Shown here piece after piece: positions 1 to 48,891 of a DNA stretch of 48,891 bases. The stretch is from NCBI GenBank assembly GCA_007134775.1, contig SLKC01000032.1:1-48891 (forward strand). The letters run 5' to 3'. Made by a program: the position numbers and the translations under genes. This stretch comes from Ectothiorhodospiraceae bacterium. Lineage in GTDB: Bacteria > Pseudomonadota > Gammaproteobacteria > XJ16 > Halofilaceae. Position 1 is the first letter of the stretch, and each line of letters starts with the position of its first letter. The notes beneath the pieces were generated by a model. It did no database searches. It saw nothing but the letters and a program-made list of their open reading frames with translations, and was not told where the DNA came from.

Positions 1-2
1 TC

Positions 3-242
3 GAGCTGCTCGCCGCCGACACGGCAGTGGTCGCCTCCTCGTTCGGTCACGGCATCGCCACCGTCGTGCTCCACGCTGTGGCCTGGGCGCTGCCCGATCT
101 CTGGCGGTTCACGGCCGCGGAATGGCCCGCGCGCGGTGGTGGTGACGGGGCCGACCTCGCCCTGGTTCTGGGCCAGACGGCGATCTACGGCCTGTTGCTG
201 TTCGCCGCCGCCGCGGCCGATCTCTACCGGCGGGCCTTCTGA
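3..242 (+). CDS. ABC-2 type permease, C-terminal end (partial, begins before the window)
   Basis: The reading frame is open from base 3 and has no visible start, so only the last 79 or so residues are present. They contain a hydrophobic stretch followed by the sequence LPDLWRFTAAEW, then a final membrane helix (LALVLGQTAIYGLLLFAAAAADL). A helix, a short extracytoplasmic LPxLxxF-like segment and a terminal helix are typical of the end of ABC-2 family permeases. The matching ATPase lies in the same direction at 1814. The stop overlaps the next start by one base (TGATG), which suggests translational coupling. The substrate cannot be told. Family assignment is inferred from a short tail and from context. 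Confidence 0.6.
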   Translation, partial: ELLAADTAVVASSFGHGIATVVLHAVAWALPDLWRFTAAEWPARGGGDGADLALVLGQTAIYGLLLFAAAAADLYRRAF

Positions 243-976
243 TGCATTCTGCCTGTGACTGGCGCCCGCCGCTGCGTCCCCCAACGGCCCTGCCGCGCAG
301 TATCCGCGTGCTGTTGCTGGTGGCCGTGGCGCTCCAGCTCGCCTGGCATGTGCTGGCCCCGGCACCGCAGCCCGCGCCGCGGGCGCTGCCGCCCGTCCCC
401 GCCGAGGCCATCGCCGCGCTCGCCGCCACGGGCGACCGCATCAGCGTGGCAGCGGGGCTGCTGCTGTGGCTGCCGGCGCAGATCGACCGCCCCGGCGCCC
501 GGCAGAGTTTCCACGCGCTCGACTATGGCCGTCTGCGCGACTGGCTGGCTACCGTCCAGGCGATCGACCCGGACGGGACCCACGCCCTCACGCTCGCCGT
601 GCGGGTCTACGCCCAGGTCGATGATCCCGAACGCCAGCGGACGCTGCTCGATTGGGTCCATGACGCCGTCCGCGAGCACCCCGCCGAGCGCTGGCCCTGG
701 CTCGCCGAGGCCGCGCTGCTCGCACGCCACCGGCTGGGGGACGACGGGCGCGCGCTCGCCTATGCGCGCACGCTCTATCAGCGCACCGCGCCGGGGCAGG
801 CGCCGGTCTGGGTGCGCGCGCTGCCGGCCCGGTTGCTGGCAGAGCGGGGGCAGTATCGGGCCGCTGCGGACCACCTCGAGGCACTGCTCGCCAGCGACGG
901 CAGCGCGGATCCGCGCGAACGCGCCTGGCTCGAGCGCCGCCTCGAGGCGCTGGCGCAGCGCGCAGATCGACCCTGA
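242..976 (+). CDS. Membrane-anchored helical (TPR-like) protein of an ABC exporter operon
   Basis: This 244-residue protein has one N-terminal membrane helix (about residues 20-40) followed by a proline-rich linker and an all-helical region rich in Ala, Leu, Arg and Asp/Glu. Helix pairs with spacing like tetratricopeptide repeats appear around residues 95-235 (for example WLAEAALLARHRLGDDGRALAYARTL, read as short helices). I recognise no catalytic motif. It overlaps the upstream permease stop by one base and lies in the same direction as a pilin-like gene and an ABC ATPase, so it is probably a periplasmic-facing accessory or scaffold protein of that complex. The TPR call is by eye. The function is not known to me. 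Confidence 0.6.
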   Translation: MHSACDWRPPLRPPTALPRSIRVLLLVAVALQLAWHVLAPAPQPAPRALPPVPAEAIAALAATGDRISVAAGLLLWLPAQIDRPGARQSFHALDYGRLRDWLATVQAIDPDGTHALTLAVRVYAQVDDPERQRTLLDWVHDAVREHPAERWPWLAEAALLARHRLGDDGRALAYARTLYQRTAPGQAPVWVRALPARLLAERGQYRAAADHLEALLASDGSADPRERAWLERRLEALAQRADRP

Positions 977-1011
977 CCCGGGCGCGCGGGCCCGGGGCGG
1001 GAGCGAGGGAG

Positions 1012-1030
1012 GCGGGCCGGCACGGCCCGC
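1012..1030 (+). terminator. GC-rich hairpin between the helical protein and the pilin gene
   Basis: Eight-base arms gcgggccg and cggcccgc enclose a 3-base loop. There is no T-run after it, so it could be an attenuator or an RNA-stability element rather than a terminator. It sits in the only sizeable gap of this operon (977-1099). Confidence 0.3.
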
Positions 1031-1099
1031 GATCACAGGGGCGGGCACCAGCGCGCCCCGGATCCACACAGCGCGATAACCAAAACAGGGAGTCATGCC

Positions 1100-1804
1100 A
1101 TGCGACGTTGTACACAGGGTTTTACACTGGTCGAGATCGCCGTTGTCCTGGTCATCATCGGCCTGCTGCTCGGCGGTATCCTGCAGGGACAGCAGCTCAT
1201 CCAGAGCGCACGGGTGCAGAACCTGGCCGATCAGCAGGCCGGGGTCCGCGCAGCCTACTACGGCTTCATCGACCGCTACGGTGCGGTGCCGGGCGACATG
1301 CCGCGCGATGCGGCCCGCGACGCCCTCGGGGACAGCGCCATCGCGCGCGGTGGTCCGGGACAGGGCCGCCTGCCCGCCCCCGGTGGCGATGGCTGGGACG
1401 CGCTCAATGGGGTCTGGGAGCATCTCTCGGTCGCGGGCTTCATCTCGGGCCACTACCAGGGAGCCGCCACGACCGCGCCGACCAGCGCTGACGAGGCGCC
1501 TGTGAATGCCTTCCAGGGCCTGGTGCTGCTCGCGCACCACGACGGCTATCTCGATGACGACGGTCGCACGCCCGACCGTCTGCTCTACCACTTCGGCGGC
1601 AACGTCCCCGCCTCGGTGGCGCGTGAACTCGATGACAAGCTCGACGATGGCCGGCCCGGCTCGGGGACGGTGCGCAATGCCGCGCCAGGCCAGCAGATGT
1701 GGGAGTCGGATGCGGCCTGCGTGAGGCCCGCGCGCACGGGCGATCACACGGTCTGGGATGTCGAACTGGATGCGCCGGACTGCAACCCGGTCTTCCTCTT
1801 CTGA
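1100..1804 (+). CDS. Type IV pilin-like / pseudopilin protein
   Basis: The 234-residue protein opens with a short basic leader and a class III prepilin signal: MRRCTQG then FTLVE, with predicted cleavage after Gly7 and the conserved Glu at mature position 5. A 20-residue hydrophobic helix follows (IAVVLVIIGLLLGGILQG), which is the pilin polymerisation helix. The C-terminal domain is soluble, with a DDKLDDGRPGSG stretch and two late cysteines (in DAACVRP and DAPDCNP) that could form the D-region disulfide of minor pilins. A ribosome site AGGGAG lies about 7 bases before the ATG. The gene ends 9 bases before an ABC ATPase. Whether it builds a pilus, a type II-like pseudopilus or acts as an anchored protein of the exporter is open. 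Confidence 0.85.
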   Translation: MRRCTQGFTLVEIAVVLVIIGLLLGGILQGQQLIQSARVQNLADQQAGVRAAYYGFIDRYGAVPGDMPRDAARDALGDSAIARGGPGQGRLPAPGGDGWDALNGVWEHLSVAGFISGHYQGAATTAPTSADEAPVNAFQGLVLLAHHDGYLDDDGRTPDRLLYHFGGNVPASVARELDDKLDDGRPGSGTVRNAAPGQQMWESDAACVRPARTGDHTVWDVELDAPDCNPVFLF

Positions 1805-2579
1805 AGGGGCGCCGTGATGATCGTGGTCGCGGATGTCCATCAGCGCCGAGGTGGGCGCACGATCCTGGCCGGTGTCGATGTCGACGTCCCACCCGGCACC
1901 TGCACGGCACTGGCGGGTGGCAACGGCGCTGGCAAGTCGAGCCTGCTCGGCGCCATGGTCGCTCTTGCGCCTGTGGATCGCGGTTCCATCCGCATCGCTG
2001 GCCATGATCCGGCGGATCGGCGCGCGCGGGCGCGGTTGGCCTACCTGCCCGAGTGCTTCCAGCCGCCGGCTTACCTGACCGGGGGCGAGCTTCTGCGCAC
2101 CATGCGCCGACTCTACGGCCAGCCCCCGGATGACAGCGCGATCGCGGCCGCCAGCGCCGAGCTCGGGCTATCGGCGACAGCGCTCGATCGCCCCGTTGCG
2201 GCCTATTCCAAGGGGATGGTGCAGCTCCTCGGCCTGGCCGGGTGCCTGCTTAGCGAGCGCCCGCTGCTGATCCTCGACGAGCCCATGAGCGGCCTCGACC
2301 CAGGGGCGCGACTGCGCCTGCGGGCGGCGCTCGCCCGGCGAGCCGCGGCGGGTGCGACGGTGCTATTCACCACGCACCTGCTCGCCGATGCCGAGCGATT
2401 CGCCGATTGGGTGGCGATCCTCGACACCGGCCGCATCGTAGCCGCGGCGTCCCCGGCCGAGCTGCGGGCGCGCTACGGCTGTGCCGACCTCGAACGCGCT
2501 GTCGTTGCCAACCTGGGGCTGGGCGTGGCCGGATCAGCGTGCGCCGTGGGGCCTGACGGCGCTGCATGCGCGGACCCGC

Positions 2580-3977
<1,398 letters not shown>

Positions 3978-3979
3978 GA

Positions 3980-5062
3980 TCAGCCTCCCTCGGATTGTAG
4001 TGGCAGTACGACACGGAAGACGGTGTGGCCGGGTTCGCTGTCGCACTCAATGAGGCCGCCGTGCTGGCCGACGAGCGTCTGCGCGATCGTCAGGCCGAGG
4101 CCGCTGCCGCCGGGACGGTGGCTGATCATCGGCTGGAACAGGGCCTCGACCGCTTCGTCGGGCAGACCGGGGCCGTCATCGATCATGTCGATGGCAGCGA
4201 CGAGGCGGTGGCGGACACCGGCGATGGTGAACTGGCGCAGGGCGGCCGTCGCCAGCGTGACCTGCCCGCTCGCACCCACTGCCTGCAGGGCGTTACGCCC
4301 GATGTTGAGCACGGCCTGAATCAGGCGGTCACGGTCGGCGTCGAGCATGGGGATGCTCGGGTCGTAGCGCGTGGCGATGGTCACGCCGGGCGCCGCCTCG
4401 GCGCGCAACAGTGCCGCCACGCGCTCGGTGACTTCGTGGATGCTGATCCGTGTCGGCTGCAGCGGCGTTGATGGGCCGACCATGCGTTCAACCAGCTCAC
4501 GCAGGCGGTCGGCCTCGCGCACGATGACATGGGCATGCTCGGTGAGCGTGTCGCCCGATTGCAGCTCGCGCTGGATGAGCTGGGCGGCGCCGCGCAGGCC
4601 CGCGAGCGGGTTGCGGATCTCGTGGGCGAGGCCGCGCATCAGGGTGCGGTTGGTCTGCTCCTGCGCACGTAGCGCCTCCTCGCGCGCGATGCGGCGGTGG
4701 CGGTCTACCGCGCTGAGTTCGACCACGAGGCGCTCGCCGCCGTCGTCGCCACGTACGGGGGAGACGACGGCATCGACCAGGCGCTTGTGTCCTCCGACCT
4801 GCAGCGCGAGTTCGCGGCCGGTCAGCGGGCTGCCGTGGGCGTCGGCCGATTCCAGTCGTTCTGCCCAGGCGCGCTCCAGATGCGCCACCTCGAGCAGCGG
4901 GCGGTCATGGACCCGATGTCGGCTGATGCCGAGCAGTTCCTCGGCCGCCGCGTTGAGGTAGAGAATGGGCAGGCCGGGCCGGCCAACCACGATCACCGCG
5001 GTCGCCAGCAGCTCGGTGAGCTCGGTGCCTTCCGTTAGCGGTCGATCAGGCGCGTCCGTCAT
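3980..5062 (-). CDS. ntrB: Nitrogen sensor histidine kinase NtrB
   Basis: A 360-residue cytoplasmic kinase/phosphatase that controls NtrC in response to PII. It has an N-terminal PAS domain (about residues 15-115), the H-box GLAHEIRNPLAG with phospho-acceptor His147, and an HATPase domain with N-box NIGRNALQA and glycine-rich DDGPGLP and GSGLGL segments. No membrane helix is seen, as expected for NtrB. It is followed after 2 bases by ntrC. An NtrC-like palindrome overlaps the start codon, which would allow autoregulation. Neither glnD nor canonical glnB/glnK is in the window. Confidence 0.97.
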   Translation of the reverse strand: MTDAPDRPLTEGTELTELLATAVIVVGRPGLPILYLNAAAEELLGISRHRVHDRPLLEVAHLERAWAERLESADAHGSPLTGRELALQVGGHKRLVDAVVSPVRGDDGGERLVVELSAVDRHRRIAREEALRAQEQTNRTLMRGLAHEIRNPLAGLRGAAQLIQRELQSGDTLTEHAHVIVREADRLRELVERMVGPSTPLQPTRISIHEVTERVAALLRAEAAPGVTIATRYDPSIPMLDADRDRLIQAVLNIGRNALQAVGASGQVTLATAALRQFTIAGVRHRLVAAIDMIDDGPGLPDEAVEALFQPMISHRPGGSGLGLTIAQTLVGQHGGLIECDSEPGHTVFRVVLPLQSEGG

Positions 5063-5080
5063 TGCACCATCCTAGTGCAA
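5062..5080 (-). promoter_or_regulatory. NtrC-type operator over the ntrB translation start
   Basis: Perfect 6-base inverted arms TTGCAC and GTGCAA are separated by 7 bases, close to the NtrC consensus TGCACy-N5-rGTGCA. The site spans the first base of the ntrB ATG (5060-5062) and its immediate upstream DNA. Position over the start fits repression or autoregulation of ntrBC rather than enhancer action. Binding itself is inferred. Confidence 0.65.
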
Positions 5081-5116
5081 TGACGCCCCAGTCGGCGACC
5101 GGGGTGGGCCCTGCAC

Positions 5117-5704
5117 TCAGTCGCCGACGGTCTGGCGGATAAGGTAGAAGCGGATGGGCTCGGAGGTAACCAATGGACGACCGTCGGCATCGAGTACCGT
5201 CGCACGCAGGTTATGCGGGCCCGGGTTGAGCGTGGCCACGCGGACCTTGATCGCGGCGGCCTCGGCCGATATCTCCGTCTCACCGGAGACGTCGATGCGC
5301 ACCCGATGGCCCGCGGCGAGCTCGGTGCTCGCTGGTGACAGCGCGACCTCGACTTCGACCTCGCCGGTGACACGGCGGGTCGCCTCGTCTGCTGGCGGGA
5401 ACACGATCTCGACACCGTCGTACGGGTCCTCGGGTTGCGCATCGGTCTCGGTCGGCTCGGGCGAGTCGTCACGCTCGGCCATGGCGGGCGCCTGGATGAT
5501 GTTGATATCGCCGAGCCGATAGGCCTCGGCTGCGTCGCCGGGCGGCTCGTCGGTGAACATCGGATTGCCGTGCTCATCCTCGGTCTGGTAGATGCCATCG
5601 GCTGCACTCGGCGATAACCCGAAGACGAACACTACCGCGATGGCTACTCCTGCCAGTGCGGCCGGGTAGCCGCCCCAGGTTGGTCCATGGCCCGTGCGCA
5701 TCAT
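5117..5704 (-). CDS. DUF4124 domain protein, exported or membrane-anchored
   Basis: A 195-residue protein with an N-terminal hydrophobic segment (about residues 12-33, ending before SAADGIYQ) that acts as a signal peptide or anchor. The DUF4124 core follows directly (GIYQTEDEHGNPMFTDEPP), then an acidic linker (about residues 75-95) and a C-terminal beta-rich, Ig/fibronectin-like region around residues 105-185. Small DUF4124 proteins are frequent companions of glnA and ntrBC in gammaproteobacteria. Their biochemical role is unknown to me. It lies downstream of glnA on the same strand with a strong palindrome in the gap, and upstream of ntrB. Confidence 0.8.
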   Translation of the reverse strand: MMRTGHGPTWGGYPAALAGVAIAVVFVFGLSPSAADGIYQTEDEHGNPMFTDEPPGDAAEAYRLGDINIIQAPAMAERDDSPEPTETDAQPEDPYDGVEIVFPPADEATRRVTGEVEVEVALSPASTELAAGHRVRIDVSGETEISAEAAAIKVRVATLNPGPHNLRATVLDADGRPLVTSEPIRFYLIRQTVGD

Positions 5705-5814
5705 TGCCCGCCGCTCCCGCTCGATTGAATCTGCACCATTCTACTTCAGGCAGCGAACAGGGAGCGCGGTTCCGTTGCGGCAACGGCCAGTCAACGCCGG
5801 CTGGCGGGTGCAGA

Positions 5815-5842
5815 CCGCGGCCGGTACGCGTACCGGCCGCGG
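5815..5842. terminator. Perfect 28-base palindrome just after glnA
   Basis: The sequence is exactly self-complementary over 28 bases with the centre between 5828 and 5829 (half-site ccgcggccggtacg). It starts 18 bases beyond the glnA stop. It would form a very stable RNA hairpin and may attenuate glnA readthrough into the DUF4124 gene, but there is no T-run. It may instead be a DNA-binding site. Confidence 0.5.
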
Positions 5843-5860
5843 CAGCGTGGAGCCATTGGC

Positions 5861-7270
5861 TCAGACGCTGTAGTACATGTCGAATTCGACCGGGTGCGTG
5901 GTCATGCGCAGGCGCGTGACCTCCTCCATCTTCAGGTCGATGTAGCCGTCGATGGCGTCGTCGGTGAACACACCGCCTGCCTTGAGGAATTCCCGGTCGC
6001 CATCGAGCGCCTCCAGCGCCTCTTCCAGAGAAGCGGCGACATGCGGGATCGCCTTCTCCTCTTCCGGCGGCAGGTCGTAGAGGTCCTTATCCATCGCGTC
6101 GCCCGGGTGGATCCGGTTCTGGATGCCGTCGAGGCCGGCCATCAGTAGCGCCGCGAAGGCCAGATAGGGGTTGGCGGTGGGGTCCGGGAAACGGACCTCG
6201 ATGCGCTTCGACTTCGCCGAGGCCTCGAACGGCACGCGGATCGACGCCGAACGGTTGCGTGCCGAATAGGCAAGCAGTACCGGTGCCTCGAAGCCGGGTA
6301 CCAGGCGCTTGTAGCTGTTGGTCGAGCCGTTGGTGAAAGCGTTCAGGGCCTTGGCGTGCTTGATGATGCCGCCGATATAGTACAGCGCCGTCTCGGACAG
6401 GCCGCCATAGCCGTCGCCGGTGAACATGTTCTCACCGCCCTTGTTCAGCGACATGTGCACATGCATGCCACTGCCGTTATCGCCGACGATCGGCTTCGGC
6501 ATGAAGGTCGCCGTCTTGCCGAAGGCGTGGGCGACATTCATCACCACGTACTTGAGGATCTGGATTTCATCGGCCTTGCGTACGAGGCTGCTGAAGCGCA
6601 TGCCGATCTCGCACTGCCCGGCGGTGGCGACCTCGTGGTGGTGCACCTCGGGGGTGATGCCCATCTCCTCGAGCGTCAGGCACATCTGGGCGCGCAGGTC
6701 GTGCAGCGAGTCGACCGGCGGTACGGGAAAGTAGCCGCCTTTAACGGAGGGGCGGTGGCCGATGTTGCCGTCCTCGTAGATCTTCTCGGCGTTCCAGGAC
6801 GACTCCTGGGAATCGATCTTGTAGAAGGAGCCGCTGATGTCCGTGCCCCAGCGCACGTCGTCGAGGACGAAGAACTCGGGCTCGGGGCCAAAGAAGGCCT
6901 CATCGGCGATGCCCGTGGACTGCAGATAGGTCTCGGCGCGGCGCGCGATCGAACGCGGATCGCGCTCGTAGCCCTGCAGCGTCGTCGGCTCGGCGATGTC
7001 GCAGCGCAGGTTGAGTGTGGGCTCGTCGGTAAAGGGGTCGACGACGCCGGTCGTCGGGTCGGGGCGGAGCATCATGTCCGACTCGTTGATGCCCTTCCAG
7101 CCCTGGATCGAAGAGCCGTCGAACATCTTGCCGGCCTCGAAGAACTCCTCGTCGACCTGGCTTGCGGGCAGGGTAACGTGCATCTCCTTGCCCTTGGTGT
7201 CGGTGAAGCGCAGATCGACAAAACGGATGTCTTCCTGCTTGATCGTGCTCAGTACATCACTGACGGACAT
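5861..7270 (-). CDS. glnA: Glutamine synthetase type I (GSI-beta)
   Basis: The 469-residue enzyme makes glutamine from glutamate, ammonia and ATP in the cytoplasm as a dodecamer. Length and motifs match [12 protein letters not shown] near the N-terminus, the metal/ATP segments GPEPEFFV and [10 protein letters not shown], the glutamate loop [13 protein letters not shown], and the adenylylation segment DLYDLPPEE with target Tyr398. The presence of that Tyr predicts control by GlnE, which is not in the window. Transcription is from a sigma54 promoter (7325-7340) with two upstream NtrC sites, so it belongs to the Ntr regulon together with the ntrBC genes downstream. Confidence 0.98.
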
Positions 7271-7324
7271 GTCAACTCCTCGCGTTGGTTACGGATGGTG
7301 CATCAAGGTTCGCAGTATCGCTAA

Positions 7325-7340
7325 CGCAGGAAGCGTGCCA
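7325..7340 (-). promoter_or_regulatory. Sigma54 (-24/-12) promoter of glnA
   Basis: On the minus strand the sequence reads TGGCACGCTTCCTGCG, with the invariant GG and GC exactly 12 bases apart. Transcription would begin near 7314, giving a leader of about 44 bases before the glnA ATG at 7270. Confidence 0.88.
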
Positions 7341-7404
7341 GGCAGGAATGGATTATAGATTACAGAAAAATCAATGGCTTATGCGTCCTGGCACAGTGCA
7401 GCGC

Positions 7405-7421
7405 TGCACTTATTTGGTGCA
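7405..7421 (-). promoter_or_regulatory. NtrC enhancer site 1 for glnA
   Basis: TGCACTTATTTGGTGCA matches the NtrC consensus on both arms. Its centre lies about 99 bases upstream of the predicted sigma54 start, within the range of the high-affinity sites at enterobacterial glnA. Confidence 0.88.
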
Positions 7422-7435
7422 ATTCCAGAGGGTCC

Positions 7436-7452
7436 TGCACTGTTGTGGTGCG
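7436..7452 (-). promoter_or_regulatory. NtrC enhancer site 2 for glnA
   Basis: TGCACTGTTGTGGTGCG is a second NtrC site, 31 bases (three helical turns) from site 1, so two NtrC dimers would sit on the same face of the helix. This mirrors the paired enhancer of enterobacterial glnA. Confidence 0.85.
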
Positions 7453-7621
7453 CCACCGTGTCGGCCTGCACCGTTTCGGACGTCCGGTTGTCCATCCCGA
7501 ACCCATTTTTCCCGATCTCCGTTGTCCGCGGGTTCAACGCAGGAGCGCGGGCTAGCGAGCCCCGATGGCCTAGTGCTCAAGCCGTATTCGTTGCGTCGTC
7601 CTGCGGGGCGTCGCCCGCCCC
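7453..7621. other. Remainder of the glnA upstream gap, no gene seen
   Basis: The gap between glnA and the next gene (7271-7621, 351 bases) holds the sigma54 promoter and the NtrC sites in its first half. In this second half I see no coding frame with a ribosome site, and only short GC-rich repeats near 7605-7620 that might end transcription of the gene at 7622. Confidence 0.5.
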
Positions 7622-8182
7622 TCAGTGATGGCGATTACCGCCCGATACTGGGGTGCCACGGCCCGGCGCGGCCCGCTTCCAGGCCTGCTGGCTGCCGGTC
7701 TCGCAGGCGAGCTCGGCGGCATCGAGCGCCGAGAGCTGCTGTTCGGGGTCGTGCGCGCGCATCGTCTGCAGGATCTCCATGAGCGTGATGAATTCGGTGG
7801 CCAGTTCCGCGAACGGCTCGGCATCGGTCGCCGCGCCCGCCTGCGCGAGCGTGCCGTAGGCGCCGCGGCCGAGATCAACATAGTAGCGGAAGGGCACGGG
7901 CCGCCGCCGTACGCGCTGCGGGAAGAGTCCGCAGACGAGCAGGCACTCGTCGCCCGTGTCACGCAGCCGCTCCGGACGGCCGCCGCCGGCCTGCAGCCCC
8001 TGCAGGAACTCCAGGGCGAGTGCATGCCGACCCACCAGGGTGCGTTCGGCGAAGCGCATCAACATGAACACCAGATAGGCCTCGACCCCTTCGTCGAGGT
8101 CGGCTCCGCAGTCGTGGCGTGCGCTCTGGACCAGGCTGTGCCACTGGGCCGTGGCGGTGGGCTCGATGTGTACCTTCGGCAT
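7622..8182 (-). CDS. Conserved-looking hypothetical protein, unknown function
   Basis: A 186-residue soluble, mostly helical protein starting MPKVHIEPTATAQW. The ATG at 8182 follows GAGGAC at a good distance; the open frame extends to 8224 but without a ribosome site. A helical stretch with CGADLDEGVEAYLVFMLMRF and a LLVCGLFPQRVRRRPVPFRYYVDLGRGAYG segment (two parts) look conserved, with an acidic helical tail. I see no signal peptide, membrane helix or metal motif. I recall similar unnamed proteins in gammaproteobacteria but cannot name the family. It is 138 bases downstream of a hydrolase gene on the same strand. Confidence 0.65.
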   Translation of the reverse strand: MPKVHIEPTATAQWHSLVQSARHDCGADLDEGVEAYLVFMLMRFAERTLVGRHALALEFLQGLQAGGGRPERLRDTGDECLLVCGLFPQRVRRRPVPFRYYVDLGRGAYGTLAQAGAATDAEPFAELATEFITLMEILQTMRAHDPEQQLSALDAAELACETGSQQAWKRAAPGRGTPVSGGNRHH

Positions 8183-8320
8183 GATGGAATGTCCTCGAGT
8201 TGCCCGTGCCCATGAATACCACAATCACGCCCCGCTGTGCTCAAAACTGGGGTAAGTGTCGTAATACACGAACTTCGACCTACGCGGCGACAAGCGTCAA
8301 TGCAAAATGGGAGCCGACGC

Positions 8321-9148
8321 TTACGTGCCTTGCGCCTGCAGGGCGTCGCCCAGTTCGCGGGCGAACAGTCCCGGGGTATCGACCATCGAGAAGTGTCCCG
8401 CGTCGGGCAGCCAGCGCAGCTCGGCGCCCGGGACCATGCCGGCGAAGCGGCGGCCCTCGTCGGGGGCGACCCACTGGTCCTGCTCGCCCCAGAGTACGGT
8501 GACGGGGACCGCCACATTGGGATAGCGCGCCTCGAGCCACTCGGTGTAGGCGTAGTCGTACTGGGCAACCTGTCGATAGTAGGCCGGTTGTCCGATCTCG
8601 CCGGTCCACGGGGCGATCAACGCAGTCTCCAGCTCCGCCGGCATGGGTCGGGCCACCGCGGTGGCGAGGTGGGCCGCCAGCTGCGCGCGATGGATGTAGT
8701 CCGGCACCGCCGCGAAGACCGCCTCGTGCTCGTTGACGTGGCGCGAAAAGGGGGTGCCCCACGGGCTCAGGAGCACGCCGTCGGCGACCACAAGGCCGGC
8801 CACGGGACAGCCCTCGATCAGGTGCGCCCCCATCACGGTCGCCGCACCGAAATCGTGGCCGACCAGCCACGGTCGCTGCAGCTCGCGCGCGGCGAGGAAT
8901 TCCCGCAGGGCGCGGGCGAAGGCGCGCAAGCGCACTTCCTGGCCCTCGAGCTTCTCCGAGGCGCCATAACCGGGCAGATCGAGGAAGTGCATGCGGTATC
9001 GGTCCCGGAGGCGAGCGATCACCCCCTCCCAGACCACCGAGGACGCCGGTGTGCCGTGAACGAGCACGACGTCGGGGCCCTCGCCAGTGACGCCCCAGGC
9101 CATCTCGCCGACGCTGGATCGGAATCGCTGATCAAGTAGGTATTGCAT
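8321..9148 (-). CDS. Alpha/beta hydrolase with Asp nucleophile (haloalkane dehalogenase / epoxide hydrolase-like)
   Basis: A 275-residue single-domain alpha/beta hydrolase. The oxyanion segment is VLVHGTP, and the nucleophile elbow is VGHDFGAA with Asp99, not Ser, in the nucleophile position. The late acid and base lie in LWGEQDQW and DAGHFSM. An Asp nucleophile is characteristic of haloalkane dehalogenases and epoxide hydrolases rather than esterases, so the substrate could be a halide or epoxide. It could also be a related C-X bond hydrolase. The start is ATG 9148 with GGAGAG upstream; the open frame continues to 9307 through repeat-like non-coding DNA. A loose inverted repeat (8292-8298 with 8316-8322) overlaps the stop. 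Confidence 0.85.
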   Translation of the reverse strand: MQYLLDQRFRSSVGEMAWGVTGEGPDVVLVHGTPASSVVWEGVIARLRDRYRMHFLDLPGYGASEKLEGQEVRLRAFARALREFLAARELQRPWLVGHDFGAATVMGAHLIEGCPVAGLVVADGVLLSPWGTPFSRHVNEHEAVFAAVPDYIHRAQLAAHLATAVARPMPAELETALIAPWTGEIGQPAYYRQVAQYDYAYTEWLEARYPNVAVPVTVLWGEQDQWVAPDEGRRFAGMVPGAELRWLPDAGHFSMVDTPGLFARELGDALQAQGT

Positions 9149-9221
9149 GTGAACTCTCCATTCGCCGTGGAACGCTAGCCTAGCCGAAGGCGCGTCGGCG
9201 GTCGTTACGTAGGAATGCGTA

Positions 9222-9263
9222 TTCGTGCGTGTTCGTGCCTTTCGTGGTTCATGCCTTTCGTGG
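9222..9263. repeat. Short tandem-like repeat TGCCTTTCGTGG in an intergenic region
   Basis: TGCCTTTCGTGG occurs exactly at 9236-9247 and 9252-9263 (period 16), preceded by two TTCGTGC units at 9222 and 9232. Read on the minus strand it translates as a His-Glu-Arg pattern, which I have seen in spurious ORFs of many bacteria. It is probably a dispersed intergenic repeat. Confidence 0.5.
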
Positions 9264-9301
9264 TCGCGCGATGAGGGGTATCCGGCGGGCCCAGGCGCTT
9301 G

Positions 9302-9330
9302 CTGCAAACGCCGCGCGGCCTCGCTATACT
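9302..9330 (+). promoter_or_regulatory. Probable sigma70 promoter of glyQS
   Basis: CTGCAA at 9302-9307, a 17-base spacer and TATACT at 9325-9330 precede the glyQ start by 34 bases. Confidence 0.6.
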
Positions 9331-9363
9331 GCCGCGCCCCACAAAGCGATCGCTGGACCCGCC

Positions 9364-10283
<920 letters not shown>

Positions 10284-10287
<4 letters not shown>

Positions 10288-12407
10288 GCGATCACGCCGA
10301 CCTACTGATCGAGATCGGCACCGAGGAGCTGCCGTCGAGCGAGCTGAAAAAGCTCGGCCGTGCCTTCGCCGAACTCATCGACACCGCGCTCGCGGGGGCG
10401 GGCCTCTACCATGGTCGCGTGCACTCATTCGCGACGCCGCGACGCCTGGGTGTGCAGGTCGAGGCCGTGCCGGGCGAGCAGCCCGGCGAGACGGTCGAAC
10501 ACCGCGGGCCGCCGGTGCCCGCGGCGTTTGACGAGCAGGGGCAGCCGACCAAGGCCGCCCTCGGTTTCGCGCGCAAGCACGGCGTCGAGGTCGCCGACCT
10601 CGAACGCCGCGAACAGGGCAAGGCCGAGTACCTGTTCCATGTCGAGCACCGCCCGGGTCGGGGGACACCGGCACTGCTGCCGGCGTTGGTGGAGCGCGCG
10701 CTGCGCGACCTGCCCGCGCGCAAGCGCATGAGCTGGGGGCTGCCCGGCGTCACCTTCCCGCGGCCTGTCCACTGGGCCGTGCTGCTCTTCGGCGAGCAGG
10801 TCGTCGAGGCGGAGTTGCTCGGCGTGACCACGGGGCGGTGGACCCACGGCCATCGGTTCCACCACCCTGAGGCGATCGCGCTGGCGCGACCGGGCGATTA
10901 CGCCGCGCAACTGCGCGACCCCGGCTGGGTCATCGCCGATTTCGACGCACGCCGTGACGCGATCCGCGAGCAGGTCGCCGCCGCCGCGCAGGCCGCCGGT
11001 GGCGAGGCCGATCTCGATGACGAGCTGCTCGACGAGGTCGCCGCGCTGGTCGAGTGGCCCGTCGCCCTGCGCGCCCGCTTCGACCAGCGTTTCCTGCGCG
11101 TGCCGCCCGAGGCGCTGGTCGCGGTGATGAAGGACCATCAGCGCTACTTCCCTGTCTACGACGCCGCGGGCGGACTGCTGCCGGTCTTCGTCACGGTCAG
11201 CAATATCGCCAGCCGCGATCCGGAAGTGGTGCGCGCTGGTAACGAGCGCGTGATCGCCCCGCGCTTCGCCGATGCCGAGTTCTTCTGGGACCAGGACCGC
11301 CAGGCCGGGCTCGCCGCCTTCCACGCGGCCCTCGATCACGATGAGGTCGAGGTGGGCGTCAACGCGGGCCTGCGCGCGATGGTCTTCCACCCGAAGCTGG
11401 GCACGACCGGCGAGAAGGTCGCACGCGTGCGCGACGCCGTGGGCTCGCTCGCCCCGGCCTTCGGCGCGGATCCGGCGGCCGCGACCCGGGCCGCGCGCCT
11501 GGCCAAGTTCGATCTGCTCACCCAGATGGTCGGCGAGTTCCCCGAGCTGCAGGGGATCATGGGCGCCTATTATGTCACCGAGGCGGGCGTGCAGGGCGCG
11601 GAGAAGGTCGCGCCCGCGATCCGCGACCAGTACCGGCCCGCCTTCGCCGGCGACGACATCCCGAACACCCCCGAGGGGTGCGCGCTCGCCGTCGCCGACC
11701 GCCTCGACACGCTGGTCGGGCTGTTCGCGATCGGCCAGCCGCCGACGGGCGACAAGGACCCCTTCGCCCTGCGCCGTGCGGCGCTGGGCACGCTGCGCAT
11801 CCTCATCGAGGGCGGACACGAGGACGTCGATCTCGTCACGGCGTTGCAGGCCAGTGCCGCGAGTTTCCCGCAGCCCGTCGAAGCGGGCGCAGCGGTTGAG
11901 CCCGTGTTCGACTTCATGCTCGACCGCCTGCGCGTCTACTACCTCGACCAGGGCATCGCGCCCGATGTCATCGAGGCGGTGCGCGCGCGCCGGCCCCAGC
12001 GCCCGCTCGATTTCGATCGCCGCCTCCAGGCCCTCGCTGCGTTCCGGGCCGAGGGCGACGCCGCCGCGGTGATCGAGGCCAACAAACGCATCCGCAACAT
12101 CCTGCGCAAGGCCGACGAAGCAGCCACCGAACTCGATGCACAGGCATTGATCGAGCCGGCTGAACGTGAGCTGGTCGCGCAGGTTGAAGCGGCAGCGGGC
12201 GAACTCGAGCCCCTGCTCGCGGACGGTGACTACGCGGCCGCGCTGGCCCGGCTCGGCGCGCTCGCGGGCCCGCTCGATGCCTTCTTCGATGCGGTCATGG
12301 TGATGAGCGACGACGCCGCGCTACGCGCGAACCGGCTCGCGCTGCTCGGGCGCACGCGTGAGCTGTTCCTGCGCGTGGCCGACCTCTCGCGGCTGCAGGG
12401 CGACTGA
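10284..12407 (+). CDS. glyS: Glycyl-tRNA synthetase beta subunit
   Basis: The 707-residue beta chain recognises tRNA-Gly and is needed with GlyQ for charging. It starts [19 protein letters not shown], typical of GlyS, and carries [36 protein letters not shown] and the HD-like region [12 protein letters not shown]. The C-terminal anticodon-binding part includes [13 protein letters not shown]. Length agrees with the family (about 690 residues). The ATG at 10284 overlaps the glyQ stop by four bases, and gmhB follows after a 4-base gap, so these genes form one operon. Confidence 0.97.
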
Positions 12408-12411
12408 GGCC

Positions 12412-12975
12412 GTGCCCCCGCGGCTGGTGATCCTCGACCGCGACGGCGTGCTCAACGCCGAGTCGCCGGATCACATCAAGTCGCCCGCGGAATGGCACCC
12501 GCTACCGGGCAGCCTCGAGGCGGTGGCGCGACTCACCCGGGCGGGCTGGCAGGTCGCGCTGGCGACCAACCAGTCGGGCATCGGGCGCGGCCTGTTCACC
12601 GAGGACGACTTCGCCGCCATCCAACGCCACATCGACGAGCGCCTGGCCACCCTCGGCGGGCGCCTCGATCCGGTGCTCTACTCGCCGCACGGCCCCGACT
12701 CCGATAGTCCGATGCGCAAGCCCGGGCCCGGCATGCTCGAAGAGATCGCCCGGCGTCTCGGCGTCGAGCTGGCCGGCGTGCCCTTCGTCGGCGATTCCTG
12801 GCGCGATATCGCCGCCGCCCGCGCCGCCGGTGCCCAGCCCGTGCTCGTGCGCACCGGCTACGGCGAGAGCACGCTGGCGCAGGGCAAGGACCTCGACGGC
12901 GTGCCCGTCTACGCCGATCTGGCTGCCTTCGTCGACGCCTGGCTCGCCATCCACCCGGAGGGCCCCCATCCATGA
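12412..12975 (+). CDS. gmhB: D-glycero-D-manno-heptose-1,7-bisphosphate 7-phosphatase (zinc-site variant)
   Basis: A 187-residue HAD-family phosphatase that makes ADP-heptose precursors for LPS core. The HAD nucleophile and acid are Asp9 and Asp11 (LDRDGVLN), followed by ATNQSGIGRG, RKPGPGM and FVGDSWRDI. Family members usually hold a structural zinc through Cys/His in a CPHGPDDGCDCRKP-like loop. Here that loop reads YSPHGPDSDSPMRKP (residues 90-104), with all three cysteines replaced and only His93 kept. The start is GTG 12412, 4 bases after glyS. It overlaps plsC by four bases (ATGA). A position between glyS and a plsC-type gene is a common gammaproteobacterial arrangement. Confidence 0.92.
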   Translation: MPPRLVILDRDGVLNAESPDHIKSPAEWHPLPGSLEAVARLTRAGWQVALATNQSGIGRGLFTEDDFAAIQRHIDERLATLGGRLDPVLYSPHGPDSDSPMRKPGPGMLEEIARRLGVELAGVPFVGDSWRDIAAARAAGAQPVLVRTGYGESTLAQGKDLDGVPVYADLAAFVDAWLAIHPEGPHP

Positions 12976-13724
12976 CCGCTTCCCGGCCTCCCTTGCTGCA
13001 CTATCTCCGCGCGACGCTGTTCTGGTGCGTCTTTGCGGGCGTGACCGTGGTCTACTTCATCCCGCTCGGCGTCTTCGTCTGGGCGCTGCCGCGCCACTGG
13101 CGCTACCCGATCGCGCGCAGCTGGGCGGCCTGCAACATCCACGCACTGCGCTGGATCTGTGGCGTGCGCTGGCGCGTGCAGGGCCGTGAAAACATCCCCG
13201 AGGAGCCCGTGATCGTCTTCGCCAAGCACCAGTCGACGTGGGAGACGCTGGCGTTCGCGGTCCTCTTCCCGCCACAGGTCTGGGTGGTCAAGCGCGAGTT
13301 GCTGTGGATCCCGCTGTTCGGCTGGGGCTTCGCCAGCGTCCGCCCGATCGCGATCGACCGCTCGGCCGGCCGCGCCGCCGTCGAGCAGATGGTCGAGCAG
13401 GGCCAGGAGCGCCTCGCTGAAGGCCGCTGGGTGATCATCTTCCCCGAAGGCACTCGAGTGCGCCCCGGCCAGCAGGTGCGCTACAAGATGGGGGGCGCCG
13501 TCCTCGCCGCGCGCTCGGGGCGCTATGTCCTGCCGATCGCCCACAACGCCGGCGAACTCTGGCCGCGCCACAGTTTCGTGAAGTGGCCCGGGACCGTCGA
13601 TGTCGCCGTCGGCGAGCCCATCCCTACCCGCGGCAAGTCGCCGGAGCAGATCAACGCCGAGGCGGGTGCGGCGATCGAGGGCATGATGCGCGGCATCAGC
13701 GGCAGGGCCGCCGATGAGGGCTGA
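12972..13724 (+). CDS. plsC: 1-acyl-sn-glycerol-3-phosphate acyltransferase (PlsC type)
   Basis: A 250-residue membrane acyltransferase converting lysophosphatidate to phosphatidate in phospholipid synthesis. It has an N-terminal membrane helix (about residues 14-38), the catalytic block FAKHQSTWE, and the glycerol-phosphate block FPEGTRV. The catalytic motif is HX4E instead of HX4D. I have seen this KHQSTWET form in several gammaproteobacterial members, so it does not by itself imply inactivity. The start overlaps the gmhB stop (ATGA). A strong inverted repeat lies 67 bases after its stop. Confidence 0.9.
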   Translation: MTASRPPLLHYLRATLFWCVFAGVTVVYFIPLGVFVWALPRHWRYPIARSWAACNIHALRWICGVRWRVQGRENIPEEPVIVFAKHQSTWETLAFAVLFPPQVWVVKRELLWIPLFGWGFASVRPIAIDRSAGRAAVEQMVEQGQERLAEGRWVIIFPEGTRVRPGQQVRYKMGGAVLAARSGRYVLPIAHNAGELWPRHSFVKWPGTVDVAVGEPIPTRGKSPEQINAEAGAAIEGMMRGISGRAADEG

Positions 13725-13791
13725 CGCTGCCGCACAGCCGCGGCGGCGCCAACTGCCGCCGAGTCCGCCACATGTCCGGAATCGGCTGCGC

Positions 13792-13820
13792 CGAATCAGT
13801 CACTTACAGTGACTGATTCG
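13792..13820. terminator. Inverted repeat with 13-base arms between plsC and tas
   Basis: Arms cgaatcagtcact and agtgactgattcg are perfect with a 3-base loop. It lies between two convergent genes, so it could end transcription from both sides, though T-runs are absent. The AT-rich arms contrast with the surrounding GC-rich DNA. Confidence 0.5.
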
Positions 13821-13822
13821 CG

Positions 13823-13842
13823 GCGCGACGTCCGTGTCGCGC
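13823..13842. terminator. Second hairpin upstream of the tas 3' end
   Basis: Arms gcgcgac and gtcgcgc enclose a 6-base loop, 2 bases after the preceding repeat. For tas (minus strand) it is the first structure after the stop at 13855, followed by the AT-rich repeat. Confidence 0.45.
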
Positions 13843-13854
13843 TTGAGCAGCCTG

Positions 13855-14901
13855 TTAGGGCGCGGGGAAGGGGTTGCTCGCGTGGATCGCCTCGATTGCC
13901 GCGAGCACCTCGTCGTCGAGCCCAATGTCCGCGCTGGCGATGTTCTCCTCGAGCTGCGCGCGCGTGGTCGCGCCGATGATGTTTGCGGTGACGAAGGGCC
14001 GCGAGTTGACGTAGGCGAGCGCCATCTGTGCCGGCGACAGGCCGTGCTCGCGCGCGAGCTCGACATAAGCCGCCGTGGCGCGCTCCGCCGTCTCCCCCGT
14101 ATAGCGCGAGAAGCGCGGGTATTCGGTCAGTCGCGCCCCGGAGGGGCGGTTGTCGTTGAGGTACTTGCCGGTAAGCGCGCCGAAGCCGAGGGGGGAGTAG
14201 GCGAGCAGCCCCGTGCGTTCGCGGTGGGCGAACTCGGCCAGGCCGACCTCGAATGCGCGGTTGAGCAGGTTGTAGGGGTTCTGGATGGAGACCACGCGCG
14301 GTAGGCCGTGCTCCGCGGCCAGCCGCAGGTACTGCATCACGCCCCAGGGTGTCTCGTTGGAGAGGCCGACGTAGCGGATCTTGCCGGCCTCGACCAGCCC
14401 GGCGAGCGTGCGCAATACCTCCTCGATGCCCTCGATGGCGCGGCCGTCGTCGGCTTCATCGGGGCTGTAGCCGAGCTGGCCGAAGAAGTTTGTGGGCCGC
14501 GCGGGCCAGTGGATCTGGTAGAGATCGATATAGTCGGTCTGCAGGCGCTCCAGGCTGGCATCGACCGCTTCGCGGATGTGCCGGGCGGTCAGTTCGGGGC
14601 CGCCGCGGATCCACTCGAGGCCGGTGGAGTGGCCGGCGACCTTGGTGGCGACGACGAGGCGGTCGCGATCGCCGCGCTTGGCGAGCCAGCTGCCCATGTA
14701 CTGCTCGGTTCGGCCCTGGGTCTCCGCCTTCGGCGGTACCGGGTAGAGCTCGGCGAGATCGAAGAAGTTGACGCCGCGGTCGACCGCCACGTCGAGCTGT
14801 TCGTGCGCCTCCGCCTCGCTGTTCTGCTCGCCCCAGGTCATCGTCCCGAGACAGATCAGGCTGACCGGGAGGTCGGTGCCGCCAAGCGGTCGGTATTGCA
14901 T
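13855..14901 (-). CDS. tas: NADP(H)-dependent aldo/keto reductase, Tas type
   Basis: A 348-residue TIM-barrel reductase. The aldo/keto reductase tetrad is visible: Asp48 and Tyr53 in FFDLAELYP, Lys87 in VATKVAG and His131 in YQIHWPAR. SIQNPYNLLNRAFEVGL and GLLAYSPLGFGALTGKY match the Tas/potassium-channel-beta branch. The physiological substrate of this branch is not well settled; E. coli Tas was found as a suppressor in tyrosine auxotrophs. It starts 29 bases after the prkB stop on the same strand, so the two may be cotranscribed. Confidence 0.9.
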   Translation of the reverse strand: MQYRPLGGTDLPVSLICLGTMTWGEQNSEAEAHEQLDVAVDRGVNFFDLAELYPVPPKAETQGRTEQYMGSWLAKRGDRDRLVVATKVAGHSTGLEWIRGGPELTARHIREAVDASLERLQTDYIDLYQIHWPARPTNFFGQLGYSPDEADDGRAIEGIEEVLRTLAGLVEAGKIRYVGLSNETPWGVMQYLRLAAEHGLPRVVSIQNPYNLLNRAFEVGLAEFAHRERTGLLAYSPLGFGALTGKYLNDNRPSGARLTEYPRFSRYTGETAERATAAYVELAREHGLSPAQMALAYVNSRPFVTANIIGATTRAQLEENIASADIGLDDEVLAAIEAIHASNPFPAP

Positions 14902-14930
14902 CGGTTGCTCCTCTCTGGGTTGCTGTGCGC

Positions 14931-15815
14931 TCAGCTGCGGATGCGTTCGCCCCGCAGCAGGCGCGCGATGAACGGGGTCAGGATCAGTTCCATGGCGAAG
15001 CCGAGTTTGCCGCCGGGGACGACCAGGGTGTTGGGCCGCGACATGAACGAACCGGCCAGCATCGATAGCAGATAGGGGAAATCCATCGCCTGTTTCGTGG
15101 CATCGCCGAAGCGGATGACCACGAGGCTCTCGTCGGGCGAAGGCACTTCGTGGGTCACGAACGGGTTGGAGGTGTCAACCAGCGGCACGCGCTGGAAGTT
15201 GATGTCGGTACGCGAGAACTGGGGTGTGATGTACTCGACATAGTCGTCCATGCGGCGCTTGATCGTCTCCACCGTGTCCTCGGGTGCATGGCCGCGCGCG
15301 GCGGCGTCGCGGTGGATCTTCTGAATCCACTCGAGATTGACGATCGGCGTGACGCCGACGAGGAAATCGACATGCTGCGCGATGTCGTGATCCTCGGTTA
15401 CGACGCCGCCGTGCAGCCCCTCGTAGAAGAGCATGTCCGTGCCCTCGGGGATTGGCTCCCAGGGCGTAAACTCGCCCTCGGCATAGTGCCCGCCCTGGCG
15501 CGCGACATCCTCGGCGTTATGCAGATAGAGGCGGCGCCAACCCGTGCCCGAGTCCGCGTACTCGCGGAACAGCTCCTCGAGTTGATCGAAGAGGTTGCCT
15601 TCGGGGCCGAAATGGCTGAGGTTGCGCCCCTGTGCCTGGGCCCGGCGGATCGCCGCGGACATCTCGGCGCGCGAGTAACGGTGGAAGCTGTCGCCCTGGA
15701 TGAACAACGGTGTCACCTGGTGACGCCGGAAGATGGCCTCGAAGGCGGTGCGCACCGTCGATGTGCCGGCGCCGGAGGAGCCGGTGACCGCGACTATGGG
15801 ATGCTCGACCGACAT
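14931..15815 (-). CDS. prkB: Phosphoribulokinase of the proteobacterial PrkB/CbbP type
   Basis: A 294-residue kinase with P-loop GSSGAGTS (residues 12-19), the substrate segment QGDSFHRYSRAEM and the block LFYEGLHGGVVTEDHD, followed by VDFLVGVTPIVNLEWIQK. This is the class I phosphoribulokinase family, which phosphorylates ribulose 5-phosphate in the Calvin cycle. Very similar PrkB proteins occur in non-autotrophs such as E. coli, where the role is unclear. No RuBisCO, cbbR or other Calvin gene is in this window, so autotrophy cannot be inferred from it alone. The start is ATG 15815 with GGAGGG. It is divergent from yicC. Confidence 0.9.
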   Translation of the reverse strand: MSVEHPIVAVTGSSGAGTSTVRTAFEAIFRRHQVTPLFIQGDSFHRYSRAEMSAAIRRAQAQGRNLSHFGPEGNLFDQLEELFREYADSGTGWRRLYLHNAEDVARQGGHYAEGEFTPWEPIPEGTDMLFYEGLHGGVVTEDHDIAQHVDFLVGVTPIVNLEWIQKIHRDAAARGHAPEDTVETIKRRMDDYVEYITPQFSRTDINFQRVPLVDTSNPFVTHEVPSPDESLVVIRFGDATKQAMDFPYLLSMLAGSFMSRPNTLVVPGGKLGFAMELILTPFIARLLRGERIRS

Positions 15816-16009
15816 GAACCCTCCATCTCTGCCTCCGGACTCCCGGCCCGAGCGCGGCATGATACCGCACCCGGGGCCTGCGTTTGGGCGGCGCTGCTGC
15901 CCGGTGCGCACCAGCCGGGCCTCGCCCCGTGCTCGCCGGTGGGTACCCGTGTTGGCCTCGGGGCGCCGGGCGCACGCATAATGGCACGATCAACGAAAGG
16001 GGTCCGGCG

Positions 16010-16873
16010 ATGCCTGCGAGCATGACCGCGTTTGCCACGCGCGAGACGATTACGAACGCGGGGGCCCTGTGCTGGGAGCTGCGCTCGGTCAACCACCGCT
16101 ATCTCGAGATCCAGCCGCGCCTGCCGGAGCCGCTGCGCTCGCTGGAGCCGGAGGTGCGCGAGCGCATCGCGGCCGTACTCGGCCGCGGCCGGGTCGAGTG
16201 CACGCTGCGCCTCACCCGCGCCGGCGGCAGCCGGGCGATCGAGGTCGATGAGGAGCTCGTCAGCACCGTGGTGCGGGCCTGCCACACCATCGATGATCAT
16301 CTGATCAATCCCGCCCGGCTGAACTCCTTGGAGATCCTCGGCTGGCCCGGCGTCGTCCGCGAGCCCGAGGTCGACTCGGATGCATTGCGCGAGGCGGCGC
16401 TCGACCTGCTCGATACCGCCCTCGACGATCTGGCGGGCCAGCGTGTGGCGGAGGGGGAGCGCCTGGCTACCCTGATCCGGGAGCGCTGCCAGCGCGTGAC
16501 TGAGTGCGTCGCCAGCGAGCGTGAGAATGCGGCGGGCCTGACCGAGCGGCTGTGTGTGCGCCTGCGCGAACGGCTCGAACAGCTCGATGTCGAGCACGAT
16601 CCGGGGCGGCTGGAACAGGAGCTCGCGTGGCAGGCGCAGCGCCTCGATGTCAGCGAGGAACTCGATCGTCTCGACACGCACGTCGCCGCGGTCGAGGCGG
16701 CCCTGGCGGCGGATGAGCCCGTCGGTCGCCGGCTCGATTTCCTCATGCAGGAACTGCATCGCGAGGCCAACACCCTGGGCTCGAAGGCCGCCGATACCGA
16801 TCGGGCGCAGGCGAGCGTCGAACTCAAGGTCGCGATCGAGCAGATGCGCGAGCAGGTGCAGAACCTCGAGTGA
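16010..16873 (+). CDS. yicC: YicC family protein (endoribonuclease-like)
   Basis: A 287-residue cytoplasmic protein with the YicC N-terminal domain starting MTAFATRET and ELRSVNHRYLEIQPRLPEPLR (in two parts), and the DUF1732 C-terminal domain ending FLMQELHREANTLGSK, the family signature with conserved His/Glu/Asn. E. coli YicC has been reported as an endoribonuclease acting on a small RNA. The start at 16010 is preceded by GAAAGGGG; the second Met is at 16022. CATAAT at 15977 with TTGGCC 19 bases upstream is a weak promoter candidate. Confidence 0.92.
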   Translation: MPASMTAFATRETITNAGALCWELRSVNHRYLEIQPRLPEPLRSLEPEVRERIAAVLGRGRVECTLRLTRAGGSRAIEVDEELVSTVVRACHTIDDHLINPARLNSLEILGWPGVVREPEVDSDALREAALDLLDTALDDLAGQRVAEGERLATLIRERCQRVTECVASERENAAGLTERLCVRLRERLEQLDVEHDPGRLEQELAWQAQRLDVSEELDRLDTHVAAVEAALAADEPVGRRLDFLMQELHREANTLGSKAADTDRAQASVELKVAIEQMREQVQNLE

Positions 16874-16956
16874 ATGCGGCCCGACTCGCGCCCCGCGCGC
16901 AGGCGTGAATCTCCGCCATCGCGGCCTTGCGAGGCGCTACGCCCGGTCTCGGTTGC

Positions 16957-17931
16957 TCAGTAGCGCGGCAGCTCCAGCCCCTCGAACAGCTGTTGACGCT
17001 CCTCTTCGGTCTCCGCGGCCAGCGCCGCGTCGACAACCTCCGGCGTCAGGTGCGGCGCAAAGATCCGGATGAAGTCATACATGAAGCTGCGCAGGCGCGT
17101 GTTGCGGCGGAAGGCGATGCGCGTGGTGCTGCTCGCGAACAGGTGGCTGGCATCGAGGCAGACCAGATCGCCGTCGATCTCGGGCTCATAGGCCATGTTG
17201 GCGAGGATCCCGATCCCGAGGCCGTGCCGCACATAGGTCTTGATGACGTCGGCGTCGGTGGCGGTTAGCACGACATGGGGCGTGAGCCCGGCGGCGTTGA
17301 ACGCCTGATCGAGACGCGAACGCCCGGTGAAGCCGAATACGTAAGTGATCAGTGGTTCGCCGCCGATCTCTTCGAGGGTGATCCGCTCCTTCTGCGCGAG
17401 CGGGTGATCGTGGCGCACGATGACGGCGCGATCCCAGTGGTAGCACGGCATCATCACCAGATCCTCGAAGTGTTCCATCGCTTCGGTGGCGATGGCGAAG
17501 TCGACCGCGCCGCTCGCGGCCATCTCGGCGATCTGCATCGGCGTGCCCTGATTCATGTGCAGTGCCACCCGCGGCCAGGCCGCGGTGAACTGGTCGATCA
17601 CGGGGGGCAAGGCGTAGCGCGCCTGGGTGTGGGTGGTGGCGATGCTCAGGCTGCCGCTGTGCGGGTCACGGAACTCATCGGCGACGCGCTCGATGTTCGC
17701 CGTCTCGCGCAAGACGCGGTTCGCCAGTTCGATGATCGCCTCGCCGGCAGGTGTTGCCCGGGTCAACTGGCGGCCCGTGCGCTCGAAGATCTCGACGCCG
17801 AGCTCGTCCTCAAGCAGGCGGATCTGCTTGGAGATGCCCGGCTGCGAGGTGTGGAGCTGCTCCGCGGTGGCCGAGACATTGAGGCCGTAGCGGGCTACGG
17901 CGGCAATGTAGCGAAGTTGGCGCAGCGTCAT
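16957..17931 (-). CDS. cysB: LysR-type regulator CysB
   Basis: A 324-residue regulator, exactly the length of enterobacterial CysB, that activates cysteine biosynthesis and sulfate assimilation genes with N-acetylserine. The N-terminal winged HTH reads MTLRQLRYIAAVARYGLNVS with SQPGISKQIRLLEDELG. The effector-binding part includes SIATTHTQARYALPPVI, a CysB hallmark, and ATDADVIKTYVRHGLGIGI. The start is ATG 17931; the longer frame to 18063 lacks a ribosome site and reaches into the intergenic DNA. A TATAAC -10-like box lies at 17980-17985 without a good -35. Confidence 0.95.
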   Translation of the reverse strand: MTLRQLRYIAAVARYGLNVSATAEQLHTSQPGISKQIRLLEDELGVEIFERTGRQLTRATPAGEAIIELANRVLRETANIERVADEFRDPHSGSLSIATTHTQARYALPPVIDQFTAAWPRVALHMNQGTPMQIAEMAASGAVDFAIATEAMEHFEDLVMMPCYHWDRAVIVRHDHPLAQKERITLEEIGGEPLITYVFGFTGRSRLDQAFNAAGLTPHVVLTATDADVIKTYVRHGLGIGILANMAYEPEIDGDLVCLDASHLFASSTTRIAFRRNTRLRSFMYDFIRIFAPHLTPEVVDAALAAETEEERQQLFEGLELPRY

Positions 17932-18041
17932 CGAAGCCCTCCCTCTGCGAGCCGGTTCATCGTGGCGAGATAGCTGAAGGTTATAGTCAGCGCCGGTACG
18001 GGCATTCCACTGCATCGTGGCCGTCGATGCAAGGGATCGAA

Positions 18042-20228
18042 CTATGGCGTCGCCTCGAGCCACTGTGCCGGAGCGCGCAGCGGCTCCTCCCCGTCAGGGT
18101 GTGGACTCTCCTGGCACACCGGCCAGCACTCGTCGGTCCAGAGGATGTAGGCGTGATAACGCTTGCGGATTGCGCGCACATAGCTCACCGGCTCATGGCC
18201 GCGGACGTAGCCGAAGCGTGCCTGCCGGAAGTACTCGGGCTGGCTGAGCTTCTCCATGGCGACCTCAACGTTGTCGAACCAGCGGTCGGGGTTGAAGCCC
18301 AGCTCACCGGCCAGGCGACGGGCATCGCGGACGTGGCCGACGCCCGCGTTGTACGCGGCGAGAATGAACCACATACGGTCTTCGACCGGCAGATCGTCCT
18401 CGAAGCGATCGCGCAGCCAGTCGAGATAACGGATGCCGGCGCGGATATTGGCCTCTGGATCGGTGATGCGATCCTCGATGCCGAGTTCGGCAGCTGTGCG
18501 TGGCATGATCTGCATCAGGCCCTGCGCACCCATCCAGGAGCGCGATTCGGGGTTGAAACTGCTCTCCTGGTAGAGCTGGGCGAGGATGAGGCGCCAATCG
18601 AAGCCGTACTCGCGTGCGTATTCGCGCACGATGTCATCCCAGGGCGAGATCTCGCGGCCGTGCTCCAGGTCGATGCGGTGGCTGTGGAAGCCGCGGGCGC
18701 GCTCGGTGTCGCGGAAGTATTTGGCGACGAGGGTGTTGTAGACGGTGCCGCGGTACTTGTGCTCGAGGAACGTGTCGACCGCGGCGCGCAATTCGGGATT
18801 TTGCCCGCGTACAGCCCAGTGGTGAGTAATCTCGCGGCCCAGCGTGAAGCGCTCTTCGAGTCCGTCGAGCCAGAGCTGTGCGTTCTTCACGAGGTGCGCA
18901 TCGGCCAGGGTCAGCTCGTAGTCCCCGCGCGCGACGCCCATCAGCGCGACCTCGGGCTCGGTGCCCGCTGGTAGCGTCTCCAGTGTCAGATCGAGATCAT
19001 CGGCGGCGCGCAGCAGACGCAGCATTTCGTGGTGACGGCCACCGTCGGCCACATGGACCGTGCGCCCGTCGAGATCGGCGATGGTCTCCACGGGCTCGTC
19101 CGCCTCGGCGTGGCCGACCACGAGCTGGTGGGCGCGGTGGTAGGGGCGTGACCAGGCGATGCCATGGTCATCGTCGCGCGCGGCCCGGCTGAGGAAGCCA
19201 GCCGCAATATCGGCGCGCCCGTCGCGGACCAGATCGAGCAGTGATGTTTCCTCGTCCGCGATGATGATCTCCAGGCGCAGCCCCAGCTCGTCGGCGAAGC
19301 GTTCGGCGAGCTCGTACTCGAATCCGAGGAACTGTCCGCGCCAGACGAAGTAGTTGGCCGCGCTGTTGCGCGTGGCCACGCGCAGTGTGCGGCTCTCGCG
19401 GATACCCGCGAGGTCGGCGGTACGCGGCTCGCGCTCCGGTTCGGCGAGTCTGCGCTGGGTGATGTAGCGATTGAGCAGCGCGTTCAGCTCCTCGGCGTCG
19501 CGGCGCAGGCCCCAGGCGATGCCGGTCTCGCCGCTGACGGGGAAGGCCGCGCGCACGCCGTCGTCCTCCGCGGTTCGGGTGTCGAGGAGGTTGCTTTCGG
19601 CCAGGATCAGGTCGATCTCGCCGGTGGCCAGCAGCTCCAGGCTGCGCTCGCCGTCGAGCGCGGGCAGGCTCTCCACTGAGAGGCCGTCGTACTGCTGCTG
19701 CAGCTCGCGTGCGGTTGTCCACAAGTGGGTGTCGAAGGGCACGAACAGGGTGCGCTCGTCGAGTTCCGCGAGCTCGGTGATCGGGTCGTCGGCGCGGGCT
19801 ACGACCATGCGCTGGGAGCGGTCGACCGGGGCCGCGAAGCGGATGTGCTCGCGGTAGAAGTCGCTCATCGGCAGGTTGGCCACGATGAGGTCGCCGTGCC
19901 CCTCCTGCAGTGCCGGGATCAGGCGAGTGGCATCGTCGATCGCCACGATGACCGGCTCGAGATCGAGCGAGCGCGCGAACTCGGCGGCATGGCGTACCTG
20001 TGCGTGGATCGGATGATCCTCGTGGGATCGGGCCGCCTCGACATGCTCGCTGAGCACGAGCAGGCGTAGCCGCCCCCGCGACTCGATGGCGTCGAAATCC
20101 CCCACCTCGGTGTAGTCGGGTTCCACCACAGGCGGCGGGACGTACGCGGGCTCCTCCGCGCCCGGCCCGCAGGCCACGACGGCGATTGCCGCGATACCGC
20201 CCAGGATCGGGCCCAGTCTGCGTGTCAT
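18042..20228 (-). CDS. mltF: Membrane-bound lytic transglycosylase MltF-like, with two substrate-binding-type domains
   Basis: A 728-residue lipoprotein with signal MTRRLGPILGGIAAIAVVAC (lipobox VVAC, lipid Cys20). Two bacterial extracellular solute-binding (SBP_bac_3-like) regions follow, about residues 45-270 (RLRLLVLSEH...) and 280-510 (RTLRVATRNSAANYFVWRG). A C-terminal SLT lytic transglycosylase domain has catalytic Glu in LYQESSFNPES, then GAQGLMQIMP and ILAAYNAGVGH. It cleaves peptidoglycan to anhydromuropeptides. E. coli MltF has one such domain and about 518 residues, so this version is about 210 residues longer. The start is ATG 20228; GTG 20252 would put residues before the lipoprotein signal. 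TATAGT at 20258-20263 is a likely -10. Confidence 0.92.
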   Translation of the reverse strand: MTRRLGPILGGIAAIAVVACGPGAEEPAYVPPPVVEPDYTEVGDFDAIESRGRLRLLVLSEHVEAARSHEDHPIHAQVRHAAEFARSLDLEPVIVAIDDATRLIPALQEGHGDLIVANLPMSDFYREHIRFAAPVDRSQRMVVARADDPITELAELDERTLFVPFDTHLWTTARELQQQYDGLSVESLPALDGERSLELLATGEIDLILAESNLLDTRTAEDDGVRAAFPVSGETGIAWGLRRDAEELNALLNRYITQRRLAEPEREPRTADLAGIRESRTLRVATRNSAANYFVWRGQFLGFEYELAERFADELGLRLEIIIADEETSLLDLVRDGRADIAAGFLSRAARDDDHGIAWSRPYHRAHQLVVGHAEADEPVETIADLDGRTVHVADGGRHHEMLRLLRAADDLDLTLETLPAGTEPEVALMGVARGDYELTLADAHLVKNAQLWLDGLEERFTLGREITHHWAVRGQNPELRAAVDTFLEHKYRGTVYNTLVAKYFRDTERARGFHSHRIDLEHGREISPWDDIVREYAREYGFDWRLILAQLYQESSFNPESRSWMGAQGLMQIMPRTAAELGIEDRITDPEANIRAGIRYLDWLRDRFEDDLPVEDRMWFILAAYNAGVGHVRDARRLAGELGFNPDRWFDNVEVAMEKLSQPEYFRQARFGYVRGHEPVSYVRAIRKRYHAYILWTDECWPVCQESPHPDGEEPLRAPAQWLEATP

Positions 20229-20313
20229 CCCTTCGTCCCATGCGGGCCTCACGCGCCACTATACCGCACACCGGCCCACGCCCCGGTGGAGAGGCCGGGG
20301 CCAGAACGGACCA

Positions 20314-20341
20314 TTGAAAGGGGGGCGGTGTTCCCCCATAT
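20314..20341 (+). promoter_or_regulatory. Heat-shock (sigma32) promoter of hsp20
   Basis: TTGAAA at 20314-20319 and CCCCATAT at 20334-20341 are separated by 14 bases. Both boxes match the sigma32 consensus closely. Transcription would start near 20348. Confidence 0.85.
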
Positions 20342-20388
20342 GAAGAGTGCAGCAGTCGATGGAGTCCAACCACCAGGAGGTAAGAACC

Positions 20389-20811
20389 ATGGCAGTCGAA
20401 CGGCAGGAAATCCGCAATCCCTGGAGCCAGATCAATCAGGAGCTGCAGCGGCTGATGGGGGAGAATTCCAGCGTCGTCACCAGTGACTGGGCACCGGTCG
20501 TGGACATCAAGGAGGAGACCGACAAGTTCATCCTCCACGCCGATCTGCCCGGTGTCGAGCGCGACGCGATCGACATCACGATGGAAGACGGCGTGCTCAG
20601 CATCCGCGGCGAGCGCCGCCTCGAAGAAGAAGGTGAGAACGGCCAGTACAAGCGCATCGAGCGCGCTCACGGGACGTTCTATCGTCGCTTCTCGCTGCCC
20701 GATACCGCCGATCCGGAGGGCATCACCGCGCGCTGCAACAATGGCGTGCTCGAGGTGGTGATCCCCAAGCGTGAGCAGGTACGTCCGCGGCGGATCCAGG
20801 TCGAGAGCTGA
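20389..20811 (+). CDS. Small heat-shock protein, Hsp20/alpha-crystallin family
   Basis: A 140-residue ATP-independent holdase. The alpha-crystallin domain runs from about residue 35 to 135 with DWAPVVDIKEE, the A-x-x-x-N/D-G-V-L signature (ARCNNGVLEVVIPK) and the GTFYRRFSLP segment. A short C-terminal IQV replaces the usual I-x-I/V motif. The ATG at 20389 has a near-perfect AGGAGGTAA upstream. The sigma32 promoter at 20314 predicts heat induction, and a hairpin terminator follows the gene. Confidence 0.97.
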   Translation: MAVERQEIRNPWSQINQELQRLMGENSSVVTSDWAPVVDIKEETDKFILHADLPGVERDAIDITMEDGVLSIRGERRLEEEGENGQYKRIERAHGTFYRRFSLPDTADPEGITARCNNGVLEVVIPKREQVRPRRIQVES

Positions 20812-20841
20812 AGAAGCCGGGACAGCCGGTTAACGCATAGA

Positions 20842-20872
20842 CGACAGGCCCCGCGTGAGCGGGGCCTCGTTG
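20842..20872 (+). terminator. Hairpin terminator after hsp20
   Basis: Arms aggccccgc (20846-20854) and gcggggcct (20859-20867) with a GTGA tetraloop, extended by outer ACGAC/GTTGT pairing. It is followed by only a short T-containing stretch. Confidence 0.75.
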
Positions 20873-21046
20873 TCGCGCCGGCCAACTTCGAGCCCGCCCC
20901 GCAGCAGCCGTGGGGCGTGGCATCCCCCCCCGTCCCGCCTGTAGTAGCACAGACGCCTAGCTGCCGGTTGCGCCGGGTCGACGCCGTGTGGGCCGCAGGG
21001 GCCCTGTGCGCCCGGGTTCCCGCCGCATCGCCACGCGGCCGGGGCG

Positions 21047-21077
21047 TTGACCTTCCCACAGTGGGAAGCTGCAAGCT
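21047..21077 (+). promoter_or_regulatory. CueR/MerR-type copper-responsive promoter of copA
   Basis: The -35 TTGACC overlaps a dyad ACCTTCCCACAGTGGGAAGCT. The likely -10 region (CAAGCT) lies 19 bases beyond the -35, the overlong spacer typical of MerR-family activated promoters. The TTGACCTTCC...GGAAG pattern resembles copA/cueO operators. No cueR gene is in the window, so the regulator must be elsewhere. Confidence 0.72.
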
Positions 21078-21110
21078 TGCTGATCCGGAATTGCGGCGGA
21101 GAGAACGGGC

Positions 21111-23450
21111 ATGGCGCGAGCGGACACGGGTGCAGACGAACACGAGCTGATGGTCGGCGGCCTCAACTGCGGCGGCTGCGTGCGCCGGGTCGAGCAGGCG
21201 TTGCTTGCACTGCCCGAAGTGGCGGAGGCGCGCGCGAACCTCGCCACGGGCCGGGTGAGCGTGCGCACAACCGGCGCTGGCTGCGATCTGCAGCGATTGA
21301 CGGCGGCGCTCGCCGAGGCCGGTTACGAGGCCCGGCCGTTGACGGCGAGGACCGCGGATGACGCCGACGCGCGCGACGCGGCCGAGGGCGAGCGCATCGC
21401 CCTGCGCCGGTCCGTCGCGGTTGCCGCCACCTTCACCCTCCCGATCTTCGTCCTCGACATGGGGGCGCACTTCATCCCGGCGTTCCGTGACGCACTGCAC
21501 GCCACGATCGGTGAGCAGTGGCTCTACATGCTCTTCTTCGTTCTGGCGACGGTGGTGCAGTTCGGCCCCGGGCTGCGCTTCTACCGCCAGGGCGCGCCGG
21601 CGCTGCTGCGCGGGGCACCCGACATGAGTTCACTGGTCATGCTCGGTACGAGTGCGGCCTGGGGTTATTCGGTCGTCGCCACATTCGTCCCTGGCGTGCT
21701 GCCCGCCGGGACGGCACACGTCTACTTCGAGGCCTCGGCGGTGATCATTACGCTGATCCTCGTCGGGCGCTATCTTGAGGCGATCACGCGCGGCCGCACC
21801 AGCGAGGCGATCCGCCAGCTCGCCTCGCTGCAGCCGGATACGGCGCGGGTCGAGCGCGCCGGTACCGAGCGCGAGATCCCTGTGCGAGAGGTGGCCGTCG
21901 GCGATGTCGTGCGCGTGCGCCCGGGCGAGCGGATACCGGTCGACGGCGAGGTCACGACCGGTTCGTCGTGGATCGATGAGTCGATGGTGACGGGCGAGCC
22001 GATGCCGGTCTACAAGGGGATCGGTGCCGAAGTGGTCGGGGGTACAGTCAACGGCAGCGGCGGGTTCTGTTTCCGGGTGACGCATGCGGGCGACGACACG
22101 CTGCTCGCCCGGATCGTGGACATGGTCGAACAGGCCCAGTCGGCGAAGCTGCCCATACAGGCCCTGGTCGACCGCGTAACCCAGTATTTCGTGCCCGCGG
22201 TGATCGCCGTCGCGCTGATCACCTTCGGGATCTGGCTCGGTTTCGGCCCTGCACCCGCGCTGACGTTCGCTCTGGTCAATGCGGTCGCCGTGCTGATTAT
22301 TGCCTGTCCCTGTGCGATGGGTCTGGCGACGCCGACGTCGATCATGGTCGGCACGGGCAAGGCCGCTGGACTGGGCATCCTCTTTCGTCGCGGTGAGGCG
22401 CTGCAGAAGCTGCGCGAGACCGCCGTGGTCGCGCTCGACAAGACCGGCACGCTCACCCGCGGCGAACCGGAACTGACTGGTGTCGAGGTGGTCGACGGCT
22501 TCACCACGACCGAGGTCTTGCGCCTCGCCGCCGGCGTCGAGGGCGGCTCGGAGCACCCGCTCGCGGCAGCGATCGTCGACGGCGCCCGCGCGCGCGGCGT
22601 CACGCCACCCACGGCAGAGGACTTCCGCGCCGAGGCCGGTCGCGGCGCCTGGGCGCAGGTCGAGGGCCGTACGGTCCTGGTCGGCAGCGAGCGCTTCCTG
22701 TGCGAGCAGGGGGTCGACACGGCACCGCTCACCGACCTGCTCGCGGGGCGTCTGGATGCGCGGCAGGGCGTTGTGCTCGCCGCCGTGGACGGCCGCCCCG
22801 CCGGCCTGCTGGCGGTGACTGACCCGGTGCGCCCCGAGGCCGCAGCGGCGGTCCAGGCCCTGCACGCGGCGGGATTGCGTGTCGCGATGATTACCGGCGA
22901 TCGGCGTGAGACCGCGGAGGCAATCGCCGGTCACCTCGGCATCGACGAGGTCGTTGCCGAGGTGTTGCCAGGGGAGAAGGTCGCCGCGGTAGAACGTCTG
23001 CAGGGCGAGGGCCGGCGCGTCGCCTTCGTGGGCGACGGCATCAACGATGCCCCGGCACTCGCCCAGGCCGATGTCGGCATCGCCATCGGCAGCGGTACCG
23101 ATATCGCCATCGAATCGGCCGATGTCGTGCTGATGTCGGACGATCCGCGCAATGTGGTCAACGCCATCGCCCTGTCACGGGCGACCATCCGCAATATCCG
23201 CCAGAACCTGTTCTGGGCGTTCGCCTATAACACGCTCCTCATCCCGGTCGCTGCCGGCGCGCTCTACCCGGCCTTCGGCCTGCTGCTCTCGCCCGTATTC
23301 GCCGCGGTCGCGATGGCGGCCTCGAGCGTCTGCGTGCTGACCAATGCGTTGCGCCTCAAACGGTTTGTGGCGCCGCTCGGCGGCAATGCCCCGGAAGCCG
23401 GTGACGGTGAGCTGCCGCGCTCGCTCGACCCTTCAGCGGCTGCCCCCTGA
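21111..23450 (+). CDS. copA: Cu(I)-exporting P1B-type ATPase CopA
   Basis: A 779-residue inner-membrane copper pump. It has one N-terminal heavy-metal domain (GGLNCGGC, Cys20/Cys23), eight predicted membrane helices, the actuator motif MVTGEP, the CPC metal site in [13 protein letters not shown], the phosphorylation motif DKTGTLT, the ATP-binding SEHP and the hinge GDGINDAP. Late Asn/Tyr and Met/Ser in [14 protein letters not shown] and MAASSV fit Cu(I) selectivity. Many CopA proteins have two metal-binding domains; this has one. A CueR-like promoter precedes it. Silver may also be exported. Confidence 0.97.
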
Positions 23451-23646
23451 TGCCGCCGAGCGCATCCACCGCGCCGTGATCGGCGAACGGCTCTAACGAC
23501 CCGCCTCCGGGCCGAGCGGGTGCCGTCGCGGTGCGGGCCGATTCGATCTCCCCGCACAGTTGTGACAGTATGTCGGCGTTCGGCCTGCAGAGCGCACCGG
23601 CCCTGAGGGGAGCGGTCCGCGGTGCCGGTGCGAGAGGTATAACGAC

Positions 23647-24228
23647 GTGCCCCCGATGATCCTGAAGACCGATCCGGGCGGGCGCCCCATCCGCTGGATC
23701 GATGTGCGAACGGCTGCCGCCTACCTGCTGCGCGCGGAGGTGGCGTGGTCGTCGACGGCAACAGCGATCACCCTGCGCGGTGGCATCTCCGCGTGGACCG
23801 GGCGCCAGAGTCGCCTCGACATCCCCTCGATCCTCGCCGTGCTCGGCGCCCGTTCCGCCCATATCGATTCGACCGTGCCGCGCCTCACCAACGACGCCCT
23901 CTTTCTCCGTGACCGCTATCTCTGCTGCTACTGCGGCAACCACTTCGCCGACAGTCGGGCGCTGCTGACCCGCGACCACGTCATGCCATTGTCGCGCGGC
24001 GGAAGCGACGCCTGGGAGAACGTCGTCACGAGCTGCCGGTCGTGCAATCAGAAAAAGGACGATCGGCTGGTCGAGGAGTGTGTGCTCGAGATGCGCTACA
24101 TCCCCTATACGCCGTCGCGGGCCGAGGCGATGATCCTGGAGAACCGGCGTATCCTGGCCGATCAGATGGATTACCTGATGCAGCAGGTCCCCCGCCGCGA
24201 CCGCGCTCGCCGCGAAGCCGTAGCCTGA
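23647..24228 (+). CDS. HNH endonuclease family protein
   Basis: A 193-residue protein. The C-terminal half is a zinc-ribbon HNH domain: CCYCG, then RDHVMPLSRGGSDAWENVV and CRSCNQKKDD, giving the two CxxC pairs and the His-Asn-His/Lys core. The N-terminal half starts with ILKTDPGGRPIRWI, like the stand-alone HNH proteins widespread in gammaproteobacteria whose target is unknown. GTG 23647 has AGAGG 9 bases upstream; ATG 23656 is an alternative. There is no phage or restriction neighbour, so a host role such as DNA repair or anti-invader nicking is only a guess. Confidence 0.85.
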   Translation: MPPMILKTDPGGRPIRWIDVRTAAAYLLRAEVAWSSTATAITLRGGISAWTGRQSRLDIPSILAVLGARSAHIDSTVPRLTNDALFLRDRYLCCYCGNHFADSRALLTRDHVMPLSRGGSDAWENVVTSCRSCNQKKDDRLVEECVLEMRYIPYTPSRAEAMILENRRILADQMDYLMQQVPRRDRARREAVA

Positions 24229-24355
24229 GCCGCCGCCGAATCGGCGCCACCGCCGCCGGCGGCGACCCTGGCGCGCATGGGCATGTCGTCATTGTGCTAT
24301 CGTCTGCCCCCGGCCATTGGACCGTTTCCGGTGATTGAGGGGGAAGTAGCGCGCC

Positions 24356-25870
24356 GTGGAGCAGCTCAAGGCTTTCTATGCGACCTTCCACGAAGCGGCG
24401 CGCAACCTGCTTCCGATCATCCTCGTCGTCGGCGTCTTCCAGCTCCTCGTGCTGCGCCAGATCCCTGATGACTGGCTCAGCATCACCATCGGCCTGCTCA
24501 TCGTGCTGCTCGGTGTCGCGCTGTTCCTGCAAGGGCTGGAACTGGGCGTCTTCCCCATCGGCAAGAACCTCTCCAACGAGTTCGCGCGCCAGGGCTCACT
24601 GCCTCTGCTGATGGTCTTCGGCTTCTGCCTCGGCTTCTCCGCGGTCATCGCGGAGCCAGCGCTGATCGCGGTGGCCGAACAGGCCGAGATCGTCAGCGAG
24701 GGGCAGATCAACGGCTTCGTCCTGCGCCTGCTGGTCGCGACCTCCGTGGGCGGGGTGGTCGCTCTTGGGGTCGTGCGCATCATTCTTGGTCAGCCGCTGC
24801 ACTGGTACATGATCATCGGCTACATCACGGTCGTGCTCGTCACCTTCTTCTCTCCGGAGGAGATCGTGGGCCTCGCCTACGACTCCGGTGGAGTGACCAC
24901 GAACATCGTCACTGTGCCGCTGATCGCGGCGCTCGGCCTGGGGCTGGCCGCTGCCCTGCGCGGGCGCGATGCCCTGATCCACGGGTTCGGCTTGGTCGCG
25001 CTCGCGGTGATGGTGCCGATGATCGTCGTGCAGCTCTACGGCATCGCCGTGTTCACACTGGGCGAGCCCTTTGACCCCGGGGGGAACGGGGATGTGGTCG
25101 ACCCGGCCGGTGAGACAGAGGTCGTGACACCGACTGCGGGCAGCGTGGTGCTCGGCATGCTCACGGAACTGCTGGTCATGTTCCGCGATGTCCTGCCGAT
25201 CATCGCCGTCGTTCTCTTCTTCCAGTACGGCGTCCTGCGCCGCCGGCTGCCCAACGAGCATCGCCTGGTATTCGGTTTCCTCATGGTCATCGTCGGCCTC
25301 TACGCCTTCGTCGTCGGCCTGCGCATGGGGCTGTTCCCGATCGGCGAACGCATGGCGGAGCAGCTGATCACGATGGACACACTGCTGTTCGTCTATCTCT
25401 TCGCCTTCGCCATCGGTTTTGCCACGACGATGGCCGAGCCCGCGCTGATCGCGATCGGGCGCAAGGCCCAGGAGGCGGCCCGCGGCCGTCTCAATGCGAA
25501 CGTCATCCGCGTGCTGGTGGCCCTCGGCGTCGCCATCGGGATTACCATCGGCGTCCATCGGATCATCTCAGGCGACTCCATCCACCACTACGTGATCGCC
25601 GGCTATACCCTGGTGATCATCCTGACGGCGCTGTCGCCGCGCTATATCGTCGCCCTCGCCTTCGACCTCGGCGGCGTGACGACCTCGGAGGTGACCGTGC
25701 CGCTGGTGACCGCCCTCGGCCTCGGCCTGGCCACGCACATCGAGGGGCGGACCGCACTGATCGACGGCTTCGGCCTGATCGCGTTCGCATCGATCTTTCC
25801 GATCGTGACAGTCATGCTCTATGCTGTGTTGGTTGAGTTCGCCGCGCGCTGGCGGCAGGAGGCGCCATGA
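24356..25870 (+). CDS. DUF1538 integral membrane protein with two tandem copies (putative transporter)
   Basis: A 504-residue polytopic membrane protein made of two DUF1538 units. Four motifs recur at a constant offset of 261 residues: LPII at 19 and 280, FPIG at 66 and 327, AEPAL at 99 and 360, and GGVTT followed by VTVPL at 178 and 439. Each half has about 6-7 hydrophobic segments, and an acidic, glycine-rich loop (about 236-262) joins them. Such an internal duplication is typical of transporters. The substrate is unknown. The start is GTG 24356 with GAGGGGGA upstream. The stop overlaps the PII-like gene by four bases, and a CBS protein follows, so its activity is probably regulated by them. 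Confidence 0.85.
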   Translation: MEQLKAFYATFHEAARNLLPIILVVGVFQLLVLRQIPDDWLSITIGLLIVLLGVALFLQGLELGVFPIGKNLSNEFARQGSLPLLMVFGFCLGFSAVIAEPALIAVAEQAEIVSEGQINGFVLRLLVATSVGGVVALGVVRIILGQPLHWYMIIGYITVVLVTFFSPEEIVGLAYDSGGVTTNIVTVPLIAALGLGLAAALRGRDALIHGFGLVALAVMVPMIVVQLYGIAVFTLGEPFDPGGNGDVVDPAGETEVVTPTAGSVVLGMLTELLVMFRDVLPIIAVVLFFQYGVLRRRLPNEHRLVFGFLMVIVGLYAFVVGLRMGLFPIGERMAEQLITMDTLLFVYLFAFAIGFATTMAEPALIAIGRKAQEAARGRLNANVIRVLVALGVAIGITIGVHRIISGDSIHHYVIAGYTLVIILTALSPRYIVALAFDLGGVTTSEVTVPLVTALGLGLATHIEGRTALIDGFGLIAFASIFPIVTVMLYAVLVEFAARWRQEAP

Positions 25871-26214
25871 AATTCGCCGCACTGGTGGTTATCGTCGCCG
25901 ACGACCTTGAGGATCGCGCCATCGATTCGGCCAAACGGGCGGGCGCGGCGGGGGTCACGATCGTCGATGCTAAGGGGCTGGGCGCGCAGGAGAAGAAGAC
26001 GTTCTTCGGCCTTACCTACGAGGGGAGCCAGACGGTGCTGCTGTTCGTGCTGGAGAAGAAGCTCTCCGTGCATGTCCTCAAGCGGCTCAACCGCGACCTC
26101 GACCTCGCGAATACCAGCAAGGGTGTGGCCTTCACGCTGCCGCTGGAGCACGTCGCCGGCATCGACCCGGAGCAGATCCAGCAATTCGAGGATCGGATCC
26201 GCGACGAGATCTGA
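25867..26214 (+). CDS. PII-like signalling protein
   Basis: A 115-residue protein with the beta-alpha-beta pattern of PII: KFAALVVIVADDLEDRAIDS (helix after strand 1), GVTIVDAKGLG, then a short T-loop-like segment (QEKKTFFGLTYEGS), and after strand 3 a helix and GVAFTLPLEHVAGI, a plausible B-loop region. It is not canonical GlnB/GlnK: the PII signature and usual uridylylation loop are not present in normal form. Its ATG overlaps the stop of the DUF1538 gene (ATGA). By analogy with SbtB and other PII-like proteins coded beside transporters, it may bind a nucleotide and gate the partner. The ligand is unknown. Confidence 0.8.
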   Translation: MKFAALVVIVADDLEDRAIDSAKRAGAAGVTIVDAKGLGAQEKKTFFGLTYEGSQTVLLFVLEKKLSVHVLKRLNRDLDLANTSKGVAFTLPLEHVAGIDPEQIQQFEDRIRDEI

Positions 26215-26243
26215 CACCCGCTACGCACCGACCGGAGACTCCG

Positions 26244-26633
26244 ATGCTTGTCCGGGACATCATGCAGAGCGACGTCAAGACGATATCCGCCTTCGCCACG
26301 CTGCGTGAGGCGATGCGCCAGATGAGCGAGAACGGCGTGCGCGCGCTCGTGGTCGAGAAGAAGGAGCCGTCCGACGCCTACGGCATCCTCACCTACGGCA
26401 ACATCCTGCGCACCATTTTTGCCGAAGAGGGCGATATCGATCTGATCAACGTCTACGACGTCTGCGCGAAACCAGCGATCGCCGTCGCCCCGGGCCTCGA
26501 TGTCCGCCATGCCGCGGCGATGATGGTGCGCCACGATTTCCGCCGCGTGCTCGTGCTCGAGGGTAACGAGCTGGTGGGGATCCTTACGATGAACGACATC
26601 ATGGGCCCCGTGCTCCGCATGGCGGACGAATAG
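26244..26633 (+). CDS. CBS-pair protein
   Basis: A 129-residue protein made of two CBS repeats and little else: repeat 1 (about residues 1-60, MLVRDIMQSDVKTISAFATLREA in two parts, ending GILTYGNIL) and repeat 2 (about 68-127, PAIAVAPGLDVRHAAAMM, ending GILTMNDIMGP). Paired CBS domains form a Bateman module that binds AMP, ATP or S-adenosylmethionine. It begins 29 bases after the PII-like gene in the same direction. With that gene it makes two small-molecule sensor modules beside one membrane protein. Confidence 0.92.
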   Translation: MLVRDIMQSDVKTISAFATLREAMRQMSENGVRALVVEKKEPSDAYGILTYGNILRTIFAEEGDIDLINVYDVCAKPAIAVAPGLDVRHAAAMMVRHDFRRVLVLEGNELVGILTMNDIMGPVLRMADE

Positions 26634-26662
26634 CGCCAGCGCTTGGCCGACCCGGTGGCCCC

Positions 26663-26691
26663 TTGGGCGCACAGCCGCTCGCGGCTACCAT
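26663..26691 (+). promoter_or_regulatory. Possible sigma70 promoter of the XRE-cupin gene
   Basis: TTGGGC (26663-26668), a 17-base spacer and TACCAT (26686-26691) lie 40 bases before the GTG start. The match is moderate, so separate transcription from the upstream operon is not certain. Confidence 0.4.
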
Positions 26692-26731
26692 TGCCGGATG
26701 TCTTCGAGCCGTCTGTAGAAGGGAGTTCGAC

Positions 26732-27313
26732 GTGGGCGCCACTACCTCCGAAGGACCGCAGCTGCGCTCCTCACTCGGCCACGATCTGCGCGCGCTGCGG
26801 CGGCTGCGGCGGATGACCATTGCCGAACTCGCTGCGGCCACGAACCGATCGGTCGGTTTCATCAGTCAGGTCGAGCGGGGACTTTCGCAGATCTCGCTGC
26901 GCGATCTGCAGCGTCTGACCGAGGTGCTCGATGTGCCGCTGAGTTGGTTCTTTATCAACGAACCGGCACCGCCGGGCGAGCGCGGTTATATCGTGCGCTC
27001 GGCGGATCGGCGCCAGGTGGGCAGTCGTGAGGGCGGGCTCATCGAAGAGCTGCTGTCGCCCGACCTCGGCGGCACGTTCGAACTCTTCCGCAGCGAGTTC
27101 GAGCCGGGTGCGGAGATGCCGGCCCCCCAGCGCCGTGAAACCGAGGAGGCCGGTTTCGTCATCGAGGGCGAACTCGAACTCTGGCTCGATGAGCGCCATT
27201 TCCATCTGGTTGCCGGGGACAGCTTCCGGTTCCACGGCGAGGCCTACCGCTGGCGCAACCCGGGCGAGCGCTCCGCAGTCGTCCTTTGGGTGATTGCACC
27301 GCCGGTCTATTGA
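26732..27313 (+). CDS. XRE-family regulator with C-terminal cupin domain
   Basis: A 193-residue regulator. The N-terminal XRE helix-turn-helix covers about residues 14-70 (DLRALRRLRRMTIAELAAAT then SVGFISQVERGLSQISLRDL). The C-terminal cupin_2 barrel includes FELFRSEFEPGAEMP, GFVIEGELELWLD and AGDSFRFHGEAYRWRN, where a small molecule would bind. HTH-cupin proteins of this type often regulate amino acid, polyamine or nitrogen catabolism. The start is GTG 26732 with GAAGGGAG about 8 bases upstream. It follows the CBS gene after 98 bases; a regulatory link to that operon is possible but not shown. Confidence 0.88.
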   Translation: MGATTSEGPQLRSSLGHDLRALRRLRRMTIAELAAATNRSVGFISQVERGLSQISLRDLQRLTEVLDVPLSWFFINEPAPPGERGYIVRSADRRQVGSREGGLIEELLSPDLGGTFELFRSEFEPGAEMPAPQRRETEEAGFVIEGELELWLDERHFHLVAGDSFRFHGEAYRWRNPGERSAVVLWVIAPPVY

Positions 27314-27440
27314 TCGCCGCGCGCACGCGGCCGTCCGCCGGTCTGCACCGGGCCAGGGGGTGGACCGACAATCCCAAGGGTGCAATCCTGCCCTCTGTAG
27401 GCCCGCAATGCGGGTCTGCCATCCGACTGGAGCCCCTGCC

Positions 27441-28280
27441 ATGAGCCGCTACCGCCCGCTCGCTGGACTGTTCCTCGCAGCCGCCCTGATCCTCGCCAGT
27501 ACGAGCGCATCCGCGCGCGATCTCGGTGTCGACGAGGATGAACTCGTACAGGTGGAGATCGCCACGCTCGGGGTGGCGGCCCACGGCGCACCGGTCGTGC
27601 TCCTGCGCCAGCCCGAGGCCCGCGACGTGATCCCCATCATCATCGGCCCCGCAGAGGCCGAAGCGATCATGCGTGCACGCGAGGGCGTCGAGCCGCCGCG
27701 GCCGATGACCCACGATCTGTTCGGGGATGTCCTCTCCGTGCTCGATGCAACGCTCACCCGGGTGATTGTCGATGATCTTGTCGACAATACGTTCCTCGGC
27801 ATGCTTGAACTCGAGGTCGAAGGTCGGGAGGGGCCGCTGCGCATCGACAGTCGCCCCAGCGATGCGATGGCCCTCGCCATTCGTGCGGGAGCGACCATCC
27901 ACGTCGCTCCGCCCGTGCTCGAGGCGGCCGAGTTCATCGAGTACGAGGGCCTGGATGACCAGGTCGTCACGGCGGTCGGCATCACGGTGGGCGACGTCAC
28001 GTCCGACTTGCGCCAGGCGCTGGAGCTGCCCGACCGAGAGGGCGTGCTGGTCAACAGCGTCAGTGGTCCGGCCCGTGACGAGGGGCTGGAGCCGGGTGCG
28101 CTCATCCTTGAAGTCAATGGCGAGGTGCCCGCATCGCCCCTCGATTTCCTCGATCTGATCCATGATACGCCTGAGGGCGAGGACACGCGGATACGGTTCT
28201 GGCAGGAGGGCGAAGAGCGCGAGATCGAGGTGCCGACGGATGTGCCTGACCCGGATGATGACGAGGGGATTGCGCTGTAG
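27441..28280 (+). CDS. Secreted bifunctional-nuclease (BFN/DUF151) domain protein with PDZ domain
   Basis: A 279-residue protein with a Sec signal peptide (about residues 1-26, cleavage near ASTSASA). A BFN/DUF151 domain follows (about 35-170), with VVLLRQPEARDVIPIIIGPAEA split around the core, HDLFGDVLSVLDATLTRVIV and IDSRPSDAMALAIRAGATI. A PDZ-like region sits at about 190-265, with LVNSVSGPARDEGLEPGALI. BFN domains are normally cytosolic, with nuclease activity reported for plant members. A leader sequence and a PDZ domain make this architecture suited to the periplasm and peptide recognition. The start is ATG 27441 with GGAG about 9 bases upstream. The acidic C-terminus (DPDDDEG) is marked. 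Confidence 0.82.
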   Translation: MSRYRPLAGLFLAAALILASTSASARDLGVDEDELVQVEIATLGVAAHGAPVVLLRQPEARDVIPIIIGPAEAEAIMRAREGVEPPRPMTHDLFGDVLSVLDATLTRVIVDDLVDNTFLGMLELEVEGREGPLRIDSRPSDAMALAIRAGATIHVAPPVLEAAEFIEYEGLDDQVVTAVGITVGDVTSDLRQALELPDREGVLVNSVSGPARDEGLEPGALILEVNGEVPASPLDFLDLIHDTPEGEDTRIRFWQEGEEREIEVPTDVPDPDDDEGIAL

Positions 28281-28408
<128 letters not shown>

Positions 28409-28454
28409 CGTCTCGACGCCTGTCCAGGTGAAGCGCTGCCTGGGGGCAGCGCTG

Positions 28455-28603
28455 GCCCGACAGGATCGACTCGGGCCATCCTGGCCCTCGCCCTGCGGGC
28501 GCCTCCCTGCGGTCGGCGTCCAAATCGGCAGTCCTGCCGATTTGTCGAACCTGTGACCTTCGGCTCCGGAGGCCGACGCTCTATCCGGCTGAGCTACGGG
28601 CGC
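28455..28603 (-). pseudogene. tRNA-Arg(CCG) pseudogene split in the T-loop
   Basis: Bases 28545-28603 are identical to the first 59 bases of the intact tRNA (28309-28367), covering the 5' acceptor strand, D-arm, anticodon arm and half of the T-arm. Upstream, identity continues for 28 more bases with two mismatches. On the 3' side only 12 bases (28455-28466, gcccgacaggat) match, separated from the 5' part by about 78 bases. The acceptor end is degenerate and the promoter is lost. It cannot form a functional tRNA. Confidence 0.85.
28467..28544. repeat. Palindrome-bearing insert inside the tRNA-Arg pseudogene
   Basis: About 78 bases interrupt the T-loop of the second tRNA copy. The end next to the tRNA 5' part (28521-28544) is a 24-base inverted repeat with arms caaatcggcag and ctgccgatttg and centre TC. 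CGA occurs at both junctions (28467-28469 and 28546-28548), which may be a short target duplication or part of the tRNA loop. Confidence 0.6.
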
Positions 28604-28699
28604 GATGCGGGGTTCATGATCCGCACGGCGTCGGCAGGCGTGGGCTCGATAACCCTCGGCGCCCCAGGGGGCGTAGCGCCGCTGCGGCAGTTTCAGCGT

Positions 28700-28727
28700 T
28701 TTACCGATCGCGGTGGCTCTGTATAAT
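28700..28727 (+). promoter_or_regulatory. Sigma70 promoter of the cytochrome c gene
   Basis: TTTACC (28700-28705) and a consensus TATAAT (28722-28727) are 16 bases apart, 55 bases before the start at 28782. Confidence 0.7.
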
Positions 28728-28781
28728 CGCCCAACCAGACTGTACCTGCCCACGGGCGGATGATTTCCCGGGAGCTGGCCG

Positions 28782-29288
28782 ATGTCCGACGAAGAAGAAA
28801 TTGCATTCCGCGAAATGTTCCCGCTCGTGATCGGGGCGCTGATCGGTATCACGGTGTTGTTGATCGTTGTGGCCATGCTCATCGACAGCAGAACGAGCGC
28901 AAATGGCGTCTACATCCCCGCCGGTGAAACGCGGACCAGTGTTCTGATGGAGCGCTTGGCCCCGATCGGCCAGGTTCAATACGGAGAACCGGAAGAGGTC
29001 GCCGTGGTGGAGGAGGACGACGCCCCGGTCGATCCGCGCTCGGGCCAGGAAGTCTACGATCAGGTCTGTGCCGCCTGTCACGATACGGGCGCGGCCGGCT
29101 CGCCGCTGCTCGATGCGGCCGATGAGTGGGAGGCGCGGCTCGAGGAGCGCGGCTTCGACGGCATCGTCCAGAGCGTGATCGACGGCATGGGCGCGATGCC
29201 TCCCCGTGGTGGTGATCAGGACGCGACGGATGAGGAACTCGAAGCGTCGGTCGAGTACATCCTTGAGGAGGCGGGTGTCTCCTGGTAG
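28782..29288 (+). CDS. Membrane-anchored monoheme cytochrome c5-family protein
   Basis: A 168-residue protein with an N-terminal membrane helix (about residues 13-34), an acidic periplasmic linker and a C-terminal class I cytochrome c domain. The heme motif is CAACH (Cys96, Cys99, His100), and Met139 in GAMPPRGG is the probable axial ligand, a layout typical of cytochrome c5. It should carry electrons at the periplasmic face of the inner membrane. Its redox partners are not in the window. The start ATG has a ribosome site in GGGAGCTGG. A hairpin at 29309 follows the stop. Confidence 0.92.
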   Translation: MSDEEEIAFREMFPLVIGALIGITVLLIVVAMLIDSRTSANGVYIPAGETRTSVLMERLAPIGQVQYGEPEEVAVVEEDDAPVDPRSGQEVYDQVCAACHDTGAAGSPLLDAADEWEARLEERGFDGIVQSVIDGMGAMPPRGGDQDATDEELEASVEYILEEAGVSW

Positions 29289-29308
29289 GTAGCCGAACGC
29301 GGCACGGG

Positions 29309-29330
29309 CCGATGACGCGCCCGTCATCGG
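29309..29330 (+). terminator. Hairpin after the cytochrome c gene
   Basis: Arms ccgatgacg and cgtcatcgg enclose CGCC, 20 bases after the stop. There is no clear T-run. Confidence 0.5.
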
Positions 29331-29379
29331 TTCGGCGCCAGCGGGCGCGCCCCGAGCACACCATGATCGCTCTGTCGCG

Positions 29380-30081
29380 ATGCGCGTGACCGTGCTCCGC
29401 CACCTGCCGGGCGAGGACATCGGCGTGCTTGCCGACGTGCTCGACCGGCGCGGCGCTCGGGTCGATGTTGTCGACATGCCGGTCGTCGACTGTGGCTCGA
29501 TCGCTGCACTCGCCCCCGACCTGGTCATGGTGATGGGCGGCCCCCTGGGCGTCCCCGACCGCGACCTGTTCCCCTTCCTCGATGCGGAGATCGGGCTGGT
29601 TCGTAAGCGTCTCGACGCCGGGCTGCCCACCATCGGCATCTGTCTCGGCGCGCAGATCATCGCCGCTGCGCTCGGCGCCACCGTTTTCCGTGCCGAGGAG
29701 CCGGAGATCGGGTGGTATCCGCTGGAACTCACACCGGCGGGTCGGGCGAGCTGCCTGCAGCATATCGGCGAGGCCACGCCCGTCATGCACTGGCACGGCG
29801 ACCAGTTCGACCTCCCCGACGGCGTGACCCATCTCGCGCGCACGACGGCCTGCCCGAACCAGGCCTTCGCAAGGGGGCCGCACGTGCTCGCGCTCCAGTT
29901 CCACCCCGAGGTCCGCGCCGCCGATCTCGAGTACTGGTATGTCGGTTCAGTGGACTATCTGCGCGCGCATCCCGAGCTCGATATCTGCGCACTGCGCGCC
30001 GATGCCGGGCGGCATGCGCCGGCGGCCGGGGCCGCGGCGTGCGCACTGTTCGATGAGTGGTTGCTCGGAGCCGGGCTCTAG
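29380..30081 (+). CDS. Class I glutamine amidotransferase (GMP synthase-like)
   Basis: A 233-residue stand-alone class I glutamine amidotransferase-fold protein. It shows MGGPLGVPD near the oxyanion region, the nucleophile Cys in GICLGAQII, and the His/Glu pair in LALQFHPEVRAADLEYW. Proteins annotated GuaA-like without a synthetase domain commonly have a hydrolytic or unknown role. I see no separate synthase partner next to it. The 3' end converges on comM with a 6-base gap. I noticed no strong ribosome site, and the ATG at 29380 is the first in this frame. Confidence 0.85.
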   Translation: MRVTVLRHLPGEDIGVLADVLDRRGARVDVVDMPVVDCGSIAALAPDLVMVMGGPLGVPDRDLFPFLDAEIGLVRKRLDAGLPTIGICLGAQIIAAALGATVFRAEEPEIGWYPLELTPAGRASCLQHIGEATPVMHWHGDQFDLPDGVTHLARTTACPNQAFARGPHVLALQFHPEVRAADLEYWYVGSVDYLRAHPELDICALRADAGRHAPAAGAAACALFDEWLLGAGL

Positions 30082-30087
30082 GCGGCG

Positions 30088-31608
30088 TCAGGCGTAGGCG
30101 GCCTCGGCCCGGTCCAGGCTGCGATAGGCGATGGCCTCGGCGACATGCTCGGGTTCGACCCGCTCGCTCGCGGCGAGGTCGGCGATCGTGCGGGCGACGC
30201 GCAGGATGCGGTGGTAGGCGCGTGCGGACAGTCCCAGGCGTTCGACCGCGTGATCGAGCGTGGTCAGGGCCTCGCCACCGAGACCGGCGTCGCGTTCGAG
30301 TTCGCCGGCGCTCAGGGCGCAATTGGCCCCGCCGCTGCGTGTGAGCGCCCGCTCGCGAGCAGCGACGACGCGTGTTTGCACGCTCGCACTGGGTTCGCCC
30401 GGTGCGGCATCGGCGCGCAGGACCGACTGCGGCAGGCGCGGGACATCGACGTGCATGTCGATGCGATCGAGCAGCGGCCCCGACAGCCGGCCCCGGTAAC
30501 GCTGGATCTGCTCCGCCGTGCAGCGGCAAACCGCGCGCGGATCACCGAGCTGGCCGCAGGGGCAGGGATTCATCGCCGCGACGAGTTGGAACCGCGCCGG
30601 GAATTCGGCCTGGCGCGCCGCGCGCGAGATGGTGATGCGGCCACTCTCGAGCGGCTCGCGCAGCACCTCGAGGACGTGGCGGCTGAATTCCGCGATCTCG
30701 TCGAGGAAGAGCACGCCGCGATGGGCGAGCGAGATCTCGCCGGGGCGCGGGTGGCCGCCGCCGCCGACCAGTGCCACACCCGAGGCGGTGTGGTGGGGGG
30801 CACGGAAGGGGCGTTGGCCCCAGCGTGCGACATCGAAGCCCGCGTCGCTGATCGAGGCGATCGTCGCCGCCTCCAGTGCCTCCTGCGTTGTCATCGGCGG
30901 CAGGAGGCCGGGCAGGCGCGCGGCCAGCATCGATTTGCCGGTCCCGGGTGGGCCGATGAATAGCAGGTTGTGACCGCCGGCGGCCGCGATCTCCAGTGCG
31001 CGCCGCGCCTGCTGTTGGCCGCGGACATCGGCGAGGTCCGGGCGTTCTCCCGCGCTCGCAGCATCGGCCCGCGGCGGCGGTTCGGGCGCCAGTGGCTGCT
31101 CGCCCTGCAGATACTGGCAGACGGTGAGCACGTGATCGGCGCCGTGGGCGATCCCGGTGCTGGCGAGGGCCGCTTCCGGCGCGTTCGCGCTCGGCAGGAT
31201 CAGGCGGCGCCCGCAGGCCGAGGCGCCCACCGCCGCCGGCAGGGCGCCGCGTACGGGCCGGAGGCTGCCGCCCAGGGTCATCTCGCCGAGCAGCTCGTGC
31301 GCCGGCAGCGCCTCGGCGGGGACCTGCCCCGAGGCCGCGAGAATGCCGATGGCGATGGCGAGGTCGTAGCGCCCACCCTCCTTCGGTAGATCGGCGGGTG
31401 TCAGATTGACCGTGATCCGCCGACGCGGGAATTCGAAGCCGGCGTTGTTCAATGCGGCCCGCACGCGCTCCTTGCTCTCGCGCACGGCGGTCTCGGGCAG
31501 CCCCACGATCGCCATCGAGGGCAGGCCGCCACCGAGATGGACCTCCGCATCGACGGGCGGGGCGTCAACGCCGGCGAGCGCGCGGGTGTGGACAACGGCG
31601 AGTGCCAT
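30088..31608 (-). CDS. comM: ComM/YifB-family magnesium chelatase-like AAA+ helicase
   Basis: A 506-residue protein. The N-terminal Lon-protease/S5-like domain (about residues 1-170) contains MAIVGLPETAVRESKERVRAAL in two parts and ITVNLTPADLPKEGGRYDLAIA. The central Mg-chelatase-like AAA+ domain has Walker A IGPPGTGKSML and the second motif VLFLDEIAEF. The C-terminal domain has YHRILRVARTIADL. ComM works as a branch-migration helicase in natural transformation and helps integrate incoming DNA. Other competence genes are not in this window. Its start, MALAVVHTRALAG, is family-typical. Confidence 0.95.
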   Translation of the reverse strand: MALAVVHTRALAGVDAPPVDAEVHLGGGLPSMAIVGLPETAVRESKERVRAALNNAGFEFPRRRITVNLTPADLPKEGGRYDLAIAIGILAASGQVPAEALPAHELLGEMTLGGSLRPVRGALPAAVGASACGRRLILPSANAPEAALASTGIAHGADHVLTVCQYLQGEQPLAPEPPPRADAASAGERPDLADVRGQQQARRALEIAAAGGHNLLFIGPPGTGKSMLAARLPGLLPPMTTQEALEAATIASISDAGFDVARWGQRPFRAPHHTASGVALVGGGGHPRPGEISLAHRGVLFLDEIAEFSRHVLEVLREPLESGRITISRAARQAEFPARFQLVAAMNPCPCGQLGDPRAVCRCTAEQIQRYRGRLSGPLLDRIDMHVDVPRLPQSVLRADAAPGEPSASVQTRVVAARERALTRSGGANCALSAGELERDAGLGGEALTTLDHAVERLGLSARAYHRILRVARTIADLAASERVEPEHVAEAIAYRSLDRAEAAYA

Positions 31609-31652
31609 GGCGAGCTCCCTCTCGCGCCAAGGGTGGGATTGATCGTGCGGCG

Positions 31653-31925
31653 CTAGTCGCCGTCGACGGTTTCGTCGCGCTGAATGCCGAGCTGCTCCTC
31701 GAGGGCGACGACGCGCGTCTCCAGCGCCTCGAGCTGCTCGCGGGTGCGGGCGAGGACCTCGCTCTGGACGTCGAACTCCTCGCGCGTGACCAGATCCATG
31801 CGCGAGAGCGCGGACTGGAGGGTCGCGCGGGCGTTGCGCTCGAAATCCGCACGCATTTCGTGCGCGCCCTCGGGCAGCAGCCGGCCCAGGCGTTCGGCGA
31901 GGTCATCGAGAGGGCTTCGGTTCAT
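31653..31925 (-). CDS. ubiK: Ubiquinone biosynthesis accessory factor UbiK (BMFP domain)
   Basis: A 90-residue helical protein. The N-terminal amphipathic helix (SPLDDLAERLGRLLPEGAHE) is followed by an FERNARATLQSALSRMDLV segment and a C-terminal coiled coil (REEFDVQSEVLARTREQLEALETRVVALEEQL, in parts). UbiK binds the Ubi enzyme complex and lipids to support aerobic ubiquinone synthesis. The start is ATG 31925 (MNRSPLDD). The frame stays open upstream to 32417, which is discussed as a finding. It lies just upstream of comM in the same direction, as in many gammaproteobacteria. Confidence 0.88.
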   Translation of the reverse strand: MNRSPLDDLAERLGRLLPEGAHEMRADFERNARATLQSALSRMDLVTREEFDVQSEVLARTREQLEALETRVVALEEQLGIQRDETVDGD

Positions 31926-32261
31926 CGCTTCCGCTTCCGCCGCGTTGGCCCGCGTATGGGGCATCAGGGCACCACAGGGTAGCCCATGGCGCGGTACACC
32001 GGAAGGGGCGCTTGCCGTGTCTGCCGACAGCGGAACAGCACTGGCATCACCGCCGGACACGTGCTTCGATAGCGGCATGGTGAGCGAGCATCCAGCGATT
32101 GCCGCGAGTCCGGCGACGGCGATCGGCGGCAGGGGGTATCCCCGGCGCGCACTCATTGCGCAACGACTGCGTCGCCATGTGCAGCTGTGCATCGCCCTGC
32201 GCCGATCGCGCGCGGACGTGGCGCGTGCGTGCACACGCCAAGGTCCGGACGGGCCAGCCCA
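31926..32261. other. 336-base gap between ubiK and the DMT-type gene, no gene confirmed
   Basis: No RNA gene or terminator is clear here. On the minus strand an ATG at 32156, in frame with ubiK, would encode a lipoprotein-like signal (IAVAGLAAIAGCS) but has no ribosome site and no stop before ubiK. I would not call it a gene on sequence alone. Confidence 0.4.
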
Positions 32262-33119
32262 ATGAGCCCCTACCTCCAGGATGGCCCCGTGATCGCGATG
32301 CTGATCGGCGTACTCGCCTCGGCGGTGATCCACCTCTCGCAGGGCCTGATGAAGCTCGGCATCCAGCGCATCCGCACGCCGGAGCCCGTAGCCGGGCTCT
32401 CCGGACGCACGCTCCATGTCACGGGCATGGCGCTGAACTTCACCGCACCGCTCTGGGTGATCCTGGCCAACCGCTTCGCACCCACGCCCTTCTTTACCTC
32501 GATGTACGCCACCGGCCTGCTCGTGCTGCTCGCCTTCTCCTGCTACAAGATGGGCGAGTGCCTGCGTCCGGTGCAGGTCGCCGGTGCCGGGGTCATCGTG
32601 GCAGGGACGCTGCTGATCGCCGGTGGCGAGTACATCGCGGGCACGCCGTCGATGGCCACCGTCGATCCGCGCATCGTGATCGCGGTGGCAGCGGGCTGGC
32701 TACTCGCCACACCCGTGCTCGGGTGGTTCATGCTGGGCCGGCGCACCGTGGCGCGCGAGCTGGTCTTCGGCCTGGCGGCGGGCGGTTTCCTCGCGCTCGA
32801 CGCCCTACTCAAGGGGCTGGCCCAGGCCGATCCCGAGGGCAGCACCTTCCTGCCGCAGACGCCGGCTGCCTGGGGGCTCTTTGCCGCCAGCTTCGTCGGT
32901 GCTGCGGGCGCCTTCGGCATGATGCAGTGGGGATTCGCCCGCGGCTGTCGGGCGTCGATCGTCGCCGCCAACTACAACGTCGGCTACGTGATGGTGCCCC
33001 TGCTCGTGGTGCCTCTGGCGACCACGGGCGCGGGCATCGGCTGGTGGTGCGTGGCCGGTGTCGCCCTGCTCGCGTTGGGCGTGATGGCGGTCCAGCGCGA
33101 GGGCGCGCCGGCTCAGTGA
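32262..33119 (+). CDS. DMT-superfamily (EamA-like) membrane permease
   Basis: A 285-residue polytopic membrane protein with about 9-10 hydrophobic helices and two similar halves, as in the drug/metabolite transporter superfamily. Visible patterns include HLSQGLMKLGIQRIR, TPFFTSMYATGLLVLL and an alanine/glycine-rich helix near GAAGAFGMMQWGF. No substrate can be named. The ATG at 32262 was chosen because the frame upstream (to 32187) is not hydrophobic and has no ribosome site. Confidence 0.75.
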   Translation: MSPYLQDGPVIAMLIGVLASAVIHLSQGLMKLGIQRIRTPEPVAGLSGRTLHVTGMALNFTAPLWVILANRFAPTPFFTSMYATGLLVLLAFSCYKMGECLRPVQVAGAGVIVAGTLLIAGGEYIAGTPSMATVDPRIVIAVAAGWLLATPVLGWFMLGRRTVARELVFGLAAGGFLALDALLKGLAQADPEGSTFLPQTPAAWGLFAASFVGAAGAFGMMQWGFARGCRASIVAANYNVGYVMVPLLVVPLATTGAGIGWWCVAGVALLALGVMAVQREGAPAQ

Positions 33120-33148
33120 TGCGGCGGTGCCACCGGGCGCGGCAAGGC

Positions 33149-34327
33149 TCAGCCCGCGTTGGTCCGTCTCTGCTGGCCGAGGGCGGCGAGCAGGAGCGCG
33201 ACGCCGGCCAGTGCGATCGCGCTACCCAGTAGTCCATTGGCCTCGAATCCGAGCCAGCGGATCGAGAGGCCACCGACCGCTGCCCCGAGCCCCTGACCGA
33301 GGAAGAGCGCGGCGGCGTTCAGCGACAGGACGATGTCGCGCTCCTCGGGGGCGGCGGCGAGCAGCCGCTGCTGCTGGACCGGTCCCAGCGCGAACAGGGC
33401 ACCGCTGGCAACGGTCAGGGCGAGCCCGCTCGCGACCACGGAGCCGGTCGTCGCGGCCCAGCCCGGCACGAGCAGCAGCAGCGAGAAGGTCGCCTGGGCG
33501 ACGGCGATCGCGCTGAGGACCGCGATCGCGGGGCCCGGGCCCGTGCGCCGATCGGCCAGCCAGCCACCCAGCGGGACGCCCAGCAGGCCGCCGGCACCGA
33601 GTAGCATCTGCAACAGCCCGATACCGGTGCCGCCCAGCCCCGTTGCGCGCGCGAGCACGGGGCCGATGAAGGCATTGATGCAGAAGACGGCGACAAAGGC
33701 GAGCACGCTGACACCGAGCAGCGCCGCCACGGATGGGTGGAGGACCACGCCGATGCCGGCGAGCCCGCGGCTCGTCGTCCCCGGAACGCGCGGCAGCACG
33801 GGAACCAGCGCGAGCAGCGCGCCGGCTCCGACGGCAGCGGCAAAGCCGAAGGTCGCCTGCCAGCCGAATGCGGTGCCGATCCAGGTGCCGATGGGGATCC
33901 CGGCGAGAAAGGCGAAGGTCAGGCCGAAGAGGACGACGGCCATCGCGCGCCCACGTGCGCCGGGCTGGGCCAGCTCGACGGCGATGCCCATGGCCACGGG
34001 CATGTAGAGTGCGGCGGCGAAGGCCGCCAGTACCCGCAGCCCGAGGAGGGCGGCGAATAGGGGGATGAGGGCCATGAGCAGGTTGCTCAGCGTGAACAGC
34101 ACCAGGGCCCCAAGCAGTACGGCCCGCCGCGGCAGGCGCGCGGTGAGGGCGACGAGCAGGGGGGCGCTCACCGCGTAGGCCACGGCGAACACCGTGGTGA
34201 GCTGGCCGGCAGCGGACACGGTAACGCCGAGGCCCGCGGCGAGCTCGTCGAGGACGCCGACGAAGACGAAATTCCCCGTGCCGATCGCGAAGGCGCCGAG
34301 GGGCAGCAGGTAGATCCTCGGATTCAC
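33149..34327 (-). CDS. Major facilitator superfamily transporter (DHA1-like)
   Basis: A 392-residue protein with 12 predicted membrane helices. The conserved MFS loop after helix 2 reads ALTARLPRRAVLLGAL, and the equivalent in the second half is GGWLADRRTGPGPA. The PGARGRAMAVVLFGLTFAF segment resembles AraJ/PbuE-type effluxers. The likely role is proton-driven efflux of a small molecule. It is convergent with the DMT-type gene (29-base gap) and downstream of speE in the same direction (65-base gap). A polyamine link from that position would be speculation. Confidence 0.9.
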   Translation of the reverse strand: MNPRIYLLPLGAFAIGTGNFVFVGVLDELAAGLGVTVSAAGQLTTVFAVAYAVSAPLLVALTARLPRRAVLLGALVLFTLSNLLMALIPLFAALLGLRVLAAFAAALYMPVAMGIAVELAQPGARGRAMAVVLFGLTFAFLAGIPIGTWIGTAFGWQATFGFAAAVGAGALLALVPVLPRVPGTTSRGLAGIGVVLHPSVAALLGVSVLAFVAVFCINAFIGPVLARATGLGGTGIGLLQMLLGAGGLLGVPLGGWLADRRTGPGPAIAVLSAIAVAQATFSLLLLVPGWAATTGSVVASGLALTVASGALFALGPVQQQRLLAAAPEERDIVLSLNAAALFLGQGLGAAVGGLSIRWLGFEANGLLGSAIALAGVALLLAALGQQRRTNAG

Positions 34328-34392
34328 CGCAGCTCAGCCGTGTCGGGTTGTGGTGGCCGCAGTGCCGATGCCACCGGCGCAGAGAGTATTCC

Positions 34393-35268
34393 TCAGCGTG
34401 AAGCGAGTGCGTCGAAGGCCCGCTGGACGAACGCGGGCTGTGCCACCGCCGCGCGGTGGATGTCGGCCGTGTAGTAGTCGGTGTGGAACGCCAGCGCCTC
34501 GGCATCGGCCGCGCGCTCGAAGCGCACCGGACCGTCCTTGGCTGCAACCGTGGCCGTCCACCAGCCGGTGGGATAGGTCGGCTGCGCAAAGCCGAGCAGC
34601 TCCGTGTCGGTAAAGCCGGCACGCCGCATCGCCTGGTGCATCGGCTCGATGATTGAAGCCATGTGAGCCAGCGGCGACTCGCTTTGCTGGACGATCAGCC
34701 CGTGCTCGGCCAGCGCGGCGTGGCAGTCGCGGTAGAAGGCCTCGGTAAACAGCCCTTCGCCCGGGCCGAGCGGGTCGGTGCTGTCGACGATGATGACGTC
34801 GAGCGAGCCCGGCTCCGCCTGGCGCACCCAGTCGATCGCGTCGGCAAAGCGCAGCGCCGCCCGCGGGTCGCCATTCGACGCGCACAGCGCCGGGAAGAAT
34901 TGCTCGGCCACTCGCGTGACGCGTTCATCGATATCGACCTGCGTGACTTCGTCGACCATTGCATGCTTGAGTGTCTCGCGCAGGGTGCCACAATCGCCGC
35001 CGCCGACGATCAGTACACGCCGCGGCTGCGGGTGAGAGAACAGGACCGGATGGGCGAGCATCTCGTGGTAGATGAAGTTGTCGCGCTCGGTGAGCATCAA
35101 GAAGCCGTCGATGACCATCACGCGGCCGAAATGCGTGGTGCTGTACACCTCGATGGTCTGGTACGCGGACTGCTCGCGGTGCAGCCGCCCGTCACTGTCG
35201 AGCGCGAGCGCGAACGCCGAGCCGGTTTCCTCGCAGCGCTCGATGAACCACTGGTCGTCGCAGAGCAT
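34393..35268 (-). CDS. speE: Spermidine synthase (polyamine aminopropyltransferase)
   Basis: The 291-residue enzyme transfers the aminopropyl group of decarboxylated S-adenosylmethionine to putrescine. Motifs include YQTIEVYSTTHFGRVMVIDG (N-terminal substrate-binding strand), the dcSAM-binding VLIVGGGDCGTLRETLKH, QVDIDERV and IVDSTDPLGPGEGLF with the catalytic Asp. Length fits the family (about 285). The start ATG 35268 follows AGGGGAAG. speD, which normally accompanies it, is not in the window, so decarboxylated SAM must come from a gene elsewhere. Confidence 0.96.
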   Translation of the reverse strand: MLCDDQWFIERCEETGSAFALALDSDGRLHREQSAYQTIEVYSTTHFGRVMVIDGFLMLTERDNFIYHEMLAHPVLFSHPQPRRVLIVGGGDCGTLRETLKHAMVDEVTQVDIDERVTRVAEQFFPALCASNGDPRAALRFADAIDWVRQAEPGSLDVIIVDSTDPLGPGEGLFTEAFYRDCHAALAEHGLIVQQSESPLAHMASIIEPMHQAMRRAGFTDTELLGFAQPTYPTGWWTATVAAKDGPVRFERAADAEALAFHTDYYTADIHRAAVAQPAFVQRAFDALASR

Positions 35269-35505
35269 CGATCTTCCCCTGGCTGGTGGCCTGGCGGCAG
35301 TCGCTCCCGTGCCAGGCGCGAGCGCGACCTTGCGTCTCGTGGCGCGGGAGGCCGATGATGATGCCGCGGGGCGAAGGCCCGCGCAAGCTGGCAGGGGTAG
35401 GCGCCACGGATGGATGACTTTGCCCCGCTTGTCGCGAAGGCGCCGGGGCGGGGGGCGGCATGATAGCGAGCGGGGGAGCTAGCGGCCCCGGCATCTGGCT
35501 CGGCG

Positions 35506-35940
35506 ATCCGCTGTTCAATGATTTCATCGCGCGGGCGTTCGATTACTATGGTGTCGATCCGGCCCGCATCGGTATCGAGATCACCGAGACCGCGGCGGTC
35601 ACCCATCTGGAGCAGGCGATCGCACTCATCGACCGGCTGCGCGGCTTCGGCGTTGAGGTTGCATTCGATGATTTCGGCAGCGGTATGTCATCGTTCGCCT
35701 ACCTCAAAATCGATGGGGCATTCGTTCGCGATTGGGGCAACGATCCGGTCGACCCGGTCACGGTGCGCTCGATGCGGGAGCTGGCGAGTACGCACCGTCG
35801 CCGAGGGTGTGGAGACGCCCGAGGTCCTCGAACAGGTACGGGCCCTGGCGATCGACTCCGTCCAGGGTTTCTGGGGCACCGACCCCAGGACTGGGACGTG
35901 GCCGCACCGTTACGGGTGGGCCTCGCCTCACCGCCGTGAG
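35506..35940 (+). pseudogene. EAL-domain (c-di-GMP phosphodiesterase) remnant
   Basis: One frame encodes GDPLFNDFIARAF, IGIEITETAAVTHLEQAI and VAFDDFGSGMSSFAYLKIDGAFVRD, which are the middle EAL segments. After ELAS (about 35792) the homology moves to another frame that reads TVAEGVETPEVLEQVRALAIDSVQGFW, in parts. The DDFGSG/TVAEGVE/QGF order is the canonical EAL order, so this is a frameshifted gene. The usual YLKxLPVDxLKIDG is shortened to YLKIDG, indicating an 8-residue deletion between the two LK repeats. The N-terminal EAL motif and any GGDEF part are missing. Confidence 0.85.
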
Positions 35941-36005
35941 CGTGCCACGCGCCGTGGTGCAGCGGGCGCGCCATGCCCGTGTCCCACCACTCAGGAGTTG
36001 CAGCG

Positions 36006-37235
36006 ATGATCGACATCCACACCGAAGCCGTACGCTTCCCCGCACGGGACGGCCATGACCTCGACGCCCGCATCGACCGACCGGCCGCGGGCGCGATCAC
36101 GGGCTGGGCGCTGTTCGCCCACTGCTTTACCTGCGGCAAGGATTTCATCGCCGCGCGCCGGATCAGCCGCGCCCTGGCCGCGCGCGGCATCGCCACGCTG
36201 CGCTTCGACTTCACCGGGCTCGGCGCGTCCGAGGGGGAGTTTGCGGCCACGACCTTCTCCTCCAACGTCGACGAACTGATCGCCGGTGCCGACTGGCTGC
36301 GCGCGCAGGGGCATCCACCCCGCATCCTCATCGGTCACAGCCTGGGCGGCGCGGCCGTGCTCGCCGCCGCCGGCGAGATTGACGAGGTGACCGCCGTCGC
36401 CACCATCGCCGCGCCCAGTGATCCCGCCCATGTGCGCCACCTGTTCGCCGACGCCACGGACACCATCCGCGAACGGGGTGAGGCCGATGTCGAACTGGGC
36501 GGGCGCGAGCTGACCATCGGCCGCGACTTCCTCGACGATATCGAGCGCTGGGATCTGCCGGCACGCGTGCACCGCCTCGACTGCGCGCTGCTGGTCATGC
36601 ATTCGCCTCTGGATCCGCTCGTTTCGGTCGAGCACGCCCGCCGGATCTTCGAGGTGGCGCGGCACCCGAAAAGCTTTGTATCGCTCGATGACGCCGATCA
36701 CCTGCTCACCCGTCAGGCCGATGCCGATTATGTCGCCGACATGCTGGACGCATGGGCCGGGCGCTACCTGCCGAGTAGCGCAAGTGAGCAAGCTCCGTCG
36801 CCGACCGCCCGCGAAGTCCTGGTGCGCGAGAGCGGCTCCGGTCGCTACACCAATGAGGTCTGGGCGGGCGGGCATCGCCTGGTTGCCGACGAGCCGCGGG
36901 CGATGGGGGGGGATGATTCGGGCCCCTCACCCTACGACTACCTGCTCGCCGGCCTCGGTGCATGCACGTCGATGACGCTGCGCATGTACGCCGAGCACAA
37001 GAAGCTGCCGCTCGAGCGCGTGGTGGTGACCCTGAGCCACAGCCGCCTGCACGCCGAAGACTGCGCGGATTGCGAGCACACCGAAGGTCAGATCGATCGC
37101 ATCGATCGCCGCATCAACATCCGTGGGGACCTGACCGACGCCCAGCGCCAGCGCATGATCGCGATCGCCGACCGCTGCCCCGTGCATCGCACCCTCCGCG
37201 GCCCGCTTGAGATTCATACCCGCGGTGACGACTGA
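36006..37235 (+). CDS. Alpha/beta hydrolase - OsmC fusion protein
   Basis: A 409-residue two-domain protein. The N-terminal hydrolase (about residues 10-260) has [16 protein letters not shown], the nucleophile elbow IGHSLGGAA (Ser112), [12 protein letters not shown] and late acid/base in DDADHLLT. The C-terminal OsmC/Ohr-type domain (about 270-400) has [23 protein letters not shown] in parts, with Cys320 in GACTS and Cys391 in DRCPVHRTL, the usual two thiols of this peroxide-reducing family. This fusion is known in several proteobacteria, but its substrate is not. The start is ATG 36006 with AGGAG upstream. pdxB follows after 15 bases. Confidence 0.93.
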
Positions 37236-37250
37236 GGGGGGCCTCTGCGC

Positions 37251-38357
37251 ATGCGCCTGGTCGCCGACGAGAACCTGGTTGCCGCCGAGGCGGCATTCGC
37301 CGGCTGGGGAGAACTCGTGCGTCTACCGGGGCGCACCATCGGCCGCGCCGAGGTTGCCGCCGCCGATGCCCTATTCGTGCGCTCGGTGACGCGCGTCGAT
37401 GCCGCACTGCTCGCGGATTCGTCGGTGCGCTTTGTCGGTTCCGCGACCATCGGCACCGATCACGTCGACACCGCTTGGCTGCAGCAGCAGGGCATCGGCT
37501 TTGCGCACGCACCGGGCTGCAACGCCGATGCCGTCGCTGACTGGGTGGTCGCCGCCCTGGCGGCACGTGCCGCGGCGGGCCGGCATAGGCTCGGCGCGGG
37601 GACTGCCGGGATTATCGGGCTGGGCAACGTCGGTCGCCGCGTCGCGCGTCGCCTGGCGGCGCTCGGTTACGCCGTGCGCGCCTGCGATCCGCCGCGTGCA
37701 GAACACGAGGGCGAGACCGGCTTCGTCGACTTCGCTACCGCGCTGGCCAGCGATGTCGTCAGCCTGCATGTGCCGCTGACAACGCAGGGCCGCCACGCCA
37801 CCCGGCATCTCGTCGACGCCGCGGCCCTCGCGCAGGTGCCTACGGGCGCCATCCTGCTCAATGCGGCACGCGGCGGGGTGGTCGACGAGCACGCCCTCGC
37901 CACCCGCCTCGACGGCGGCCCCGATCTGCAGGCGCTCGTCGATACCTGGACCGGCGAACCCGCCATCGACATCGACCTGCTCACGCGCACTGCGCTCGCG
38001 ACACCGCACATCGCCGGCTACAGTCTGGAGGGGCGGCTGCGTGGCACCGCGCGCGTGGCGCACGCCGCCGCCAGGTATTTCAACCGGGCCTGCCGTTTCG
38101 ACTGGCGTGAGCACCTGCCGGCGCCGCCGCCCGCGCTGTCGCCGGGGGCGCTGGTTGCGACCATCCTGGCCGCCTACGATCCGCGCATCGACGATCGTGC
38201 CTTGCGCGCCCTCGCGCGCCTGGATCACGCGGAGCGTGGCCCGGCGTTCGATGCCCTGCGTCGGGCCTACCCGGTGCGCCGCGAATTCGCCAGCTGGCCT
38301 TGTGCGGCTGCCCGCCCCGATCTCGCCGCCGCCGGTTTCGCCGGCGCAGCGCAGTAG
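37251..38357 (+). CDS. pdxB: 4-phosphoerythronate dehydrogenase
   Basis: The 368-residue NAD-dependent D-2-hydroxyacid dehydrogenase catalyses the second step of the DXP-dependent pyridoxal 5'-phosphate pathway. It shows the PdxB-specific SATIGTDHVD and PGCNADAVADWV, the dinucleotide fold GIIGLGNVGRRVA, the catalytic Arg in LNAARGGVVDE, the Glu in TWTGEP and the His in TPHIAGYSLEGR. The N-terminal MRLVADEN is typical. A C-terminal dimerisation domain specific to PdxB follows the His. It lies 15 bases after the hydrolase-OsmC gene. Confidence 0.95.
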   Translation: MRLVADENLVAAEAAFAGWGELVRLPGRTIGRAEVAAADALFVRSVTRVDAALLADSSVRFVGSATIGTDHVDTAWLQQQGIGFAHAPGCNADAVADWVVAALAARAAAGRHRLGAGTAGIIGLGNVGRRVARRLAALGYAVRACDPPRAEHEGETGFVDFATALASDVVSLHVPLTTQGRHATRHLVDAAALAQVPTGAILLNAARGGVVDEHALATRLDGGPDLQALVDTWTGEPAIDIDLLTRTALATPHIAGYSLEGRLRGTARVAHAAARYFNRACRFDWREHLPAPPPALSPGALVATILAAYDPRIDDRALRALARLDHAERGPAFDALRRAYPVRREFASWPCAAARPDLAAAGFAGAAQ

Positions 38358-38361
38358 TGCG

Positions 38362-39285
38362 CTAAACACCTTCCTCGGGATGGGTCGCCCGCCGCCGGCG
38401 AGTGTGGATCCGGGCCTGTTCGCGCAGGATGGTGGCGAGTGCCTTGGTCGCCGGGCCGCCGCCATCGGCGGCCACCTCGACGAGATTCAGCGTTGCCCGG
38501 CGCGTGCCGCCGGTCTCCAATGGCAGTGGCCGCAGTCGATCGGCGGCCAGGTCTGCGCCGATGAAATCGCGCGGGATCCACGCGAAGCCGAGGCCGCGCT
38601 TGAGCGCGTCGATGGAGGTGCGCATGTGTCCCACCGTCCAGCGCTGCTCGGCGCCCAGCCAGCCGGCATCCATGGCCTGCGGGCCGGTATCACGCACAAC
38701 CAGTTGACGTTGGCCTTTCAGATCGCTGAACGCCAGCGGTTGCGCCGTCTTGTGGAGCGCGTGAGCCGGGCTGGCAACGGCGACGAACTCGACATCCAAC
38801 AGCGCCTCAAAGGGGAAACCGGGCGGCACCTGGGTGGTCAGCGCCAGATCCGCCCGGCGTTCGACGATGGCCGCGCGCGTGCCCGATAGCACCGTTTCGT
38901 GGAGATCGACCCGTGTCCATGGACTGCGCTCGCCGAAGGCGGTGAGGGCGCGCATGACCATTTCCGGTGGCGAGATCGCATCGGCGGCGAGCGCGATCTC
39001 GGCGGCCCAGCCGGCAGCGAGATTGTCGGCCAGTGTGGCCAGCGCCGCCGCCTCCTCGGTCAGTGTCCGCGAGCGTCGCAACAGCGCCTCTCCGGCCTCG
39101 GTCAGCTCGGTGCGGCGTCCACGCTGGACCAGGATGGTCACCGGCAGGCGCTGCTGCAGTTGGTGTACGGCATGGCTGACCGCCGATTGACTGCGACGCA
39201 GATGCTCCGCCGCCGCAGTGAAACTGCCGTGGTCGGCGACCGCCTGCAGGGCGCGCCACTGTTCGAGCGATGGGAGCTGGGACAT
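38362..39285 (-). CDS. LysR-family transcriptional regulator
   Basis: A 307-residue regulator with an N-terminal LysR HTH (SLEQWRALQAVADHGSFTAA, then SQSAVSHAVHQLQQRL) and an effector domain of the periplasmic-binding type (about residues 90-300). Its start ATG 39285 is divergent from the yqjG-type gene, with a 183-base intergenic region. That arrangement suggests it controls the quinone reductase next to it and perhaps itself. A VGHMRTSIDALKRGLGFAWIP segment (in parts) is typical. The inducer is unknown. Confidence 0.92.
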   Translation of the reverse strand: MSQLPSLEQWRALQAVADHGSFTAAAEHLRRSQSAVSHAVHQLQQRLPVTILVQRGRRTELTEAGEALLRRSRTLTEEAAALATLADNLAAGWAAEIALAADAISPPEMVMRALTAFGERSPWTRVDLHETVLSGTRAAIVERRADLALTTQVPPGFPFEALLDVEFVAVASPAHALHKTAQPLAFSDLKGQRQLVVRDTGPQAMDAGWLGAEQRWTVGHMRTSIDALKRGLGFAWIPRDFIGADLAADRLRPLPLETGGTRRATLNLVEVAADGGGPATKALATILREQARIHTRRRRATHPEEGV

Positions 39286-39468
39286 GGGATTGATCGACGA
39301 TGTTGATAACTGAGACGCAGATAATGCCACCAAGTAACGATGCGCTCGATGCATCATGCGCATGGCCGTAATCGATATGGAGCCCTTGTCCAGGCGCGCA
39401 CCGCAATCCGCGAGCCCACAGCGCAGGCGGCCTGAGCACAACGTAGACTACCCACGGGAGGAGCCATC

Positions 39469-40461
39469 ATGGGTCTGTTGGTCGACGGTGTCTGGCACGA
39501 TCAGTGGTACGACACCAGCAAGCACGGCGGGCGTTTCGTGCGCTCGGAGTCACAGTTCCGCAACTGGGTCACGCCCGACGGTGCCCCCGGCCCGAGCGGC
39601 GAGGGCGGTTTCGCGGCCGAGACCGGGCGCTACCATCTCTACGTCTCGCACGCCTGTCCCTGGGCGCACCGCGCGCTGATCTTCCGTCGGCTCAAGGGCC
39701 TTGAGCACGCCATCGGCGTCTCCGTGGTCCACCCTCATATGCTCTCGAACGGCTGGGAGTACGCCGCCGATACCAGCGACGATCTGCACCGCTTCGAGGG
39801 CACGGGTGATCCGGTCAATGGCTGTCGCTACCACTACCAGGTCTACACCCTGGCCGATCCCGACTATACCGGGCGCGTCACCGTGCCCGTGCTCTGGGAT
39901 AAGCGCCAGGGGACGATCGTCTCCAACGAATCAGCGGAGATCATCCGCATGCTCAACTCGGGCTTCGGTGAGCTGCCCGAACACGACGACGACTACTGCC
40001 CCGCCGATCTGCGCGGCGAGATCGAGACGGTCAACGAAGACGTCTACCACAACATCAACAACGGCGTGTACAAGTCCGGTTTCGCCACCACGCAGGACGC
40101 CTACGAGGAGGCCTTCGATGCGCTGTTCGCCGCTCTCGACCGTGTCGAGGATCGGCTCTCGCGCAACCGCTATCTGCTCGGCGATCGCATTACCGAGGCG
40201 GATTGGCGCCTGTTCACCACATTGGTGCGCTTCGATGCCGTCTATGTCGGCCACTTCAAGTGCAACCGCAACCGGATCGCGGACTTCGAGCACTTGTCCG
40301 GCTACCTGCGCGAACTCTACCAGTGGCCGGGAATTCGCGAGACGGTGAACTTCACCCACATCAAGCAGCACTACTATTACAGCCACGACATGGTGAACCC
40401 GACGCGGATCGTGCCGAAGGGGCCGGAGCTCGACCTCGAGCGCCCGCACGGGCGTGGCTGA
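39469..40461 (+). CDS. yqjG: Glutathionyl-hydroquinone reductase (Xi-class GST, YqjG/EcfG type)
   Basis: A 330-residue enzyme that removes glutathione from glutathionyl-hydroquinones. The catalytic Cys is in SHACPWAHRAL, and the downstream signature includes VPVLWDKRQGTIVSNESAEIIRM (in parts) and FVTxxR-like RLFTTLVRFDAVYVGHFKCN. Length matches the family. The C-terminal helical GST domain spans about residues 190-310. The start ATG 39469 has GGGAGGAG upstream. A LysR gene is divergent from it, so induction by a quinone or aromatic signal is plausible. Confidence 0.95.
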   Translation: MGLLVDGVWHDQWYDTSKHGGRFVRSESQFRNWVTPDGAPGPSGEGGFAAETGRYHLYVSHACPWAHRALIFRRLKGLEHAIGVSVVHPHMLSNGWEYAADTSDDLHRFEGTGDPVNGCRYHYQVYTLADPDYTGRVTVPVLWDKRQGTIVSNESAEIIRMLNSGFGELPEHDDDYCPADLRGEIETVNEDVYHNINNGVYKSGFATTQDAYEEAFDALFAALDRVEDRLSRNRYLLGDRITEADWRLFTTLVRFDAVYVGHFKCNRNRIADFEHLSGYLRELYQWPGIRETVNFTHIKQHYYYSHDMVNPTRIVPKGPELDLERPHGRG

Positions 40462-40563
40462 GTGTGGTATCAGGGCCGCCAGCGATCGCAGCGGCGGTCA
40501 GCGGGTAGAATGGAGCGCTCCGCCCGCCGGTTGTAGGCGGGGCCAACCGACGGTAGTGCCGGC

Positions 40564-41253
40564 ATGAGCGCAGGCGCAGACAACGATCGCTGGCAGAGGC
40601 TCCGTCGCTGGGCCGGCCCGGTCGCGCTCGCCCTGCTCGTCGCTGCCGGTCTTGGCATCGCCGCCTGGCTGCCGCTGGGCACGCGTGAGCTGATCGAACT
40701 CGGTGAACGCCTCGCCGGCCATCCGGCGACGCTGGTGGTAGCCGCCGTCGGTATGGCCCTGCTGTTCGTCTTCGCCCTGCCGGGGAGTCTCGGCTTCTGG
40801 CTGATTGCGCCGTTTCAGCCCTGGTTGGTCGCCGTTCCGGTGCTGGTTGCCGCCTCCCTGGCCGGCGGTCTCGGCGCCTATCGGCTCGCCGACCGCCTCG
40901 GCGGCATTCGGCCTGCGTCGCCGAGCGGGCGGCGTGTACGCCGTCTGCTCGCGCGCCGCAGTGACTTTCTCATGCTGTGTGCGCTGCGCATCTTCCCCGG
41001 ATTCCCCCACTCCGTGATCAATTTCGCCGCGGGCGTACTGCGGTTGCCGTTGCCGCGCTTCGTCGCCTCGACCGTGATCGGGCTGGGCGTGAAGTTCGGC
41101 GTCTACGCCGCGGCGGTACAGACCGGGATGCAGGCGTGGCGCGAGGGCGAGGCGCTCAGCCCGCTGGCCTTCTGGCCCCTGCTCGCCATTGCCGGGCTGC
41201 TGCTCGGTGGCGTCTGGTTGCGCCAGCGCCTCGATCGCAGCGGTTCGTCTTGA
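40564..41253 (+). CDS. VTT-domain (TVP38/TMEM64 family) membrane protein
   Basis: A 229-residue inner-membrane protein with 5-6 helices. The VTT core shows FALPGSLGFWLIAPFQPW, GGLGAYRLADRLGG and the family-typical ALRIFPGFPHSVINFAAGVL. VTT proteins (DedA relatives) take part in lipid scrambling or undecaprenyl-phosphate recycling; the exact role of this branch is unknown. TAGAAT at about 40506 may be a -10. It is convergent with the SDR gene (17-base gap). Confidence 0.86.
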   Translation: MSAGADNDRWQRLRRWAGPVALALLVAAGLGIAAWLPLGTRELIELGERLAGHPATLVVAAVGMALLFVFALPGSLGFWLIAPFQPWLVAVPVLVAASLAGGLGAYRLADRLGGIRPASPSGRRVRRLLARRSDFLMLCALRIFPGFPHSVINFAAGVLRLPLPRFVASTVIGLGVKFGVYAAAVQTGMQAWREGEALSPLAFWPLLAIAGLLLGGVWLRQRLDRSGSS

Positions 41254-41270
41254 GAAGGCGAGCCTTACTG

Positions 41271-42107
41271 TCAGTCGCCGTCGCTATTGCCCTGCATGGC
41301 GCAGGCGACCAGGGCATTCCACGGGCCGGAACCGCCGAGCCCGCCGCCGCCGTCGACATCGAGGACGACGCCGTTGATGAACGCCGCGAGCGGCGAGGCG
41401 AGGAAGACGCAGGCGGCAGCGATGTCGCTGGTCTCGGCGAGGCGCCCCAGCGGTACCAGCTTGCGCGCGCGCTCGGCATGGTCGCCCGGCAGGAGGCGGC
41501 GCACGCCTTCGGTGCCATTGACCGGCCCCGGAGCGACCGCATTGGCGCGGATGCCGTGGCGGCCCCATTCGAGCGCGAGCGTGCGCACGAGCTGGTCGAC
41601 GCCCGCCTTCGCTGCGCAGACATGCGCCTGACCGGCGTAGGGGACCTGCGCCTGGTGGGCGGAGATGGCGATGATGCTGCCGCCACTGGCCTGCAGTGCG
41701 GGGAAGGCGGCATGGCAGGCGTGGAAGGTGCCGTTGAGGTCGATGTCGACGACACTGCGGAAGCCGTTCGGTGAGATCCGCTCCGCGGCGGCGGGGAAAT
41801 TGCCGGCGGCGCCGCAGACGAGCACATCGAGGCGGCCGAGGCGGTCCACGGCGCCCTCCATGGCCGTGGCCAGGGCGCTGGCGTCGCGGACGTCGGCGGC
41901 GACGGTGTGCACATTCGCACTCGTCGCCACCAGCGCCCGGCGCGCGGCGTCGAGACGCTCGGCACTGCGACCGCACAGCGCGAGGTCCGCGCCGAGGTGG
42001 GCGAAACCCTGCGCGATGCCGAAGTTGATGCCGCTGCCGCCGCCGGTGACAAAGACGGTGCGCCCGGCGAAGAGGTCCGAGGGAAGCAGGTCGAGGGCCG
42101 AGTCCAT
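41271..42107 (-). CDS. SDR oxidoreductase, 2,4-dienoyl-CoA reductase-like
   Basis: A 278-residue Rossmann-fold short-chain dehydrogenase. The NADP site is TGGGSGINFGIA, and the CGAAGNFPAAAERISPNGF segment resembles peroxisomal 2,4-dienoyl-CoA reductase (DECR2). The catalytic position carries HVCAAKAG instead of YxxxK. DECR2-like enzymes also lack the Tyr there, so it may still be active, on unsaturated acyl-CoA. The gene starts 1 base after the rhomboid stop, so translation is coupled. A role in unsaturated fatty acid oxidation is inferred. Confidence 0.82.
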   Translation of the reverse strand: MDSALDLLPSDLFAGRTVFVTGGGSGINFGIAQGFAHLGADLALCGRSAERLDAARRALVATSANVHTVAADVRDASALATAMEGAVDRLGRLDVLVCGAAGNFPAAAERISPNGFRSVVDIDLNGTFHACHAAFPALQASGGSIIAISAHQAQVPYAGQAHVCAAKAGVDQLVRTLALEWGRHGIRANAVAPGPVNGTEGVRRLLPGDHAERARKLVPLGRLAETSDIAAACVFLASPLAAFINGVVLDVDGGGGLGGSGPWNALVACAMQGNSDGD

Positions 42108-42108
42108 G

Positions 42109-42762
42109 TCAGCGCATCCGGTTGCGCGGCTTGACCGGCAGCTTGCCGCGCCAGTAGAGGATCAGCAGCAGACCGGCGACCATGCCGCCGAGGTGCGCGA
42201 AGTGCGCGATGCCGGCCTGGGTGCCGGTCATGCCGAAGTAGAGTGTGATCAGGCCGACGACGAGCACGAAGTACTTCGCCTTCATCGGGATCGGCGGGAT
42301 CAACAGCAGGATGTACTGGTTGGGGAAGCGCATGCCGAAGGCGAGGAGGATGCCGAAGACCCCGCCGGAGGCGCCCACGGTCGGGAAGATGCCGTCGGTG
42401 GCGCCGGAGACGACGTAGAGCTGGGTCAGCCCGGCGCCGACCACGCAGAACAGGTAGTAGAACAGGAACCGCCGCGAGCCCCACGTGTACTCCATCTGCG
42501 TGCCGAACATCCAGAGCACGAACATGTTGAGGAAGATGTGGAGGAAACTGCCGTGCAGGAAGGCGTAGGTCACCAGCTGCCAGATCTGGAAATCGGGCGC
42601 GCCCGGCGGCGTGCCCACGGGCCAGAGCGCGAAATTGACCAGCAGCTGATCGCTGTAGCCCAGCGCCTGGACCACGAAGATGATGATGTTGCCGATCAGC
42701 AGCGACTGCACGACCGGCGGGAAGGCGCCGCGGCGGTTCGGGTGTGTGAAGTAGTCGCCCAT
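42109..42762 (-). CDS. Rhomboid-family intramembrane serine protease
   Basis: A 217-residue polytopic protein with about six helices. Catalytic Ser132 is in GASGGVFG and His190 in AHFAHLGGMVAG; the L1 loop WR-like region is near HGSFLHIFLNMFVLWMFG. The protein would cut helix-bearing substrates within the membrane. The start is ATG 42762 (MGDYFTHPNRR); the ribosome site is weak. The frame continues upstream, but that region is basic and non-hydrophobic. The SDR gene follows after 1 base. Confidence 0.92.
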   Translation of the reverse strand: MGDYFTHPNRRGAFPPVVQSLLIGNIIIFVVQALGYSDQLLVNFALWPVGTPPGAPDFQIWQLVTYAFLHGSFLHIFLNMFVLWMFGTQMEYTWGSRRFLFYYLFCVVGAGLTQLYVVSGATDGIFPTVGASGGVFGILLAFGMRFPNQYILLLIPPIPMKAKYFVLVVGLITLYFGMTGTQAGIAHFAHLGGMVAGLLLILYWRGKLPVKPRNRMR

Positions 42763-42859
42763 GGTGCGAGCATGACGGTGGCGGCTGAGCATTTCAACGC
42801 GCGTCGCGCGGCGACGCGCGCTGTCTCGTTGTGCTGTCGGCGCACGGCGCCCCCGCGCC

Positions 42860-43456
42860 TCAGGGCAGCGACTTGAGCCAGAACTGCAGCGGTTTCGTCG
42901 TCTCCTCGCGGTCACCGACGTCGCGCCACGGGTACGTCGTCACGAGGTCCTCCCGCGGCTCGAAGCCGAAGTGGCGCCAGACGGGGTCCAGCGGCTGGTA
43001 GTCGGCCGGCTTCGCCGGATGATCGGCGGGGCGGACCACGCCGCAGAAGGTGACATAGTCGTAGTCACCGAACGAGCGCGCGTGCGCCTCGCGTTCGTGG
43101 AAGAACTGGCGGTAGAGGCCGCGGCCGCGGTAGCCGGGCAGCAGGACCGACTCGGCGAAGTAGAACACCCGTTCGACGGCGAAGCCGGCATCGGCGAAGG
43201 GTTGCTGGATCAGCGGATCCTCGTCGGCCAGCGGCATCGCCGTGGTCACACCGACCACTGCGTCGCCATCGAATAGGGCGAGGGCGAACGAGCGCGGTGA
43301 GTCCAGATAGATCTGCAGGAATCGGCGTTCGTAGGCCTCGTCGCCGTCGTAGAGATAGGGCCACTCGCGGAACACCGTCATGCGCAGGCGCGCGATGTCC
43401 CACAGGCGCTCTTCCAGGCCAGCGCCGTAGAAGCGCTCGAAATGCAGCTCAGTCAT
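42860..43456 (-). CDS. GNAT-family acetyltransferase-like protein
   Basis: A 198-residue protein with the GNAT fold: an N-terminal helix (LWDIARLRMTVFREWPYLYD), VVGVTTAMPLADED, and the acetyl-CoA loop FFAESVLLPGYRGRGLYRQF in modified form (RGRG). The C-terminus shows YQPLDPVWRHFGF. The substrate is unknown. It has its own ribosome site, and 97 bases separate it from the rhomboid gene downstream on the same strand. Confidence 0.8.
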   Translation of the reverse strand: MTELHFERFYGAGLEERLWDIARLRMTVFREWPYLYDGDEAYERRFLQIYLDSPRSFALALFDGDAVVGVTTAMPLADEDPLIQQPFADAGFAVERVFYFAESVLLPGYRGRGLYRQFFHEREAHARSFGDYDYVTFCGVVRPADHPAKPADYQPLDPVWRHFGFEPREDLVTTYPWRDVGDREETTKPLQFWLKSLP

Positions 43457-43498
43457 CGGCTCACCTCCCTTATCTCGGCCCAGTCGCGGCGCGGGATC

Positions 43499-43984
43499 TC
43501 ACTCGACGGGCGGCTCTTCAGCGGGCTGGATGGTCACATACCGCCGGACCACGATGCTGCGGGCGATGAGGTCGTGCAGGCCCTGGCGGCGCGCGGTGAA
43601 GGGGACGACCGCGATGGCGACGAGCGCGGCGAGCACCAGGATGGCGATGAGTTCGCCGGTAACGCCGAGCATCGCGCCCGGTAGCCAGAACGGCCAGCCG
43701 CGCAGCGCCGTATTGGCATAGGCGAGCCGGTCCCCCTCGGGGTTGGTCACCTTCAAGTCGAGCAGCAGCTTGCCCGGGGTCGCCTGCCACGCCGAGCCCT
43801 CCAGGACCATGCGATAGAACATGATCAGGCCTGAAGCGAACACGATCACGGTGGCCGCCGCCTCTTCCGGCGGTGCCGGCAACAGGGCCGCGGCGGCGGT
43901 GATCGGTACCGCGAGGATGAGGGCATCGACGAAACCGGCGGCGATTCGCCGCCAGATCTCGCCATAATGGATCAGGTCATTCAT
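43499..43984 (-). CDS. RDD-family membrane protein
   Basis: A 161-residue membrane protein with 3-4 helices and the RDD-like opening GEIWRRIAAGFVDALILAVP (Arg and Asp near the membrane) plus QATPGKLLLDLKVT. RDD proteins are small integral membrane proteins, some linked to ion transport in halophiles, but mostly of unknown role. ATG 43984 (MNDLIHYGE) has AAGGG about 10 bases upstream. The next minus-strand gene, the GNAT, begins 42 bases after its stop. Confidence 0.85.
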   Translation of the reverse strand: MNDLIHYGEIWRRIAAGFVDALILAVPITAAAALLPAPPEEAAATVIVFASGLIMFYRMVLEGSAWQATPGKLLLDLKVTNPEGDRLAYANTALRGWPFWLPGAMLGVTGELIAILVLAALVAIAVVPFTARRQGLHDLIARSIVVRRYVTIQPAEEPPVE

Positions 43985-44058
43985 CGTCTGCCCTTGCATC
44001 GTGCCCGGTGTCGCCCCGCGGTCTGGGCCCAAGACCGGCAGGGTGGTTCGGATGCGCC

Positions 44059-44526
44059 CTAGTGGTCGTGGTCCCCATCGCCGTTGTGCGACTCGAGCTC
44101 GTCGCGATCGATCACCTCCAGCTCGACGGCGATGGTGCCCTGGTCGGTCTCCAGGGTCAGGGGCAGGGTATCGCCCACGACGACCTCCTCGGCCGGCGTG
44201 TAGAGCATGACATGCTTGCCGCGCGGTACCAGGCTGACCTGCCCGCCGGCCGGCACCTCGAGCGTGTCGAGTTCGAACATCGTGGCCTGGTCGTCCTCGA
44301 CCTTGGTGTCGTGGATCTCGACGTGCTCGAAGGCGGGGCTGGATGCCCCCGTGATGGTCACCGCCTCGTCGCCCTCATTGTGCAGCTCCATGTAGCCGGC
44401 GAGCACAGGCGCGCCCGGCGGCGGTTCCGGTGTGCGGGCGTCGTGGATCCCAAGGGCGTGCGCGCTGGGTGCGAGCAGCAACGCCGGGAGAGCGAATAGC
44501 AGTAATGAGCGTGACGTGACAGGCAT
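44059..44526 (-). CDS. Periplasmic copper chaperone PCuAC
   Basis: A 156-residue secreted protein with a signal peptide (about residues 1-24, ending AHA) and the PCuAC copper motif HX4H-type: HVEIHDTK, then Met in ATMFEL, and HVM in GKHVMLYT. PCuAC carries Cu(I) for CuA assembly in cytochrome c oxidase. The C-terminus is unusual, with a short acidic His tail (HNGDGDHDH). The start ATG 44526 has GGAG 7 bases upstream; ATG 44538 is an alternative. No Sco or oxidase gene is next to it. Confidence 0.92.
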   Translation of the reverse strand: MPVTSRSLLLFALPALLLAPSAHALGIHDARTPEPPPGAPVLAGYMELHNEGDEAVTITGASSPAFEHVEIHDTKVEDDQATMFELDTLEVPAGGQVSLVPRGKHVMLYTPAEEVVVGDTLPLTLETDQGTIAVELEVIDRDELESHNGDGDHDH

Positions 44527-44623
44527 GCTGGGCTCCATTGGTTCAACGGCATGGCGGATCGAATGGCGTGATGATACGCGGCGACAACGCCTGTTGCCGA
44601 GTCGCTTCGCCGCTGGTCGGCGC

Positions 44624-46441
<1,818 letters not shown>

Positions 46442-46476
46442 GGTGGCAGCCGGGGCACTTGTTGCGTGGACCGTGC

Positions 46477-46504
46477 ATTATGGGGCAATGGCGCGATGGT
46501 AAAA
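46477..46504 (-). promoter_or_regulatory. Sigma70 promoter of typA
   Basis: On the minus strand TTTTAC (46499-46504) and CATAAT (46477-46482) are 16 bases apart, giving a leader of about 30 bases before the ATG at 46441. Confidence 0.6.
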
Positions 46505-46548
46505 GGGGGGAGAGCGAAACGGCGGTGGAATCCGGTAGCGACAAAGGC

Positions 46549-46577
46549 TTGCGCTCCGCCTCGGACCTAGGCATAGT
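46549..46577 (+). promoter_or_regulatory. Possible promoter of the cold-shock gene with a long leader
   Basis: TTGCGC (46549-46554), a 17-base spacer and CATAGT (46572-46577). The resulting leader of about 120 bases would be long, as in cspA-type genes. The boxes are only moderate matches and no cold box was found. Confidence 0.35.
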
Positions 46578-46703
46578 ACATACCGCAGTGAGCAACTTGC
46601 ACGTCCCCTCCGGTAGTCAGCTCCGTAAGGCAGTCACTCCCGAGAAAGGTCTGAAGTTCGATCTGCACGTCTGAAACAAATGGATCATCCGGGAGATGAC
46701 ATG

Positions 46704-46907
46704 ATGGCAACTGGTACCGTGAAGTGGTTTGATGACGCGAAGGGCTTCGGCTTTATCGCCCCCGAAGACGGCAGCAAGGACGTATTCGTCCATCACACCG
46801 GCATCGTCGGCGACGGCTTCAAGAGCCTGTCCGACGGTCAGCAGGTGGAGTTCGATGTCCAGAGCACGCCGAAGGGCCTCGCCGCTTCCAACGTGCGCCC
46901 CGTCTGA
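46704..46907 (+). CDS. Cold-shock domain protein (CspA family)
   Basis: A 67-residue beta-barrel single-stranded nucleic-acid-binding protein acting as an RNA chaperone. RNP1 KGFGFIAPE and RNP2 VFVHHTGI are visible, with the family opening [16 protein letters not shown] 46704 was chosen because the family starts [12 protein letters not shown] 46701 directly precedes it, with GGGAG about 8 bases upstream. A strong terminator follows. A long 5' leader (from about 46584) is possible, which would fit cold control. Confidence 0.97.
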
Positions 46908-46932
46908 ATCCGGCCTTACCGGAAGCAGACCC

Positions 46933-46960
46933 CGAAAACCCCGCTCCGGCGGGGTTTTCG
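46933..46960 (+). terminator. Rho-independent terminator after the cold-shock gene
   Basis: Arms cgaaaaccccgc (46933-46944) and gcggggttttcg (46949-46960) with loop TCCG, ending in a T-run within the stem. It is symmetric, so it could also work for transcripts from the minus strand. Confidence 0.9.
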
Positions 46961-46966
46961 CGTTGT

Positions 46967-47013
46967 GGCAGCTGTAGATCGCCGAAGCCGCCGCCATGGT
47001 GACTACAGCTGCC
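46967..47013. repeat. Inverted repeat near the 3' end of the DUF5368-like gene
   Basis: Eleven-base arms ggcagctgtag (46967-46977) and ctacagctgcc (47003-47013) are perfect with a 25-base loop. It lies 12 bases after the stop of the gene at 47026 (minus strand) and next to the cold-shock terminator. It could end transcription or bind a protein. Confidence 0.55.
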
Positions 47014-47025
47014 GCACACGCCTTG

Positions 47026-47385
47026 TCAACCGTGTCGTGCTGCCGTTGCTCGTAGCGCGAGCTGAATCAGTGGGTAGAGCAGGATGCCGGCCGCGATGCC
47101 CACGCCGAGGCCCAACGCGATCACGGCGAGCCAGTCAAGGGCGCCGGTCAGGTCGGCGAGGCTCGCCTGGGTCCAGCCCGGCGCAACGAGAATCGCAACG
47201 ACCGCGATCACGCCACCGGCCAGTGCTGCGGGCCGAACGCCGCGCGACCACGCTGTGCCGCCGGGCCGGTAGGCCAGCCACGCGAGCGCGGCAACATCGG
47301 CCAGGATTACGATCGCAATCGGCAGCAGCACAGGCCGCAGGAACTCGAGTACGACGGCGAGGATGCCGCCCAGTGAAAAAGCCAT
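47026..47385 (-). CDS. Small hydrophobic membrane protein, DUF5368-like
   Basis: A 119-residue protein with four hydrophobic segments (about residues 5-27, 25-43, 52-68 and 82-108), and no catalytic motif. It resembles small DUF5368 proteins which I recall near flavoprotein oxidoreductases. It begins 23 bases after the stop of the SQR-like gene on the same strand, so the two form an operon and this could anchor or serve the exported flavoprotein. Family assignment is from memory and by pattern. Confidence 0.6.
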   Translation of the reverse strand: MAFSLGGILAVVLEFLRPVLLPIAIVILADVAALAWLAYRPGGTAWSRGVRPAALAGGVIAVVAILVAPGWTQASLADLTGALDWLAVIALGLGVGIAAGILLYPLIQLALRATAARHG

Positions 47386-47408
47386 CGTCGTCTAACCTCC
47401 TTTTGTGC

Positions 47409-48734
47409 TCATACGCGGCCGCGCAGCATCGCCTGATAGGCGGGCTGCAGCATGCGGTCCTTCAACAGCCACGGGACCCAGTGCTCGCGATAGGGGCTGA
47501 TGAAGTTGAACGACGGCACCATGTCGAGTGAGTAGTCGAACTCGACGAGGATGCCCCGCCCCATCTCGGTGAGTAGTGGGCACGAGGTATAGCCGTTGTA
47601 GCGCGATTGCGGCTCCCGGTCCGCGATTACATCGAGCAGATTGTCGACCGCGATCGGGACCTGATCCTTCACGCTGGCAGCGGTCTTACCGATCGGCGTC
47701 CCAATGACATCGCCGACACCGAAGATGTTCGGATAGCGGCGGTGCTGTAGGGTGTGCCGATCGACCTCGAGCCAGCCGGCGAAGTCACCATCGGCCCAGA
47801 CGAGGTCGCTTTCGAGCACGGCATCCGGAGGCGACATCGGCGGCACGACATGGATGAAATCGTAGTCGACCGTGCGTTCACCGTTGTGCGTGGCCAGCGT
47901 GGCCCGACGCGCTTCCGGCTCGATGCCGATGAGCTCCTGCTCCCAGGCCATCGAAAACCCGCGTGGGCCCGGCATTTGTTCCTTGAGGAAGTCGTCGATG
48001 TCGGGCTGTGAGAACAGCCCCCGCGTGGGCGCGACGAATGTCAGGTCGCTGTCATCACGCGTGCCGGCCCGACGCAGCCGATCCTCGGTGAGCAGGGAGA
48101 TCTTGAAGGGGGCGCCCGCGCACTTGATCGCGCCGGGAGGCTGGATGAACAGGCCCTCGCCGCCCTCCTCGACGAAGCGGTCGATGACCCGCGAGGTCGC
48201 GGCCGCATGGTCGGGATGGTCGTAGACACAGCCGATGCCGTGCGCCCCGATCAGGCCGGGATCCATGCCCTCGATCCGGTCGAAATCGAGTGTTACCCCT
48301 GTGGCAACGAGCAGGTAGTCGTATTCGACGACCGTGCCCGCGTCGGTGCGTACCCGATTGTTCTCGGGCTCGTACTCGACCACCGACTCCTGCAGCCAGC
48401 GGACATCGCCCGGCATGTAGCGCGAGGCCGGCTCCTGGACCTTGTCGGCCCGCCAGCCGGTGGCGGCGACCATCGTCAGCCCCGGCTGGTAGATATGCGT
48501 TACGCGCGGATCGATGACGGTGATGTTGGCATCGTCGAGTGCATTGGCCAGGCGGTTCGCCAGCGATGTGCCGGCGGCGCCGGCACCGACAATGGCGATT
48601 TCGGCGCCATTGCCACGGGTCTGACCCATGACCGTCCGCGTGGCGCTCGCACCCGCCGCTGCCAGCACAAGGGCGCCGGAGGAGGTGAGAAAACGCCTGC
48701 GTTGCGGGTCATGTGTGGGGACGTGCTTGCTCAT
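47409..48734 (-). CDS. Tat-exported sulfide:quinone oxidoreductase-like flavoprotein
   Basis: A 441-residue FAD enzyme with a twin-arginine signal (QRRRFLTSSGALVLAAAGAS), so it is exported folded. The first dinucleotide fold is IVGAGAAGTSLA, with the second FAD motif IFGVGDVIG. Three Cys (169, 205 and 385, in GIGCVYD, IKCAGAP and GYTSCPLL) have spacing similar to the three catalytic Cys of sulfide:quinone oxidoreductase; IKCAGAP is typical. It may oxidise sulfide or a related thiol to a quinone or a cytochrome, as flavocytochrome c does. Start ATG 48734 has AGGGGTG upstream; ATG 48758 is an alternative. Confidence 0.83.
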   Translation of the reverse strand: MSKHVPTHDPQRRRFLTSSGALVLAAAGASATRTVMGQTRGNGAEIAIVGAGAAGTSLANRLANALDDANITVIDPRVTHIYQPGLTMVAATGWRADKVQEPASRYMPGDVRWLQESVVEYEPENNRVRTDAGTVVEYDYLLVATGVTLDFDRIEGMDPGLIGAHGIGCVYDHPDHAAATSRVIDRFVEEGGEGLFIQPPGAIKCAGAPFKISLLTEDRLRRAGTRDDSDLTFVAPTRGLFSQPDIDDFLKEQMPGPRGFSMAWEQELIGIEPEARRATLATHNGERTVDYDFIHVVPPMSPPDAVLESDLVWADGDFAGWLEVDRHTLQHRRYPNIFGVGDVIGTPIGKTAASVKDQVPIAVDNLLDVIADREPQSRYNGYTSCPLLTEMGRGILVEFDYSLDMVPSFNFISPYREHWVPWLLKDRMLQPAYQAMLRGRV

Positions 48735-48835
48735 AGCGCCATTCACCCCTGATGTCATTGCCTGATTGACAGCGGCTTGCCCACCGGGTGGTCGGGCGCG
48801 CCCGTAGCGCGGTTGTGGCTACGTACCGCTGCGAT

Positions 48836-48855
48836 GTGGTCATCGATTCGACCAC
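48836..48855. promoter_or_regulatory. Dyad upstream of the SQR-like gene
   Basis: Arms gtggtc (48836-48841) and gaccac (48850-48855) with an 8-base spacer lie about 102 bases before the SQR-like start. It could be an operator. No promoter box close to it is clear, and no regulator is near. Confidence 0.3.
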
Positions 48856-48891
48856 GTATCCGCTCGGCTGTTCAGTTACTGGATCACCTAA

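Follow-up and report, generated by a model that had tools for sequence, protein, structure and literature searches.

PII proteins are the textbook example of nitrogen, carbon and energy sensors; the transporters that they are known to target carry nutrients, e.g. ammonium, bicarbonate and urea. In the AmtB-GlnK system a PII-family trimer controls a membrane transporter from the cytoplasm, while the PII-like CPII of Thiomonas has been solved with AMP/ADP and with bicarbonate. In SbtA-SbtB, a gene for a transporter with two homologous halves adjoins one for a protein of PII fold (PMC8352866). The membrane protein family DUF1538 has a single characterised pair, UmpAB of Halomonas zhaodongensis; UmpA and UmpB are two homologous seven-helix proteins that form a hetero-dimer, which has been measured to be a pH-dependent Na+(Li+,K+)/H+ antiporter: with it, E. 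coli KNabc tolerates salt and alkali again, and antiport is seen in vesicles (PMC5484666). The clone that was active in E. coli is not reported to carry a PII or CBS gene (PMC5484666), which implies that such partners are dispensable for the basic activity; this sole characterised DUF1538 pair was studied without the PII and CBS regulators considered below. PII or CBS partners are mentioned neither there nor in a further paper on DUF1538 (PMC13255231), nor is PII mentioned in two papers on cable bacteria that cite UmpAB, and the PII/CBS control half of the operon appears to be undescribed in the open-access literature that was searched.

The window, as the whole 48,891-nucleotide stretch analysed here is called, carries three genes arranged head to tail on the + strand: a fused umpAB-like gene with a GTG start and two tandem DUF1538 repeats (504 aa, 24356-25870; Pfam and ORF check), a gene for a PII-like protein (115 aa, 25867-26214) and one for a stand-alone CBS pair (129 aa, 26244-26633, detected by Pfam). 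The DUF1538 and PII-like genes overlap by exactly 4 bases at an ATGA junction, and exactly 29 bases separate the PII-like gene from the CBS pair; the ORF sizes, overlap and gap given in an earlier note on this DNA were all correct when the coordinates were rechecked. A purine-rich stretch resembling a ribosome-binding site, placed approximately and by eye at 24338-24346 on the same strand, lies 5' of the GTG start. An Rfam search around the operon gave no RNA element and no riboswitch, and a promoter and terminator scan gave no signal exceeding chance.

The 504-residue protein is alike to UmpAB in family, in having two homologous halves of seven helices each, and in the halophilic or alkaliphilic hosts; the difference is that UmpAB is encoded by two genes and the window has one fused gene. 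Pfam DUF1538 (PF07556) is found in it twice (E 1.9e-131, 436 bits against a cut-off of 22.6), the UmpA-like first repeat lying at 24416-25045 and the UmpB-like second at 25199-25828, both on the + strand. Among NCBIfam models, UmpA and UmpB come nearest, yet the protein falls below their equivalog cut-offs (446 against 490 bits for NF041627, 404 against 500 for NF041628), so that it is described here as putatively working like UmpAB and is not filed as an equivalog. Four motifs recur at an offset of exactly 261 residues (FPIG at 66 and 327, AEP at 99 and 360, GGVTT at 178 and 439, GFGL at 210 and 471); at that offset 98 of 243 positions are identical, while 200 shuffles over offsets 240-280 never exceeded 39, which bears out the duplication and the offset that had been claimed for this protein, and a profile-profile comparison matches the two halves to each other at E 2.9e-81. 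The fused single-chain form is the less common one in the survey of the window's class, where most relatives have split umpA and umpB genes; it is the rule among the named loci described below, which were retrieved with a fused query.

In the predicted model of the protein (pLDDT 86, pTM 0.87), each half consists of seven helices. In each half, helices are interrupted at the invariant A-E-P and around the G-G-V-T-T stretch, i.e. at A99-E100-P101 and around D176/S177-GGVTT in the first repeat and at A360-E361-P362 and around D437/G439-GVTT in the second. Residues E100, D176, E361 and D437 are invariant in 42 sequences and are located at these breaks in the model; they are likely the natural candidates for cation or proton binding. 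No solved structure was found by sequence search, and Foldseek with the model returned nothing below E 0.001, an absence that is no proof of a new fold; the best match on a second look, to helical oxidase segments at Z 6.6, was judged meaningless. Kinship with the CaCA exchangers was considered because of the GTT-AEP motif and because the fold weakly overlaps that of NCX_Mj (189 residues at 6.5 A, Z 5.9); hhalign of DUF1538 with CaCA (PF01699) gave a probability of 0.1%, with a CaCA set that was small and contained fragments. The putative antiporter may have a fold of which no relative has been solved.

The three genes stay together in relatives: DUF1538, PII-like and CBS genes lie side by side in 74 of the 80 loci that were retrieved within the window's class. 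The other six comprise three at a contig edge (L076, L092, L105), two with PII and no CBS gene (L109, L112) and one lone DUF1538 (L095). A further sample of 80 named loci covered Gammaproteobacteria, Campylobacterota and Actinomycetota; all three genes are present in 60 of these, PII is fused to DUF1538 with no CBS gene in 15, and 5 are cut by contig ends. Twenty loci were taken from the phylum's other classes; PII is present in 20/20 of them and CBS in 14/20. Across 274 genomes, the PII-like subfamily was found in 89 of the 90 with DUF1538 and in 2 of the 184 without it (Fisher p 7e-69, a value inflated by kinship); in both of the latter genomes the contig that bears the PII gene is short, and the CBS gene still adjoins PII there. 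PII is thus the constant partner of DUF1538 and CBS the usual one, and the grouping is a real, widespread and conserved bacterial operon. The order PII, CBS, DUF1538 is also found (L111, L187), and five loci have an extra PII gene upstream (L113, L114, L115, L138, L151). No relatives were found in viral contigs searched with the PII protein.

The members of another DUF1538 clade are longer, and their genes are followed downstream by two PII-like genes, with no CBS gene (L109, L112, L196, L199, L200, L203-L205). Two genomes of the same genus (G001, G002) have neither DUF1538 nor the PII-like protein, which indicates that the operon has been gained or lost within the genus.

The PII-like protein matches Pfam P-II (PF00543) at E 7.9e-8, with 33 bits against a 25-bit cut-off. 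Its model (pLDDT 82.1) has the ferredoxin-like PII fold that had been proposed for it, with Z 11.7 to SbtB (81 residues, 2.4 A), 11.2 to GlnK1 and 10.9 to CPII, and the closest folds include SbtB with AMP or cAMP bound. The fold and the conserved glycines are retained. The T-loop region (about residues 37-52) is short and non-canonical, with a shared motif of its own, KTFFGLTYEG in the window type, and the canonical T-loop signature is indeed missing, as had been remarked. A profile alignment indicates that the canonical GDG(K/R)IF has become xxG(I/V)AF and the C-terminal basic region G(I/V); the basic residues that we take to bind the ATP phosphates in canonical GlnB/GlnK (K90, R101 and R103 in E. 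coli numbering) are replaced, which makes canonical Mg-ATP/2-oxoglutarate sensing unlikely. By analogy with SbtB or CPII, a site for AMP, ADP or cAMP is possible. No diadenylate cyclase domain was found in any of 56 genomes (the window's own and 55 relatives), so that c-di-AMP is an unlikely ligand here and adenylates or cAMP are likelier; since one class III cyclase is present in the genome, cAMP is possible.

Compared with SbtA-SbtB, the locus has the same adjoining transporter and PII-like genes, the PII fold and the two homologous transporter halves, but the transporter here, as in the loci that were fetched, is DUF1538 instead of SbtA, and a CBS pair has been added. Some SbtB proteins carry a C-terminal CGPxGC motif, which is absent from the window protein (it has no cysteine). 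With AmtB-GlnK it would share the overall plan, differing in the partner family, in having lost the canonical T-loop and the residues for the ATP phosphates, and in the CBS partner. The model has its fold in common with CPII, while partner and sequence differ.

The 129 AA protein contains two Pfam CBS domains (PF00571; E 2.6e-24, 85.7 bits against a cut-off of 24). Of their (S/T)xxD motifs, the second (TMND) keeps the aspartate and the first (TYGN) has asparagine, as in the consensus of the fused-type relatives. The best solved sequence relative is CBS-CP12 (PDB 5nmu; E 3.3e-18), which is likewise a CBS pair, as are other stand-alone members; unlike CBS-CP12, the window protein lacks a CP12 domain and is linked to a putative antiporter.

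In 15 Campylobacterota loci (L165, L166, L168, L170, L174, L177, L178, L179, L183, L184, L186 and L189-L192), from Sulfurimonas, Sulfuricurvum, Arcobacter-type and Thiovulum hosts, DUF1538-DUF1538-PII is encoded in one frame as a protein of about 650 residues with the PII domain at its C-terminus and no CBS gene nearby; in the three fusion proteins submitted to Pfam, both DUF1538 and P-II were detected in each. That this fusion recurs in so many genomes is the strongest evidence obtained for direct physical control: it makes a physical coupling of the two proteins likely. It also demands that the membrane protein's C-terminus face the compartment in which the PII domain acts, which is presumably the cytoplasm. 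Such a natural fusion is also a ready single-chain protein for structural and transport work.

From the sequences, the models and the analogies above, the reading preferred here, at a probability of about 0.7, is that of a regulated monovalent-cation/proton antiporter operon with gating by a PII-like trimer and a second adenylate input from the CBS pair. The 504-residue protein would be a single-chain UmpA-UmpB of the inner membrane, exchanging Na+ (Li+, K+) against H+, with E100, D176, E361 and D437 as its likely cation/proton sites. The PII-like trimer would dock on the cytoplasmic face via its short T-loop and close or open the antiporter in response to its ligand, an adenine nucleotide (AMP/ADP/ATP or cAMP) being the likeliest, while the target of the CBS pair would be either the PII protein or the transporter. 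We infer both nucleotide binding by the two small proteins and the gating itself; the physical coupling is made likely by the fusions. What switches the antiporter is probably a signal of the cell's energy state. The earlier note had proposed a transport unit with two sensor subunits and an unknown substrate; a transport unit that has PII-like and CBS proteins as accessories stands, while "unknown substrate" gives way to the antiport measured for the DUF1538 relative UmpAB (PMC5484666). The note would have been refuted had structure prediction failed to bear out the PII fold, or had the three genes not stayed together in related genomes; both points were checked, and its claim withstood them.

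That a PII-family protein directly controls a class of monovalent-cation/H+ antiporters, being fused to it in some Campylobacterota, with CBS as a second adenylate input and ion and pH balance coupled to energy, is a generalisation that we favour by a little over even odds. If a PII-like protein does steer a family of antiporters, the reach of PII regulation would widen to the homeostasis of sodium, potassium and pH.

Three further genomic contexts of the PII subfamily lie outside DUF1538 loci. A PII paralogue sits about 60 bases upstream of a gene for a KefB/C-type cation/proton antiporter, a Na_H_Exchanger plus TrkA protein (L195, 7033-9412); in Thioalkalivibrio, two PII-like genes adjoin that of a ligand-gated ion channel which includes a solute-binding domain, and a betaine-type transporter is encoded nearby (L194, 4851-8433); and in the window's own genome a second PII-like copy is found upstream of cydAB (L193 on contig C163, 7054-7449). 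Two of the three, L195 and L194, fit ion homeostasis, while the cydAB context holds no cation transporter. When relatives of the L195 paralogue were surveyed outside DUF1538 loci, a strong score was obtained only for the own-genome extra copy.

It is unlikely that the membrane protein instead moves inorganic carbon, such as bicarbonate in symport or antiport with Na+ or H+, and that the PII-like protein is a carbon sensor of the SbtB/CPII type. SbtB and CPII are indeed among the closest folds of the PII model, and RuBisCO is found in 67 of the 90 DUF1538 genomes of the class sample as against 64 of the 184 without DUF1538 (odds ratio 5.5, p 7e-10, not corrected for kinship); the window's own genome, however, has no RuBisCO match. 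Many hosts are chemolithoautotrophs (Thioalkalivibrio, Sulfurimonas), but Halomonas, Marinobacter, Vibrio, Oceanospirillum, Dietzia and Arthrobacter are carriers too, and these are mainly heterotrophic (lifestyles that we take from general knowledge). For UmpAB, moreover, antiport was measured directly (PMC5484666).

A purely constitutive role of the PII-like protein, as an assembly or stability subunit with no ligand-driven switch, seems if anything a shade less probable than carbon transport. The loss of the canonical ATP-phosphate residues and the fusion of PII to the transporter in 15 loci would suit such a subunit, but the PII fold and its conserved glycines have been kept, UmpAB is active in E. 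coli without a PII protein from its own operon, and the usual company of a CBS pair suggests sensing. Still more improbable, to the point that we give it little weight, is that the PII-like and CBS genes are merely co-transcribed with the antiporter and act elsewhere; the absence of CBS from some lineages is in its favour, while the natural DUF1538-PII fusions and the linkage across phyla speak against it, as does the rearranged order of L111 and L187, where the pairing survives.

The preferred reading, a regulated antiporter operon, concerns the three genes as a unit, since the flanking genes were tested and found unconserved: those encoding the HNH, XRE-cupin and BFN-PDZ proteins were tried as operon members and ruled out, conservation being absent in relatives. 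The HNH-endonuclease-type protein lies directly upstream of the operon in the window, at 23647-24228, and is not kept there in relatives. At 27294-28280 of the window, a bifunctional-nuclease domain is joined to a PDZ domain in a protein whose start, by eye, looks like a signal peptide.
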